Assembly: GCF_000025545.1 (NCBI RefSeq)
Contig: NC_013889.1
Span: 248,001 to 312,000, forward strand
Direction: 5' to 3'
Length of the DNA: 64,000 nucleotides
Source of the DNA: Thioalkalivibrio sp. K90mix
GTDB lineage: Bacteria; Pseudomonadota; Gammaproteobacteria; Ectothiorhodospirales; Ectothiorhodospiraceae
The translations under genes and the position numbers were made by a program. Below the pieces are notes generated by a model. That model was not told the origin of the DNA and did not search any database. It was given only the letters and a program-made list of their open reading frames with translations. This document shows, piece by piece, positions 1-64,000 of this stretch (positions are counted from its first letter, which is position 1; each line of letters opens with the position of its first letter).

Positions 1-2504
1 CGCAGGGCGTCGGGGTCCTGCTTCTCGGCCTTGCGCGCCCAGGTCTCGAAGCTCGTGCCGTCGGTGATGTCCGCCGGCAGGCGGGCGTCGTAGAAGTCGA
101 ACAGCCGGTCTTCCTCCACCAGCAGGTCGCGCCGGCGCCCGCGCGCCTCCTGCTCGGCGATCTCGGCCACCGCCTCGCGGTTCGCCTGCACCCCCTTCGA
201 GCGGGTGCGCAGCTCGCCGCCGACCAGGCCCTCGCGGATCAGGATACGCCGCGCCTCGGACGGGTCGTGCTTCGCGAAGTCCACCGGCTTTTTCGGGGCC
301 ACGACCAGGCCGTACAGGGTGATGCGGTCGAAGGCCCCGACGCGCCCGCTGCGGCGCTGGAAGTGCGGCTCGAAGATGTGGTGCTTGAGCAGGTGCGGCG
401 CCGCGGCCAGGATCCAGTCGGGCTCGATGCGGGCGTTGTCGCGGGCGTAGACACGGGTGGTCTCGGCGATCTCCGCGCTCATCACCCAGGCGGGCTTCTT
501 CTTCGCCAGGACCGATCCGGGATGGATCTGGAAGCGGCGGTTGCGTGCGCCGAGGTAGTCGCCGCGCTCGGTCTTCTGGCCGATCTGACTGACCAGCCCG
601 GTCAACAGGGCGCGGTGCACGGGCTCGGCGTCGGCGGGCTGGTGGTTTGGCTTCAGGTCCATCTCTCGGGCCAGGCGCAGCAGCTGCACGCGCAGCTCCT
701 GCCATTCGCGCATGCGCAGGAAGTTGAGGAAGTGCTCGCGGCACCAGCGCTTGAGGGCATTCGAGCCGAGGTCCTCGCGGGCCGTGTGCCAGGCCTCCCA
801 CAGCCGCAGCATACCCATGAAGTCGGAGCCCTCGACCTGAAACTCGCGGTGGGCCTGGTCCGCCGCCTGAGTGGCCTCGGCCGGGCGCTCGCGCGGGTCC
901 TGTAGCGACAGGAAGGCGGCGATGGTCGCGGTCTCGGTCACGCAGCCATGATCGGCTCCGGCCAGCAGCATCGCGCCGTGGCGCGGGTCGATGGGCATGC
1001 GCGCCAGCTGGCGGCCGCGCGGGGTGGTGCGCCCGCGCGTGTCCACTGCACCCAGCTCCTCCAGCAGGCGGTAGCCGTCCTTGACCAGGCGCGGATCGGG
1101 TGGATCCACGAATGGGAACTGGCGTGGCTGGCCCAGCTTCAGCGCGGCCATCTGCAGGATGACGGAGGCGAGGTTGGAGCGCTGGATCTCCGGGTCGGTG
1201 AACGGCGGGCGCAGGTTGTAATCGTCCTCCGAGAACAGGCGGATGCAGATGCCCGGGCCCAGGCGGCCGCAGCGCCCGGCGCGCTGGTCGCAGGCAGCCT
1301 GCGAGATCGGCTCCAGGCTCAGGCGCTGCACGCGCGAGCGCCAGGAGTAGCGCGAGATACGGGCCAGCCCGGAGTCGATCACGAAGCGGATGCCGGGGAC
1401 GGTCAGCGCGGTCTCGGCGACGTTGGTGGCCAGCACGATGCGCCGCCCGCTGTGCGACTGGAACACCCGCGCCTGCTCGCGCGCGGACAGGCGGGCGTAC
1501 AGCGCCAGGACCTCGGTGTCGGCGCGCACCTGGCCGCGCAGGGCCTTGTGGGCGTCGCGGATCTCGCGCTCGCCGGGCAGGAACACCAGGATGTCGCCGG
1601 GGCCGGCGCGTTCGCATTCCGCCACCGCGTCGCGGATGCCGTCGAACAGGTCGCGTTCGCCGCGTTCTGTGGAATTGTCCTCGTCGGCGTCTTCGGGCTC
1701 GATTGGGCGGTAGCGCAGCTCCACCGGGTAGGTGCGTCCGGCCACGGTCAGGATCGGGGCGTCGTCGAAGAATGCGGACAGGCGCTCCGGGTCCAGCGTC
1801 GCCGAGGTGATGATGATGCGCAGCTCCGGGCGCTTCTTCGACAGGCGCTTGAGTACGCCCATCAGGAAGTCGATGTTCAGGCTGCGCTCGTGCGCCTCGT
1901 CGACGATGAGGGTGTCGTAGGCGCGCAGCTCCGGGTCATGTGCCAGCTCCGCCAGCAGCATGCCGTCGGTCATCAGCTTGACCCAGTTGTTCGGCCCCGT
2001 CTGGTCGGAGAAGCGCACCTTGAAGCCGACGGTGGAATTCCGGTCGCCGCCCAGCGTGGTGCCGAGCTCCTCGGCGATGCGGCTGGCCACCGAACGCGCG
2101 GCGATGCGGCGCGGCTGGGTGTGGCCGATCAGCCCCGTCTCGCCGCGCCCTGCCTCCAGGCACAGCTTGGGTAGCTGGGTGGTCTTGCCGGAGCCGGTCT
2201 CGCCGCACAGCACCAACACCGGATGCTCGCGGATGGCGGCGACGATGCGTTCGCGTTCGGCGTGGATCGGCAGGTCGCCGGCGTAAGTGGGCTGCGGGCG
2301 CAGGTGTTGGCGTTCGGCGCCGCCCTGTTCGGCGCGTGCAAGGCGTTCGGTCAGGGTGGAGACGAGCCGGTCACAGGGCTGGCCGCGCTTGTGCCGCTGG
2401 CGGGCCCGGCGCAGCAGTTCGCCCAGTTCGCGGCGTTCGCGGCCCTGCGGCAGGGCCTCCACGGTCCTCGCCAGGGCGTCCAGGTCCGGGCCGGCCGCGG
2501 CCAT
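1..2504 (-). CDS. hrpA: ATP-dependent RNA helicase HrpA, 3' end outside window
   Basis: DEAH-box helicase of the HrpA family, a cytoplasmic RNA helicase linked in E. coli to mRNA processing and stalled-ribosome handling. The frame opens with ATG at 2504, overlapping the stop of the upstream SPOR gene by one base (TGATG), and stays open to position 1, giving about 834 residues of a family that is usually about 1300. Walker A is GETGSGKTTQ at residues 101-110. The Walker B/DEAH box (V-D-E-A-H-E-R-S) has D202 to H205. A QPRRIAARSVA-type motif Ia follows Walker A. The C-terminal OB-fold and HrpA-specific regions lie beyond the window. It is probably cotranscribed with argS and the SPOR gene. Confidence 0.93.
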   Translation of the reverse strand, partial: MAAAGPDLDALARTVEALPQGRERRELGELLRRARQRHKRGQPCDRLVSTLTERLARAEQGGAERQHLRPQPTYAGDLPIHAERERIVAAIREHPVLVLCGETGSGKTTQLPKLCLEAGRGETGLIGHTQPRRIAARSVASRIAEELGTTLGGDRNSTVGFKVRFSDQTGPNNWVKLMTDGMLLAELAHDPELRAYDTLIVDEAHERSLNIDFLMGVLKRLSKKRPELRIIITSATLDPERLSAFFDDAPILTVAGRTYPVELRYRPIEPEDADEDNSTERGERDLFDGIRDAVAECERAGPGDILVFLPGEREIRDAHKALRGQVRADTEVLALYARLSAREQARVFQSHSGRRIVLATNVAETALTVPGIRFVIDSGLARISRYSWRSRVQRLSLEPISQAACDQRAGRCGRLGPGICIRLFSEDDYNLRPPFTDPEIQRSNLASVILQMAALKLGQPRQFPFVDPPDPRLVKDGYRLLEELGAVDTRGRTTPRGRQLARMPIDPRHGAMLLAGADHGCVTETATIAAFLSLQDPRERPAEATQAADQAHREFQVEGSDFMGMLRLWEAWHTAREDLGSNALKRWCREHFLNFLRMREWQELRVQLLRLAREMDLKPNHQPADAEPVHRALLTGLVSQIGQKTERGDYLGARNRRFQIHPGSVLAKKKPAWVMSAEIAETTRVYARDNARIEPDWILAAAPHLLKHHIFEPHFQRRSGRVGAFDRITLYGLVVAPKKPVDFAKHDPSEARRILIREGLVGGELRTRSKGVQANREAVAEIAEQEARGRRRDLLVEEDRLFDFYDARLPADITDGTSFETWARKAEKQDPDAL

Positions 2505-3088
2505 CAACCGTCCCGATGACGCAGGCGCAGGGCCTCGATGTTCTCCGAGCGCAGGCGGTCCAGGGCGCGGTTGACGTCGTCCTCCTGGGTGAAGGGGCCG
2601 ACAAAGACGCGGTGCCAGGTCTCGCCCTCGACCTGGACCTCGTGTACCTGCGGGCTCAGGCCCAGCAGGGAGATGCGGGCCTTCATCTCGTCGGCCTGTT
2701 CGAACCGTCGGAAGGATCCGATCTGCAGGATCACCGGATCGCCCTCGGCCGGGGAAGCCGGGGGCGGGATCACCTGGTCTTGCGGGACTTCACGTTCGCC
2801 CCGAGGGACGCGGACCTCGTCTTCGGGCAGCAGCTCGTAGTAGCGAAACCGCGGCTCGTCATCAGTGGGCAGACGCTCCGGCTCCGCCGCGGGCGCCCGC
2901 TCGGCCGGGGTCTCCGGTTCGCCGAACAGCGCGCCGATATCGGGTGAACGGTCGGCCCCCTGGAGATAGAGCACGGCGGCGATCCCGAGCCCGATCAGCA
3001 GGCCGGCGAACATCCATACCCAGCCCGGGATCGGTCGCGAAGAGCGGGCGGGAGTGGTCTTGCGGCGCTTGCGGCGGGCCTGGGCCAT
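2504..3088 (-). CDS. SPOR-domain membrane protein (FtsN/DedD-like)
   Basis: A 194-residue bitopic inner-membrane protein. It has a short basic cytoplasmic N-terminus (about residues 1-22, rich in R and K), one transmembrane helix (about 24-43, WVWMFAGLLIGLGIAAVLYL), an acidic, proline-rich periplasmic linker, and a C-terminal SPOR domain (about 115-190, ILQIGSFRRFEQADEMKARI...). SPOR domains bind denuded peptidoglycan at division septa. It begins three bases after the argS stop, and a SPOR gene directly downstream of argS is a recurrent gammaproteobacterial arrangement. The specific role (FtsN-like versus an accessory septal protein) cannot be fixed from sequence. Confidence 0.85.
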   Translation of the reverse strand: MAQARRKRRKTTPARSSRPIPGWVWMFAGLLIGLGIAAVLYLQGADRSPDIGALFGEPETPAERAPAAEPERLPTDDEPRFRYYELLPEDEVRVPRGEREVPQDQVIPPPASPAEGDPVILQIGSFRRFEQADEMKARISLLGLSPQVHEVQVEGETWHRVFVGPFTQEDDVNRALDRLRSENIEALRLRHRDG

Positions 3089-3091
3089 GGG

Positions 3092-4855
3092 CTACATCCG
3101 TTCGGGGGCGGTAACGCCGAGCAGGCGCAGCCCATTGTGCAGCACCTGCTTGATGCCGGTCAGCAGCGCCAGGCGTGCGCCGATCACGGTGGCGTCCTCG
3201 GCGTTCAGGAATGGGACGGCGTTGTAGTAGGTATGGAAGCCGGCGGCCAGCTCGCGCAGGTACTGGGCGATCTGGTGCGGTTCGCAGGCCTCGGCGGCTG
3301 CCGCGATCACCTCGGGGAAGCGGTCGAGGCGGTCCAGCAGGTCGTCTTCCTGCGGCTCGGTCAGGCATGCGGACAGCCCGGTGTCGTCCAACGCGCTGGC
3401 GGTATGGCCGCGCTCCGCGGCGGTGCGCAGCACGCTGGCGATACGCGCGTGGGCGTACTGGATGTAGTACATCGGGTTGTCGTTGGACTGCGACTTGGCC
3501 AGGTCCAGGTCGAAGTCCAGGTGCTGGTCGCAACGGCGCTGCACGTAGAAGAAGCGCGCGGCATCCGACCCGACCTCGTCGCGCAGCTCGCGCAGGGTGA
3601 CGAACTGCCCGGCACGGGTGGACATCGGCAGGCGCTCGCCCCCGCGGTAGAGGATCGCGAACTGCACCAGCAGCACGTCGAGGCGGTCGGCCTCCAGGCC
3701 CAGGGCCTGCAGGGCGGCGCGCACGCGCGGGACGTAGCCGTGGTGGTCGGCGCCCCAGATGTTGATCACGCGCTCGAAGCCGCGCTGGAACTTTTCGCGG
3801 TGGTAGGCGATGTCGGAGGCGAAGTAGGTGTAGTCGCCGTTCTCGCGGCGCACTACGCGATCCTTGTCGTCGCCGTAGTCGGTGGAGCGGAACCACAGGG
3901 CTCCGTCCTGCTCGTACAGCGCGCCGTGTGCCTGGAGATCCTGCACCGCGGCGTCGATCGCACCGGAGTCGGCCAGGCTGCGTTCGGAGAACCAGCACTG
4001 GTATTCGACCCCGAACTCGCGCAGGTCGTCGCGGATGTCTTCAAGGATCGCGTTCAGGCCGCAGTCGAACACCGTGCGGTACAGCTCCGGGCCCAGCAGT
4101 TCGCGGGCACGGGCGATCACCGCGTCGATGTAGACCTCCTTGTCGCCGCCGGCCGGCTCGTCCGGCGGGAGGTCGCGGGTGACGGCCGTGGCCGGGTGCA
4201 CGGCCTGTTCGCCGATCTGCGCGGTCAGGGATTCGGCGACCGGGTAGATGTAGTCGCCCTGGTAGCCGTTGGTGGGGAACGGGACCTGTACGCCGTGCTG
4301 TTCCAGGTAACGCAGCCAGACGCTGGCGGCGAGGATGTTCATCTGCCGCCCGGCGTCGTTCACGTAGTACTCGCGGGTGACGTCGAAACCGCAGAAGTCC
4401 AGCAGGTCGGCGACGGTGGCGCCGAAGGCCGCGCCGCGGCCGTGGCCGACATGCAGCGGGCCGGTGGGGTTGGCGGAGACGAACTCCACCTGCACCGGGC
4501 GGCCGTTGCCCACGCTGGAGCGACCAAAGTCGGCGCCCTGGGCGGCGATGCGGCCCAGCACCTGGGTGCGGGCATCCGCGGCCAGGCGGAAGTTGATGAA
4601 GCCGGGGCCAGCGATCTCGGTGCCGGCCAGGCCGGGCACGGCCGGCATCGCGGCGCACAGGGCCTCGGCCAGGTCGCGGGGCTTGGCTTTGGCCGGGCGC
4701 GCGAGTTGCATCGCCAGATTGCTGGCAAAGTCGCCGTGTTCGCGGTCGCGGGCACGCGTAACCTGTACCTCGACACCATGATCGGGGGGTATGCGGCCAT
4801 CGGCCACCAGGGTCTCCAGGGCGGCCGCGAGGGCCTGGGTAAGGGCGTCTTTCAA
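3092..4855 (-). CDS. argS: arginyl-tRNA synthetase
   Basis: A 587-residue class I aminoacyl-tRNA synthetase that charges tRNA-Arg in the cytoplasm. The N-terminal tRNA-binding domain is followed by the HIGH-type signature HVGH at residues 135-138 (context ANPTGPLHVGHGRGA). The second signature is MSTRAGQ at 411-417, the usual degenerate KMSKS of ArgS. The C-terminal DALR anticodon-binding domain ends at GVTAPERM. The predicted start is TTG (plus-strand caa at 4853-4855). The protein start MKDALTQAL aligns with the normal ArgS N-terminus, so TTG looks genuine, although no strong Shine-Dalgarno site precedes it. It lies between priA and the SPOR gene. Confidence 0.96.
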   Translation of the reverse strand: MKDALTQALAAALETLVADGRIPPDHGVEVQVTRARDREHGDFASNLAMQLARPAKAKPRDLAEALCAAMPAVPGLAGTEIAGPGFINFRLAADARTQVLGRIAAQGADFGRSSVGNGRPVQVEFVSANPTGPLHVGHGRGAAFGATVADLLDFCGFDVTREYYVNDAGRQMNILAASVWLRYLEQHGVQVPFPTNGYQGDYIYPVAESLTAQIGEQAVHPATAVTRDLPPDEPAGGDKEVYIDAVIARARELLGPELYRTVFDCGLNAILEDIRDDLREFGVEYQCWFSERSLADSGAIDAAVQDLQAHGALYEQDGALWFRSTDYGDDKDRVVRRENGDYTYFASDIAYHREKFQRGFERVINIWGADHHGYVPRVRAALQALGLEADRLDVLLVQFAILYRGGERLPMSTRAGQFVTLRELRDEVGSDAARFFYVQRRCDQHLDFDLDLAKSQSNDNPMYYIQYAHARIASVLRTAAERGHTASALDDTGLSACLTEPQEDDLLDRLDRFPEVIAAAAEACEPHQIAQYLRELAAGFHTYYNAVPFLNAEDATVIGARLALLTGIKQVLHNGLRLLGVTAPERM

Positions 4856-4930
4856 AGGAACCGGGTCCGTTGTCTCAAAAGGCCCGCATTCTAACCAGAA
4901 TCCAGGCCGGGTGCCCGCTGGATGCGGGGT

Positions 4931-7126
4931 TCAGGCGAGGGAGACCGGGTCCACATCGATCGCGATGCGAACCCCACGCGGCAGATCTTCCGTCTGCCAC
5001 GCATGTCGGGCCTGCGTGAGCGTCCGGTGCAGGGCCTGACGCTCGGCCGCGCGCAGCAGGATCTGCTCGCGGAAACGCCGGTTCACGCGATGGCGCGGGG
5101 CGGGGGCCGGACCCAGCACGCGCAGGTCTCCGTGCCGTGCCGCGAGCAGGTGTCCGGCGATGGTCTCCGCGTGGCGATGCGCCGCTGCGGCTTCGGCGGC
5201 CTCGACGCGGACCAGGGCCAGGTGCCCGTACGGCGGCAGCCCGGCCGCCTCGCGTTCGGCCAGCAGGGGCTCGAGCATCGCCGGATAGTTACCGGCATCC
5301 AGCCCCCGCATCAGGGGGTGATCGGGGTGGCCGGTCTGCAGGAGGACGCGCCCGCCACCGTCACCCCGGCCCGCACGACCGGCGGCCTGCACGATCAGTT
5401 GCAGGGTGTGTTCGGTAGCGCGCAGATCCACGCTGAACAGCCCCTGGTCGACGTCAATCACGCCGACCAGTCCGACGCGCGGGAAGTCGTGACCCTTGGC
5501 CAGCATCTGGGTGCCGACCACGATCGCGGCATCCAGCTGACGGATGCGGTCCAGTGCGGTCTCCAGGGCCCCTTTGTGGCGCACGCTGTCGCGGTCGAGG
5601 CGAATGATCGGCGTCTGGGGGAAGTGCCGGGCCAGGGCCTGTTCCAGGCGTTGGGTACCGAGCCCGCGATTGATCAGGGCCTCGCCGCATTCCGGGCAGC
5701 GTTCCGCCCGGCGCTCCTGGTGTCCGCACAAATGGCAGATCGCGCGACGATCCTGGGTATGCACGGTGAGGTGAGCATCGCAATCCGGGCAGTCGGCGAC
5801 CCAGCCACAACTCTCGCAGGCGAGCACGCGCGCAAAGCCGCGCCGGTTGAGCAGGACAAAGCACTGCGCTCCGGCGGCCAGGGTCTGTTGCATGGCATCC
5901 AGCAGCGGCGCGGTCAGGCCCTCGTCCGGGCTGTGCACGCGGGTGTCGATGGTCTCCACACTGGGGGGTTGCGTGCCGTCCGGGCGGGAACGCAGATGCA
6001 CATGGGTGTAGCGCCCCTGGCGTGCGGCGTGCAGGGTCTCCAGGGTGGGTGTCGCCGAGCCCAGAACGACCGGGGTGTGCTCGAGCTGGCCACGCTTGAT
6101 CGCCAGATCCCGCGCGCTGTAGCGAAAGCCGTCCTGCTGCTTGAACGCGCTGTCGTGTTCCTCGTCGACGATGATCAGGCCCGGCTCGGGCAGCGGGACG
6201 AACAGGGCGGAACGGGTCCCGACCACGATGCGGCGTTCGCCCTGCCGGGCTGCCTCCCAGGCACGCAGGCGCTCACCCTCGGCCAGGCCGGAGTGCAGCA
6301 GTGCAACCTGTCCCGGAAAGCGCTGCTGGATGCGCCCGGCAAGCTGGGGCGTCAGTGCGATTTCCGGGATCAGGAACAGGACCTGACGGCCACGCGCGAC
6401 CGCATCGGCGGCCATGCGCAGATAGACCTCGGTCTTGCCGCTTCCGGTGACGCCCTCCAGCAGCATCGGGCGGGGGTCGTCTGGCGACACCGCCGCGATG
6501 GCGGCCTCCTGCTCGGGGGTCAGGGTGTAGCCGGTGCCGGTAGGGGGCGCTGGAGCAAGCGGATCGGCACGCGTCTGTTCCAGCCAGCCGCGTGCCTCCA
6601 GCTGTCGCAGATCCTTCGCGGTGATCTGCAGGGCGGCCGCGGTGGACAGTGTCGTGCGGTCCAGCGCGGCGCCGAGCGCGGGCAGGGCACGCAGGATGGC
6701 GAGCTGGCGGCGGCCCCGTACCTGCCCTTCCGCGAGTGCCCTGTGGCCCGCCGCCGTGAGCCGCCAGAGGGGTTCGGGGGCCAGGATGGGCAAGGGGTGG
6801 CCACGCCGCAGGGCGGGGGGCAGCGCGCTCAGGAGGGCCTCGCCCAGTGGGTGGTGGTAGTAGCGGGCCCCGAAACGCAGGAGTTCCAGCACCATCGGCG
6901 TCAGGATGGGCTGCGCATCGGGTGAACCCAGTGCCTCGCGCAGCTTGTTCTCGGGCACGTCGCTTTGATTCGCGAGTGCGACCACGATGCCGATCGCCTC
7001 GCCACGACCGAAGGGTACACGGACTCGTTGCCCGGGCCTCAGATCGGTGTCTTCGGGGATCCGGTAGTCGAACAGGCGGTCCAGCGGTCGGTCGAGTGCG
7101 ACCTGGGCAATTCCGGTCTCGGGCAT
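4931..7126 (-). CDS. priA: primosomal protein N' (replication restart helicase PriA)
   Basis: A 731-residue superfamily 2 3'-5' DNA helicase that recognises stalled forks and reloads the replisome. The N-terminal 3'BD/winged-helix region covers about residues 1-200. Walker A is GVTGSGKT (225-232) and the DEEH box is at 321-324. Eight zinc-binding cysteines sit between the helicase motifs at about 437, 440, 446, 449, 464, 467, 477 and 480. The C-terminal helicase lobe contains QAAGRAGRGDGGGRV. The ATG at 7126 is followed by the typical N-terminus ETGIAQVALDRPLDRLFDY. Consensus-type DnaA boxes lie about 45-70 bases upstream. Confidence 0.96.
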   Translation of the reverse strand: MPETGIAQVALDRPLDRLFDYRIPEDTDLRPGQRVRVPFGRGEAIGIVVALANQSDVPENKLREALGSPDAQPILTPMVLELLRFGARYYHHPLGEALLSALPPALRRGHPLPILAPEPLWRLTAAGHRALAEGQVRGRRQLAILRALPALGAALDRTTLSTAAALQITAKDLRQLEARGWLEQTRADPLAPAPPTGTGYTLTPEQEAAIAAVSPDDPRPMLLEGVTGSGKTEVYLRMAADAVARGRQVLFLIPEIALTPQLAGRIQQRFPGQVALLHSGLAEGERLRAWEAARQGERRIVVGTRSALFVPLPEPGLIIVDEEHDSAFKQQDGFRYSARDLAIKRGQLEHTPVVLGSATPTLETLHAARQGRYTHVHLRSRPDGTQPPSVETIDTRVHSPDEGLTAPLLDAMQQTLAAGAQCFVLLNRRGFARVLACESCGWVADCPDCDAHLTVHTQDRRAICHLCGHQERRAERCPECGEALINRGLGTQRLEQALARHFPQTPIIRLDRDSVRHKGALETALDRIRQLDAAIVVGTQMLAKGHDFPRVGLVGVIDVDQGLFSVDLRATEHTLQLIVQAAGRAGRGDGGGRVLLQTGHPDHPLMRGLDAGNYPAMLEPLLAEREAAGLPPYGHLALVRVEAAEAAAAHRHAETIAGHLLAARHGDLRVLGPAPAPRHRVNRRFREQILLRAAERQALHRTLTQARHAWQTEDLPRGVRIAIDVDPVSLA

Positions 7127-7170
7127 GTGGCTAGTCTACGCCAGTCCGCATACGCACAAGAGTGTGACCG

Positions 7171-7193
7171 TTATCCACAAAACCTGTGGACAA
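7171..7193. promoter_or_regulatory. DnaA-box pair upstream of priA
   Basis: TTATCCACA at 7171-7179 is a perfect consensus DnaA box on the plus strand. TGTGGACAA at 7185-7193 is the reverse complement of TTGTCCACA, one mismatch from consensus, giving two convergent boxes five bases apart. A weaker TGTGGAGGA follows at 7197-7205. The pair lies 45-67 bases upstream of the priA ATG, so DnaA control of priA or DnaA titration is possible. No origin-associated genes (dnaA, dnaN, gyrB, rpmH, mnmG, parAB) are nearby. Confidence 0.5.
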
Positions 7194-7432
7194 CTCTGTG
7201 GAGGAAATGGGGTGAAAGCCGCTAAACGCCTGTTGCTGCTTGGTTCGTATCAGAATGGCTAAAAAGCGACCAAAGTGTTTTTGTTTCGTGTTATCAGCTA
7301 GTTGTGTGTCATTGATGATATCGGTTGGCTGTTGTGTCACCTAACTGCCATCGTTTGTATCCACCTGTGGGTATCCTGTACAGGTCGTGTACAGGGATTG
7401 GTCCGGTATTGGCCTCTCGGAGGGCTGCGCAC

Positions 7433-7467
7433 AAAAAAGCCCGGCCACCGAAAATGGGGCCGGGCTT
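7433..7467 (-). terminator. rho-independent terminator of the pnt operon
   Basis: A perfect 10-bp stem (7437-7446 paired with 7458-7467; arm AAGCCCGGCC) encloses an 11-base loop. On the minus strand it is followed by a six-T tract (7433-7438). It lies about 35 bases past the pntB stop and reads in the pntB direction. Confidence 0.9.
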
Positions 7468-7502
7468 GCAAGCGGAAACCGGGCGCGAGGCCCGGCATCG
7501 GT

Positions 7503-8891
7503 CTAGCCGAGGGCCTTGACCGATGCCACCAGTTCGGCGGCTACCTTCTGGCCGTCGCCGTACAGCATCTGGTTGTTGTCGGCATAGAACAGGTGGTTCT
7601 CGATGCCCGAGAACCCCGCGCCCTTGCCGCGCTTCACGCAGATGACGTTCTTCGCCTGGTCGGCGTTCAGGATCGGCATGCCGTAGATCGGCGATTCCGG
7701 ATTGGTCCGGGCCACCGGGTTCACGACGTCGTTCGCGCCGATCACCATCGCGACATCCGCGGTCTTGAACTCCTCGTTGATCTCGTCGAGATCGAAGATG
7801 ATGTCGTAGGGCACGCCGGCCTCGGCCAGCAGCACGTTCATGTGCCCGGGCATGCGGCCTGCGACCGGGTGGATCGCGAACTTCACGTCCACGCCGCGCT
7901 TTTGCAGCAACTGGGTGAATTCCCAGATCTTGTGCTGCGCCTGCGCCACGGCCATGCCGTAGCCCGGCACGATGATCACCTTCTCGGCGTAGGCCATCAT
8001 GATCCCGGCGTCGTTGGCCTGGATCTCCTTCATGGTGCCTTCGATCGCTTCTTCGGCGCCGCCGCTGGAACCCCCGAACTGGCTGAACAGGATGTTCTTG
8101 ATCGGGCGGTTCATCGCCTTGGCCATCAACTGCGTGAGCAGCGTACCGGCCGCACCGACCACGATACCGGCGATCATCAGGGCCGGGTTGTCGAGGACGA
8201 TCCCCTTCAGGCCGACCGCGAGACCGGTCAGGGCGTTGTACAGCGAGATAACCACCGGCATGTCGGCGCCGCCGATCGGCAGGGTCATCAGGATGCCGAA
8301 GGCCAGCGCCAGCACGAAGAACAGCAGCAGGCTGAACGACCCGATCTCGCCGCCACTGGTGGCCATCATGAAGCCCAGCAGCACGGTGATCGCGAAGATC
8401 GCGATGTTCACGATCTGCTGGCCGCCGAAGGTAAAGGTCTTCTTCATCAGGCCTTCAAGCTTGGCGTAGGCCACCAGCGAGCCGGAGAAGGCCACCGAGC
8501 CGATCAGCGAGCCGGTCACCGCGATCGCCAGGCCGGTGTTGGTGACCGTCTCCGGGGTGGCCTGCAGCAGGTAGATTGCACCGATACCGGCCGCGGCGCC
8601 GCCGCCCATGCCGTTGTAAAGCGCGATCATCTGCGGCATGTCGGTCATCGCGACCTTCTTGCCGCTCCACCAGGCCAGCGCGCCACCGATGGCGATACCC
8701 AGAATGATCAGGGTGTAGTTCACGCCGCCGGAGATCTCCGGGTGCACGAAGGTCACGAGCGTGGCGATCACCATGCCCACGCCGGCCCAGATGATCCCCG
8801 GACGTGCGGTGGTCGGGGAGGACATCTGCTTGAGGCCGACGATGAACAGCACCGCCGCCGCGAAGTAGGCGAGGTTGATGATCAGACTCAT
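7503..8891 (-). CDS. pntB: NAD(P) transhydrogenase subunit beta
   Basis: A 462-residue inner-membrane subunit of the proton-translocating transhydrogenase, which couples hydride transfer from NADH to NADP+ to proton entry. The N-terminal two thirds is a bundle of hydrophobic helices (domain II). The C-terminal third is the NADP(H)-binding domain III, recognised by VPGYGMAVAQAQHKIWE and later by the GANDVVNPVA and NLFYADNNQMLYGD-type segments. It overlaps pntAB by four bases (ATGA). It is last in a three-gene operon closed by the terminator at 7433-7467. Confidence 0.96.
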   Translation of the reverse strand: MSLIINLAYFAAAVLFIVGLKQMSSPTTARPGIIWAGVGMVIATLVTFVHPEISGGVNYTLIILGIAIGGALAWWSGKKVAMTDMPQMIALYNGMGGGAAAGIGAIYLLQATPETVTNTGLAIAVTGSLIGSVAFSGSLVAYAKLEGLMKKTFTFGGQQIVNIAIFAITVLLGFMMATSGGEIGSFSLLLFFVLALAFGILMTLPIGGADMPVVISLYNALTGLAVGLKGIVLDNPALMIAGIVVGAAGTLLTQLMAKAMNRPIKNILFSQFGGSSGGAEEAIEGTMKEIQANDAGIMMAYAEKVIIVPGYGMAVAQAQHKIWEFTQLLQKRGVDVKFAIHPVAGRMPGHMNVLLAEAGVPYDIIFDLDEINEEFKTADVAMVIGANDVVNPVARTNPESPIYGMPILNADQAKNVICVKRGKGAGFSGIENHLFYADNNQMLYGDGQKVAAELVASVKALG

Positions 8892-9199
8892 GCCTTATCT
8901 CCCTTCTTGTCGTCCTTCTTGCTGGTCGTGAACATCTCCAGCATGCGTTCGGTGACGACATAGCCACCCACGGCGTTGCCCGCGGCCAGGATTACGGCGA
9001 CAAAGCCGATCGCCTGTTCCAGCGGCGTCTGGGCATGGCCCAGCGCGACCATGGTCCCGACCAGCACGATGCCGTGGACAAAGTTGGAACCGGACATCAG
9101 CGGGGTGTGCAGGATGACCGGCACCTTGGAGATGATCTCGTAGCCGGTGAAGGCCGCGAGCATGAAGATGTACAGCGCGATAAAGCCTTCGATGATCAT
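8888..9199 (-). CDS. pntAB: NAD(P) transhydrogenase subunit alpha-2 (membrane part)
   Basis: A 103-residue hydrophobic protein with three or four predicted membrane helices (EGFIALYIFMLAAFTGYEII, then VHGIVLVGTMVALG, then IGFVAVILAAGNAVGGY). It corresponds to the membrane part of the alpha subunit in the split, three-gene form of transhydrogenase (as in Rhodospirillum). The C-terminus is charged (TSKKDDKKGDKA). It overlaps both neighbours by four bases, so the three genes are almost certainly translationally coupled. Confidence 0.93.
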   Translation of the reverse strand: MIIEGFIALYIFMLAAFTGYEIISKVPVILHTPLMSGSNFVHGIVLVGTMVALGHAQTPLEQAIGFVAVILAAGNAVGGYVVTERMLEMFTTSKKDDKKGDKA

Positions 9200-10329
9200 G
9201 ATTGCGCTCCCTTCAGGGCCTCACGGGTGGCCTCGTGCACGATCTCGCCGTCGCGGGTCAGCACGCTCTTGGCGATGACCTCGTCGTCCCAGTCCGGCTT
9301 GAACTCGCCGCCCTCGGCGATCATCGGCGTGAGGAAATTGAGCAGGTTCTTGGCGTACATCTCGGAGGCATGCAGCGGGACCTGCGAGGGCACGTTCAGC
9401 GGGGCGTGGATGATCACGCCCTTGTGCCGGCTGGTCTTGCCTGGCTTGGACAGCTCGCAGTTGCCACCACCCTCGGCCGCGAGATCCACGATCACCGCGC
9501 CCGGCTTCATGCCCTCGACCATGTCCTTCGGGATCAGCTTCGGGGACTCGCGGCCCGGGATCGCGGCGGTGGTGATCAGCACGTCGGCCTTGGCGATGAA
9601 CTCGCTCAGCGCGTCCTGCTGCTGTTGCTTCTCTTCCGCGGTCAGTTCGCGGGCATAGCCGCCTTCGCCCTCGGCGGAGACGCCCAGATCGAGGAACTTC
9701 GCACCCAGCGACTCGACCTGCTCCTTGGTCGCGGAGCGCACGTCGTAGGCCTCGACCATCGCGCCCAGGCGCTTGGCCGTGGCAATCGCCTGCAGCCCGG
9801 CCACGCCGGCACCGATCACGATGACCTTGGCCGGGCGGATGGTGCCGGCCGCGGTGGTCAGCATCGGGAAGAAGCGGCAGGAGAGATCCGACCCCATGAT
9901 CGCGCCCTTGTAGCCGACCACGGCCGCCTGCGACGACAGCACGTCCATGCTCTGGGCGCGCGAGATGCGCGGGATCAGCTCCATCGCGAAGCTCAGGATC
10001 TTGCGTTCCTGCATCGCCTTGACCACGTCCGGGTTGCGGTGGGCGTGGAACAGGCTGACGACGGTGGAGCCCTCCGGCAGCTGGTTGACCTCTTCCACCG
10101 TCGGTGGGGCCACGCGGACCATCAGGTCCGACTGACCGTAGGCCGTCTCGGTATCGACCACGGTGGCCTTCTCGTAGGCCGTGTCCGGGAAATGGGCATT
10201 GGAGCCGGCACCCTTCTCCAGCTGCACGGTGACGCCCAGATCGCTGAACTTGGCCGCCACCGTCGGATCCAGGGCCACGCGACGTTCGCCGCTGGCGGAC
10301 TCCTTGGGAACGGATAATTTGATTGCCAT
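9196..10329 (-). CDS. pntAA: NAD(P) transhydrogenase subunit alpha-1 (NAD-binding)
   Basis: A 377-residue soluble domain I of transhydrogenase, which binds NAD(H) on the cytoplasmic face. It belongs to the alanine dehydrogenase/PntA fold. The N-terminus is MAIKLSVPKESASGERRVALDP, and the Rossmann motif is VIGAGVAGLQAIATAKRLGA at about residues 170-190. The length fits the split alpha-1 form rather than the fused E. coli PntA of about 510 residues. It is first gene of the operon; the 391 bases upstream should contain its promoter. Confidence 0.95.
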   Translation of the reverse strand: MAIKLSVPKESASGERRVALDPTVAAKFSDLGVTVQLEKGAGSNAHFPDTAYEKATVVDTETAYGQSDLMVRVAPPTVEEVNQLPEGSTVVSLFHAHRNPDVVKAMQERKILSFAMELIPRISRAQSMDVLSSQAAVVGYKGAIMGSDLSCRFFPMLTTAAGTIRPAKVIVIGAGVAGLQAIATAKRLGAMVEAYDVRSATKEQVESLGAKFLDLGVSAEGEGGYARELTAEEKQQQQDALSEFIAKADVLITTAAIPGRESPKLIPKDMVEGMKPGAVIVDLAAEGGGNCELSKPGKTSRHKGVIIHAPLNVPSQVPLHASEMYAKNLLNFLTPMIAEGGEFKPDWDDEVIAKSVLTRDGEIVHEATREALKGAQS

Positions 10330-10720
10330 GCGCTCTCTCCCCGGGCCAAGCGTCCCCGCAATCCCTCCGGGACGTTCGGCCGCGCTCGCGGGTGGTATTA
10401 AGGACGCCGAACAAGGCTTTTGTGGCCCATTCGGCGGAAAAAACGGCCAGCAAGTGTAGCGGAATCGCCTTCGCGCTTAAACAGCCCGTTGATGGGGCGC
10501 GTTCTCCGGGCCCGCATCCACGCGCCCAACCGGTGTTCATGCGGCTGTAATTGCGTTGCGGGCTCGGCCTGTTTATTGTCAAGCAAGTTTCGTGCGATCC
10601 CGCACCGCGCCAGCGGTCGACTCGGCGAAGGGGACATGGATTTGCTCACGCCCGGCGGCGTCGGGCCTGCTCAAGTTCCGCGTGAGCAAATCCGTGTTTC
10701 CTTGGAGACGGGACGAGGTC
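10330..10720. other. pntAA-HNH divergent intergenic region (391 bases)
   Basis: Non-coding region between divergent pntAA and the HNH gene. It must hold promoters for both, but I found no convincing -35/-10 pair. Its clearest structure is a long inverted repeat at 10634-10697. Open frames crossing it (for example minus 10398-10649 and plus 10420-11127) have low-complexity R/A/P compositions and were rejected. Confidence 0.6.
10634..10697. repeat. 18-bp inverted repeat with 28-base loop
   Basis: ACATGGATTTGCTCACGC at 10634-10651 pairs with GCGTGAGCAAATCCGTGT at 10680-10697. Fourteen of the base pairs are perfect and contiguous; one outer position is a T/G wobble and three more outer pairs then match. 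The loop is 10652-10679. It ends 23 bases before the HNH start codon, so in mRNA the hairpin would sit in the leader just upstream of the ribosome-binding site. No T tract follows, so a simple terminator is unlikely. A dimeric repressor site, a translational control hairpin, or a relic of a small mobile element remain possible. Confidence 0.75.
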
Positions 10721-11302
10721 ATGTTGCCGACCGAGCATCAGGTCCTGCGTACGGACGCCGCGGGTATGCCACTGGAATGGATCGGCCTGGAACAGGCCGT
10801 GCGCCTCTACTACACCGAGCAGGTCGCCTACGCCTGCGGGAGTCTGCTGTATCGCGTGCGCGGGGGCATCAACGCCCGCACCGGGCTGCAGTCCCGGGTC
10901 GAGGTCAACTCGATCATCGCCACCTTCGGCACCCGCCAGTCCCGCTTCAATCACTATATCCCGCCGCTCAACAACACCACGCTGTTTCGCCGCGACGCGC
11001 ATCTGTGCCTGTACTGCGGCCAGCACTTTTACGAGCGCGATCTCTCGCGCGACCACGTCACCCCGATCAGCCAGAACGGGGCCGATACCTGGAACAACGT
11101 GGTGACCGCCTGCAAGCGCTGCAATAACCACAAGGCCGGCCGCACCCCCGAGCAGGCCGGCATGCAGCTGCTGGCGATCCCGTTCACGCCCACCCACGCG
11201 GAATACATCTACCTGAAAGGCAAGCGGGTGCTGGCCGACCAGATGGAGTTCCTGCTGGCGCACTTCCCCCGGACCAGCCCCCTGCGCGGCCGCCTCGGCT
11301 GA
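10721..11302 (+). CDS. HNH endonuclease family protein
   Basis: A 193-residue protein with a zinc-type HNH domain: CxxC at C96/C99 (CLYCG), the D-H pair at 111-112 (SRDHVTPIS), the W-N-N at 124-126, and CxxCN at C131/C134 followed by H137. The frame is open further upstream (to 10556), but that extension is low-complexity and overlaps the inverted repeat. I chose ATG 10721 because ACGAGG lies just upstream and the protein begins MLPTEHQVLRTDAAG. It is a stand-alone chromosomal HNH protein with no toxin, methylase or phage neighbour. Substrate and role are unknown. Confidence 0.85.
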   Translation: MLPTEHQVLRTDAAGMPLEWIGLEQAVRLYYTEQVAYACGSLLYRVRGGINARTGLQSRVEVNSIIATFGTRQSRFNHYIPPLNNTTLFRRDAHLCLYCGQHFYERDLSRDHVTPISQNGADTWNNVVTACKRCNNHKAGRTPEQAGMQLLAIPFTPTHAEYIYLKGKRVLADQMEFLLAHFPRTSPLRGRLG

Positions 11303-11411
11303 CCGCACCCGCGCGCCCCGTGCGCGGCTCGCGCTATCCTTGGCAGGGAGCCAACCCAACGGGCGTGACTCCGACAGGAGTCATCCATCCTCTATTGCCG
11401 CAGGGAGCACC

Positions 11412-12506
11412 ATGAAGTACTTCGGAGAAGCGGACTACCGCCATGGCCAGCCGCGCAAGGCGGGCGTGCTGCTGACCAACCTCGGGACGCCGGACGAGCC
11501 CACCGCCCCGGCACTCAAGCGTTATCTGAAGGAATTCCTCTGGGACCCGCGCGTGGTCGAGTTCCCGCGCCCGCTGTGGTGGCTGATCCTCAACGGCATC
11601 ATCCTGAACATCCGCCCGCGCCGCTCGGCCGCCAAGTACGCCACCGTCTGGACCGACGACGGCTCGCCGCTGCTGGCCATCTCGCGGCGTCAGGTCGAGG
11701 GCGTGCGCAACCGTCTGGCCGAACAGGTCGGCGACGAGGTCCCGGTCGCGCTGGGTATGCGCTACGGCAATCCCTCCATCGAGGCGGGTCTGGACGAGCT
11801 GCGCCGCCAGGGTGTTCGCCGCGTGATCGTGCTGCCCCTTTATCCGCAGTACTCGGGGAGCACCAGCGGCTCCACCTTCGATGCGGTGGCGGATGTTCTG
11901 AAGGGCTGGCGCTGGGTTCCGGATCTCCAGTTCGTCGCCTCCTACGACGCCGAGCCCGGTTACATCGAGGCCCTGGCCAGCAGCGTGCGCGAGCACTGGA
12001 ATGCGCACGGCCGGGCGGACCGCCTGGTGATGTCGTTCCACGGTATCCCGAAACGCTACCTGCTGAAGGGCGACCCGTACCACTGCCTGTGCCATGCCAC
12101 CGGCCAGAAACTGGCGGCCAGGCTGGGCCTGAACGACGATCAGTGGCAGGTCACCTTCCAGTCGCGTTTCGGCCGCGAGGAATGGCTGAAGCCCTATACC
12201 GACAAGACCATGAAGGCGCTGCCCAAGGAGGGCGTGCGTTCAGTGGACGTGATCTGCCCCGGCTTCTCGGCCGACTGCCTGGAGACCATCGAGGAGATCG
12301 GCGACGAGAACCGCGAAATCTTCCTCAAGGCCGGTGGCGAGCGTTTCCATTACATCCCGGCGCTGAACGACCGCGCCGACCACCTCGACTTCCTGGCCGG
12401 ACTGGCCCGCCAGCACATCGCCCCGTGGCTGGACGACCCGGACAACGCCTTCGAGGCGCGCGCCTCCGCCCGTGAGCGGGCGCTGGCCCTGGGTGCGCAG
12501 CAGTAG
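11412..12506 (+). CDS. hemH: ferrochelatase
   Basis: A 364-residue enzyme that inserts Fe2+ into protoporphyrin IX, the last step of protoheme synthesis. The family signature LVMSFHGIPKRY contains the metal-binding His (H210). CPGFSADCLETIEEI (about 282-296) carries the conserved acidic residues. The start is ATG 11412 (MKYFGEADYRHGQPRKAGVLLTNLGTPDEP), preceded by AGGGAG. The frame is open 72 bases further 5' but without similarity. hemE is in the same window at 37.6 kb. The CinA-like gene begins six bases after the hemH stop. Confidence 0.96.
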   Translation: MKYFGEADYRHGQPRKAGVLLTNLGTPDEPTAPALKRYLKEFLWDPRVVEFPRPLWWLILNGIILNIRPRRSAAKYATVWTDDGSPLLAISRRQVEGVRNRLAEQVGDEVPVALGMRYGNPSIEAGLDELRRQGVRRVIVLPLYPQYSGSTSGSTFDAVADVLKGWRWVPDLQFVASYDAEPGYIEALASSVREHWNAHGRADRLVMSFHGIPKRYLLKGDPYHCLCHATGQKLAARLGLNDDQWQVTFQSRFGREEWLKPYTDKTMKALPKEGVRSVDVICPGFSADCLETIEEIGDENREIFLKAGGERFHYIPALNDRADHLDFLAGLARQHIAPWLDDPDNAFEARASARERALALGAQQ

Positions 12507-12512
12507 GCCGCG

Positions 12513-13295
12513 ATGGACGAGACCACCGCGCCTGGGCGAGTCGAGGAGGCACCCGGCGATACCGAGATCGGTGCCGTGATCATCGGCGACGAGCTGCTCA
12601 GCGGGAAGCGCCGGGATCGGCACCAGGAACACCTCACCGCGGCCCTGGCGGAGAAGGGGCTGGAGCTGGCCTGGATCCGTATCGTCGGGGACCACGCCGG
12701 CCGCCTGACGCAGACCTTTCGCGAGACCCTGGCGACCGGGGCGGAGGTGTTCAGCTTTGGCGGGATCGGCGCCACACCGGACGATCGCACCCGCGCCTGC
12801 CTGGCCAAGGCGCTTGGTCTTCCCCTGCGGCCGCACCCGGATTTCATGGCCATCCTCGAGGAACGCTTTGGCGCAGAGGCCTGGCCGCACCGCGTGCGCA
12901 TGGCCGAACTGCCGGAAGGGGCCAGCCTGATCCCGAATCCGGTCAACGGCATCCCGGGGCTTAGCTGCGGGCGGCATCACTGCGTGCCCGGATTCCCGGT
13001 CATGGCCGAACCGATGGTGCGCTGGGTGCTGGACCAGCGTTTCCCCGGGCGCGATGCCGCCGCCGGCTCGGTCGAGGAGGTCCTGGTGCTCGAGAACGTG
13101 ACCGAGAGCCGCCTGGTCCCGGTGCTTGAGGCCATGGAGGCGGCATTCCCCGATCTGCGCATCTCCTGCCTGCCGCGGATGGACCGCCAGGCCCCGCAGG
13201 TCGAACTGGGCCTGCGCGGCCCCCGCGCCCGTGTCACCGAGGGACAGGCCGCGCTGCGTCAGCACCTGATCGCCGGCGGTTTCCTGGGCCACTGA
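12513..13295 (+). CDS. CinA N-terminal-like molybdopterin-binding domain protein
   Basis: A 260-residue stand-alone MoCF/CinA-N domain protein. Recognisable elements are IGAVIIGDELLSGKRRDRH near residue 20, the FSFGGIGATPDDRTR loop (about 85-100, the equivalent of GGLGPTxDD), and LPGFPxxxxPM (VPGFPVMAEPM) further on. Proteins of this size resemble the N-terminal half of CinA and MoaB/MogA, but molybdopterin binding is not proven for most. The C-terminal CinA deamidase domain is absent. It probably forms a transcript with hemH. Confidence 0.8.
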   Translation: MDETTAPGRVEEAPGDTEIGAVIIGDELLSGKRRDRHQEHLTAALAEKGLELAWIRIVGDHAGRLTQTFRETLATGAEVFSFGGIGATPDDRTRACLAKALGLPLRPHPDFMAILEERFGAEAWPHRVRMAELPEGASLIPNPVNGIPGLSCGRHHCVPGFPVMAEPMVRWVLDQRFPGRDAAAGSVEEVLVLENVTESRLVPVLEAMEAAFPDLRISCLPRMDRQAPQVELGLRGPRARVTEGQAALRQHLIAGGFLGH

Positions 13296-13413
13296 CGCGG
13301 TTTGGGCAGACCCCGCCGAAAGTGCTTGCGCGGCGAGCCGGGCGGGGTATATTGCTGGCTTGCAGGCATCCGCCTGTGTGCCGCTTGGGCGGTCCGAATG
13401 GAAGACCCCGCAC

Positions 13414-14133
13414 GTGAATCTGCCCGTTCCCGGCCCCGAGTGGTCGGACCCTGCCGAGAGGCCCCCGGCCCGCGCGCCAGTCGGCGTCGAATCCCGGGTT
13501 CCCGAAGCCTGCGAGCCGGAGGGCTGGCTGGATGCATTGGTGCACGATCAGCGGTGCGTCTGGCCCGACTTCCTGCCTGCGGAGAGCGTCGATGCGCTGC
13601 GCGACGAGGTCTACGCCCTGCGCGATGCCGCGCAGCTGGCGCAGGCGCGCATCGGCCGAGGGGGCGAGCGCCACCATGACCGGGCCACCCGCGGTGACTG
13701 GATCCACTGGCTGGACGGTGCCAGCCCGGCGCAGCAGGCGTTCATGGAGCGCCTGGACGCGATCCGGCTGCAGGTGGGCCGCACCCTGATCCCGGGACTG
13801 TTCGAAACCGAATCGCACTTTGCCCTGTACCCGCCCGGCACCCATTACGCCCGGCATGTGGATGCCTTTCAGGCCGGCAACTGCCGCCGGCTGTCGCTGG
13901 TGTTCTACCTGAACCGCGACTGGCAAGAGCAGGACGGTGGCCAGCTCGCGATCTATGACGATGCGGGCCGCGAATGCCAGCGTATCCAGCCGACGGCCGG
14001 CACGCTGGTGATGTTTCTCAGCCAGAGCGTGCCGCACGCGGTGCTGCCCACCCGCCGCTGGCGCGCCAGCATCGCCTCCTGGATGCGTGTGCGCGACCTG
14101 TCAGGTCCGCTCGCCAGTCTCGACCGTTTTTGA
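13414..14133 (+). CDS. 2-oxoglutarate/Fe(II)-dependent oxygenase (prolyl 4-hydroxylase type)
   Basis: Double-stranded beta-helix oxygenase of the P4Hc family, 239 residues from GTG 13414 (GGAAG lies about 10 bases upstream); an in-frame start at 13360 would give 257. The iron-binding facial triad is H148-x-D150 (HYARHVDAF) and H208 (SVPHAVLP), and R217 (RRWRASIASW) is the expected 2OG-binding Arg. FYLNRDW and DGGQLAIYD are typical of bacterial SM-20/P4H-like enzymes. The substrate is unknown; related bacterial enzymes hydroxylate ribosomal or elongation-factor residues. It stands between a CinA-like gene and nrdJ. Confidence 0.85.
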   Translation: MNLPVPGPEWSDPAERPPARAPVGVESRVPEACEPEGWLDALVHDQRCVWPDFLPAESVDALRDEVYALRDAAQLAQARIGRGGERHHDRATRGDWIHWLDGASPAQQAFMERLDAIRLQVGRTLIPGLFETESHFALYPPGTHYARHVDAFQAGNCRRLSLVFYLNRDWQEQDGGQLAIYDDAGRECQRIQPTAGTLVMFLSQSVPHAVLPTRRWRASIASWMRVRDLSGPLASLDRF

Positions 14134-14234
14134 CGGAGGCTGGTGGGGCTGTGTTGCAGCACTCGCCACCGGCGCCCATGATCGGATGAAGGGCTATCGG
14201 AAGCCCGGGACCGAACGCGGAGCGGCGGGCCACC

Positions 14235-17200
14235 ATGGGCGACAGCTGGCAATCGCATGACAATGTGATATCTATTCAGGGCACCTCTCCGGACGTGTCG
14301 CTGCAACCCTCGTCGTATTCCATCTGGGCCGAGCGCTATCAATTGCGCGATGCGCACGGCGAGCCGGTGGACGCCTCGATGGAGGCGATGTTCGACCGCG
14401 TTGCGCGTGCGCTGGCGGCCGTCGAGGCGCCGGACCAGCGCGCGCCGATCGAGCGCGAGTTCCGCTGGGCGCTGGACAACGGTGCCATCCCGGCCGGGCG
14501 GATCCTGGCCAATGCCGGGGCCGAGGCGCACAAGCCGCAGACCACGCTGATCAACTGCACCGTCTCGCGCACGATTCGCGATTCGCTGCAGGCCATCCTG
14601 GATGCCAATACCGTCGCCGGGCTGACGCTCAAGGCCGGGGCCGGGATCGGCTACGACTTCAGCACCCTGCGCCCGAAGGGTGCGCTGGTCGCGGGCGCCG
14701 GGGCCCCGACCAACGGCCCGGTCGCGTTCATGCAGATCTTCGACCAGACCTGCCGCACCATCGGCGCGGCCGGCGGCCGCCGCGGGGCGCAGATGGCGAC
14801 ACTGGACATCGGCCACCCGGATATCGAGCGCTTCATCCTTGCCAAGCGCCGCAAGGGGCGGCTGACCCAGTTCAACCTGTCCGTGCTGGTGCGCGATGCC
14901 TTTTTGGAGGCCGTGGAGCGCGACGACGAATGGGCGCTGGCCTTCCCGCTGCTGCCCGTGGAACAGGACGGGGTGCCCGCATCCGATCTCGTCTATCGCG
15001 ACTGGCCGGTGGTCGAGGACGGCTACCGCGTCGACGACCAGGGCCGGGTCGCCTGCCGTGTCTGTCGCCGCGTGCGCGCCCGCGAGCTGTGGGAAACCCT
15101 GATGCGCAGCACCTATGACGTCGGCGAACCCGGCGTCATCCTGATCGATCAGGTCAACCGCCAGAACAACGCCTGGTTCGACGAGGTGATCCGCGCCACC
15201 AACCCCTGCGTTACGGCAGACACATGGATCCACACGTCTATCGGGCCGCGTCAGGTGCGAGATCTGTTGGGACAGCAATTCCGCGTGAGGGTTGATGGCC
15301 GAGACTACACAACGGGCGAACAAGGTTTCGTCCCGACTGGGGCAAAGCAGGTCGTTCGATTGGCTACTGCTGAGGGTTATCAGTTGAAACTGACGGCCGA
15401 TCACCGGTTGCGTCGCGTTACCCGCTACACACGTTATGTCACGGAAACAGAATGGTGTGCGGCGGCGCGGCTGCGCGAAGGCGATCGGGTGTTGCTCAAC
15501 GACCATCGCGCCCACGCCGAGTGGCCTGGTGAATACACCCATGAGCAAGGTTACTTGCTGGGTATGTTGGTCGGTGACGGCACCCTCAAGAACGACAAGG
15601 CGGTGCTATCGGTTTGGAAGCTGGCCGCTGTTGTTGGCACCAGTCCCGATGCGGTTTCCCCGGCGGGGGTGGAAGGGATTATGGAAGAGGTAATGAGGTC
15701 TGCCCGGACCTTGCCACATCGCAGTGATTTTTCAGGATGGCAGGAAGTGGCTGGCCGGAACGAATTCAGGCTTAGCCTGGCTGCCCTAAAGTCTCTGGCA
15801 GAAGAAGTTGGCATGGGGCCGGGCGCGAAGTCGGTTACTCCGGCTATGGAGCAAGCTTCAAGCGAGTTTTGTCGAGGATTTCTCCGGGGGATGTTCGACG
15901 CTGATGGTTCCGTTCAGGGCGGTCAGCAGAAGGGTGTCAGCGTTCGCCTCTCACAGTCTGATATGTCGCGTTTGGAAGCCGTACAACGGATGCTTCTGAG
16001 GCTGGGGATTGCGTCATCAATCTACAGGAACCGCCGTTCGGCCGGGATGCGCCACCTGCCAGACGGTAACGGCGGCGCTAAGGAGTATGCGATCAAAGCG
16101 CAGCACGAGCTGATCGTCAGAGGTGAGAACCTCCAACGCTTTCTCCAGCAAGTCGGCTTCGCGGACACGGACAAGAAACGACGTCTGGAACAAGCCCTGG
16201 CCCGATACAAGCGCGGCCTGAACCGTGAGCGTTTCGTCGCACGGGTTACGAAGATCGAACCCGGCGGGATTGAAGAAGTTTTTGATGTGTCTGTTCCAGA
16301 TGTGCACGCATTTGATGCTAACGGTTTGTGTGCGCACAACTGCGGCGAGCAGCCGCTGCCGCCGGACGGGGCCTGCCTGCTGGGCTCGGTGAACCTGACC
16401 CGATTCGTGTCCGCGCCGTTCAGCGCCGACACCGCCTTCGACTGGGAACGCTTCGAGCGGGTGGTGCGCGTGTTCACGCGCATGCTGGACAATGTTGCGG
16501 ACATCTCCGGGTTGCCGCTGCCAGAGCAGCGCGCCGAGATGCTGCGCAAGCGCCGCCACGGCATGGGCATCCTCGGGCTCGGTTCGGCGCTGGCGATGCT
16601 GGGGGAGACCTACGGTTCGGAGTCGGCTGCTGGCTTCACCGCGGAGGTCTGTCGCCGCCTGGCGCTGGCGAGCTGGCGGGCCGGCCTGGAGCTGGCGCGC
16701 GAGAAGGGCCCGGCGCCGATCATGGACGAGGGTTTCACGCTGACCGCGGACATGCTGCGGCGGCAGCCGGCTCTCGCCGAGGCCGGCTACCAGGTGGGCG
16801 ACGTGCTGAAGGGGCGCGAACTGCACGCCCGCTTCAGCCCCTACATGCAGCACGTCGCCGTGCAGGACCCGGCGCTGGTCGCGGCGCTGGCCGAGGAGGG
16901 CGCGCGCTTTACCCACGCCACCTCCATCGCGCCCACCGGCACCATCAGCTTTTCGGTCGCCAATAATGCGAGCAACGGCATCGAGCCGACCTTTCTCCAC
17001 CACACCACGCGCAACATCCGTCGCCCGGGGCGGCGCACCCGCGAGGCGGTGGATTGCTACTCGTACGAGCTGCTGGCCTACCGGGCGCTGGTGGATCCCG
17101 AGGCGGGCCCGGAGGATCTGCCCGCTAACGCGATCACCGCGGAACGCGTCGGCGTGGACGCCCATATCCGCATGCAGGCGGCCGCGCAACCGTGGGTGGA

Positions 17201-17504
17201 CTCGGCCATCTCCAAGACGCTCAACGTCCCGAGCGATATCCCGTTCGAGGGGTTTAAAGAGGTCTACCTGCAGGCCTGGCGCGCGGGGCTCAAGGGTTGC
17301 ACCACCTACCGGCCGAATCCGCAGGCGCAGATGGGCGTGCTGGTGGACCCGGAACGCCTGCGCAGCACCTGGTACACCTTTACCCTGACGGACGGCCGGG
17401 AGCTGACCCTGCGCGGCGACGAAGAGGTGGAATACGAAGGACAGATCCACACCGCCGCGAATCTCTTCGCCGCGCTGGACGAGGGCTACTACGACGACGT
17501 CTGA
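14235..17504 (+). CDS. nrdJa: adenosylcobalamin-dependent (class II) ribonucleotide reductase, large part, intein-containing
   Basis: Precursor of 1089 residues: extein 1-324, intein 325-702, extein 703-1089, giving a mature protein of about 711 residues. Class II RNRs make dNTP precursors with coenzyme B12 and no oxygen requirement. The extein junction reads ATNP then CGEQPLPP; the NPCGE Cys is the family's thiyl-radical cysteine. Other RNR landmarks are GRILANAG, LKAGAGIGYDFSTLRPKGA, and SIAPTGTISF near the C-terminus. The family's C-terminal Cys tail is absent here and is supplied by the next gene, as in Pseudomonas NrdJa/NrdJb. No cobalamin riboswitch was seen upstream. Activity requires protein splicing. 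Confidence 0.95.
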   Translation: MGDSWQSHDNVISIQGTSPDVSLQPSSYSIWAERYQLRDAHGEPVDASMEAMFDRVARALAAVEAPDQRAPIEREFRWALDNGAIPAGRILANAGAEAHKPQTTLINCTVSRTIRDSLQAILDANTVAGLTLKAGAGIGYDFSTLRPKGALVAGAGAPTNGPVAFMQIFDQTCRTIGAAGGRRGAQMATLDIGHPDIERFILAKRRKGRLTQFNLSVLVRDAFLEAVERDDEWALAFPLLPVEQDGVPASDLVYRDWPVVEDGYRVDDQGRVACRVCRRVRARELWETLMRSTYDVGEPGVILIDQVNRQNNAWFDEVIRATNPCVTADTWIHTSIGPRQVRDLLGQQFRVRVDGRDYTTGEQGFVPTGAKQVVRLATAEGYQLKLTADHRLRRVTRYTRYVTETEWCAAARLREGDRVLLNDHRAHAEWPGEYTHEQGYLLGMLVGDGTLKNDKAVLSVWKLAAVVGTSPDAVSPAGVEGIMEEVMRSARTLPHRSDFSGWQEVAGRNEFRLSLAALKSLAEEVGMGPGAKSVTPAMEQASSEFCRGFLRGMFDADGSVQGGQQKGVSVRLSQSDMSRLEAVQRMLLRLGIASSIYRNRRSAGMRHLPDGNGGAKEYAIKAQHELIVRGENLQRFLQQVGFADTDKKRRLEQALARYKRGLNRERFVARVTKIEPGGIEEVFDVSVPDVHAFDANGLCAHNCGEQPLPPDGACLLGSVNLTRFVSAPFSADTAFDWERFERVVRVFTRMLDNVADISGLPLPEQRAEMLRKRRHGMGILGLGSALAMLGETYGSESAAGFTAEVCRRLALASWRAGLELAREKGPAPIMDEGFTLTADMLRRQPALAEAGYQVGDVLKGRELHARFSPYMQHVAVQDPALVAALAEEGARFTHATSIAPTGTISFSVANNASNGIEPTFLHHTTRNIRRPGRRTREAVDCYSYELLAYRALVDPEAGPEDLPANAITAERVGVDAHIRMQAAAQPWVDSAISKTLNVPSDIPFEGFKEVYLQAWRAGLKGCTTYRPNPQAQMGVLVDPERLRSTWYTFTLTDGRELTLRGDEEVEYEGQIHTAANLFAALDEGYYDDV
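15207..16340 (+). mobile_element. LAGLIDADG homing-endonuclease intein inside nrdJa
   Basis: In-frame 378-codon insertion beginning with Cys (CVTADTWI, block A) and ending AHN before Cys+1, the standard splice-junction chemistry. Block B includes LKLTADHRL with its TxxH. Two dodecapeptide endonuclease motifs are LLGMLVGDG (about precursor residue 440) and FLRGMFDADG (about 550), each with its acidic residue intact. Block F is EEVFDVSVPDVHAF. Sampled 60-base blocks inside are about 52-62% G+C versus 72-78% in the flanking exteins, indicating recent lateral arrival. Both splicing and homing motifs look intact. Confidence 0.96.
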
Positions 17505-17523
17505 GGCCGTCGGGGAGGACACG

Positions 17524-18231
17524 ATGCACCGGATCGACCAGCCCATCATCGCCTTTCGCCGCTCGGATGCCCCGCAGGGCGAGGGCGCGTCCGGCGGTGA
17601 CGACCACCCGCTGGGCAAGCGCATCCCGTCGCGCCCCGAGGGCGAGCTCGAGTCGGTCACCGAGAAGGTGCGCTACTGGACCCAGGGCGGGCCGCAGACG
17701 GTCTATCTGGTGGTCAGCTTCGTAGCCGTCTCCGGCACGGTCAGCGGCGAGCGCGTCACCATCGAGCGCCCGATCGAGTTCTTCCTGCCCACCGGGCAGC
17801 ACTCCGAGTCCTACCAGTGGATCTCCGCCACCATGCGCAGCCTGTCGCTGGCGGCCCGCGGGGGCTACGCCGCCCGCGCCCTGCGCGACCTGCGCAAGGT
17901 CACCTGGGACCGCGGCCCGGTCCGCAGCGGCACCAACGACTACGGCAAGCCTCTCTACCATCCCTCCGAGGTCGCCGCCATCGCCCACGCCCTGCAACAG
18001 ATCCTACAGCGGCGCGGCTTCCTCGACCCGGACGGCCACCCGCGCCCGCTACGCGACTTGGCCGCCACCTACCGCGACAACGCTCGGACCGCTCGGCCTC
18101 CTGATATGCCCACTTTGGAGTTGCCGCAGTCCATGCCGATGGGCGCGTCCCTCTGCCCACAGTGCGGCGACCACCTCGAGATTGTCGACGGTTGCCCCAC
18201 CTGCCGCGACTGTGGTTACTCCAAGTGCTAG
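17524..18231 (+). CDS. nrdJb: class II ribonucleotide reductase C-terminal component (TSCPD domain)
   Basis: A 235-residue protein starting 19 bases after the nrdJa stop. It carries the TSCPD-type domain found at the C-terminus of fused class II RNRs, and ends in a cysteine-rich tail (C211, C214, C224, C227, C230 and C235; LCPQCGD...CPTCRDCGYSKC). In RNRs such C-terminal cysteines shuttle reducing equivalents to the active site. The split into NrdJa and NrdJb matches Pseudomonas aeruginosa, where both parts are needed. The last in-frame codons are followed by AT-rich accessory DNA. Confidence 0.88.
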   Translation: MHRIDQPIIAFRRSDAPQGEGASGGDDHPLGKRIPSRPEGELESVTEKVRYWTQGGPQTVYLVVSFVAVSGTVSGERVTIERPIEFFLPTGQHSESYQWISATMRSLSLAARGGYAARALRDLRKVTWDRGPVRSGTNDYGKPLYHPSEVAAIAHALQQILQRRGFLDPDGHPRPLRDLAATYRDNARTARPPDMPTLELPQSMPMGASLCPQCGDHLEIVDGCPTCRDCGYSKC

Positions 18232-18335
18232 CTCTAAGCTTGGATTGAATTGGAGTAAATGATGCGGTTGTGCCCTGCACTCACTGAGTATCACAACCGA
18301 TCGTAAAGGGGTGGTGGTCGAGGGCAAAAGCCAGC
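18232..18335. other. nrdJb 3' flank with short inverted repeat
   Basis: About 100 non-coding bases between the nrdJb stop and the end of the convergent small-peptide gene. CGGTTGTG (18265-18272) and CACAACCG (18292-18299) form an 8-bp inverted repeat with a 19-base loop. No T tract follows, so terminator function is uncertain. Confidence 0.4.
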
Positions 18336-18527
18336 TCAATGACAATGAACCGTTCCCGTGGAGTTGTCTCGGTGACAGCACTGGCCTGGGGGCGAGCTTT
18401 TCCGACAGCCACCTCCGTGATTGACGGTGCTGCTCGCATCGATCACCACCGCGGTCATTGGTGCTGGTGCCGCGAGCGCTGGAACGCTCATAAGGGCTGC
18501 TATCGCAGCTAAAACGAGAACCCGCAT
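18336..18527 (-). CDS. small secreted Cys/His-rich peptide
   Basis: A 63-residue protein beginning MRVLVLAAIAALMSVPALA, a textbook Sec signal peptide with probable cleavage after ALA (about residue 19-21). The roughly 43-residue mature part ends in a compact Cys/His cluster, GGGCRKSSPPGQCCHRDN...VHCH. The start ATG (18527-18525) is preceded by AGGGGG at ideal spacing; an in-frame upstream ATG at 18554 is less likely. The 3 Cys-Cys/His pattern suggests metal binding or disulfides, which is inference. I recall similar short exported proteins in other gammaproteobacteria but no assigned function. The surrounding DNA is AT-rich (about 47% G+C in one 60-base block). Confidence 0.65.
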   Translation of the reverse strand: MRVLVLAAIAALMSVPALAAPAPMTAVVIDASSTVNHGGGCRKSSPPGQCCHRDNSTGTVHCH

Positions 18528-18909
18528 TCGATACCCCCTGTTGTTTTTTGCCACGTTCGGTGGATCTACCTTTTTCGGTATATGCCCACCACCTTGTGAT
18601 CATATCCCGATATTTCCCGTCGCTAATAGCTGGATCAGGTCTCACGCATCCCGGCATGATGCAGCGGACGCGAAGGGCATATCGGAATCGAGCACATCCA
18701 GACGGAGGACACCATGAGCCACATTTCCGCCGTCTAACCGAGTCTAGAACAGTTCTGCGCGTCCCGTTGGCCTGCTAAATCCGAAGGTGGAGCCCATTCC
18801 CGCATTCACCAGAGTGGGCAGCCACTCGGCTGGCACGGGGCGCCATGGAAATCTCGACGGCGGTCTCGTACTCTGGCCCGCCATTCGTCCACACCCTGCG
18901 GGAGACCTC
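18528..18909. other. AT-rich non-coding stretch upstream of orphan gene
   Basis: About 380 bases with markedly lower G+C than the chromosome average here. It contains the upstream region of the small secreted peptide gene (minus) and of the orphan gene (plus). A long plus-strand frame antisense to the peptide gene (18421-18717) was rejected. No repeat, tRNA or clear promoter was recognised. Confidence 0.5.
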
Positions 18910-19338
18910 GTGGCCCATATACTGAATCCGTACGCCGACGATCAGCCCGAGCCGAAGCACATCGTCCTGCGTGCTCGCAGTGGCGAGGCGGTTTCGGCCA
19001 ACTTCACCCTGCAGGATCGGCGGGGCCGCCAGAGCGCGGCGGAATACCTGTTCCATCTCTATTCCACGATCAAGCAGAAGTTGGACGAGCCGGTCCTGGA
19101 TACCGCTGCGCCATCGCCGGACGACCAGGCCGCCATGCAGCGGCTGATCCTGTACTCGGCCGGCGCCCACGACACCATGTTCGGCACCTTCAATGCCTCC
19201 AGTGCCTCCTCGGAGATGCCGGAGGAGGAGCGCAACGAGTTCGTGGAAATCTTCCTGCTGGCTTGCGCCACCGTCATCGAGGGTCAGCGGATCACCGTCG
19301 ACCTCCAGCGCGGCCTCGTCACCGCCGAGACGGCCTGA
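18910..19338 (+). CDS. orphan protein of unknown function
   Basis: Predicted 142-residue protein starting at GTG 18910 (VAHILNPYADDQPEPKH), with GGGAGA a few bases upstream; the frame stays open back to an ATG at 18787 (183 residues). The body is a plausible soluble alpha-helical, acidic protein (SAAEYLFHLYSTIKQKLDEP, then MPEEERNEFVEIFLLACATVIEGQ) with no motif I recognise. It ends only six bases before the left end of the IS element, so its stop codon survives but any downstream partner could have been separated. Function unknown. Confidence 0.55.
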   Translation: MAHILNPYADDQPEPKHIVLRARSGEAVSANFTLQDRRGRQSAAEYLFHLYSTIKQKLDEPVLDTAAPSPDDQAAMQRLILYSAGAHDTMFGTFNASSASSEMPEEERNEFVEIFLLACATVIEGQRITVDLQRGLVTAETA

Positions 19339-19352
19339 GCGGCATGTAGTGG

Positions 19353-20545
<1,193 letters not shown>

Positions 20546-20591
20546 TCATCATTCCACCGATCGAGGTGTCCACCAACATTAGACCAGCACA

Positions 20592-20781
20592 GCACGGCCC
20601 GGCGTTGAAAGACTGTTTCGGGGACAAAAGGCAAGGTTTGACCCCGGGATTTGGGAAGGGAACCGGGGCGGCTGAGCGGCAGCCAAGGGGTTGAGAACAG
20701 GGGTGGATTCATGGCCGAAGGGGGCGCAATGGTTGCTAGACTGGCCCCAGAACGAGAACCAGAAAGACACCAGGGGGACGC
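20592..20781. other. IS right flank and leader of the AcrVA2-like gene
   Basis: About 190 non-coding bases. Besides the TSD copy at 20592-20594 and the AGGGGG ribosome-binding site at the right end, it contains GGGGACAAAAGGC and GGTTTGACCCC segments suggestive of a dispersed repeat, but I cannot confirm a second copy in the window. Confidence 0.4.
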
Positions 20782-21849
20782 ATGGGGAAACCAACATTCC
20801 AGTACCACCCGGTCCGTTACGCCAAGCACATGCGGCCGGCGTTCGAGATGACCGCCGACCAGTTCTATGGGCATAGCGGCGGCGACCGCGAAGAACTTGG
20901 CGGCCTGCTGGCAAGTACAGTTTTCGGGGAAGTAGCCCGCCGGCTGATCGAGGCTGACCCGCACCCCACCGTGCCAGCAGACCCGGACCAATGGGGACAG
21001 CACCAGGAAATGGTATTCGGCGCCTACCAGTCCTCCCTGACCAACGGCGAGAACATCTTCCATATCCAGCCCGCGCTGGCCGACATGTTCACGAAGACCG
21101 ACGTGGACCAGATAGCCGTCGACCAGTTGCGGCTGCCCTTCGATGCGTTCTACCTGCACTTCGGCCAGGTGGATGGCTTACAGCTACCAAGCCGGGGCCG
21201 CTACATCGACGGCGCCTACGTGCAAGACGGGGAAGTCCTGATGATCTGTTTCACGGCTGCGGATCCAGGTTTGGACTATGCCGAGCCGTTGCCTGTCGCG
21301 CGGTTCATGGCCGCCGATGAACAACTGGAGTTCGTCCTGGGTGGCGAACCGGGAATGACTGTCGGCCAGTCCATCCAAGACGCCCAGCGGGACTTCACCC
21401 GCGTGGATCACCTGCGGGAGGTCTACACCCAATGGGAGCCCGCCTTCCCGGCCGCGACGCGCCTTCTGATGAACGCGCTTTGCTACCTGGGCTCACCGCA
21501 CCGGGAGGTCAACGAACGATTTTCCGACGACACCCCAAAGACCATAGCCCGCAAGTACGCCAGCGCCACCAGTCGCAAACAAAGGGACCGCGTGCTGAGC
21601 AAGGCCAAGGCTCAAGGCTTCCGACGAATCCAGTTCCTTGGGGATTCCATCCAGGGCGCGGCGGCTGTTCGTGGCGGCGGCGAGGTTTCCCCGCACTGGA
21701 GGCGCGGACACTGGCGAAACCAGGCCCACGGCCCGGAGCGAAGGCAACACCGGCTGGTCTGGATTCAGCCCACCATCGTGAAGGGCGACCAGGGCGCCCC
21801 GGTGAAGGGAAAGCACCTGTACGAAGTGGACAGCAAGCCGGGCGAATGA
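20782..21849 (+). CDS. phage/plasmid-type protein with AcrVA2-like C-terminal signature
   Basis: A 355-residue soluble protein, ATG 20782 with AGGGGG five bases upstream. The N-terminal two thirds has no motif I can name. The C-terminus has a basic segment (ARKYASATSRKQRDRVLSKAK) and then VSPHWRRGHWRNQAHG followed by LVWIQPTIV. I recall this HWRRGHWR...WIxPT signature from uncharacterised phage and plasmid proteins and from relatives of AcrVA2, an anti-CRISPR reported to lower Cas12a expression. That link is from memory and unsearched; an actual anti-CRISPR role here is speculative. It sits between an IS element and a tRNA gene, in accessory DNA. Confidence 0.5.
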   Translation: MGKPTFQYHPVRYAKHMRPAFEMTADQFYGHSGGDREELGGLLASTVFGEVARRLIEADPHPTVPADPDQWGQHQEMVFGAYQSSLTNGENIFHIQPALADMFTKTDVDQIAVDQLRLPFDAFYLHFGQVDGLQLPSRGRYIDGAYVQDGEVLMICFTAADPGLDYAEPLPVARFMAADEQLEFVLGGEPGMTVGQSIQDAQRDFTRVDHLREVYTQWEPAFPAATRLLMNALCYLGSPHREVNERFSDDTPKTIARKYASATSRKQRDRVLSKAKAQGFRRIQFLGDSIQGAAAVRGGGEVSPHWRRGHWRNQAHGPERRQHRLVWIQPTIVKGDQGAPVKGKHLYEVDSKPGE

Positions 21850-21876
21850 GGGCTACCCGTCACGCCAGCCACAACG

Positions 21877-21907
21877 AAAAAGCCCCGGAAGCCGAAGCCG
21901 CCGGGGC
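21877..21907 (-). terminator. terminator downstream of tRNA-Ile2
   Basis: Stem GCCCCGG (21882-21888) paired with CCGGGGC (21901-21907). On the minus strand it is followed by five T residues (21877-21881). It lies directly past the tRNA 3' end in its direction of transcription, and it could also stall read-through from the plus-strand gene ending at 21849. Confidence 0.75.
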
Positions 21908-21914
21908 GTGAAGG

Positions 21915-21991
21915 TGGTGGGCCCACCAGGACTTGAACCTGGAACCAACAGATTATGAGTCTGCTGCTCTAACCAGTTGAGCTATAGGCCC
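21915..21991 (-). tRNA. tRNA-Ile2 (anticodon CAT, lysidine type)
   Basis: A 77-base cloverleaf with encoded CCA. Acceptor GGGCCTA pairs with TGGGCCC (one G-T pair); D arm GCTCAACTGGTTAGAGC; anticodon arm GCAGA-CTCATAA-TCTGT; T arm CCAGG-TTCAAGT-CCTGG. The CTCATAATC loop context and the TTAGAGCAG core match tRNA-Ile2(CAU), decoded as Ile after TilS lysidine modification, more than elongator or initiator Met. It lies near the rpoD 3' end. A truncated copy sits about 190 bases upstream. Confidence 0.9.
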
Positions 21992-22029
21992 TGAACTGTC
22001 TGCGGGGCATTTCGTGCCGTTCCTGGAAG

Positions 22030-22050
22030 CTGCTTCCCATCTGCTTCCCA
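22030..22050. repeat. tandem direct repeat CTGCTTCCCA x2
   Basis: CTGCTTCCCA occurs at 22030-22039 and 22041-22050, one base apart, between the two tRNA copies. Short direct repeats beside tRNA-type attachment sites can be integrase arm-binding sites, so this may be a relic of an integrative element. Function not established. Confidence 0.4.
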
Positions 22051-22141
22051 GCGGCGCGCCCCATCGTTTCGATCCGCCTTGAGCGTCTGCAAGGCGCTGA
22101 ATTGTCTACGTTATTTCTGCTTTCGTCCTTGTCCATCAAGG

Positions 22142-22182
22142 GATTATGAGTCGACTGCTCTAACCAACTGAGCTACAGGCCC
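22142..22182 (-). pseudogene. truncated tRNA-Ile2 (5' half only)
   Basis: Reads 5' GGGCCTGTAGCTCAGTTGG..., continues through the D arm and GACTCATAATC anticodon loop, then loses tRNA character: no pairing 3' anticodon strand, no T arm and no CCA. It shares the 11-base block GATTATGAGTC (plus strand 22142-22152) with the intact tRNA (21951-21961) in the same orientation. It differs elsewhere in the D arm, so it is not a recent duplicate. The pattern fits a tRNA split at its anticodon loop by an integrative element or its later collapse. Confidence 0.8.
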
Positions 22183-22286
22183 GTATTCGGGGAGGGTACA
22201 AACGACTGCGGCGCCATTCTACCCGGAAAGGGAGAGATGGCGCCGCATCGGCAGGGCAGGTTCCGGCCGTTCGGCCGGGACGCCGG

Positions 22287-24176
<1,890 letters not shown>

Positions 24177-24235
24177 GGACGTCGTACTCCGAGGTGCCTG
24201 GGTCGCTGAATGGGTCGTAGAAAAATCAATCCTAC

Positions 24236-24244
24236 ATTGTAGCA
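24236..24244 (-). promoter_or_regulatory. candidate extended -10 promoter for rpoD
   Basis: On the minus strand TGCTACAAT matches the extended -10 form TGnTATAAT with one mismatch, 60 bases before the rpoD ATG, in an AT-rich patch within the dnaG-rpoD gap. No good -35 lies 17 bases upstream. It would give rpoD its own promoter inside the dnaG-rpoD unit. Confidence 0.4.
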
Positions 24245-24376
24245 GAAGATTCTTATATTGCCGGGATTCGCCCGCCAAACCCTCTGCCGGGTCGCGGAAA
24301 TCCCGACAAGAGATCTGGGGGCAGGTTTTTCGATTTCAATGAGTTACGGCCTTCGATGGGCGCACTTCGGGGGAGC

Positions 24377-26161
24377 CTAACCGGTGTTTGTCTTCTGCAG
24401 TAATGCAGTAAGACGCGCGAGTTCCTCGCGTTGTTCCGTAGCGAGCCCGCCGTCTGCGCGAGTGAGTTCACGAATCCGCGTGCGTGCCTGCTGCAGCAGG
24501 AGCTGGCGGGCACAGTCCATGGCCACCTGTTGGGTCACCTTCGGGTCGCCATCGCCAAGTTCCCGGGCGGCCAGGGCCTGCAGGCGGTTGAAGTGGCGAT
24601 CATCACGGAAGCGTTCCAGCAGATGGGCGCTGCTGCAGCCGGGGCGCTCTTGCAGGGCCTCCAGCAGCTTGCCCAGCGTTTGCGCGGCGGTGCCGGGGAA
24701 GGCCGTGAGGTCGGCCAGTTCGGACTGGGACCACTCGAGCTCGGGGTGCTGCAGGATACGTGCAAGCAGCGCCCCCCACAGGGCGGAGGGTGTCTCCCGC
24801 GCGGCGCCCGCCGGCTCGGCGGATGGTGCCTCGGGAATGTCCGAGGGTCCGGAGGCCGGGCCCGTCGCACGGACGTTCCCGTCCTCGGCCTCGCGCAGTT
24901 GCTCGCCCAGCCGCTCCGGGCTCAGGTGGGTCTCCTGGGCGACACGCTCGACCAGCTGGTCGCGGAACAGCGGGTCACGGGTGGTGGCGACCAGCTTCAT
25001 CGCGGCATGCGCGAAGCGGGTGCGGCCTTCGGCGGTGTCGGTCGGGTGTTCCTCGCGCAGTAGCCGGACAAGCGTCTCGGACAGGGGCAGGGCAGCGGCC
25101 AGCCGCCCTTCCCAGCCGGCGAGGCCATCGCGGAGGACCAGGCTGTCGGGGTCGTCGCCCTCGGGCAGGAACAGTACGCGCACCTCGCGCAGGCCCTGGA
25201 TCGCGGGCAGGGCCTCGGCCAGCGAGCGCCAGGCCGCCCGGCGCCCGGCGGCGTCGCCATCGAAACACAGGGTGATGCGCGAGACCTGGCGGAACAGGCT
25301 GTCCAGGTGGGCGCGGGTCAGGGCGGTGCCCATGCAGGCCACCGCGCGCCGAAAACCGGCGCGCGCCAGCCCGACCACGTCCATGTAGCCCTCGACCACG
25401 ACGATGTCATCCAGCCGGGTGCCGGCCTTGCGCGCCTCGAACAGGCCGTAGATGGTCTGTCCCTTGTGGAATACCTCGCTCTCCGGGCTGTTCAGGTACT
25501 TCGGCTCGCCGTCCTCGATCAGGCGCCCGCCGAAGCCGGTGATGCGCCCGCGCCGGTCGCGGATCGGGAACATGATGCGCGCGCGAAAGCGTTCGCGGAT
25601 GCCGCCGTCGTCGCGCCGTGCGGCCAGGCCGGCATCCACCAGCTGCTGCGGGCTGAAGCGTGGCTGGAGTGCCTCGATCAGGCCCGAGGGCGGGGCCCAG
25701 CCGATCTGGTAGTCGCGGGCGGTGTTGCCGTCGATGCCACGGTTCTTCAGGTACTCGACGGCCTTCGGCGTCTGGCGCAGCTGCTGCACGTAGTATTCGG
25801 CCGCCGCGTTCAGGGCCTCATACAGCGGCGCGTGAGCCTCGCGTTTGTCGTCCCCTCCGGCCTCGCGCGGGACCTCGAGTCCGGCCTGCTCGGCCAGCTG
25901 CTCGACCGCCTCGGGGAAGCTCAGGTTCTCGTACTCCATCAGGAAGCTGATGGCGGTGCCGTGTGCCCCGCAGCCGAAGCAGTGGTAGAACTGCTTTTGC
26001 GGCGAGACATAGAACGACGGCGTCTTCTCGCCGTGGAACGGACAGCAGGCGGCGAACTCGCGCCCGGCCTTCTTCAGGCTCACGCGGCGCTGGATCACCT
26101 CGACGATGTCGCTGCGCTCAAGCAACTCGTCGATGAATGCCTGGGGGATGAGACCTGCCAT
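24377..26161 (-). CDS. dnaG: DNA primase
   Basis: A 594-residue primase that lays RNA primers at the replication fork. The N-terminal zinc ribbon has C40, H43, C61 and C64 (ACCPFHGEKTPSF...YHCFGCGAHG). The catalytic Toprim core starts at VVEGYMDVVGLARAGF (about 258) with later FDGDAAGRRAAWRS acidic residues. The C-terminal part is the DnaB-interaction region. The start is ATG 26161. About 200 bases separate it from rpoD downstream, and gltB lies upstream where rpsU/yqeY would be expected. Confidence 0.97.
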   Translation of the reverse strand: MAGLIPQAFIDELLERSDIVEVIQRRVSLKKAGREFAACCPFHGEKTPSFYVSPQKQFYHCFGCGAHGTAISFLMEYENLSFPEAVEQLAEQAGLEVPREAGGDDKREAHAPLYEALNAAAEYYVQQLRQTPKAVEYLKNRGIDGNTARDYQIGWAPPSGLIEALQPRFSPQQLVDAGLAARRDDGGIRERFRARIMFPIRDRRGRITGFGGRLIEDGEPKYLNSPESEVFHKGQTIYGLFEARKAGTRLDDIVVVEGYMDVVGLARAGFRRAVACMGTALTRAHLDSLFRQVSRITLCFDGDAAGRRAAWRSLAEALPAIQGLREVRVLFLPEGDDPDSLVLRDGLAGWEGRLAAALPLSETLVRLLREEHPTDTAEGRTRFAHAAMKLVATTRDPLFRDQLVERVAQETHLSPERLGEQLREAEDGNVRATGPASGPSDIPEAPSAEPAGAARETPSALWGALLARILQHPELEWSQSELADLTAFPGTAAQTLGKLLEALQERPGCSSAHLLERFRDDRHFNRLQALAARELGDGDPKVTQQVAMDCARQLLLQQARTRIRELTRADGGLATEQREELARLTALLQKTNTG

Positions 26162-26318
26162 GGTGTCGCCGGCTATTCCTCGGGGGTGTGCTCGTCGTCA
26201 GGTTCGCATGATAGCCCAGCGGTGGGCCGCAACACGTCATGGCTGGGTGTTGCGCCCGCCGCGGCGAGCTGCGGGCGAGTCCCGGTGGTCTCCGGGGCGG
26301 ATGCCGGGGTTGCCCGTG

Positions 26319-26354
26319 GAGATCGCCACGTCGCTTCGCTCCTCGCGATGACGG
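26319..26354. repeat. dispersed palindromic intergenic repeat
   Basis: On the minus strand it starts CGTCATCGCGAGGAGCGAAG and ends GTGGCGATCTC, matching the CGTCATTGCGAGnnGCGAAGCGAnGnGGCAATCTC-type intergenic repeat that I recall in many bacterial genomes. Internal self-complementarity (GCGAGGAGCGAAGCGAC) would let it fold. Only this one copy was noticed in the window. Confidence 0.5.
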
Positions 26355-26373
26355 GTTATTCGGGGCTGCAAAT

Positions 26374-26400
26374 AAAACGGGCCCCGTGAGGGGCCCGTTT
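26374..26400 (-). terminator. rho-independent terminator of gltB
   Basis: Perfect 11-bp stem (26375-26385 with 26390-26400; arm AAACGGGCCCC) with a four-base loop, running into TTTTATT on the minus strand. It ends about 22 bases past the gltB stop, in the gltB direction; the A/T arms make it partly bidirectional. Confidence 0.9.
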
Positions 26401-26422
26401 CAAGGTTCCGCCGAAGGGCGGG

Positions 26423-30886
<4,464 letters not shown>

Positions 30887-31047
30887 CGGTGAACTCCGGT
30901 CACGGCGCGCGAAGGGCGGGCCGTCGGGCTGGAAAAGAACACGAAAAAAGGCGCAGGAATATAGCCGAACCGTCATTCTCCCGGCAAACCGGGGCCGGTC
31001 AAGTAGGCACGGGGAGGTGCGGGTTGGCGGGTGCCGACGTGGCGAGT

Positions 31048-32898
31048 CTACTCGCGTGCCACGCCTTGCACGGAGCCGATGGAGCGGATCCAGGGGCCTT
31101 CGTTGCGTACCGCCTCGGGCAGGTCCGACGCCGCGCCTTCGGCGGCCTCGCGACTGGCAAACGATCCAGCCAGCACGACCACAAAGTCGCGATTGTTCAC
31201 CCGCGTGGGGATGTAGCGGATGCCGCCAAGGTTGTGGCGATCCGCATAGCCGCGAGCAGTGGACATGTCCGGGGCCGCGATCAACTGGATGGTGAACGCA
31301 TCGGAGGACTGGCTGCCGAGCCACTCCAGGTCGCCGCGCAGGCGCTCACTGTCGCCATCCTCGTCGGCCAGGGCCTCGGTCGTCGTCTCCGGTTCCGGTT
31401 CCGGTTCCGGTTCTGGCTCCGGCTCCGGCTCCGGCTCCGGTGCTGGTTCGGGCTCGGGTTCAGGCTCCGGAGCGGGTTCTGGCTCGGGCTGTGGCTCGGG
31501 CTGTGGCTCGGGCTGTGGCTCGGGCTGTGGCTCGGGCTGTGGCTCGGGTTCCGCGGCCGGTTCGGCTTCAATGCCGGCAATCGGATCGCCGCTCGGGCGT
31601 TCCTGGCCGGGCAGGGGTTCGATGTCCGGGCTGGTCAACGTGTCGTCGGTATGCTCCAGCGGGTCGGGCGCGACCAGGTCGTCCTGGTCGGGGGATGCCG
31701 GGGGCCGGGTTTCGGGCAACGGGAGTTCGACGACCTCCTGTTCCGCCTCGGTATCGCCACCGTCCATCAGCTGCAGGGCGACGGGGGCGGCAATGCCGAT
31801 AGCGACCGTGGCGGCCACCGCCGGCACAAACCAGCGCTGGTTCCAGAAGGGCGCGGCGCGCTTTTCCTCTGGGGGGGCGTCGAGTTCGTGCTCCGGTGGC
31901 CACTCCGGTTCGTCATCGGCGTCCGTGTGCGCGAGGGCCTCGGCGGCCGGAGTGAATTCGTCCTCTTCGCGCTGGGCGCGAAGCACGGGTTCGGCGTCGT
32001 TTTCGCGATCGAGGTCAGCATCGGAGTCGATGGTGACGCCCGCTGGCTCGCGTGTCGTGGGTGACGACGCCTCTTCGCGTTCGGCCTCGTCACCCAGCGC
32101 AATGCCGGGCGCTGTAGTGCCGGCTGCACTGGCGGCATGGCGTTCGCTGCGGCAGTGACGCTCCAGGATCTGGTTGGCCTCGCGGTTCAGGTTGCCGGGC
32201 AGGCCCTGGCTGGTGGTCTGCAGGTGATGGATGGTCTCCTGGTCAAGCAGACGATCGGGGTCGTCCAGGCCTGCCGCCTGCAGGCGGTGGCGCAGGTAGG
32301 CGCCGGTCTGCTCGAGGTTGAAGGCCCGCAGATTGACCCTTGTGACTTGGTCCTCGTCGGAGGGATCGGGCAGGTACAGGCGGCGGCGGAGCAGGCCGCC
32401 GGAGCCCACGAGTACCACGCGCGGCGCGCGGCCCTGGGACTCGAGCACCTCGCTGCGCATGCGCATCAGGTTGTTCACGATGTCGGTGCCGACGAGGTGG
32501 GCGTCGTCCATCGCGATCACCGGATCGCGGCCGAGGGCCACCCGCTCGGCCAGCAGTTCGGTCAGGGGGCGATCCGGGTCATCGGCATTGTGCGAGCGCA
32601 GGTAGTTGCGAATGGTGTTGTCCACCGATTCGAACTGCGTGTTGATGCGCGCGCGAAAGGCGATCAGCTCGAAGGGCTCGGGCAGCATGGCCAGCAGGCG
32701 CATCAACTGCAGGCTGCGCCCGGAGCCGTTTTCGCCGGTCATGATCACGATGGCACCCGGGGCATCGAGAGCGGCGCGCGCCGACTCCAGCAGCCCGTCC
32801 AGCAACGGGTCGCTGTAGATGAAGTGTTCGTCCGGCGTCTCGTCGAACGGCGCCGTATGCAGGCCGAGCTGTTTCAGGCATTGGTCGGAGAGCGCCAT
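31048..32898 (-). CDS. DamX-like SPOR protein with N-terminal AAA/ExeA-type ATPase domain
   Basis: A 616-residue protein. The N-terminal ATPase region of the ExeA/GspA type includes a P-loop-like [10 protein letters not shown] (53-62), in which the usual Lys is replaced by Arg, and a Walker B-like [10 protein letters not shown] (about 126-135). A transmembrane helix (about 352-374, [20 protein letters not shown]) follows, then a long periplasmic Pro-Glu/Gln repeat tract, and a C-terminal SPOR domain (about 540-616, [21 protein letters not shown]). DamX proteins localise to the division septum. In gammaproteobacteria this gene usually sits between aroB and gltB; here dgt intervenes. Confidence 0.88.
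31390..31548. repeat. coding tandem repeats (6-mer and 12-mer) in the DamX-like gene
   Basis: Hexamer repeats (GGTTCC/GGCTCC series) run from about 31390 to 31440, and the dodecamer GGCTCGGGCTGT repeats in 5.7 near-perfect copies at 31481-31548. On the coding strand they encode (PE)n and (PEPQ)n. Unit lengths are multiples of three, so slippage would change linker length without breaking the frame. Confidence 0.9.
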
Positions 32899-32910
32899 GG
32901 GGTCTCAGTC

Positions 32911-34101
32911 TCAGGTCAGCGTGCCCAGATCGAACAGGCGGTGGTGTTCACGGATGGCGTGGCGGTCGGTCATGCCCGCGATGTAGTCGGCAATCGCGCG
33001 CTGCGGGGCATGCGGGTCGGCCTCGGCGAGTCGCTCGGCATGCCGCTGGAAATGCTCGGGCATCAGCCGCGGCTCGGAGTCGAACGCGGCGAATAGCTCC
33101 TGGATCAGCTGGCGGGCCTTGTGCATCACCGCGTGGACCTGATGGTGGTGGTACAGGTTCTCGCGCAGGAAGACCTTCAGTTCGTGTGCCTGTTCCGCCA
33201 TGTCCGGGCTGAAGCGGATCAGTGGCTGGCCGGCCCGGCGGACGTCGTCCGGGGTCTCGGGCTGCTCGTGATCGATCGCGGCCTGGCTGCTTTCGATCAG
33301 GTCGGAGACCAGGGCGTCGATCATGCGGCGAACGGTCTCGTGCTGAACCCGTCGCGGCTCGAGGTCCGGGTAGCGTGCACGAACTGCCTCCAGACATTTG
33401 CGGAACAGACGGACCTCGGTCAACTGGTCCATGTCGAGCAGCCCGGAACGCAGGCCATCGTCGACATCGTGATTGTTGTAGGCGATCTCGTCGGCCACGT
33501 TGGCCAGCTGTGCTTCCAGTGATGGCTGCTGCTTTTCGAGAAAGCGCACGCCGATCGCGCCCAGATCGCGCGCCCGTTGTGGCGAGCAGTGCTTGAGGAT
33601 GCCCTCGCGCGTCTCGAAGGTCAGGTTGAGGCCGTCAAACTCCGCGTAGTGACGTTCCAGCAGGTCGACGATCCGCAGCGACTGCAGGTTGTGTTCGAAA
33701 CCCCCGTACGCCTTCATGCAGTCGTTCAGCGCGTGCTGGCCGGCATGACCGAAGGGGGTATGACCAAGATCGTGTGCGAGCGCGATCGCCTCGACCAGGT
33801 CCTCGTTCAGGTTCAGTGCGCGTGCGATCGAGCGTCCGATCTGCGCGACCTCCAGCGAGTGGGTCAGGCGGTTGCGGAACAGGTCGCCCTCGTGACTGAT
33901 GAAGACCTGGGTCTTGTACTCCAGGCGGCGAAACGCGCTGGAATGCACGATGCGGTCGCGGTCGCGCTGGAAATCGCTGCGGTGGCGTGTTGGTGCCTCC
34001 GGGTAGGTGCGCCCGCGCGAGGCCGAGGGGTCGGCGGCGTACGGCGCGAGCCCGGAGGCCCTGTCGACCCGGGGTGTGGTGGCCAGGGCCTCAGGCGACA
34101 C
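32911..34101 (-). CDS. dgt: deoxyguanosinetriphosphate triphosphohydrolase-like protein
   Basis: A 396-residue HD-domain hydrolase of the dGTPase family, which splits dNTPs to nucleoside and triphosphate. Metal-binding residues are H81 (NRLTHSLEV), the H110-D111 pair and H114 ([15 protein letters not shown]), with a later D in [16 protein letters not shown]. The N-terminus carries the family's basic segment [27 protein letters not shown]. It overlaps aroB by 11 bases and lies 12 bases from the DamX-like gene, so aroB-dgt-damX is one unit. Allosteric type and preferred dNTP are not evident. Confidence 0.92.
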
Positions 34102-35215
34102 GGGCGCCCTCGTGCAGGGTTGCGTCCAGCGCCGACACGTCGAACTGGTCGGTGAGTTCGGCCTGGCCGATCGCCCGCAGCAGCACCAGGCGCAGGCGGC
34201 CGCTGGATACTTTCTTGTCGATCGCCATCAGTTCGCGGAAGCGCTCGGCGGTCATGGTGTCCGGGGGTTCCAGGGCCAGGCCCGCGCGCTGGATCAGGGC
34301 CTCGGCGCGCTCGCGTTCCGCTCGGCTCAGCCAGCCCATGCGTTCCGACATGCGCGCCGCCATCGCCATGCCCGTGCCCACGGCCTCGCCATGCAGCCAC
34401 TGGCCATACCCCATCCCGGCCTCGATGGCATGGCCGAAGGTATGACCCAGGTTCAGCAGGGCACGGATGCCGCCTTCACGTTCGTCGGCGGCGACGATCT
34501 CCGCCTTGCAGGCGCAGGAGCGGTGGATGGCATAGGCCAGGGTCTTTGGTTCCAGCGCCCGCAGTTCGTCGATATGCGCCTCCAGCCAGGCGAAGAAATC
34601 GGCATCGCGGATCAGCCCGTATTTGATGACCTCGGCGAGCCCGGCCTGCAGCTCGCGCTCGGGCAGCGTCTTCAGGGTGTCGGTGTCGATCAGCACCGCG
34701 CGCGGCTGGTGGAAGGCGCCGATCATGTTCTTGCCCAGCGGGTGGTTGACCCCGGTCTTGCCGCCCACCGAGGAGTCGACCTGGGCCAGCAGGGTGGTCG
34801 GGATCTGCACAAAGTCGATCCCGCGCTGGTAGATCGCGGCGGCGAAGCCGGCGATATCGCCCACCACGCCCCCGCCCAGTGCGACGATGCGGCTGCCCCG
34901 GTCGAGCCGGGCCTCCAGCAGGCGGGTGATGATCGATTCCACCGTGGCCAGGGTCTTGTGCGCCTCGCCGTCGGGTAGCTCGATCCAGAGGAGCTCGCCC
35001 GCGATCCCGCACTGTTCGAGCGTTTCGCGCAGGGCCTCGCCGTACAGCGGGCCCACGGTGGTGTTCGTCACCACTGCCACGCGGCGGCCCTCCAGCGCCG
35101 GGCGCAGGGTGTCGGCAGCGGCGAGCTGGCCCGGTCCGATCCGGATGGGGTAGCTGCGCTCGCCCAGCTCGACGTTCAGGTTTTGCGTGCCGGGTGCGTT
35201 CATCAGGGGCATCAT
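34091..35215 (-). CDS. aroB: 3-dehydroquinate synthase
   Basis: A 374-residue NAD+- and metal-dependent enzyme of the shikimate pathway that cyclises DAHP to 3-dehydroquinate. Signature stretches are [41 protein letters not shown], and the metal ligands in [13 protein letters not shown] and [11 protein letters not shown]. The upstream ATG is at 35215; an in-frame ATG at 35203 (MNAPGTQNL) is also plausible and no Shine-Dalgarno decides. aroK, its usual neighbour, is 12 kb away behind the pil operon. Confidence 0.96.
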
Positions 35216-35279
35216 AGCGTGCGTACCGCTTTGGGCGTAAGCGTGTGCGCGGTCAGGATGGGCATCGTTTCACGGACTT

Positions 35280-35307
35280 TTGCAAATGGCGGCGGTTGGA
35301 TTACCAT
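35280..35307 (+). promoter_or_regulatory. candidate sigma-70 promoter for rpsU
   Basis: TTGCAA (35280-35285), a 16-base spacer, and TACCAT (35302-35307), about 85 bases upstream of rpsU in the divergent aroB-rpsU gap. Downstream, a short GC stem near 35330-35348 and a T-rich stretch (about 35348-35358) might act as a leader attenuator. Confidence 0.45.
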
Positions 35308-35391
35308 AGGGAGTTCTGCATGGCTGCCCGGAGTGTTTCGGGTGGCGTTTTTGTTTTGGTAGACGAATCAGCATTCGCATCCGGAGATTGT

Positions 35392-35607
35392 ATGCCGCAC
35401 GTACGAGTTCGCGAGAATGAGCCCTTCGAGGTTGCCCTGCGCCGTTTCAAGCGCACCTGTGAGAAGGCCGGCGTGGTCGCGGAAGTCCGCCGCCGCGAGT
35501 ATTACGAAAAGCCGACCACCGAGCGCAAGCGCAAGGCCGCCGCAGCGGTGAAGCGCCAGCTGAAGAAGAATTCCCGCGACATGACCCGTCGGGTGCGTCT
35601 GTACTAA
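35392..35607 (+). CDS. rpsU: 30S ribosomal protein S21
   Basis: A 71-residue basic small-subunit protein needed for efficient translation initiation. Sequence [21 protein letters not shown]...CEKAG is diagnostic, and the C-terminus is Arg/Lys-rich ([15 protein letters not shown]...MTRRVRLY). The start ATG 35392 follows CGGAG at normal spacing; the open frame further upstream is leader. In most gammaproteobacteria rpsU leads into dnaG and rpoD, but here it leads into yqeY and gltD. Confidence 0.97.
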
Positions 35608-35618
35608 GAATCGCCTTT

Positions 35619-35633
35619 CGGGCCTTTGGCCCG
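35619..35633 (+). promoter_or_regulatory. short hairpin between rpsU and yqeY
   Basis: CGGGCC-TTT-GGCCCG, a perfect 6-bp stem with a 3-base loop, 12 bases after the rpsU stop. It lacks a U tract, so it is more likely an RNA processing or mRNA-stability element than a full terminator. Confidence 0.5.
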
Positions 35634-35647
35634 GATCGAGGACCCTT

Positions 35648-36097
35648 ATGTCGCTCAAGGCCCGGTTGCAGGATGACGTCAAGCAGGCCATGCGGGCCCG
35701 GGAGAAGGAACGCCTCGCGGCGTTGCGCTTGATCCAGGCCGAGGTCTCGCAGTTCGAGGTCGACGAGCGGCGCGAAGCCGACGACGACGCGGTGCTGGCC
35801 ATCCTGAACCGGATGCTCAAGCAGCGTCGCGACTCCATCGACCAGTACCGCAAGGGTGGCCGCGAGGACCTGGCCGAGCGCGAGGCCGCCGAGATCACCG
35901 TGATCGAGGCCTACATGCCCGAGCCGCTGGGCGATGCCGAGCTCGAGCAGATGATCGGCGAGGCGATCGCCGAGACTGGCGCGGCCGGTCCCAGTGATAT
36001 GGGCAAGGTGATGGGCGTGCTCAAGCCCCGGGTCTTCGGTCGTGCCGACATGGGTGTGGTGAGCCAGAAGGTCCGGTCCGCACTGGGGCATTCTTGA
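35648..36097 (+). CDS. yqeY: GatB/YqeY domain protein
   Basis: A 149-residue protein of the YqeY family, similar to the C-terminal helical tail of GatB, which contacts tRNA in the amidotransferase. Recognisable parts are MSLKARLQDDVKQAMRAREKERLAALRLI and YMPEPLGDAELEQMI, with a GKVMGVLKPRVFGRADM ending. It is usually found with rpsU and dnaG, and its role is unproven. Forty bases separate it from rpsU; dnaG is not downstream here. Confidence 0.93.
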   Translation: MSLKARLQDDVKQAMRAREKERLAALRLIQAEVSQFEVDERREADDDAVLAILNRMLKQRRDSIDQYRKGGREDLAEREAAEITVIEAYMPEPLGDAELEQMIGEAIAETGAAGPSDMGKVMGVLKPRVFGRADMGVVSQKVRSALGHS

Positions 36098-36192
36098 CCG
36101 TTACGCTCGTTTGAGCGAAACGAACCATTCCTGAACGCATGAACGGTTGAACCCCGTGGCGTCATGCCGCCGGTTCCCGTCGGAGCGAGTGA

Positions 36193-37599
<1,407 letters not shown>

Positions 37600-37607
37600 G
37601 TTTTTCG

Positions 37608-38666
37608 ATGTCCCAGACCCTGAAGAATGACCGTCTGCTGCGTGCGTTGCTGCGCGAGCCCGTGGATCGCCCGCCGATCTGGATCATGCGCCAGGCCGGG
37701 CGCTACCTGCCGGAGTACCGCGAGACCCGCGCCCAGGCCGGCAGCTTCATGAATCTGTGTCAGAACCCGGAGCTGGCCTGCGAAGTCACCATGCAGCCGC
37801 TGCGCCGGTTCCCGCTGGACGCGGCGATCCTGTTCTCGGACATCCTGACTATCCCGGATGCGATGGGCCTGGGACTCTATTTCGAGACCGGCGAGGGCCC
37901 TCGTTTCCGCGACCCGATCCGTTCGCTCGAGGCGATCGAGAACCTGCCGGTGCCGGATCCCGAGCAGGAGCTGCGCTATGTGATGGATGCAGTGCGCCTC
38001 ATCCGCCGTGAACTGAATGGCGAAGTGCCGCTGATCGGCTTTGCCGGCAGCCCGTGGACGCTGGCCACCTATATGGTCGAGGGTCAGGGCTCGCGCGACT
38101 TCGCCGAGACCAAGCGGCTGATGTACGGCGAACCGCAGGCGATGCACGCCTTGCTGCAGAAGGTCGCCACCGCGGTTACCGAATACCTGAACGCGCAGAT
38201 TCGCGCCGGTGCGCAGGCCGTGATGGTCTTCGACACCTGGGGCGGTTCGCTTACGCCGCGCGGCTATCGCGAATTCTCGCTGGCCTACATGCAGCGCATC
38301 GTGGATGGCCTGATTCGGGACCACGACGGCCGCCGCGTGCCGGTTACCCTGTTCACCAAGGGTGGCGATGCCTGGCTCGAGGCGCAGGCCGAGACCGGTG
38401 CCGATGCGCTGGGGCTGGACTGGACGATCGAGATTGCCGAGGCCAGCCGTCGTGTGGGCGATCGCGTGGCGCTGCAGGGCAACCTCGATCCGTCGGTGCT
38501 GTACGCGCCGGATGCGGTGGTGCGCGAGGAGGCCCTGCGGGTGCTGGACGGCTTCGACCGGGACACCGGTCATGTCTTCAACCTGGGGCACGGGATTCAT
38601 CCGGGGATCGACCCGGAACGGGTGGCAACCCTGGTTGAGACCGTCACCTCCTACCGCCGCGACTAA
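37608..38666 (+). CDS. hemE: uroporphyrinogen decarboxylase
   Basis: A 352-residue enzyme that decarboxylates uroporphyrinogen III to coproporphyrinogen III. Diagnostic motifs are [18 protein letters not shown] at the N-terminus, with the substrate-binding Arg residues, and [19 protein letters not shown] in the middle. ATG 37608 is preferred over a TTG at 37596 that would overlap the gltD stop. hemE following gltD is conserved (as in Pseudomonas), so this half of the ancestral operon is intact. Confidence 0.96.
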
Positions 38667-38687
38667 GGCAGCGGCGCCTTCCTGGCG

Positions 38688-39317
38688 TCAGGACGCGTCG
38701 GCCGCCGCTGGTGCGTCGGCGTTCGCGGCGGCCAGCAGCCTGTCCACGTCCGCGCGCCCTGCGCGGGCCATGGGCTTGCCGTCTACCGGCGACGGCGGCG
38801 CCTGGCGCAGCCCATCCAGCGGGAATACGGTCAGTTCAATGTCCGTGTCATTCGGCCCGCGAAAACTCAGAAACGGTACCCGCTGCTCACGCCCCTGCCG
38901 GCTGCGATAGCGGCGTTCGCCCGTCTGGCAGCGGATTCCGCGCTCGCCCAGGTCGAGGATGACCTCCTCCACCGTCTCGGCAAATGCATGCAGATTGACC
39001 AGCGGCTGGCGTTCGACGATGCCGTCCAGCAGCGGGCCGACCAGGCGGGGTTCCAGTGCCGAAAGCCGCTCCATGACGATCCGGGCGGCCTCGAGGCGTT
39101 CGCGGTAGGCCTGGCGGCTGTCGTCCGTTGCGAACAGGCGGCTGCGTTCGATCGCAGCCTCCTGAATCTCGATATTGCGCGGCATCTCGTGGCGCGGTTC
39201 GACACCCAGATGCTCGGCAGCCTTGCGCTTGGCCAGCGCGAAGTCGCGGATGCCATCGTCGAGCAGGATCCGCGCGGCCTCCTGTGCCAGTTCCTGGCGA
39301 ATACGCGAGGGGCTCAT
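38688..39317 (-). CDS. conserved uncharacterised protein cotranscribed with ponA
   Basis: A 209-residue protein from ATG 39317 (MSPSRIRQELAQEAARILLDDGIRDFALAKRKAAEHLGV), whose start codon overlaps the ponA stop by one base. It is predicted soluble, with no signal peptide. The N-terminal helices are followed by an alpha/beta region (EPRLVGPLLDGIVERQPLVNLHAFAETVEEVILDLGERGI) that loosely recalls minimal nucleotidyltransferases, and ends with the conserved LTVFPLDGLRQAPPSPVDGKPM. I recall similar proteins across gammaproteobacteria, sometimes labelled misleadingly as a Mur ligase. Function unknown. Confidence 0.7.
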   Translation of the reverse strand: MSPSRIRQELAQEAARILLDDGIRDFALAKRKAAEHLGVEPRHEMPRNIEIQEAAIERSRLFATDDSRQAYRERLEAARIVMERLSALEPRLVGPLLDGIVERQPLVNLHAFAETVEEVILDLGERGIRCQTGERRYRSRQGREQRVPFLSFRGPNDTDIELTVFPLDGLRQAPPSPVDGKPMARAGRADVDRLLAAANADAPAAADAS

Positions 39318-41689
39318 CAGAACACCGACTCGGCCGGGCCCTGACCATTCTCCCCGCGGGGGCCCGCCGGGGCCTGGCCGCGTTCCGGTACCTGCTGCGG
39401 GATCAGCCACTGGATATTCGCCCCCGGGGTCTCCTCGCTTGGTGCGCGGCGGCCGTCTGGCAGGATTGCCACGCGCTGCAGGTCATCGGGACGTTCCACG
39501 GGGCGCTCCGGTGTGTCGGTCAGCACTGAGTCCATGAATCGAATCCAGAGCGGGAGCGCCGTGCGCCCACCACTCTCGCGCCGGCCCAGTTCGCGGTTGT
39601 CGTCGAACCCGACCCAGGCGGTCGCGACGATGTCGGCGTTGAACCCCGAGAACCAGGCATCGCGATAGCTGTTGGTCGTGCCGGTCTTGCCGGCGAGATC
39701 CGAGCGTCCCAGCTGCTGCGCCTGACGCCCGGTTCCTGCGGTGATTACGTGCCCCAGCATGTTGCTCATCTGCCAGGCGGCACCCGGGTCCAGCACCTGT
39801 GCCGGGTCGGTATACTGCAGCGGACCCCCGCTGGCGTTCAGGTACAGGTCCTGGCCGGCCGGGTTCTCGCAGGGTTCGGGGCAGGCGCGTTCGGTCGGGG
39901 CTGTGTAGAGGACCTCGCCGTCGTCCGTCTCGATGCGCGTGATGATCCACGGGCTGTGCAGCTTGCCGCCGGAGGCGAACACCCCGTAGGCATTGTTCAG
40001 TTGCAGGGGTGTGACCGCACCGGTGCCGAGCACCATCGACAGGTTGCTCGGGTGCTTGTCCGGATCCAGGCCGAAGCGCGGCAGCTGTTCGTGCACGCGC
40101 TGCGGTCCCAGGCTGTTGAGCAGGCGGATCGATGCCAGATTGCGTGACTGGGCAAGGGCATCGCGCATGCTCATCTCGCCCTGGAACTGCCGGGAGTAGT
40201 TCTGTGGACGCCACTCGGCCCCGAGTGCCGGATCGTCAAAAACCATCGGGGCATCGACCAGGACGCCATCCGGGCGGTAGCCATCCTGCAATGCCAGCGC
40301 GTACACCAGCGGCTTGAATGCGGAGCCGGGCTGCCGTTGCGCCTGGGTGCTGCGATCGTAGCGATTCTCGAAGAAATCGAAGCCCCCCGCGAGCGCAACG
40401 ATAGCCCCATCGGCCGGCGACTGGGCGATCACCGCGCCGGTCACCTCGGGTTTTTGCGCCAGGCGCCAGCGCCCGTCGGTATAGGGCCTGACGCGGATCA
40501 CGTCGCCCCGTTCGAACTCGGGGGTGCGTGCCCATTCCTGGTCGCGGGGTTCGATGGTGAGCTCGCCGATCTGGCCGCCGTCGACCTGCAGCGTGCCGTC
40601 ACCTTCGCGTTCCATGACGACCGCTGGGAACAACAGGCGCCCATGCACGCCCTGTGCCTTCAGCGCACGTTCGCGGGCCTCGGCGTCGGCCATCACCTCG
40701 TCGCCAAGTCGACCCTCGGGCCCGCGGTAACCGTGGCGTTCGTCGTATTCGAGGAGACCTTCGCGAAGGGCCTGGTTGGCGGCTTCCTGGTAGCGGGAGT
40801 CGATGGAGGTATGCACCTGCAGGCCGCGCCGATAGGCGTCCTCGCCCCAGAGATTGAAGACGATCTGGCGGGCCGCCTCCGCCACCCAGTGGGCGTCGAC
40901 CTCGGTCGCGGCCACGTGTCGCTCGGACGAAACCGGGCGCGCCACCGCCTCTTCGTACTCCGAGTCGCTGATCGCGCCGGTGTCCAGCATACGTCGCAGC
41001 ACGTAATTGCGGCGGATCTCGGCGCGCTGGGCGCTGGCGACGGGGTTGGTCGTGGAGGGGGCCTTCGGCAGGGCTGCGAGCACCGCGATCTCGTCCAGCT
41101 CCAGTTCGTCGATGGAGCGTCCGTAATAGACCCGGGCGGCGGCCTCGATCCCGTAGGCGCGCTGGCCCAGGTAGATCTTGTTCAGATACAGCTCGAGGAT
41201 CTCGTCCTTGGTCATCTCCTGTTCCATGCGAATGGCCAGGAAGATCTCGCGCAGCTTGCGCTCGTAGGTGCGGTCACGCGTCAGGAACACGTTGCGCGCC
41301 AGCTGCATGGTGATCGTGGAACCCCCCTGGCTGCGTTCGCCGCGAGTGGAGATCTCGTTGATCGCCGCTCTGGCCAGGCCAACGATGTCGACCCCGGGAT
41401 GATCGTAGAAGCGCTCGTCCTCGGCCGCGATGAAGGCCTGGCGGACGCGCTCGGGGATGTCCTCGATCGGCAGGGGGATGCGGCGTTCTTCTGCGAACTC
41501 GCCCATTAGCAGGCCGTCCGCGGTGCGGACCTGCAGCGGGGTTTGCAGGCGCACGTCGCGCACCGCCTCCGCTTCGGGGAGGGTCGGGGCGTAGTGCACG
41601 TACAGGGCCGCAATGGCTGCGGATACGCCGATTCCGGCCGCCAGGATCAGCGCCAGCAACGCCGCAAAAATCTTGAGAATCGGCTTCAT
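39317..41689 (-). CDS. ponA: penicillin-binding protein 1A (bifunctional class A PBP)
   Basis: A 790-residue peptidoglycan polymerase and crosslinker. An N-terminal transmembrane anchor (about 5-30) precedes the GT51 transglycosylase with catalytic E90 (AFIAAEDERFYDHPG) and GGSTITMQLARNVFL, QEMTKDEILELYLN. An inserted OB-like region precedes the transpeptidase: PGSAFKPLVYAL (SxxK), AQSRNLASI (SxN) and LAGKTGTTNSYRDAWF (KTG). The C-terminal tail is short. It is divergent from pilM, as in Pseudomonas. Confidence 0.96.
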   Translation of the reverse strand: MKPILKIFAALLALILAAGIGVSAAIAALYVHYAPTLPEAEAVRDVRLQTPLQVRTADGLLMGEFAEERRIPLPIEDIPERVRQAFIAAEDERFYDHPGVDIVGLARAAINEISTRGERSQGGSTITMQLARNVFLTRDRTYERKLREIFLAIRMEQEMTKDEILELYLNKIYLGQRAYGIEAAARVYYGRSIDELELDEIAVLAALPKAPSTTNPVASAQRAEIRRNYVLRRMLDTGAISDSEYEEAVARPVSSERHVAATEVDAHWVAEAARQIVFNLWGEDAYRRGLQVHTSIDSRYQEAANQALREGLLEYDERHGYRGPEGRLGDEVMADAEARERALKAQGVHGRLLFPAVVMEREGDGTLQVDGGQIGELTIEPRDQEWARTPEFERGDVIRVRPYTDGRWRLAQKPEVTGAVIAQSPADGAIVALAGGFDFFENRYDRSTQAQRQPGSAFKPLVYALALQDGYRPDGVLVDAPMVFDDPALGAEWRPQNYSRQFQGEMSMRDALAQSRNLASIRLLNSLGPQRVHEQLPRFGLDPDKHPSNLSMVLGTGAVTPLQLNNAYGVFASGGKLHSPWIITRIETDDGEVLYTAPTERACPEPCENPAGQDLYLNASGGPLQYTDPAQVLDPGAAWQMSNMLGHVITAGTGRQAQQLGRSDLAGKTGTTNSYRDAWFSGFNADIVATAWVGFDDNRELGRRESGGRTALPLWIRFMDSVLTDTPERPVERPDDLQRVAILPDGRRAPSEETPGANIQWLIPQQVPERGQAPAGPRGENGQGPAESVF

Positions 41690-41737
41690 GACTGTAGAAA
41701 AAGTGGGGCCAAGTTAAGAATCAGCTTTCAAAGCAAC

Positions 41738-41765
41738 TTGCAACCCGGATTTCGGAGTGTATATT
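41738..41765 (+). promoter_or_regulatory. candidate sigma-70 promoter of pilMNOPQ
   Basis: TTGCAA (41738-41743), 16-base spacer, TATATT (41760-41765), about 65 bases before the pilM start in the divergent ponA-pilM gap. It is the best -35/-10 pair in that 143-base region. Confidence 0.55.
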
Positions 41766-41832
41766 GTGAACGAGCTAGCATACTTGATTGTAACGCTACC
41801 AGTTACTTTCATTGGGGTATACAGGGGGATGT

Positions 41833-42900
41833 GTGCTGAGTCTCGGAAAGAGCAAGCAGGGACTGCTGGGCGTGGATGTCAGCTCCGCTGCCGTGAAGGT
41901 GCTGGAGCTGGCTCGGCAAGGTAAGGGCTACCGGGTCGAGGCCTTTGCGGTGGAGCCGTTGCCGGATGGTGTGATGGTGGACAAGGTCTGCCAGGACACC
42001 GAGGCCGTGGGGAGCGCGCTCGCCCGCGCGGTGAAACGCTCCGGCACCAAGCTCAAGCACTGTGCGATGGCCGTGCCGTCCTCGGCGGTGATCACCAAGA
42101 CCATCCAGATGTCGGCCACGCTCAGCGACACCGAGCTCGAGGGCCAGGTCTTCGTCGAGGCCGATCAGTACATCCCCTACACCCTGGAAGAGGTCAATCT
42201 CGACTTCCAGGTCCTCGGCAAGAACGAAAAGAATCCCCAGTTGGTCGACGTCCTGGTCGTCGCCTCGCGGCGCGAGAACGTCGATTCGCGCGTGGCGATC
42301 GCCGAATCCGCCAAGCTCACCCCCGAACTGGTGGACGTCGAGGCCTACGCGATCGAGCACGCCTCCGAGCGCCTGGTCGAGCAGATCCCCGATCGCGAGA
42401 ACAAGCCCATCGTTGCGATCGTCGACGTCGGCTCCTCGGTGACAGCGGTGTATGTCGTCAGCCAGACCGAGGGCGTGATCTATACCCGCGAGCAGAATTT
42501 TGGCGGACGCATGCTGACCGAGGAGATCATGCGCCGCTACAGCATGAACTATCAGGAGGCGGGCTCCGCCAAGATGAGTGGCGACCTTCCGGCCGACTAC
42601 GTCAGCAATATCCTCGAACCGTTCAAGCAGACGATGATGGATCAGATCCAGCGTCTGCTGCAGTACTTCTACGTGACCCGTCCGCAGGATTCGATCGACC
42701 ACATCCTGCTGGGTGGCGGCTGTGCCGCGATCGCGGGTGTTGACGAGATGCTCGAGGAGAGCTCCGGGACCCCGGTATCGGTCGCCAACCCATTCCGGGG
42801 CATGGCGCTGTCGCGCCGAGTGAACCAGCAGCGCTTCGCCAATGATGCCCCCGCGCTGCTTACGGCCTGCGGCCTGGCTATGCGGGGGTACGCGTCATGA
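41833..42900 (+). CDS. pilM: type IV pilus inner-membrane assembly protein PilM
   Basis: A 355-residue cytoplasmic actin-like ATPase that binds the PilN N-terminus. It is recognised by LLGVDVSSAAVKVLELAR (phosphate-1 motif), IVAIVDVGSSVTAVYVV (phosphate-2) and HILLGGGCAAIAGVDEML (adenosine region). The start is GTG 41833, preceded by AGGGGG; a TTG seven codons upstream is the alternative. It overlaps pilN by four bases. Confidence 0.95.
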   Translation: MLSLGKSKQGLLGVDVSSAAVKVLELARQGKGYRVEAFAVEPLPDGVMVDKVCQDTEAVGSALARAVKRSGTKLKHCAMAVPSSAVITKTIQMSATLSDTELEGQVFVEADQYIPYTLEEVNLDFQVLGKNEKNPQLVDVLVVASRRENVDSRVAIAESAKLTPELVDVEAYAIEHASERLVEQIPDRENKPIVAIVDVGSSVTAVYVVSQTEGVIYTREQNFGGRMLTEEIMRRYSMNYQEAGSAKMSGDLPADYVSNILEPFKQTMMDQIQRLLQYFYVTRPQDSIDHILLGGGCAAIAGVDEMLEESSGTPVSVANPFRGMALSRRVNQQRFANDAPALLTACGLAMRGYAS

Positions 42901-43460
42901 TCTACATCAATCTCCTCCCGTGGCGCGAGAAGGCCCGTGAACAGCGGCGCAAACAGTTCTTCGGCGCGGTAGGTGGCGCGGTCGTGGTCGGAGTGCTGCT
43001 GGCGTTCGGTGCGCACACCTACATGAATGCCCTGATCGATCACCAGCAGTCGCGTAACCAGATGCTGGAGAGCGAGATCCGCGAGCTGGACCGCAAGATT
43101 GCCCGCATCCGCGATCTGGACGAGCAGCGTCAGGCCCTGATCGCGCGCATGGAAGTGATCCAGACCCTGCAGGCGCGTCGCCCGGAGGCCGTGCACCTGT
43201 TCGATCAGCTGGTCGAGACGTTGCCGGACGGCACCTACCTCAACGAGGTTCGACAGGAAGGCGAGCGTATTCGCCTGACGGGGCGCGCCGAATCCAACAC
43301 CCGGATCTCGACGCTGATGCGCCGCATCGATGGCTCGCCCTGGCTGGCCGATTCCAACCTGCAGATTATCGAGACGCGTGAAGACGGCAGCCTGCAGGTG
43401 CGTGACTTCCGCCTCGACGCCAATCAGACGCGGCCTTCGGATGTCGAGGAGGATTCCTGA
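42897..43460 (+). CDS. pilN: type IV pilus assembly protein PilN
   Basis: A 187-residue bitopic inner-membrane protein. The cytoplasmic N-terminus carries the PilM-binding INLLPWRE motif. A transmembrane helix (about 22-43) and a coiled coil (about 48-85) precede a ferredoxin-like periplasmic domain (LPDGTYLNEVRQEGERIRLTGRAES). It overlaps pilM (ATGA) and pilO (TGATG). Confidence 0.95.
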   Translation: MIYINLLPWREKAREQRRKQFFGAVGGAVVVGVLLAFGAHTYMNALIDHQQSRNQMLESEIRELDRKIARIRDLDEQRQALIARMEVIQTLQARRPEAVHLFDQLVETLPDGTYLNEVRQEGERIRLTGRAESNTRISTLMRRIDGSPWLADSNLQIIETREDGSLQVRDFRLDANQTRPSDVEEDS

Positions 43461-44041
43461 TGAATATCAAGGAACTCAACGAGATCGACTTCAATAACAT
43501 TGGCGAGGCGTCCTGGGCCGTAAAGGTACTGATCCTGGTCGTGATCGTGCTGGTCATCCTGGGTCTGTCCTATTACTTCTTCATCGGCGATCAGCGCACC
43601 GACCTGGAACGCGCCGAGAATCGCGAGCAGCAGTTGCGAGTCGAGTTCGAGGACAAGCAGCAGCGCGCCGCGAATCTCGAGGCCTACGAGGAACAGCTCG
43701 AAGAGATGGAACGCATGTTCGCCTCGTTGCTGGAGCTTTTGCCGAGCAGTGCCGAGATTCCCAGCTTGCTGGTGGATATCTCGCAGACCGGCTTGCAGGC
43801 CGGGCTCGAGATCGAGCTCTTCGAACCGCGTGGCGAGAACCGGCGGGATTTCTACGCCGAGGTGCCGATCCGTCTGCGGGTACGTGGCGACTACGAGGAA
43901 CTGGCGGAGTTCGTCAGCGGCACCTCGGCGCTGCCGCGTGTCGTGACCATGCATGACATGCACATTCGTCGGGGCAATTCCGATGACGACCTTCTGATGG
44001 ACGCCACCGCCCGTACCTACCGCTACCTGGAGGACCACTGA
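43460..44041 (+). CDS. pilO: type IV pilus assembly protein PilO
   Basis: A 193-residue inner-membrane partner of PilN. A short N-terminus (MNIKELNEIDFNNIGEA) precedes one transmembrane helix (about 23-43), a coiled coil (about 50-85) and a periplasmic ferredoxin-like domain with LPSSAEIPSLLVDISQTGLQAGLEI. It overlaps pilN and pilP by one base each. Confidence 0.95.
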   Translation: MNIKELNEIDFNNIGEASWAVKVLILVVIVLVILGLSYYFFIGDQRTDLERAENREQQLRVEFEDKQQRAANLEAYEEQLEEMERMFASLLELLPSSAEIPSLLVDISQTGLQAGLEIELFEPRGENRRDFYAEVPIRLRVRGDYEELAEFVSGTSALPRVVTMHDMHIRRGNSDDDLLMDATARTYRYLEDH

Positions 44042-44583
44042 TGCGGAACCCTGCACAGCGATCCCTGGGAGCGGCCTTTGCGCTTGGCCTGCTGGCTACG
44101 TTCGGATTGTCGGGTTGCGCACCGGACAAGAGCGATCTGGAGCGTTACATCGCGGAGATCAATGAGCGCCCGGGCAGCGGTATAGACCCGATCCCGACGC
44201 TGGAGCCGCACGAGCCCTACCTGTATCCGGGTCACACCCGCTCCCCGTTCGACTCCTCCGTGATTGCGCAACCCGAGCTGGCCGTGGCCCAGGGCGAGCC
44301 CGGCGATGCCGAGGTCGACCCGGATCGCCCGCGCGAATTCCTCGAGAGCTTCCCTCTGGATTCCTTGCGCATGGTGGGATCGCTGGAGCAGGACGAGGTG
44401 CGTTATGCCCTGGTGCGTACCCCCGATCGGGGTATTCAGCGCGTGACGGTTGGCAATTACATGGGCGAAAACCACGGTCGTATCGTCGAGATCACTGCCA
44501 CTCGGGTGAAGCTGGTCGAGGTGGTTCCGGATGCCTTCGGCGGGTACGTGGAACGCGAAAACTCCGTGGCGCTGGCCGACTAG
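44041..44583 (+). CDS. pilP: type IV pilus lipoprotein PilP
   Basis: A 180-residue lipoprotein bridging PilNO and the PilQ secretin. The signal peptide ends in a lipobox (LSGC, lipidated Cys about residue 22). The long disordered N-terminal region precedes the C-terminal HR-like beta domain (PLDSLRMVGSLEQDEVRYALVRTPDRGIQRVTVGNYMG). Confidence 0.93.
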   Translation: MRNPAQRSLGAAFALGLLATFGLSGCAPDKSDLERYIAEINERPGSGIDPIPTLEPHEPYLYPGHTRSPFDSSVIAQPELAVAQGEPGDAEVDPDRPREFLESFPLDSLRMVGSLEQDEVRYALVRTPDRGIQRVTVGNYMGENHGRIVEITATRVKLVEVVPDAFGGYVERENSVALAD

Positions 44584-44602
44584 CGGTTGGGGGAGCAGAA
44601 CA

Positions 44603-46735
44603 ATGATGAAGCGAATGGGCCGCAAGACCGGCAACAACTACAGGGGATTACACATGGGTTCTTCCATGCGCGCGCTGGCGGGCACCGTGATGGCGGCTTT
44701 GCTGTTCATGGTTTCGCAGGGGGTGGCGGCGACCGAACTGGAAGAGATTCGGGCGGCCAGCATTAGCGGTGACCGGGTGCAGGTGAATCTGCGCTTTTCC
44801 GGCACTCCGCCCGAAGATGTCCGGGCCTTCGCCATCGACTCCCCGCCGCGGATCGCACTGGATCTCCCGGATGCCGGCAATGCGCTGCGCAGCCGCGAGA
44901 CGGACCTCAACGTGGGGCCCCTGCTGACCGCTACAGCGGTCGAGTCCGGTGATCGTACGCGCGTGGTGCTGAACCTGACCCAGCCCTCCGAGTATCAGAC
45001 CCGGGTCGAAGGCAACAACCTGATTCTGACCCTCGGCCGCGGGGTCTCCGAGGCCGACAGCGATGTACAGCAGGTGGTCGATCGTGCCGGCGAGCCCTCC
45101 GAACGGGCGACGCGCAGTGCGCGCCCGGTCGAGATTACCGGCATCGATTTTCGTCGCGGTTCCGAGGGCGAAGGCCGGGTCGAGATCGACCTGTCGCGCT
45201 CGGGGGCCGAGGTCAATGTGCGCGAGCAGGCCGGCAAGGTCGAGCTGACGTTCCCGCGCGCTCGTGTGGACGAATCCCTGGAGCGCCGCCTGGACGTGCT
45301 CGATTTCGCCACACCCGTTCGCACCATCGATACTGTGGCCGAGCGCGAGCGTGTGCGCATGGAAGTGGACGCACACGGCGAATACGAGGTCCTGTCCTAT
45401 CAGAGCGACCGGCGCTTTGTGCTGGAGGTGGCGCCCATTACCGAGGCCGAACGCGAGGCCCGGCGGCGTGAGGAAGAACAGTTCGAGGGCGAGCGCCTGT
45501 CGCTGAACTTCCAGGACATCGAGGTGCGCTCGGTCCTGCAGCTGCTGGCCGACTTTACCGATCTCAACATCGTGGTCAGCGATACTGTCGGTGGCAACAT
45601 CACCTTGCGCTTGAACAACGTGCCCTGGGATCAGGCGCTGGACATCATCCTGCGCTCGCGTGGTCTGGACAAGCGCATGGACGGAAACGTGCTCTACGTG
45701 GCCCCGAGCGAAGAGATTGCGGCCCGCGAGCGCCTGGAGATGGAGGCCGCGCGTGACCGCCAGGAGCTGGAGCCGCTGCGCACCGAATTCGTCCAGATCA
45801 ACTTTGCTCAGGCCGAACAGATTGCCTCGCTCATTCGTGGTGACGAGACCGGCCAGTTCCTGTCCGATCGCGGCAGCATCACCATCGACAGCCGCACGAA
45901 CACCCTGCTGGTACAGGACACGCAGAGTCGCATTGAGGACGTGCGCCGTCTGGTGCAGACGCTCGACGTACCGGTGCAGCAGGTGCTGATCGAGACGCGC
46001 ATCGTGATCGCTGAGGATACCTTTAATCGTGAACTAGGGGCCCGCTTCGGTATCTCCGGGACGCGCGGTGATCGTCGCACGCGGGTTGGCGGTGCCGGTT
46101 CCATCGAAGGGGCGGATGCCGCCCGGGATGCGTCCACCGCCGGGGTGGGCGGTATCGCGATCGGCGACCGGCTCAACAGCTCGCTGCCGGCCAGTGGCGA
46201 CGCAGGCCGGGCCGGCATCAGTCTCCTGCGCAGTGGTGTGCTGCTCGATCTCGAGCTGTCGGCCCTGCAGGTCGAGGGACGTGGCGAGATCATCTCCAGC
46301 CCGCGTGTGATTACGGCCAATGGCCAGACTGCCTCGATCAAGCAGGGTGAGGAGATCCCGTTCCAGGAGGCCACCGCCTCCGGTGCGACGTCCACCCAGT
46401 TCATCGAGGCCGTGCTCTCGACCGAGGTTACGCCGCAGATCACGCCGAATGGCAACGTGATCCTCGATATCCGGGTCACCAAGGACGAGCCCAGCCAGCG
46501 TGAGGTGCTGGGCGTGCCCGGGATCAACAAGCGCGAGGTCAACACGCAGGTGTTCGTCGGCAACGGCGAGACCGTGGTGCTGGGTGGGGTGTACGAGATT
46601 GACAGCCGTACCAACCTCGAGAAGGTGCCGTTCTTCGGGGATATCCCGTTCCTTGGCAATCTCTTCCGCAATCGCTCCACCGAGAACACCAAGGCCGAGC
46701 TGCTGATCTTTGTGACGCCGCGCGTGCTCGACTAG
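44603..46735 (+). CDS. pilQ: type IV pilus secretin PilQ
   Basis: A 710-residue outer-membrane secretin through which the pilus exits. The Sec signal peptide is near residues 20-45 (MRALAGTVMAALLFMVSQGVAA); ATG 44603 follows GGGGGAG, and ATGs at 44606, 44654 and 44669 are alternatives. Two AMIN peptidoglycan-binding domains are followed by an STN/secretin N0 domain (LSLNFQDIEVRSVLQLLADFTDLNIVVSD), an N1 domain, and the secretin core (QQVLIETRIVIAED, GEEIPFQEATASGAT, FFGDIPFLGNLFR). It ends the pilMNOPQ operon. Confidence 0.96.
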   Translation: MMKRMGRKTGNNYRGLHMGSSMRALAGTVMAALLFMVSQGVAATELEEIRAASISGDRVQVNLRFSGTPPEDVRAFAIDSPPRIALDLPDAGNALRSRETDLNVGPLLTATAVESGDRTRVVLNLTQPSEYQTRVEGNNLILTLGRGVSEADSDVQQVVDRAGEPSERATRSARPVEITGIDFRRGSEGEGRVEIDLSRSGAEVNVREQAGKVELTFPRARVDESLERRLDVLDFATPVRTIDTVAERERVRMEVDAHGEYEVLSYQSDRRFVLEVAPITEAEREARRREEEQFEGERLSLNFQDIEVRSVLQLLADFTDLNIVVSDTVGGNITLRLNNVPWDQALDIILRSRGLDKRMDGNVLYVAPSEEIAARERLEMEAARDRQELEPLRTEFVQINFAQAEQIASLIRGDETGQFLSDRGSITIDSRTNTLLVQDTQSRIEDVRRLVQTLDVPVQQVLIETRIVIAEDTFNRELGARFGISGTRGDRRTRVGGAGSIEGADAARDASTAGVGGIAIGDRLNSSLPASGDAGRAGISLLRSGVLLDLELSALQVEGRGEIISSPRVITANGQTASIKQGEEIPFQEATASGATSTQFIEAVLSTEVTPQITPNGNVILDIRVTKDEPSQREVLGVPGINKREVNTQVFVGNGETVVLGGVYEIDSRTNLEKVPFFGDIPFLGNLFRNRSTENTKAELLIFVTPRVLD

Positions 46736-46782
46736 GGGCAATCCATTCGGCGGGTGCAAGCATCCGTCGGGGTGGCCAGAAT

Positions 46783-46809
46783 AGCCGGGGTTTGTCCCCG
46801 GCTTTTCTT
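46783..46809 (+). terminator. rho-independent terminator of the pil operon
   Basis: AGCCGGGG (46783-46790) pairs perfectly with CCCCGGCT (46796-46803) around TTTGT, followed by TTTTCTTT. It lies about 45 bases after the pilQ stop and ends just before aroK, so aroK would need read-through or its own promoter. Confidence 0.88.
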
Positions 46810-46838
46810 TGTTCGGCGAGGCCAGTAGCCTTGCCGCC

Positions 46839-47381
46839 ATGCAGAATATTGTCCTGGTGGGGCCCATGGGGGCCGGCAAGAGTACGATCGGGCGCGGGTT
46901 GGCGGGGCTGTTGCGCCGTCCGTTTTTCGACACGGATCAGGAGATCCAGCGGCGTACGGGCGTGGATATCCCCACGATCTTCGAGTTCGAGGGCGAGGCA
47001 GGCTTTCGCAAGCGCGAATCGGCGATGCTGGAATCGTTGCTGGAACGTGACGGTATCGTGATCGCGACGGGTGGCGGGATCGTCGAGCGCCCGGAGAACC
47101 GCGAGCGCTTGCGCGAGCATTTCGTGATCTACCTGCGCGTCCCGGTGGATGAACAGTTCCGGCGCACGCGGCGCAATCGCAAACGCCCCCTGCTGAACGA
47201 GGTGGCAGACCCAAGGGCCAAGCTTCAGGAGCTGTTCGAGCGCCGTGATCCGCTTTATCGGGAGATTGCGAGTATGACGCTGGAGGGGCGGGGACGACGC
47301 GTACGCGATGCCGTTCGCGGGGTCTGTGATGCCCTGAAGGTCCAGCGCCCGGATCTGTGTCAGCCCCGCTCAGAGGGCTGA
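46839..47381 (+). CDS. aroK: shikimate kinase
   Basis: A 180-residue P-loop kinase that phosphorylates shikimate. Walker A is GPMGAGKS (8-15), the substrate-binding acidic pair is in FFDTDQEIQRRTG, the shikimate-binding Arg is in EGEAGFRKRESAML, and ATGGGIVERPENRERL follows. ATG 46839 is chosen for the canonical MQNIVLVGPMGAGKST start; no strong Shine-Dalgarno site precedes it. The terminator at 46783-46809 separates it from pilQ. Its normal partner aroB is at 34.1 kb on the other strand. Confidence 0.95.
   Translation: MQNIVLVGPMGAGKSTIGRGLAGLLRRPFFDTDQEIQRRTGVDIPTIFEFEGEAGFRKRESAMLESLLERDGIVIATGGGIVERPENRERLREHFVIYLRVPVDEQFRRTRRNRKRPLLNEVADPRAKLQELFERRDPLYREIASMTLEGRGRRVRDAVRGVCDALKVQRPDLCQPRSEG
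47360..47381 (+). terminator. weak hairpin at the aroK stop
   Basis: TCAGCCC (47360-47366) pairs with GGGCTGA (47375-47381), spanning the aroK stop codon, followed by ATTTC. It sits between convergent aroK and the SnoaL-like gene, and the short T tract makes efficiency doubtful. Confidence 0.35.
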
Positions 47382-47408
47382 ATTTCTCGCGCCAGGGCCG
47401 CTTGTACG

Positions 47409-47846
47409 TCAGTGCCGGGTGGAGCCGCCCCCATCCGGTACAAACATCCCCTGCTGCGAGGGCGGGGCACGGCGTCCGTGCGAGGCGTGGTGAAACTGGA
47501 GCCGCCAGCCATTACCACTGCGGCGCCAGGTCTGGCTGATCAGGATGGTTCCGGTGGCCGCGACATCACCGGGACGGGTAATCGCCTCCTCAATCACGAC
47601 GCTCAGGCTTTCGGTCGTTTCCTGGCGCCCGACGATGCGCGGCTCGATCCCGATGTTCAGCTCGCGTGCGAATACCAGCAGCCAGCTTTCCATTACTTCG
47701 GAAACCCCGCGATGGGCCCGAGGGCTGCCCGGGTGCACGCAGACGATATCCGGACGTTCTGCCCATAACCGCATCATCCGCTCGATGTCGGCGGCACGGA
47801 AGGCCTCGTAGTAGGCCGTCAGGCATTCGTCGCTTGCCCCGCCCAT
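47409..47846 (-). CDS. SnoaL/DUF4440-like NTF2-fold protein, copy 2
   Basis: A 145-residue protein from ATG 47846, which overlaps the stop of its upstream paralogue (TGATG). The NTF2-like fold is indicated by an N-terminal helix (CLTAYYEAFRAADIERMMRLWAE), the CVHPGSPRAHRGVSEVMESW segment and a C-terminal WRLQFHHAS strand. Such proteins bind small hydrophobic ligands or act as isomerases, and no substrate is predictable. Its paralogue shares the YYEAF/FYEAF, CVHPG/CIHPGG and HHAS elements. Confidence 0.78.
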   Translation of the reverse strand: MGGASDECLTAYYEAFRAADIERMMRLWAERPDIVCVHPGSPRAHRGVSEVMESWLLVFARELNIGIEPRIVGRQETTESLSVVIEEAITRPGDVAATGTILISQTWRRSGNGWRLQFHHASHGRRAPPSQQGMFVPDGGGSTRH

Positions 47847-48256
47847 CAGTGCACCCGTCCCGTATCCCAGGCCGGCGGCGGGTCCGGGTCGGGGCTGGCA
47901 TGGTGCAGGCACATCCGCCAGTTCTCGCCCTCAAGGCAGTAACCATTCGTGGCCAGCATTACGCCGCGGCGTTCGCCGCTGACGTAGAGGTTTTCGCGCA
48001 GGGTGTGGATCACCAGGTTCTGCCCCGGGATGACATTGAGCTCGGTGCGATGGATCACGACGCCACGCATGTTCGGCAGGATGTCATCCCAGCTCTCGAG
48101 GATGACGTCGGTGCCGACCAGGCGCTCGCCGCCAGGGTGAATGCAGACACATCGGGGGCTGTCCAGCCAGATCCGGCGCATGACGTCGGAGTCGCCTGCC
48201 TGAAAAGCCTCGTAGAACGCCGTCTCGGCGGTTTCCGGGGAGGGGAAGGTTGCCAT
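47846..48256 (-). CDS. SnoaL/DUF4440-like NTF2-fold protein, copy 1
   Basis: A 136-residue protein from ATG 48256 (MATFPSPETAETAFYEAFQAGDSDVMRRIWLDSPRC). The fold markers are CIHPGGERLVGTDVILESWDDIL and WRMCLHHASPDPDP. It is a tandem paralogue of the next gene, and both appear to be soluble. The open frame continues further 5' without similarity. A PfkB kinase gene is divergent about 115 bases upstream. Confidence 0.78.
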   Translation of the reverse strand: MATFPSPETAETAFYEAFQAGDSDVMRRIWLDSPRCVCIHPGGERLVGTDVILESWDDILPNMRGVVIHRTELNVIPGQNLVIHTLRENLYVSGERRGVMLATNGYCLEGENWRMCLHHASPDPDPPPAWDTGRVH

Positions 48257-48372
48257 GCCGCCTGCCGTAATCGGGTGAGGCCACATTGTCGCAGGCTGTC
48301 GCCGGGATGTCGCGGATGACGCCGACCGTCGCGGCCCGCACAATACGCCCCGGTCGAATGACGAGAGCAACG

Positions 48373-49251
48373 ATGGCGCGCATCCTGACAACGGGCATCG
48401 TAACCCTGGATCACACCCTGGACGTCGAGCGCTATCCGCGCGAGGACGACGAGATTCGGGCGCTGGCCAGTTCCTCTCAGCCCGGGGGCAATGCCGCGAA
48501 CACGGCCCGTATCCTCGCGCAGTTCGGTCACCGCGCGGCCCTTGCGGCCGTGCTTGCGGAGGACGCATCGGGCGACTGGCTGCGTGATCGTCTCGCCGCG
48601 GGCGGCGTCGAAACTACCGCCTGTGCGCGATATCCGGGCGCGACCCCGACGTCCTGTATCCTGCGTTCGCGCGACTCGGGTAGCCGTACCATCGTGCACC
48701 ACCGTGACCTGCCCGAGCTGAGTGCAGCCGATCTGCGGCGGATCGCGTGGGAGGAGTACGACTGGCTGCATTTCGAGGGACGCCAGCCGGAGACCCTGCG
48801 AACAGTCCTGCCCCGGGTCCGTGAAGCCGTGACGGACCAGCCGATCTCACTGGAACTGGAGAAGCGACGCCCGGGTCTGGAGGCGTGTCTCGAGTGGGCG
48901 GATGTCTTCATGCTGTCCCGGGACTGGGCAGCGGGGATTGCCGCACGCCCTGAAGAGGCCGCGGCCGATCTGGCCCGACGCTACCCCGGGCGCATCGTGA
49001 CCGTGACAGCCGGAGCCGAGGGGGCCTGGCTCGCACAGGATGAACTACAGGTCTATTGCGCGCCGACCCCAGGTCTGAGTGTCGTCGACAGCGTGGGGGC
49101 CGGCGATACCTTCAATGCCGGGCTGATCAACGCGCTGGTCTCGGGCGAGCCCCCCGAGCAGGCGCTCGTGGCGGCCGTGCGCCTGGCGGAGCGCAAGCTC
49201 CAGCAGGCGGGATTCGATGGCCTGGCCGCCGCTGACGTCGCACGCCCTTAG
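48373..49251 (+). CDS. PfkB-family carbohydrate kinase
   Basis: A 292-residue ribokinase-family sugar kinase. The N-terminal signature includes QPGGNAANTARILAQFGH (about 38-55), and the C-terminal signature VVDSVGAGDTFNAGLINAL contains the catalytic Asp (in GAGD). The ketohexokinase/fructokinase group is the closest by appearance, but the substrate is not assignable. ATG 48373 is preferred; earlier in-frame codons are unlike any kinase N-terminus. It converges with the TlpA-like gene, stops overlapping by four bases. Confidence 0.87.
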   Translation: MARILTTGIVTLDHTLDVERYPREDDEIRALASSSQPGGNAANTARILAQFGHRAALAAVLAEDASGDWLRDRLAAGGVETTACARYPGATPTSCILRSRDSGSRTIVHHRDLPELSAADLRRIAWEEYDWLHFEGRQPETLRTVLPRVREAVTDQPISLELEKRRPGLEACLEWADVFMLSRDWAAGIAARPEEAAADLARRYPGRIVTVTAGAEGAWLAQDELQVYCAPTPGLSVVDSVGAGDTFNAGLINALVSGEPPEQALVAAVRLAERKLQQAGFDGLAAADVARP

Positions 49252-49814
49252 AGGTAATCGTCCAGCCAGGCCTGCAGGTCTTCCTCCTCGACCTCGCCGC
49301 GATGCGTGTCGCGGATGATGCCATCGCGGTCGATCAGCACCGTGTAGGGCAGAGCGCCGATCCGGTTTCCGTACTCGCGACCGACTGCCACGGCCTCGTC
49401 CTGACCGATCAGGATCGGGAATTCGATCCCGAAGTCGTCCACGAAGTGCTGGGTCGCGCTGAGTTCATCCACGGCGACCGCGACGATGGTGAAACCGTCG
49501 TCCCGGTGTTCTTCCCAGGTCTCCTGGAACAGCGGCATCTCCTTCTTGCACGGCGGGCACCAGGTCGCCCAGAAGTTCAGCACGATCAGGTCGCCGTCCC
49601 ATTCGCTCAGCTGGCGGTCGTTGCTGTCCAGGTCCGGAAGGGTAAAGTCGATACGGCGGTCACCCTGGGTCTCTTCGGCGGCGGTATCCGCCGCTTCGGC
49701 CCCGTTGGCCTCGGCCGTATCCATTTCGGGTGTGGGTTCCTCGCAGCCCGCCAGTACAAAGGCGCTGGCGGCCACGAGGGCGACCCAGCCAAACCCGTGC
49801 GAGCGATGCTTCAT
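49248..49814 (-). CDS. TlpA/ResA-like thioredoxin lipoprotein
   Basis: A 188-residue membrane-anchored thiol-disulfide protein. Lipobox FVLAGC (lipidated C24), an acidic linker, then a thioredoxin fold with CPPC at 86-89 (NFWATWCPPCKKEM) and the cis-Pro loop ALPYTVLID. Such proteins often reduce apocytochrome c or copper-site cysteines. It overlaps dsbD by four bases, so DsbD is the probable electron donor; that is inference. It is the last gene of a six-gene operon. Confidence 0.88.
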   Translation of the reverse strand: MKHRSHGFGWVALVAASAFVLAGCEEPTPEMDTAEANGAEAADTAAEETQGDRRIDFTLPDLDSNDRQLSEWDGDLIVLNFWATWCPPCKKEMPLFQETWEEHRDDGFTIVAVAVDELSATQHFVDDFGIEFPILIGQDEAVAVGREYGNRIGALPYTVLIDRDGIIRDTHRGEVEEEDLQAWLDDYL

Positions 49815-52180
49815 GGCGTTACCCCGATGGCGCTTTCCACATGGGCCAGGAAGCGATCGGCATTCAGGTAGCCAACATTACGGTAGTTGCGCAACTCGTT
49901 GCCATCGCTGTCGTAGAAGATCATCGCGGGAGGGCCGAACAGGCTGAAGTTGCGCATCAACTCGCGGTGTTCCGAGGTGTTCTCGGTTACGTCCGCCTTG
50001 AGCAGATGAACATCGGCCATCGCCCGGATCACGCGCGGGTCCTGGAAGGTGGTGCGTTCCAGGCGCACGCAGTCCACGCACCAGTCGGCGTAGAAGTCCA
50101 CGAACACCGGCTGTCCGTTCTCGCGCGCGCGTTCGACCTCGCGCTCGAGGTCCTCCAGGCTGTTGATCTTGGTGAACTCCATCTCCGTCGGGCCCTGTTC
50201 GCCGGTGGTCGAGGCCACCGGCTGATTCAGGCTGGCCAGCGGCCGGAACACGTCCTTGCCGCCGGTTGCCGCGCCAATCATCAGCAGGATGCCGTAGATC
50301 AGGATCACCACGCCCAGGCCCTTCCACAGGCTGTACCAGCCCGAGGTGCCCTCCGGCAGCGAGCGCAAGGCCCCCATGTAGATCGCAGTCACGATCAGCA
50401 GGGTCGCCCACAGGAACATCGCGACCTCGCCCGGGATCACCCGTTCAAGCAGCCAGATGCCCATGGCCAGCAGGCCGACGCCAAACACCGCCTTGATCGC
50501 ATCCATCCACGGACCGGCCTTCGGCAGCAGGCGGCCGGCCGAGGTGCCGATCGCCAGTAGCGGGGCGCCCATGCCCATGCTCAGGGAGAACAGGGCGATG
50601 CCGCCCAGTACCGCATCGCCGGTGTGGCTGATGTAGAGCAGGGCGCCAATCAGCGGCGCGGTTACGCACGGACCGACGATCAGGGCCGACAGGAAGCCCA
50701 TGATCCCGGCGCCCATGTAGGTGCCGCCTTCCTGGCGGTTGCTGATCTGCGACAGCTTGCTCTGCACGCTGGCCGGCATCTGCAGTTCGTAGAAGCCGAA
50801 CATCGACATCGCCAGCGCGATAAAGATGGTGACGAAGGTCCCAATGATCCAGGGGTTCTGGAAGGCCGCCTGCAGGTTGGCCCCAGCGAGTCCCGCGAAG
50901 ACCCCGGCGATGGTGTAGGTCAGCGCCATCGCCAGCACGAACACCAGCGAGATCAGGAATGCCTTGCGTGTGGTCAGGTTCTTCTGCCCGATGATGATGT
51001 TCGACAGGATCGGGATCATCGGGAACACGCAGGGGGTGAACGTCAGCAGCAGACCGAAGCCGAAGAAGGCCAGCGCCACCAGCCAGATCTGGCCATCGGC
51101 CAGCTGGGCCGCGATGCGGTCCTGTTGGGTGACGGGTGCGGCGGTCTCGTCGTCCGCCTCTTCCGGGGCGGCCTCGGCGGTGTCGATCTCGTCCAGGGCC
51201 TCGTCGCCGGTCTCCGGGAGGGCGTCCTCGTCGACTTCGGTGGCCAGATCCGCGTCGAAGCTGACCGAGACCTCCTGCGTCAGCGGCGGGTAGCACACAC
51301 CGCCGTCCCAGCAGCCCTGGTAGTCAATCGCCAGGGTGATCTCGGAGACGTCGTCCTCGTCGCGCAGCACGGGGACGAGGATCTCGACCTGATCGCGATA
51401 GATCTCCGTCTCGCCGAAGAACTCGTCCTCGTGACGTTCGCCCTCGGGCGGGTTGACCGGTCCCAGCTCGATCCCGTCGCCTTCGGCGATGCGCACGTCG
51501 AGCTGATCGCGGTAGAGGTAGTAGTCCTCGGCGATTTCGAAGCGCAGGATGACCGCGTTTTGGCTGATCGCTTCGAGAGAGGCGGCAAAGGCCTCTTCCG
51601 GCTCGAGCAGATCGCCGGCGGCGCCCACGTCGCCCGAGAGGTCGCCCATCTCGTCCAGGGCGCTGCGTTCCTCGTCGGCGGCTTCGTCTTCTGTGGCCTC
51701 TTCTTCGGCCGCCTCTTCACCGTTCTCGCCCGGCAGGCCCGGAAGCTCCAGCGAGACGGTCTGGAAATGGGGCGGATAGCACACGCCGAGGTCGGCGCAA
51801 CCCTGAGAGCGCGCGGTCAGTTCGATCTCGGTGCTGTCGGCCGCGAGGATCGGAAGCTCGATGCTGACCTCGTCGCGATAGGTCTCGACCTCGCCGAAGA
51901 ACTCGTCGGTCTTCTTCTCGCCATCGGGGATGTTCGGTTCGCCGAGCTCCAACCCTTCGCTCTCGGGTTCGAACTCAAACTGCTCGCGGTACATGTAGTA
52001 GCCGTCCGCGATCTCCCAGGTCAGGCGAATGGTGTCCGCGTCAATGGCCTCGGCGCTCAGGCTGAAGGCGTCATCCGGGTCCAGCAGATCATCATCGAAG
52101 ATGGCATGTGCCAGCCCCGGGGTCAGCAGGAATGCGACCAGGAGGGTCGCCAGCCAGTTGCGCAGGTTCAGGAGGTGCAT
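49811..52180 (-). CDS. dsbD: thiol:disulfide interchange protein DsbD with duplicated periplasmic alpha domain
   Basis: A 789-residue protein, versus about 565 in E. coli. The signal peptide ends near AHA (about 26). Two tandem nDsbD-type domains follow: one about 30-150 with C128/C134 (SQGCADLGVCYPP), a second about 190-310 with C290/C296 (YQGCWDGGVCYPP), separated by an acidic linker. The eight-helix membrane domain has its redox Cys pair in TPCVFPM and GPCVTAP. The C-terminal thioredoxin domain has CVDC at 701-704. It carries electrons from cytoplasmic thioredoxin to periplasmic partners. cutA precedes it, as in E. coli. Confidence 0.93.
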   Translation of the reverse strand: MHLLNLRNWLATLLVAFLLTPGLAHAIFDDDLLDPDDAFSLSAEAIDADTIRLTWEIADGYYMYREQFEFEPESEGLELGEPNIPDGEKKTDEFFGEVETYRDEVSIELPILAADSTEIELTARSQGCADLGVCYPPHFQTVSLELPGLPGENGEEAAEEEATEDEAADEERSALDEMGDLSGDVGAAGDLLEPEEAFAASLEAISQNAVILRFEIAEDYYLYRDQLDVRIAEGDGIELGPVNPPEGERHEDEFFGETEIYRDQVEILVPVLRDEDDVSEITLAIDYQGCWDGGVCYPPLTQEVSVSFDADLATEVDEDALPETGDEALDEIDTAEAAPEEADDETAAPVTQQDRIAAQLADGQIWLVALAFFGFGLLLTFTPCVFPMIPILSNIIIGQKNLTTRKAFLISLVFVLAMALTYTIAGVFAGLAGANLQAAFQNPWIIGTFVTIFIALAMSMFGFYELQMPASVQSKLSQISNRQEGGTYMGAGIMGFLSALIVGPCVTAPLIGALLYISHTGDAVLGGIALFSLSMGMGAPLLAIGTSAGRLLPKAGPWMDAIKAVFGVGLLAMGIWLLERVIPGEVAMFLWATLLIVTAIYMGALRSLPEGTSGWYSLWKGLGVVILIYGILLMIGAATGGKDVFRPLASLNQPVASTTGEQGPTEMEFTKINSLEDLEREVERARENGQPVFVDFYADWCVDCVRLERTTFQDPRVIRAMADVHLLKADVTENTSEHRELMRNFSLFGPPAMIFYDSDGNELRNYRNVGYLNADRFLAHVESAIGVTP

Positions 52181-52515
52181 TGCGTTATCCAGTTCAGGTA
52201 ATCCGGGGACCCGTGCGTGATCGGCACGGCAATGATCTCCGGGGTTTCATACGGGTGATGTTCCGTCAGGTGGGCCTGCAGGTCGTCGCGGGCATCGACG
52301 GAGGTTTTGATCAGCAGTGTGACTTCGGAATCGGTTTCGATATTCCCTTTCCACACATAAATTGAGCGTCCGGCCGGGAGGATGTGCACGCAGGCCGCAA
52401 GCCCGCGCTGGACCAGCTCGCCGGCCAGATTCTCCGCCTCGGCGGGGTCGTCCAGTGTGGTGAGTACCAGCCAGGCGCGCACGTTCGTGTTGTCGGGTTC
52501 CTTCTCCGGCATCAT
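52168..52515 (-). CDS. cutA: divalent-cation tolerance protein CutA
   Basis: A 115-residue trimeric ferredoxin-like protein. Markers are VLTTLDDPAEAENLAGELVQRGLAACVHILPAG, YVWKGNIE and the C-terminal YLNWI. ATG 52515 (or 52513-adjacent ATG 52512) is chosen over longer frames that overlap the upstream gene. It overlaps dsbD by 13 bases. The name comes from a copper-tolerance phenotype, and the biochemical role remains unclear. Confidence 0.94.
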   Translation of the reverse strand: MMPEKEPDNTNVRAWLVLTTLDDPAEAENLAGELVQRGLAACVHILPAGRSIYVWKGNIETDSEVTLLIKTSVDARDDLQAHLTEHHPYETPEIIAVPITHGSPDYLNWITQCTS

Positions 52516-52528
52516 CGACTCTTGGGCA

Positions 52529-53356
52529 TCAGGAATTTGTACGAAGTTCGATCCGGGCCGGCTGGCCGGGGCGCAGTACGGCATCATCGCCCGGCGAGAA
52601 CTCGGCCTCGACCCGGTATCTCTGATCCTCGTCTTTGCCCACAAGTTCCCAGCCGATCCGATCGATTGTTCCGGAAAACTCGTGTTCGCCAACGGTGATC
52701 GTGACGTCCTGGCCCTCGCTGAGCGACCCGATACGATCCGGTGTCACCAGTGCCCGAACACGCATGGAGTCGCCGCTTCCAAGTACCGCCAGCACGGCCG
52801 GCGCCAGAGCGGGATTCACGAACTGGCCGGGGGAGACATCGATGCGCGTGATGCGGCCGCTGGCCGGGGCGCGAATTGTTGCGTCGTCGCGATCGGCGCG
52901 TGCACGGTCGCGCTGGGCGCGGGCCTCGGCCAGGCGTGCGGCGACAGTGGCCTGCTGGATGCGTGCCAGTTCCACCTCGCGCAGGGCGATCAGGGTCTGG
53001 TCGTACAGGTCCTCCGCCTTTTCGACCTCGCGATTGGCCTCGTTCAGTTCCAGTTGCAGACGTTCGATGGCGGCCTGCGCGGCACGCAGGTCGGCCTCGA
53101 CCCTGCGCGTATCCAGGCGGAACAGGGCGGTGTCCTGGTCGACATGCTCACCCGGGCGGACCTCGATCGCCTCGATCTTGCCGGCCACCGGGGCCGTGAT
53201 GCGGTAGGTCTGGCCCCAGTCCAGATGGCCTTCCAGCGCGCCGTTTTCCTCGGCCGCCGACCCAGCGGGAGTCAGCGCCAGAAAGGCACAGCAGGCGACG
53301 GCCGAGAGCAACAGCCGTCGGGTCGAGTTGCCCTGGTTCAGGCGATCGATGGACAT
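52529..53356 (-). CDS. periplasmic efflux adaptor (membrane fusion protein, HlyD family)
   Basis: A 275-residue adaptor with an N-terminal signal or anchor (about 14-35), barrel-sandwich (lipoyl) halves (YRITAPVAGKIEAIEVRPGEHVDQDTALFRLD and ATIRAPASGRITRIDVSPGQFV), an alpha-hairpin coiled coil (about 85-150), and a beta-barrel segment (RVRALVTPDRIGSLSEGQDV). It is short for the family. It sits between the TolC-like gene and cutA. No RND, ABC or MFS pump gene accompanies it. Confidence 0.86.
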   Translation of the reverse strand: MSIDRLNQGNSTRRLLLSAVACCAFLALTPAGSAAEENGALEGHLDWGQTYRITAPVAGKIEAIEVRPGEHVDQDTALFRLDTRRVEADLRAAQAAIERLQLELNEANREVEKAEDLYDQTLIALREVELARIQQATVAARLAEARAQRDRARADRDDATIRAPASGRITRIDVSPGQFVNPALAPAVLAVLGSGDSMRVRALVTPDRIGSLSEGQDVTITVGEHEFSGTIDRIGWELVGKDEDQRYRVEAEFSPGDDAVLRPGQPARIELRTNS

Positions 53357-53395
53357 CGCGTGTACTCCGTCGGGGCGTCCGTGGACGCGCTTTTG

Positions 53396-54790
53396 TTACT
53401 CCGTTTCCGCCACGGCCGTACCGGCCAGGCGGAAGGGGCTCAGGTCACCGCGCCCGGTGAGCAGGGCCAGGCGCTCGTACACCATGGCCAGCTCGAACTC
53501 GGTCTGGGCATTAAAATAGGCTGCGGCGCTTTGCTGAACCATCGAGTCGCCGAGATCGGCCTGGTCCTCGATGTCGTACAGGTAGCGGGCGCGGTCGATG
53601 TAGAGCTGGCGATAGTCCATGCGCCATTCGGCCTCGTCACGCTGCATCCGCAGGGCCTGGGCTTCGTGATAAAGCTCGCGCAGGCGGTTGCGCGCCTCGA
53701 TTCGGGCCTGTCCCAGATCGGCCTCCGCGCGCTGGCGGGCCGCGACCGCATGCCCGACCCGGCTGTCCTGGCGGCGCCCCTCGTACAGCGGTACCTCCAG
53801 CACGAGCCCGGCGGCGAAGGGGTTGCGATCACCGCCAAACTCACGGTTCCAGTAGCCCGTCTCGGCCTCCGCATACAGGCGTGGGCGGCGCTGGGCGCGG
53901 GCCGCATCCACGCCGCGTGCGGCGGCCTCTACTTGCATGCGCTCGGCGGCAAGGGTCGGATTCGCGCTGTCGAGTTCAGCCATCAGATCGTCCAGCCCCG
54001 GGAGTTCCGGGAGATCCAGCGGCAGGGCGGGTGCCAGCACGGTACGAATGCGCTCGCCGGGGCGGTTCAGGGCCTCGGCGAGCTCGTCGCGGGCGCGGCG
54101 CTGATTCTGCAGGGCGCGCTGGCGCTGCACGCGCAGCGTCTGGTATTCCGACTCCAGGCGGAAGACCTCGATATCCGAGACCTGTCCGCGTTGTGCACGT
54201 TCTTCCGCACGCTCCTTGCTGACGAATGCGGCCGCCATGGCCTCGGTGTCGCGGGCAAAACCGAGGTCGGCGAGCAGGACGTTGAAATACCGCTCCATGA
54301 CATGCAGCGAGTGGCGGGCGTGCGCCAGGATCTCCATCTCGCGGGCGGCCTCGAGGCGCTGGGTGCTGGCGGCCTCGCGCGCGTTCGACTGGCCGAAGTC
54401 GCTCAGCAGCTTGCGGGCGACGAGGGTGGCACGCGAGTCGTTGCGGCTCTGATCCGGGGCGAGGTCGTTGGGCTCGATCCAGCGAGCCTCCAGGCGCGCA
54501 TTCACCGTGACGTCGCGTCCGGCCTGGGTGCTGGCGAGTTCCTGTTCGGCGATCTCGCGTTCCGCCCGCGCCCGTTGAACCTGAGGGTGGAGGGCATCGA
54601 CGGCGGTCAGCGCGTTCTGCAACCGCAGTGGCTCGGGCAGTGGTTCGGGATCGATTACGCCATCCGCCGGGAGGCCCTGCGCGGCGCTGATGGCGGGCAA
54701 CAGTGCGAGCGTGAATACGATGAAGGTGGCCAGAAGGGGCGCCGCGATTCGAAGCCGTGCGTGCCGGGGCACCGCATGTCCTGGATGCAT
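53396..54790 (-). CDS. TolC-family outer-membrane channel protein
   Basis: A 464-residue outer-membrane factor. The signal peptide (about 10-37, ending ISAAQ) precedes two OEP repeats rich in long amphipathic helices (ALHPQVQRARAEREIAEQELAST and ANPTLAAERMQVEAAARGVDAARAQRRPRLYAEAETG). No lipobox Cys is present, so it is not acylated. It is the likely outer-membrane partner of the adjacent adaptor, 39 bases downstream. Confidence 0.9.
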   Translation of the reverse strand: MHPGHAVPRHARLRIAAPLLATFIVFTLALLPAISAAQGLPADGVIDPEPLPEPLRLQNALTAVDALHPQVQRARAEREIAEQELASTQAGRDVTVNARLEARWIEPNDLAPDQSRNDSRATLVARKLLSDFGQSNAREAASTQRLEAAREMEILAHARHSLHVMERYFNVLLADLGFARDTEAMAAAFVSKERAEERAQRGQVSDIEVFRLESEYQTLRVQRQRALQNQRRARDELAEALNRPGERIRTVLAPALPLDLPELPGLDDLMAELDSANPTLAAERMQVEAAARGVDAARAQRRPRLYAEAETGYWNREFGGDRNPFAAGLVLEVPLYEGRRQDSRVGHAVAARQRAEADLGQARIEARNRLRELYHEAQALRMQRDEAEWRMDYRQLYIDRARYLYDIEDQADLGDSMVQQSAAAYFNAQTEFELAMVYERLALLTGRGDLSPFRLAGTAVAETE

Positions 54791-54798
54791 CGGGGTAC

Positions 54799-55353
54799 CT
54801 ATCGTCCAGCGCGTTCGCGACGGAAACGGGTGAAATTGCCGTCTTCGTAGTGCCCCTCGGCGACGAACTCGCCCAGCAGGAGGAATTCGTCAACATCCCG
54901 GGTCGCCCCGGTGAAACGTGTGATCGGTTCGCCATCCAGGTTGAAGAACTGGAATACCGGCGTCGCACGCACCCGGAAGTCGCGGGTGGCGAAGTCCATC
55001 ATCGTCTTGGTTTCGCCCTCGAAATTGACGACCTCGATGGCGCCTTCCACGTCTACGGCGAAGATGCGGAAGCGTTCCTTGTAGAACTCCTGGACCTCGG
55101 GCTGATTCAGGACCTGATTCTTCATGCGGTGGCAAAACGGGCAGTCGTCCATTTCGAAGAACAGCAAAATGCCTTTCTTGCCGGCCTCGCGGGCCTCCTC
55201 CAGCTCCTCGGGAAAATCCCCGAAGGTCGGGTCGAAGAAGTGGTGGGTTGGGTCGCGCGGGTCTTCCACGCCGGCGCTGCCCAGCCCCGGGAGCGCCAGG
55301 AGCAGGGCAGCCAGCAGGGTGGGGAACAGGGAAATGATGCGGCTTGCTCTCAT
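54799..55353 (-). CDS. periplasmic thioredoxin-fold protein (SoxW-like)
   Basis: A 184-residue exported thioredoxin-like protein. Signal peptide about 1-27 (FPTLLAALLLALPGLGSA), then a thioredoxin fold with CPFC at 71-74 (FEMDDCPFCHRMKNQV) and cis-Pro in VRATPVFQFFN. It resembles SoxW of sulfur oxidisers, but no sox genes are nearby. ATG 55353 is preceded by GGAG. It heads the operon to tolC, adaptor, cutA, dsbD and tlpA. Confidence 0.8.
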   Translation of the reverse strand: MRASRIISLFPTLLAALLLALPGLGSAGVEDPRDPTHHFFDPTFGDFPEELEEAREAGKKGILLFFEMDDCPFCHRMKNQVLNQPEVQEFYKERFRIFAVDVEGAIEVVNFEGETKTMMDFATRDFRVRATPVFQFFNLDGEPITRFTGATRDVDEFLLLGEFVAEGHYEDGNFTRFRRERAGR

Positions 55354-55543
55354 GCGGCTGGGCTCCGATTCTCGGACGTCATTCACAAATCAGACGGGCA
55401 AGAGCGTCCCTCAATTCCCTCCCGAATGCAAGGAAAAACAGAACGGGTCCGAGTGGCCGCGGCATGCCCATCGAAGGGCTGTTCGACAGGGGGTTGGGGG
55501 CGTGTTCCAATAATTCGCTCGTCTTGTCTGGAACCCGTTATTC

Positions 55544-56029
55544 ATGCGCAGTCCCTTCCTCCCGTTGTTTGTTTTTCTCGGGTTGGTATTGCTCGAGATC
55601 TTCGGCTTCGCCTGGGTGGGCGACGCCGTCGGGGCGCTGGCCACGGTGGCGCTGGTGATCGCGACGGCCGCGGCGGGTCTGCTGCTGTTTCGTCTGCAGG
55701 GGTTCTACCACTGGCGGCGCCTGCAGCAGAGCCTGGCCCGAGGCGAGATGCCTGCGCGCGGGCTGGTCGAGGGCTGGCTGCTGATGTCGGCGGCGGTCCT
55801 GCTGCTGTTGCCCGGGTTTTTCACCGACGCGGCGGGCTTCGTGTTGCTGGTGCCGCCGCTGCGGCGCTGGGCGGCCGAGGGCATCCTGCGCCGGGGCATG
55901 ATCCGGGCGCGGGCGAGTGGCCCGGGTGCGGCCGGGCCGGGCGACCCGATCGAAGGCGAGTTCCGCCGCCATGACGCCGGTGACGAATCTGCCTCCGACG
56001 AACGTCTGGACCACGACGACCGCCGCTGA
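55544..56029 (+). CDS. fxsA: FxsA-family membrane protein
   Basis: A 161-residue inner-membrane protein with three or four helices (FLPLFVFLGLVLLEIFGFAWVG, ALATVALVIATAAAGLLLF, LMSAAVLLLLPGFFTDAAGF) and a hydrophilic charged C-terminus. The LLPGFFTDAAGFVLL segment is the FxsA hallmark. FxsA overproduction relieves phage T7 exclusion by plasmid F in E. coli, and its normal role is unknown. It lies upstream of groES as in enterics. Confidence 0.88.
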   Translation: MRSPFLPLFVFLGLVLLEIFGFAWVGDAVGALATVALVIATAAAGLLLFRLQGFYHWRRLQQSLARGEMPARGLVEGWLLMSAAVLLLLPGFFTDAAGFVLLVPPLRRWAAEGILRRGMIRARASGPGAAGPGDPIEGEFRRHDAGDESASDERLDHDDRR

Positions 56030-56050
56030 GAATTCTCCTTCCCCGTGCCC

Positions 56051-56078
56051 TTGACTCGGCTCGGTGTGCCCCTATTAT
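56051..56078 (+). promoter_or_regulatory. sigma-70 promoter of groESL
   Basis: TTGACT (56051-56056), 16-base spacer and TATTAT (56073-56078). The CIRCE operator begins at the last base of the -10 and covers the expected start site. No sigma-32-type promoter was recognised. Confidence 0.8.
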
Positions 56079-56104
56079 TAGCACTCGTTCGGGGTGGGTG
56101 CTAA
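56078..56104. promoter_or_regulatory. CIRCE operator (HrcA binding site) of groESL
   Basis: TTAGCACTC (56078-56086), nine-base spacer, GGGTGCTAA (56096-56104). This is the CIRCE consensus TTAGCACTC-N9-GAGTGCTAA with one substitution. It implies repression of groESL by HrcA, with release on heat stress. Confidence 0.93.
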
Positions 56105-56164
56105 CAGGGCGCCTACCCGACATCCTCCAACCTGTTAAGAACATCGATATAAGGAGTTCGCACC

Positions 56165-56455
56165 ATGAACCTGCGGCCTTTGCACGATCGCGTCATCGTG
56201 AAGCGTATGGAAGAAGAGCGCACCAGCCCCGGCGGCATCGTGATCCCGGACTCGGCGGCCGAGAAGCCGATTCGCGGCGAGGTGATTGCGGTTGGTAACG
56301 GCAAGATCCTGGAGAGCGGCGAAGTCCGCGCCCTGGACGTGAAGGCCGGTGACAAGGTGCTGTTTGGCAAGTACTCCGGCACCGAGGTCAAGGTCGAAGG
56401 CGAAGACGTCCTGGTGATGCGCGAAGACGACATCATGGCCGTGATCGAGGGCTAA
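56165..56455 (+). CDS. groES: co-chaperonin GroES
   Basis: A 96-residue heptameric lid of the GroEL chamber. Starts [31 protein letters not shown] with the mobile loop SPGGIVIP. An AAGGAG site lies upstream of ATG 56165. groEL follows after 51 bases. Control by the CIRCE element upstream. Confidence 0.97.
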
Positions 56456-58165
<1,710 letters not shown>

Positions 58166-58199
58166 GCCGCTCGGCCTTTTGTTACGCCAAGCAACAGGA

Positions 58200-58224
58200 G
58201 ACCCCGCTGCGGCGGGGTCTTTTT
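58200..58224 (+). terminator. rho-independent terminator of groESL
   Basis: GACCCCGC (58200-58207) pairs with GCGGGGTC (58212-58219) around a four-base loop, followed by TTTTT (58220-58224), 35 bases after the groEL stop. Confidence 0.93.
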
Positions 58225-58571
58225 GTCTGGGGCGCGCCAGGCTGTTCTTGTGCACCGGAACCCACAAGTAATCTGTGTGTCCTTAAGGGAACAAGGTTCT
58301 TGGTGAGGTTGGCGTTTTTATGGGCAGGTAGTTGCCCTGGCCAGACAGAAGAAGGGAGTCGCCTGATCGCAGACAGGTGTTTCCTTAATGTGACAACGTT
58401 GTGATGCCGATACAATTCTTGACTGGAATGCGTGCAAAACCGGAAAGCATGTGCCACTATCAAGCTGCTGTAGAGGGCTTGGCGCTCGCTGCTCCAGATT
58501 CCGGTCGGGAGTCAACCGTTCGGCAACGCGCTTGTCTCTGATCAGTCGTCGTTTGTTTTTACAAGGAGGCT
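58225..58571. other. groEL-ompA intergenic region (about 350 bases)
   Basis: Non-coding leader and promoter region of the OmpA-family gene. A possible -10 TACAAT lies at 58411-58416 with only a poor -35 (TGTGAC, about 58390), and the leader would be about 150 bases. The strong AAGGAGG ribosome-binding site lies about 58562-58568. No open frame here looks genuine. Confidence 0.45.
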
Positions 58572-59219
58572 ATGAACATGAATCACAAGCTGGTTAAGAA
58601 TATTCTGGCCGCGTCCGTGGCCACGCTGCTGATCGGTACCGCGAGCCAGGCAGTGGCTCAGGAGCCGCCGGCGGCCAACGTCACCGACCGTAGCGGCAAT
58701 GTCGTGATGGACCGCTCCGGCGAGTGCGTGCGTACCCGCTCCTGGGCACCGGAAAACGTGCGTCATTCCGAGTGCGCCGGTTACATCCAGGAAACCGCAG
58801 AGGCCCCCGAGCCGGATCCGGCCCCCGAGCCCGAGCCCGAGCCCGAGCCCGAGTTTGAAACCACCACGCTGAGTGCGCAGGCCCTGTTCGACTTCGACAG
58901 TGCCGATCTGCGTCCGGAAGGCCGCGATGCCCTGCGCGAACTGGCCCGCAGCCTGACCGCCGATGACGTCGAGTACAGCTCGGTGCTGGTCGAAGGTCAC
59001 ACCTGCACCATCGGCCCGGCCGACTACAACCAGGGCCTGTCCGAGCGTCGCGCCCAGTCCGTGGCCGACTTCCTGGCCAGCGAAGGTGTGCGTGAAGACG
59101 ACATCCGCACCGTGGGTTACGGTGAGGACCGCCCGACCGCCGACAACTCCACCCGCGAAGGCCGCGAGGCCAACCGTCGCGTGGAAGTGACCTCCGACGT
59201 GCGTCAGCGCGCCGACTAA
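58572..59219 (+). CDS. OmpA-family peptidoglycan-associated outer-membrane protein
   Basis: A 215-residue exported protein. Signal peptide about 1-29 (ILAASVATLLIGTASQAVA), a short N-terminal region with two Cys (C52 and C68), a Pro-Glu linker (about 79-94), and a C-terminal OmpA domain (about 100-208) with FDSADLRPEG, VEGHTCTIGPADYNQGLSERRAQSV and NRRVEV. The N-terminal region is far too short for an eight-strand OmpA barrel, so this resembles Pal/RmpM-type anchors without a lipobox. AAGGAGG precedes the start. Confidence 0.9.
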   Translation: MNMNHKLVKNILAASVATLLIGTASQAVAQEPPAANVTDRSGNVVMDRSGECVRTRSWAPENVRHSECAGYIQETAEAPEPDPAPEPEPEPEPEFETTTLSAQALFDFDSADLRPEGRDALRELARSLTADDVEYSSVLVEGHTCTIGPADYNQGLSERRAQSVADFLASEGVREDDIRTVGYGEDRPTADNSTREGREANRRVEVTSDVRQRAD

Positions 59220-59273
59220 GGTCTCCATACCTGTCGGTATCCGGCCATCGGTCCGTCCGATGGCCCGGGAATC

Positions 59274-59300
59274 AGGCCCCGCTTCGGCGGGGCCTTTTTT
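59274..59300 (+). terminator. rho-independent terminator of the OmpA-family gene
   Basis: AGGCCCCGC (59274-59282) pairs with GCGGGGCCT (59287-59295) around TTCG, followed by a six-T run ending at 59300. Confidence 0.93.
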
Positions 59301-59408
59301 ATGAAGGGCAGTGGAGCACTGGTCGTGTGGTGGTGGCGCGGGGGTCGTTAAGCTTCGGTTAAGCCTCTCGTCCTAGACTGAGTCCAAAACCGGAGGACCG
59401 TACCAATC

Positions 59409-59909
59409 ATGAATCTGCATACGTTCAAGCTGCGCAAGGGCATCCGGCTGGCCGGCCTGACGGTCGTCCTGGTGCTCGGCGGCATGTTGCTGTCTGGCGC
59501 CGCCTCCGCGCACGGGATCGAGCGGGCCACGGATCTGCAGTCTCTGGCGCAGAATGGGGACGGCAAGCCGACCCTGATCATGTTTGCCTCGACCAGTTGC
59601 CCCTACTGTGACCGGGCGGAACACCAGCACCTGGGTCCGATGAGCGAGGACGCGAGCTACGAGGGTATCCATATCCGAAAGGTCATCCTCGACCGTGAAG
59701 AGGTGCGCGACTTCGACGGCCAGGTGCGCCGCGGCCATGAACTGGGCCGTGCCTACGGGGCGCGTGTGGTCCCGACCATCATGGCCTTTGACGCCGAGGG
59801 CAATCCGGTGGGCGAGCCGCTCGTCGGTATCCCCAACGAGCAGCTCTACCGCAGCCAGATTCGTCAGCGCATCCAGCAGGCCATCCGCCACAACGGGGGA
59901 TCAAGCTAG
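59409..59909 (+). CDS. periplasmic thioredoxin-fold protein with CPYC motif
   Basis: A 166-residue exported protein with a signal peptide (about 13-34, ending AASA) and a thioredoxin-like fold: CPYC at 64-67 (FASTSCPYCDRAEHQHL) and cis-Pro in ARVVPTIMAFDAEGNPVG. It resembles SoxW/DsbE-like reductases and the DUF953/thioredoxin_2 group. The dipeptide PY within CxxC is glutaredoxin- and DsbC-like. It converges with tamB. Confidence 0.8.
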   Translation: MNLHTFKLRKGIRLAGLTVVLVLGGMLLSGAASAHGIERATDLQSLAQNGDGKPTLIMFASTSCPYCDRAEHQHLGPMSEDASYEGIHIRKVILDREEVRDFDGQVRRGHELGRAYGARVVPTIMAFDAEGNPVGEPLVGIPNEQLYRSQIRQRIQQAIRHNGGSS

Positions 59910-59940
59910 CAAGGCGTTGACCTCGCTACTCCAGCGCTGG

Positions 59941-62900
59941 TCAGCGTTCGATCCGGTAGATCAGGTCCACGGTCTGCTCGGTGGTGCCGGAGGAGGTCTC
60001 CAGCGTCAGCCGCCGGCTGAGCTCATAGCTCAGCAACACCCTCGAGGTGTTGTCGAACAGGCCCACCGAGTAGCGCAGCAGCAGGCGTGGGGACAGATAC
60101 AGCCCCAGGGTCAGGGCGCTCTCCTCGATGCCGCCTTCGGTATCAATTGTGACCTCGTCCAGCCCCAGCTCCGTCCCGATCCGCTGGGTGATCAGCGCGC
60201 TTTGCTCCAGTCCGTAGGCGGCGGCTGCCGAGGCGATCATGTTGCCGTCCGACTCCGAAGCCCCCGACAGCGGTCGTCCGGTCAGTAGGAAGGCCATGGC
60301 CTCTGTCTCGTCCATCGCGGGTTCCGAGAAGACCCTTGAGCGCAGGTTGTCCGGGGTCCCGCCGATCTCGAGCCCGACCGTCACGTTGTACTCGCGTACC
60401 GTGCGCACGGCGCGCAGGTCCAGTTCCGGTGTTTCCGCGGGCCCCTGGAACAGCAGGATGCCCCGGTCGACCCGCAGATCCTGGCCGTAGGCATTGAAGC
60501 GGCCCTCGGGGATGCGGATCTCCCCGAACAGCTGGGTCGGGCGCCCGGCGATCTCCTCGACATCGACCTCGCCGGCAAAGCGGGCGGTAAGCCCATGGCC
60601 GTCAAAGCGCACGTCGTCACCCAGCCGGATGCGGATGCGGATGTCCGTCTTCAGCGCCTGTGCCTCTTCCAGTTCCTCACCCAGGATGATCTCGTCTCCG
60701 GAGACCCGGATCGCACCCGGGGGCAGGTCCGGTGGGCGGATCCGGGCCCAGGGCAGCAACACCTCCCCGCGAACGCGGATGCCGTCCTCGGGGGTGAACA
60801 CCAGTTCCAGGTCCGGGGTGATCGTCGCCTCGGCGTCCACTCGACTCACGGCGAGGAAGTCTTCTCCACGCAGTTGCATCTCGGCACGCGGCCCATCGTC
60901 CCCCAGGTCTACGCGACCCGCGAGGTCGATGGCACCATCGCCTGATTCCAGTCGCCCGTCCAGGGTCATTTCCTCGGCGGAGACGACATTGGCGGTGACC
61001 TCGGGGATCAGGATGTCGATCCCGGCATCCGGGATCAGCACGCCCCCGTCGGTGAAGCGCACAGCGCCCTCGACCAGCGGGGCGTCCAGGCGTCCGCCGA
61101 AGGTCAGCCGGGCATCGAGCACGCCGCGAAGGCGCTGGATGTCGGGGCTTGCCGCCGCAATCCAGGAGAGATCATCGAGGCGGGCCTCGAGGTCGCCATC
61201 GATGCGCATATCGTCGCCGTCGGGGCGCAGTTCGAGGGTCGCGCGTGCAATACCGCCATCGAGAAAACCGAGCCGAAAACCGACATCCACGTCGCGGTCG
61301 CGTACGCGCGCATCGAGGTAGGCGTCGCGATAGGGCACATCCTGCAGCTCCCCATCCTCGTCGCGCACCATCAGACGCCCATCCGTCGGGCGCACGGCCA
61401 GGTCCGCGTCGATACGCCCCTCGCCATCCAGGCGGCCACTGGCCTCGGCATTGATTTGCCCCTCGATGCCCAGTTCAGGCGGCAACAGAGGCTCCAGCCA
61501 GCCAAGCTCCAGGTCCTCCAGTAGTGCACTGAAGTCTCCGCCCGTCGCCTCCTGCCAGCGACCTTCTGCGCAGATGCGCCCGCCTTCCCGCGTCAGGCAC
61601 AGGCGCTCGAGGCGTGCGGACTCCGGGCCGCCTTCCAGGGCGACCGGGGCGGGCAACGACCAGTCGCCCGCCTGGGGTTGCGTCATATCCAGGCGGGTTA
61701 GTCGACCGCTCCAGTGCGTAGTCTCGAGGTCGAAGCCTCCCGTCAGCGCCAGTGCCAGTGTCCCCAGTTCCTGACCGTCTACGTCCAGATCCAGGCGATG
61801 ATCATCGATGGTCCCCGTGGCGCCGAGGCGCACGCTGGCCAGGTGGATCCCGGTGGCCGGCTCCAGGTCCTCCAGCCGCAGGTCCAGCCGGGCGGGGGCA
61901 TCTTCTGCGAGCCCGGCCTCGGCACTCAGCTGAACCCGTGCCAGCGCAATGTTTCCCAGTCGGAGCCCGGCACCGTCGCCCTCGGCCGCTACCTGTGGCG
62001 CCTCGGGCGATCCGGTGACGTGCGCGTCCAGGTTCAGTTGTCCCGCAAGGTCGGGCCATAGCTGGTGCAGTTCCGGGGCGTCTACCCGCAGGCGGAAATC
62101 CAGTACCTCGGTCCAGCGGCCCTGTGCGCTCAGGGTGTTGGCGCCGAGTGCCAGCTCCAGCTGTTCGACGGTCAGGGCATCGCCTTCCAGCTCGGCCCGG
62201 CCGTGCCCTTCGACCGGCTGCTCGCGCAGGGTGCCGGTCAGGCGTTCCAGTTCAGCTTGCAGATGCAGTACGCCATCCTCGGCCTGCCGGCCGCGGGTGG
62301 TGAGTGTCAGGTCGAGGCGGCCCGGCGCCTCGGGCGTGATGATGGCCGGGTCCAGCGCCTCGGCCTGCAGCGCGAGGTCCCAGTCGAGACCCTCGGCCCA
62401 GCCCACATCCCCTGCCAGATCCAGGCGCCCGCCGTCGTCCATCGCCAGGCGCAGGCGATCGATCCGGGCGCCGGTCTCGGTCAGGTCCACGCGCCCGTCG
62501 CCGGTCACGCCAATGCCATGACTTTCGGCCCGCAGGGGGTCCAGGTGCAATTGGGCCTGGAGCTGTCCCGAGGCGGGGGTATAGCGACCGGATACGGCAA
62601 TGCGCAGCTGCTCCAGGTGGCCTTCCAGCTCCTCCTGCAGGCGAGCAAGATCCGGTGCGGTCAGTGCCAGATCCATTTCGAGATCCAGCGCGTGCTCCGG
62701 ATCAGCCAGGTCCCCGCCCAGCCCCGCGGCCTGACCGCTGAGGGTAGCCGTCAGGGCGTCTTCGTCGACGTTGAGTTGGCTCTCGCGCAGGCGAGCCGTC
62801 CCGTCCGCGAGTGTCAGGCCCAGCTGCCCGGTCAGGACATGGTCCTCGAAATAGCCTCGCAGTTCGTGGATGTCGATCGCGGCTTCCAGGGCCGCGAGTG

Positions 62901-64000
62901 GTGTTTGTTCGGTATCCAGCGGGAGGCGGCCCTGCAGGTTGGCCCGCAGGCGTTCCAGGCCGGCGTCCATTTCCAGACCCAGGGGGGTGGGGTCGAGGTC
63001 GTCGAGCGCCAGTTGCAGGTCCCAGTCGAGGGCCTCGTCGAAACGGACGGGTCCGGCGAGCGTCAGCCGGCCAGCCCCGGAATCCAGCCTCAGTGTCTCG
63101 ATCTCGGCCATGGACAAATCGCCATGGGCTTGTAGCACGAGTTCGATTGCGGGCAGTTCGTCCAGCCGGGCGCCGCCATCCAGGCCCAGCGACCAGTCGC
63201 CGGGCTCGCCGGAGGCATGGAGCCGTCCCGTGGCGACATGCGCGGTCCGGTCCGGGGCGATCCGGTAGGCGAATGGGGTCCAGGTGGCCTCGACGTCGAA
63301 GCGCGGGTCCCCCAGCGCATTGACCACCTCGGCCTGCAGGGTCAGATCCACTCCGGCGCTCAGGGCATGATGCAGCCGCAGGCGCTCTCGCAGGTGTCCG
63401 TCCAGGTCCAGCCGTCCCTGTGCCTCACTGGTATCGAGGCCTTCGGCCACCGCGTCCGGAAGGGGCGCGGTCCAGGTGCCCTGGGCGGTCACCGCGTAGT
63501 CGCCTTCGGTCTCGACCCGCGCCTGCAGTTGCGCCTGGATCTCCGGCATGTCCAGGTCGAGTTGCTGGAGTTCGATCAGGGCGCCACTGGCGCGGGCCCG
63601 GGCCGCGATCTGCGTGATGGCGACGAGGGGCGTGCCTTCGCGGTACACCCGCAGGTCGCTCAGCAGGACATCCTCCAGTTGTACGGCCAGCGGGAGGCGG
63701 ATCGCATCGGGCAGTTCGAATGGCTCCTCGTCGTCATCGATCGCCTCGGGCGGCAGGTCGATCAGCAGCCCGGTCGCGTGAACGACCGGGATCCTCAGCT
63801 CGCCGCGCAGGCCCGCGCGGGCGTCGATGCTCAGGAGGCCCTCGTCCAGTTCGATGTGAGGGCCGTCCGGCAGCGACAGGTAGAGGCCGTGGATTGCGAG
63901 TTCGGTGAACAGCGTGCCCTCGACGCGCTCGATGCGCAGATCCACCGGGGCGTGTCGCTCGGCCTGCTCGGCCAGCCAGCGCGTGCCATTCTCGGAGGCC
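59941..64000 (-). CDS. tamB: translocation and assembly module protein TamB, 5' end outside window
   Basis: At least 1353 residues of an inner-membrane-anchored, periplasm-spanning beta-helical protein that works with TamA in outer-membrane lipid transport and protein assembly. The frame is open to position 64000, and the residues before the GTG at 63945 (NGTRWLAEQAERHAPVDLRIERVEGTLF) belong to the protein, so the true start lies beyond the window. The C-terminal TamB/DUF490 domain is clear (VRFDGHGLTARFAGEVDV, EGRFNAYGQDLRVDRGILLF, GTPDNLRSRVFSEPAM, and the terminal strand VDLIYRIER). The central region is acidic with repeated LxLxGxxxxxxALDWDLxL units. Confidence 0.94.
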   Translation of the reverse strand, partial: ASENGTRWLAEQAERHAPVDLRIERVEGTLFTELAIHGLYLSLPDGPHIELDEGLLSIDARAGLRGELRIPVVHATGLLIDLPPEAIDDDEEPFELPDAIRLPLAVQLEDVLLSDLRVYREGTPLVAITQIAARARASGALIELQQLDLDMPEIQAQLQARVETEGDYAVTAQGTWTAPLPDAVAEGLDTSEAQGRLDLDGHLRERLRLHHALSAGVDLTLQAEVVNALGDPRFDVEATWTPFAYRIAPDRTAHVATGRLHASGEPGDWSLGLDGGARLDELPAIELVLQAHGDLSMAEIETLRLDSGAGRLTLAGPVRFDEALDWDLQLALDDLDPTPLGLEMDAGLERLRANLQGRLPLDTEQTPLAALEAAIDIHELRGYFEDHVLTGQLGLTLADGTARLRESQLNVDEDALTATLSGQAAGLGGDLADPEHALDLEMDLALTAPDLARLQEELEGHLEQLRIAVSGRYTPASGQLQAQLHLDPLRAESHGIGVTGDGRVDLTETGARIDRLRLAMDDGGRLDLAGDVGWAEGLDWDLALQAEALDPAIITPEAPGRLDLTLTTRGRQAEDGVLHLQAELERLTGTLREQPVEGHGRAELEGDALTVEQLELALGANTLSAQGRWTEVLDFRLRVDAPELHQLWPDLAGQLNLDAHVTGSPEAPQVAAEGDGAGLRLGNIALARVQLSAEAGLAEDAPARLDLRLEDLEPATGIHLASVRLGATGTIDDHRLDLDVDGQELGTLALALTGGFDLETTHWSGRLTRLDMTQPQAGDWSLPAPVALEGGPESARLERLCLTREGGRICAEGRWQEATGGDFSALLEDLELGWLEPLLPPELGIEGQINAEASGRLDGEGRIDADLAVRPTDGRLMVRDEDGELQDVPYRDAYLDARVRDRDVDVGFRLGFLDGGIARATLELRPDGDDMRIDGDLEARLDDLSWIAAASPDIQRLRGVLDARLTFGGRLDAPLVEGAVRFTDGGVLIPDAGIDILIPEVTANVVSAEEMTLDGRLESGDGAIDLAGRVDLGDDGPRAEMQLRGEDFLAVSRVDAEATITPDLELVFTPEDGIRVRGEVLLPWARIRPPDLPPGAIRVSGDEIILGEELEEAQALKTDIRIRIRLGDDVRFDGHGLTARFAGEVDVEEIAGRPTQLFGEIRIPEGRFNAYGQDLRVDRGILLFQGPAETPELDLRAVRTVREYNVTVGLEIGGTPDNLRSRVFSEPAMDETEAMAFLLTGRPLSGASESDGNMIASAAAAYGLEQSALITQRIGTELGLDEVTIDTEGGIEESALTLGLYLSPRLLLRYSVGLFDNTSRVLLSYELSRRLTLETSSGTTEQTVDLIYRIER

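Follow-up and report, generated by a model that had tools for sequence, protein, structure and literature searches.

A distant relative of AcrVA2 in a transferred single-gene unit between an insertion sequence and a tRNA gene of Thioalkalivibrio sp. K90mix

The gene and the island beside rpoD

The stretch of DNA analyzed here (64,000 nucleotides, hereafter the window) belongs to the genome of Thioalkalivibrio sp. K90mix (2.99 Mb, 2 contigs). An open reading frame at 20782-21849 on the plus strand encoded a protein of 355 amino acids, with an ATG start and AGGGGGA just 5' of it, and a promoter scan 5' of the gene called none. The protein carried HWRRGHWRNQ at residues 305-314 and LVWIQPT at residues 325-331, and both the ORF coordinates and this pattern agreed with a preliminary description of the window. 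The same description had placed the gene between an insertion sequence (IS) and a tRNA gene, and both were present. The upstream neighbor was an IS3-type element (19345-20591, minus strand) with a transposase in two ORFs (20524-20234 and 20237-19353; HTH_Tnp_1 and rve) and, at its ends, inverted repeats of 38 bp (19345-19382 and 20554-20591) that are imperfect, at 71% complementarity. Downstream lay a tRNA gene at 21915-21991 on the minus strand. A GC-rich inverted repeat recognized from the sequence 3' of the stop codon (21882-21907, plus strand) was terminator-like in the scan on the minus strand only.

Together, the IS3 element, the gene and the downstream tRNA formed an island remnant (19342-22136), delimited by synteny breaks with relatives. 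Besides that of the window, 10 genomes matched rpoD, and five of them were compared; names given to genes, rpoD and valS among them, were read from the translations. In all five, an intact tRNA(CAT) directly followed rpoD, and the alignment to the window broke at 22137, inside this tRNA. Synteny resumed at 19338-19341 in four of the five, the fifth having no match on that side. Four relatives held 0.2, 0.3, 2.1 and 2.1 kb between the island boundaries, so the site is variable in relatives too; the island stands where they have these 0.2-2.1 kb, to which the missing 3' end of the native tRNA belongs. An ORF just outside the left boundary (18787-19338) showed no family match under E 0.01 and no plasmid match, and was considered chromosomal because it was conserved in four of the five relatives.

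The native tRNA(CAT) was broken, with an intact one beside it, in an apparent tRNA takeover by the island. Only the 5' part of the native gene was left (22137-22182, minus strand; repeat D1), with a breakpoint set by the five relatives that have the gene intact, and this part was 85% identical to the intact gene at 21915-21991. The intact, non-native tRNA(CAT) was called tRNA-Met by ARAGORN; we take it to be a tRNA-Ile2 of the lysidine type, as it resembles E. coli ileX. Its identity to the rpoD-side copy of the five relatives was 79-82%. The genome of the window yielded no second close copy, so the cell probably depends on this tRNA, which would keep that end of the island in place. A search for a plasmid or phage source returned only ordinary tRNA matches. 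Copies 87-90% identical occurred in other searched genomes, adjoining rpoD in two of them (G003 and G038), and this type of tRNA may therefore be one that circulates at the rpoD site, not an alien one.

Recent transfer and purifying selection

Two related genomes have recently exchanged the window gene, which moved in a unit of 1.2 kb and occupies a different site in each. The unit (20707-21909, plus strand), made of 75 bp of upstream sequence, the ORF and the GC-rich inverted repeat, matched positions 9926-11128 of a 20-kb locus of Ectothiorhodospira mobilis DSM 237 (L001) over 1203 bp with 96.6% identity (41 mismatches, no gaps), and was the sole match between the window and this locus at E 1e-5. 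The encoded proteins were 98% identical, and no further near-identical copy was found. Between the two genomes valS, the one background gene compared, was only 79% identical; set against this value, the 96.6% identity of units located at different sites points to a recent exchange of the gene. The E. mobilis copy was preceded by hicA, hicB and cowN and followed by tRNA-Ser(CGA), unlike the neighbors of the gene in the window. The gene was present in one of the 58 searched relatives, the genome of the window itself, E. mobilis DSM 237 not being recognized among those 58. The preliminary description had assigned the gene to a mobile region, and its presence in E. mobilis as a nearly identical unit at another site bears this out. 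Upstream of the E. mobilis copy, positions 9290-9385 looked by eye like a duplicated valS 3' end, as if an element had inserted there.

The gene is under purifying selection. Its codon differences from the E. mobilis copy comprised 23 synonymous changes on 250 sites and eight non-synonymous changes on 815 sites (ratio about 0.11). Nine of the 41 nucleotide differences fell within 21013-21072, and four of the eight amino-acid changes within codons 78-88. This clustering, tested after looking at the data, gave p 0.004 for non-synonymous differences and p 0.014 for nucleotides; a short recombination tract would fit it equally well as diversification of a target site.

Relationship to AcrVA2

Searches with the single protein sequence against Pfam, NCBIfam, PADLOC and the PDB gave no match, and membership in an unrelated enzyme family was rejected at this single-sequence sensitivity. 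Two phage protein families matched it: phrog_15934 at residues 308-344 (E 1.1e-10) and phrog_6160 at residues 191-336 (E 6.2e-6). The former, made of phage proteins of unknown function, was the best PHROG match but covered those 37 residues alone; the latter is the family of AcrVA2 and was matched by nine of nine AcrVA2-clade proteins. Given these PHROG matches, the sequence pattern of the C-terminal motif can be taken to exceed chance.

The predicted structure of the protein resembled AcrVA2 along most of its length. An AlphaFold2 model built from 23 sequences, none of them from the AcrVA2 clade, was of middling quality (mean pLDDT 67, pTM 0.64; residues 1-88 mostly below 60). In a Foldseek search of the PDB, AcrVA2 chains nevertheless took the three top places (7ci1_A, E 8.8e-6; 7ci1_B, 6.8e-5; 7ci2_A, 3.9e-4; probability 0.98-1.00), and the fourth chain was unrelated (E 0.47). 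VIA-align superposed model residues 15-334 on residues 13-316 of the AcrVA2 chain (Z 11.9, 227 residues, rmsd 6.7), with Z 11.3 for a second AcrVA2 and 4.2 for the next entry. TM-scores to the AcrVA2 chains were low (0.32-0.41, rmsd about 10 Å). Nitric oxide synthase, a histidine kinase and other chains also appeared among the fold matches and seem to be background, none being better than E 0.47 or Z 4.2. Against predicted viral structures, the model obtained 12 matches at E up to 0.001; of the eight that named an organism, seven came from phages and one from an unclassified virus.

Profile comparisons pointed to the same family once AcrVA2 was represented by its own clade. A direct profile search of the PDB ranked 7ci1 behind 11 unrelated chains in a first run (E 3.8, against 0.49 for the best of them), and listed it as the sole chain, but at E 7.3, in a second. 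An AcrVA2 fragment taken from the PDB profile match was then used as query for the clade of AcrVA2 itself and matched 22 records, which included Moraxella phages, Shewanella phage Y11 (with a protein annotated as AcrVA2) and plasmids of Moraxella, Thioflavicoccus, Aeromonas, Pectobacterium, Nitrosomonas and other hosts. The profile built from nine of these 22 records matched 7ci1 at E 3.4e-86. Aligned with hhalign to this nine-row profile, the 14-row profile of the window clade (described below) reached a probability of 97.7% (E 2.4e-12, 262 columns). With the Shewanella protein alone (ORF43 of phage vB_SbaS_Y11, annotated as AcrVA2 in PMC10846135), a phage gene product inside the AcrVA2 clade that served as a bridge, the alignment was weak (probability 53%, E 1.4e-4), covering 119 columns that end in the shared motif. 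The profile link to AcrVA2 was therefore clear only with the AcrVA2-clade profile as bridge, and the window protein was 14-19% identical to proteins of that clade.

From the fold and profile matches taken together, the window protein is distantly related to AcrVA2 over most of its chain, and not in the C-terminal part alone; the ORF was annotated on this basis as an AcrVA2-like single-gene unit. The preliminary description had noted that the C-terminal pattern recalls AcrVA2, a likeness upheld by both the structural (Z 11.9) and the profile-profile (E 2.4e-12) match to AcrVA2. It had also regarded the N-terminal two thirds as resembling nothing known, a view that proved wrong, as the AcrVA2 fold covers this part too, detectably by profile or fold only. 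The approximate extent of the AcrVA2-type central (MID) domain was codons 89-290 (21046-21651, plus strand), from model and alignment ranges with boundaries set by eye.

In annotated records, the near-full-length relatives were encoded on plasmids. A tblastn search with the window protein retrieved 91 plasmid records (E up to 1) and seven phage records, the latter matching in the C-terminal part only. At a coverage of at least 80%, there were 12 plasmid records among the matches listed, including several with equal scores from P. aeruginosa or P. paraeruginosa, and no phage record. Overall, relatives of the gene occurred on plasmids, viral contigs and genome contigs. The preliminary description had suggested domestication from a phage, which the results do not support in that form: the gene was exchanged recently, and the best-covered relatives lie on plasmids, yet the protein nearest in the tree after the E. 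mobilis copy came from a viral contig (L057, 35-37% identity).

The window-clade profile aligned the window protein with 13 relatives from annotated plasmids (13 of the 40 listed rows; 91 records overall), 24-29% identical to it. G89, T106, P119, F127 and G144 were invariant, and a C-terminal H-x-R-x-G-H-x-R-x-Q was found in 13 of the 14 rows, the exception being a Pantoea protein (L044) that ends early, without its C-terminus, beside an IS6 element. Eleven of the 14 members matched phrog_6160 and nine matched phrog_15934. Four plasmid relatives (L032, L034, L037 and L044) had an extra N-terminal part of about 150-190 amino acids by their annotated starts; one of them (L032, from Denitratisoma) gave no Pfam match. 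In a further relative (L002), this extra part is perhaps longer. Remoter relatives in viral contigs and genomes retained little besides the C-terminus. One of the six patterns used in those searches was derived from the motif, and 21 viral loci (L046-L066) were retrieved using the motif itself as search pattern, so its occurrence in these loci is no evidence for the motif.

A maximum-likelihood tree was computed from 24 rows, comprising two motif-retrieved viral loci (L057 and L065) and 22 others (the window, E. mobilis, and plasmid or phage records); the Pantoea protein and a Polaromonas one (L101) were left out of this set, the first being kept in the window-clade alignment and the second in the AcrVA2-clade profile. 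The rows separated into two sister clades with a support of 100/100 (midpoint root, for drawing only). Considered with the profile and fold matches, these two clades place the window protein in the AcrVA2 superfamily, outside the AcrVA2 clade proper. No earlier published description of the window clade was found in open-licence PubMed Central.

The two clades shared P119, G144, H305, R307, H310, G317 and V333 in 24 of 24 rows, and R308, W327 and P330 each in 22 of 24; carriage by mobile elements is a further trait that the window gene has in common with AcrVA2. The C-terminal signature common to the window protein and AcrVA2, HxR(R)[G/A]HW..G..W.P..V, spanned codons 305-333 (21694-21780, plus strand) and is proposed as an effector element; its R308 and W311 varied. 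Position 312 separated the clades, with R in 16 of 16 rows of the window clade and H in eight of eight of the AcrVA2 clade. The HW-H-G-x-W specific to the AcrVA2 clade was absent from the window protein, which had HWRNQ there instead. Ten residues of a pocket for a docked Cas12a peptide are listed for the Shewanella protein in PMC10846135, and all ten letters agreed with the corresponding record (L095). Eight of them could be aligned to the window protein and one was identical, in a weakly aligned stretch and for a pocket taken from a docked complex. This poor conservation would fit a different ligand, with the reservation that the pocket was docked rather than solved and that the alignment is weak there.

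CRISPR context and possible roles

AcrVA2 of Moraxella bovoculi is reported to recognize the nascent N-terminal LSKT of Cas12a and to trigger decay of the cas12a mRNA (PMC13131331). That paper presents it as the first example in prokaryotes of an mRNA destroyed at the direction of a nascent peptide, by a degradation machinery that it gives as unknown. It also lists crystal structures of AcrVA2 (7CI1) and of its complex with Cas12a residues 618-634 (7CI2), in which a peptide from inside the finished Cas12a is bound. According to meeting abstracts, AcrVA2 degrades the mRNA of tagged enzymes, and Cas9 and Cas12f were lowered (PMC12908700). The orthologue AcrVA2.1 is reported to inhibit Cas12a likewise in P. 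aeruginosa (PMC7556299), and huge phages to encode proteins clustering with AcrVA2 (PMC7162821).

The genome of the window encoded a type I-F CRISPR-Cas system (L107 299-4887 and L081 8883-17165), with an array of 77 repeats and 76 spacers. Cas1f, Cas3f, Csy1, Csy2 and Csy4 all scored over NCBI cut-offs (five of the five ORFs submitted; Csy3 was not among them). No match to Cas12a (TIGR04330) was obtained in 40 genomes, that of the window included, in a search whose control was silent. Among 370 genomes of the class, the Cas12a model matched one (G129), and not the genome of the window. The family of the window gene matched four of the 370, namely the genome of the window and three others with weak partial matches (E 7e-4 to 4e-11), G129 not being among them; at most four candidates were scored per genome in this survey, and the draw of the Cas12a survey appears identical. 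Of the CRISPR-Cas loci for which the preliminary description had proposed to look, no Cas12a was found, and a large type I-F system was.

Self-targeting I-F spacers, as evidence for an anti-I-F role, were rejected, none being convincing in the genome of the window; another search gave only short matches to unrelated loci. The best spacer match outside the array (E 1.5e-4) lay 35 bp past its end on the other strand, and was taken as a degenerate repeat since it overlaps a repeat and adjoins the array. The remaining matches outside the array were at E 0.08 or worse.

The preferred reading, given a probability of about one half, is that the window gene encodes an AcrVA2-like silencer of a mobile element, directed by a nascent peptide and aimed at something other than Cas12a. 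As reported for AcrVA2, a short peptide leaving the ribosome would be bound by the N-terminal and central domains, with decay of the mRNA under translation as the consequence. Rather than Cas12a, the target would most likely be a protein of another host defense or of a rival element, read by a diverged peptide site. The C-terminal H-x-R-(R)-[G/A]-H-W element, kept in both clades, is a candidate for engaging the RNA or the decay step. The RNA- or translation-targeting role put forward in the preliminary description would be a fair extrapolation from AcrVA2. The window protein differs from AcrVA2 in its separate clade, its HWRNQ and its apparently unconserved docking-pocket residues; in addition, no Cas12a was detected in its host, and its gene is a single-gene unit between an IS and a tRNA. 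A broader extension is held more tentatively, at well under even odds: AcrVA2 may be one branch of a large class of mobile-element proteins that read different nascent N-terminal peptides by a diversifying platform and destroy the message through the conserved C-terminal H-x-R-(R)-[G/A]-H. The window gene would then encode one such protein on its own, moving from one chromosomal site to another and directed against a defense other than type V CRISPR. The logic would be comparable to TTC5-type tubulin autoregulation in eukaryotes, where a nascent N-terminal peptide leads to destruction of the mRNA (PMC10403363, PMC13131331), as a mechanistic analogy and with no homology claimed.

The main rival to this silencing role, somewhat unlikely in our judgment, is that the AcrVA2 fold predates its anti-CRISPR use and extends beyond it, and that the window clade consists of plasmid or phage regulators (of copy control, partition, conjugation or exclusion) binding protein or RNA without mRNA decay. 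Plasmid neighborhoods speak for it: the Denitratisoma relative lies beside TrfB-like, ParA, ParB and RepA genes, the Pantoea relative beside an RHH and ParE-type pair, and an ArdK-like regulator near the AcrVA2-clade gene of a Pectobacterium plasmid, and the extra N-terminal part of four plasmid relatives points the same way. A plasmid or phage regulator is harder to reconcile with a gene that stands alone between an IS and a tRNA in the window and among chromosomal-looking genes in E. mobilis, that is under purifying selection, and whose product has its C-terminal motif in common with AcrVA2. An inhibitor of CRISPR or of another defense that leaves the mRNA alone and binds a finished host protein directly (e.g., a type I-F protein) appears improbable. 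In its favor, the type I-F array of the host has 77 repeats, the BREX region of a Thioflavicoccus plasmid has an AcrVA2-clade gene placed after brxL and a small ORF, and the peptide bound in the AcrVA2 structure of PMC13131331 is an internal one of finished Cas12a. Against it, the search found no spacer whose self-targeting would make an inhibitor necessary (E 0.08 at best for matches away from the array), and the direct neighbors in the window are a transposase and a tRNA, with no regulator.

Two further alternatives are remote. That the protein genuinely inhibits Cas12a, and is retained against type V-A systems that arrive or have been lost, would agree with its AcrVA2 fold and is very unlikely, as it belongs to the sister clade outside that of AcrVA2, and Cas12a was found in none of 40 genomes (with the silent control) and in one of the 370, none of which combined it with the window family. 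Least probable of all is a decaying relic stranded between the IS and the tRNA gene. The island does seem eroded, with the IS at its left end and no recognized integrase-like ORF within 19342-22136, but the reading frame is intact in both genomes, the substitution ratio is about 0.11 and the signature residues of the family are kept.

The presence of a sister clade in a host with no detectable Cas12a suggests that the natural role of the family is wider than action against Cas12a. It also sets the residues common to the two clades (H305, R307 and H310, and nearly always R308 and W327) against the diverging ones, so that mutagenesis could be pointed at the candidate effector site. Proteins of the window clade would further serve for learning whether recognition can be aimed at other peptides.

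Two minor observations concern other genes. On the Thioflavicoccus mobilis plasmid pTHIMO01 (L097 2352-5828), the AcrVA2-clade gene located after brxL and the small BREX-region ORF faces a gene with a reverse-transcriptase domain. In the window itself, an intein with a LAGLIDADG domain (15211-16339) splits a ribonucleotide reductase gene (14235-17504), and the ribonucleotide reductase genes of three relatives, which have no intein, align to both of its flanks.
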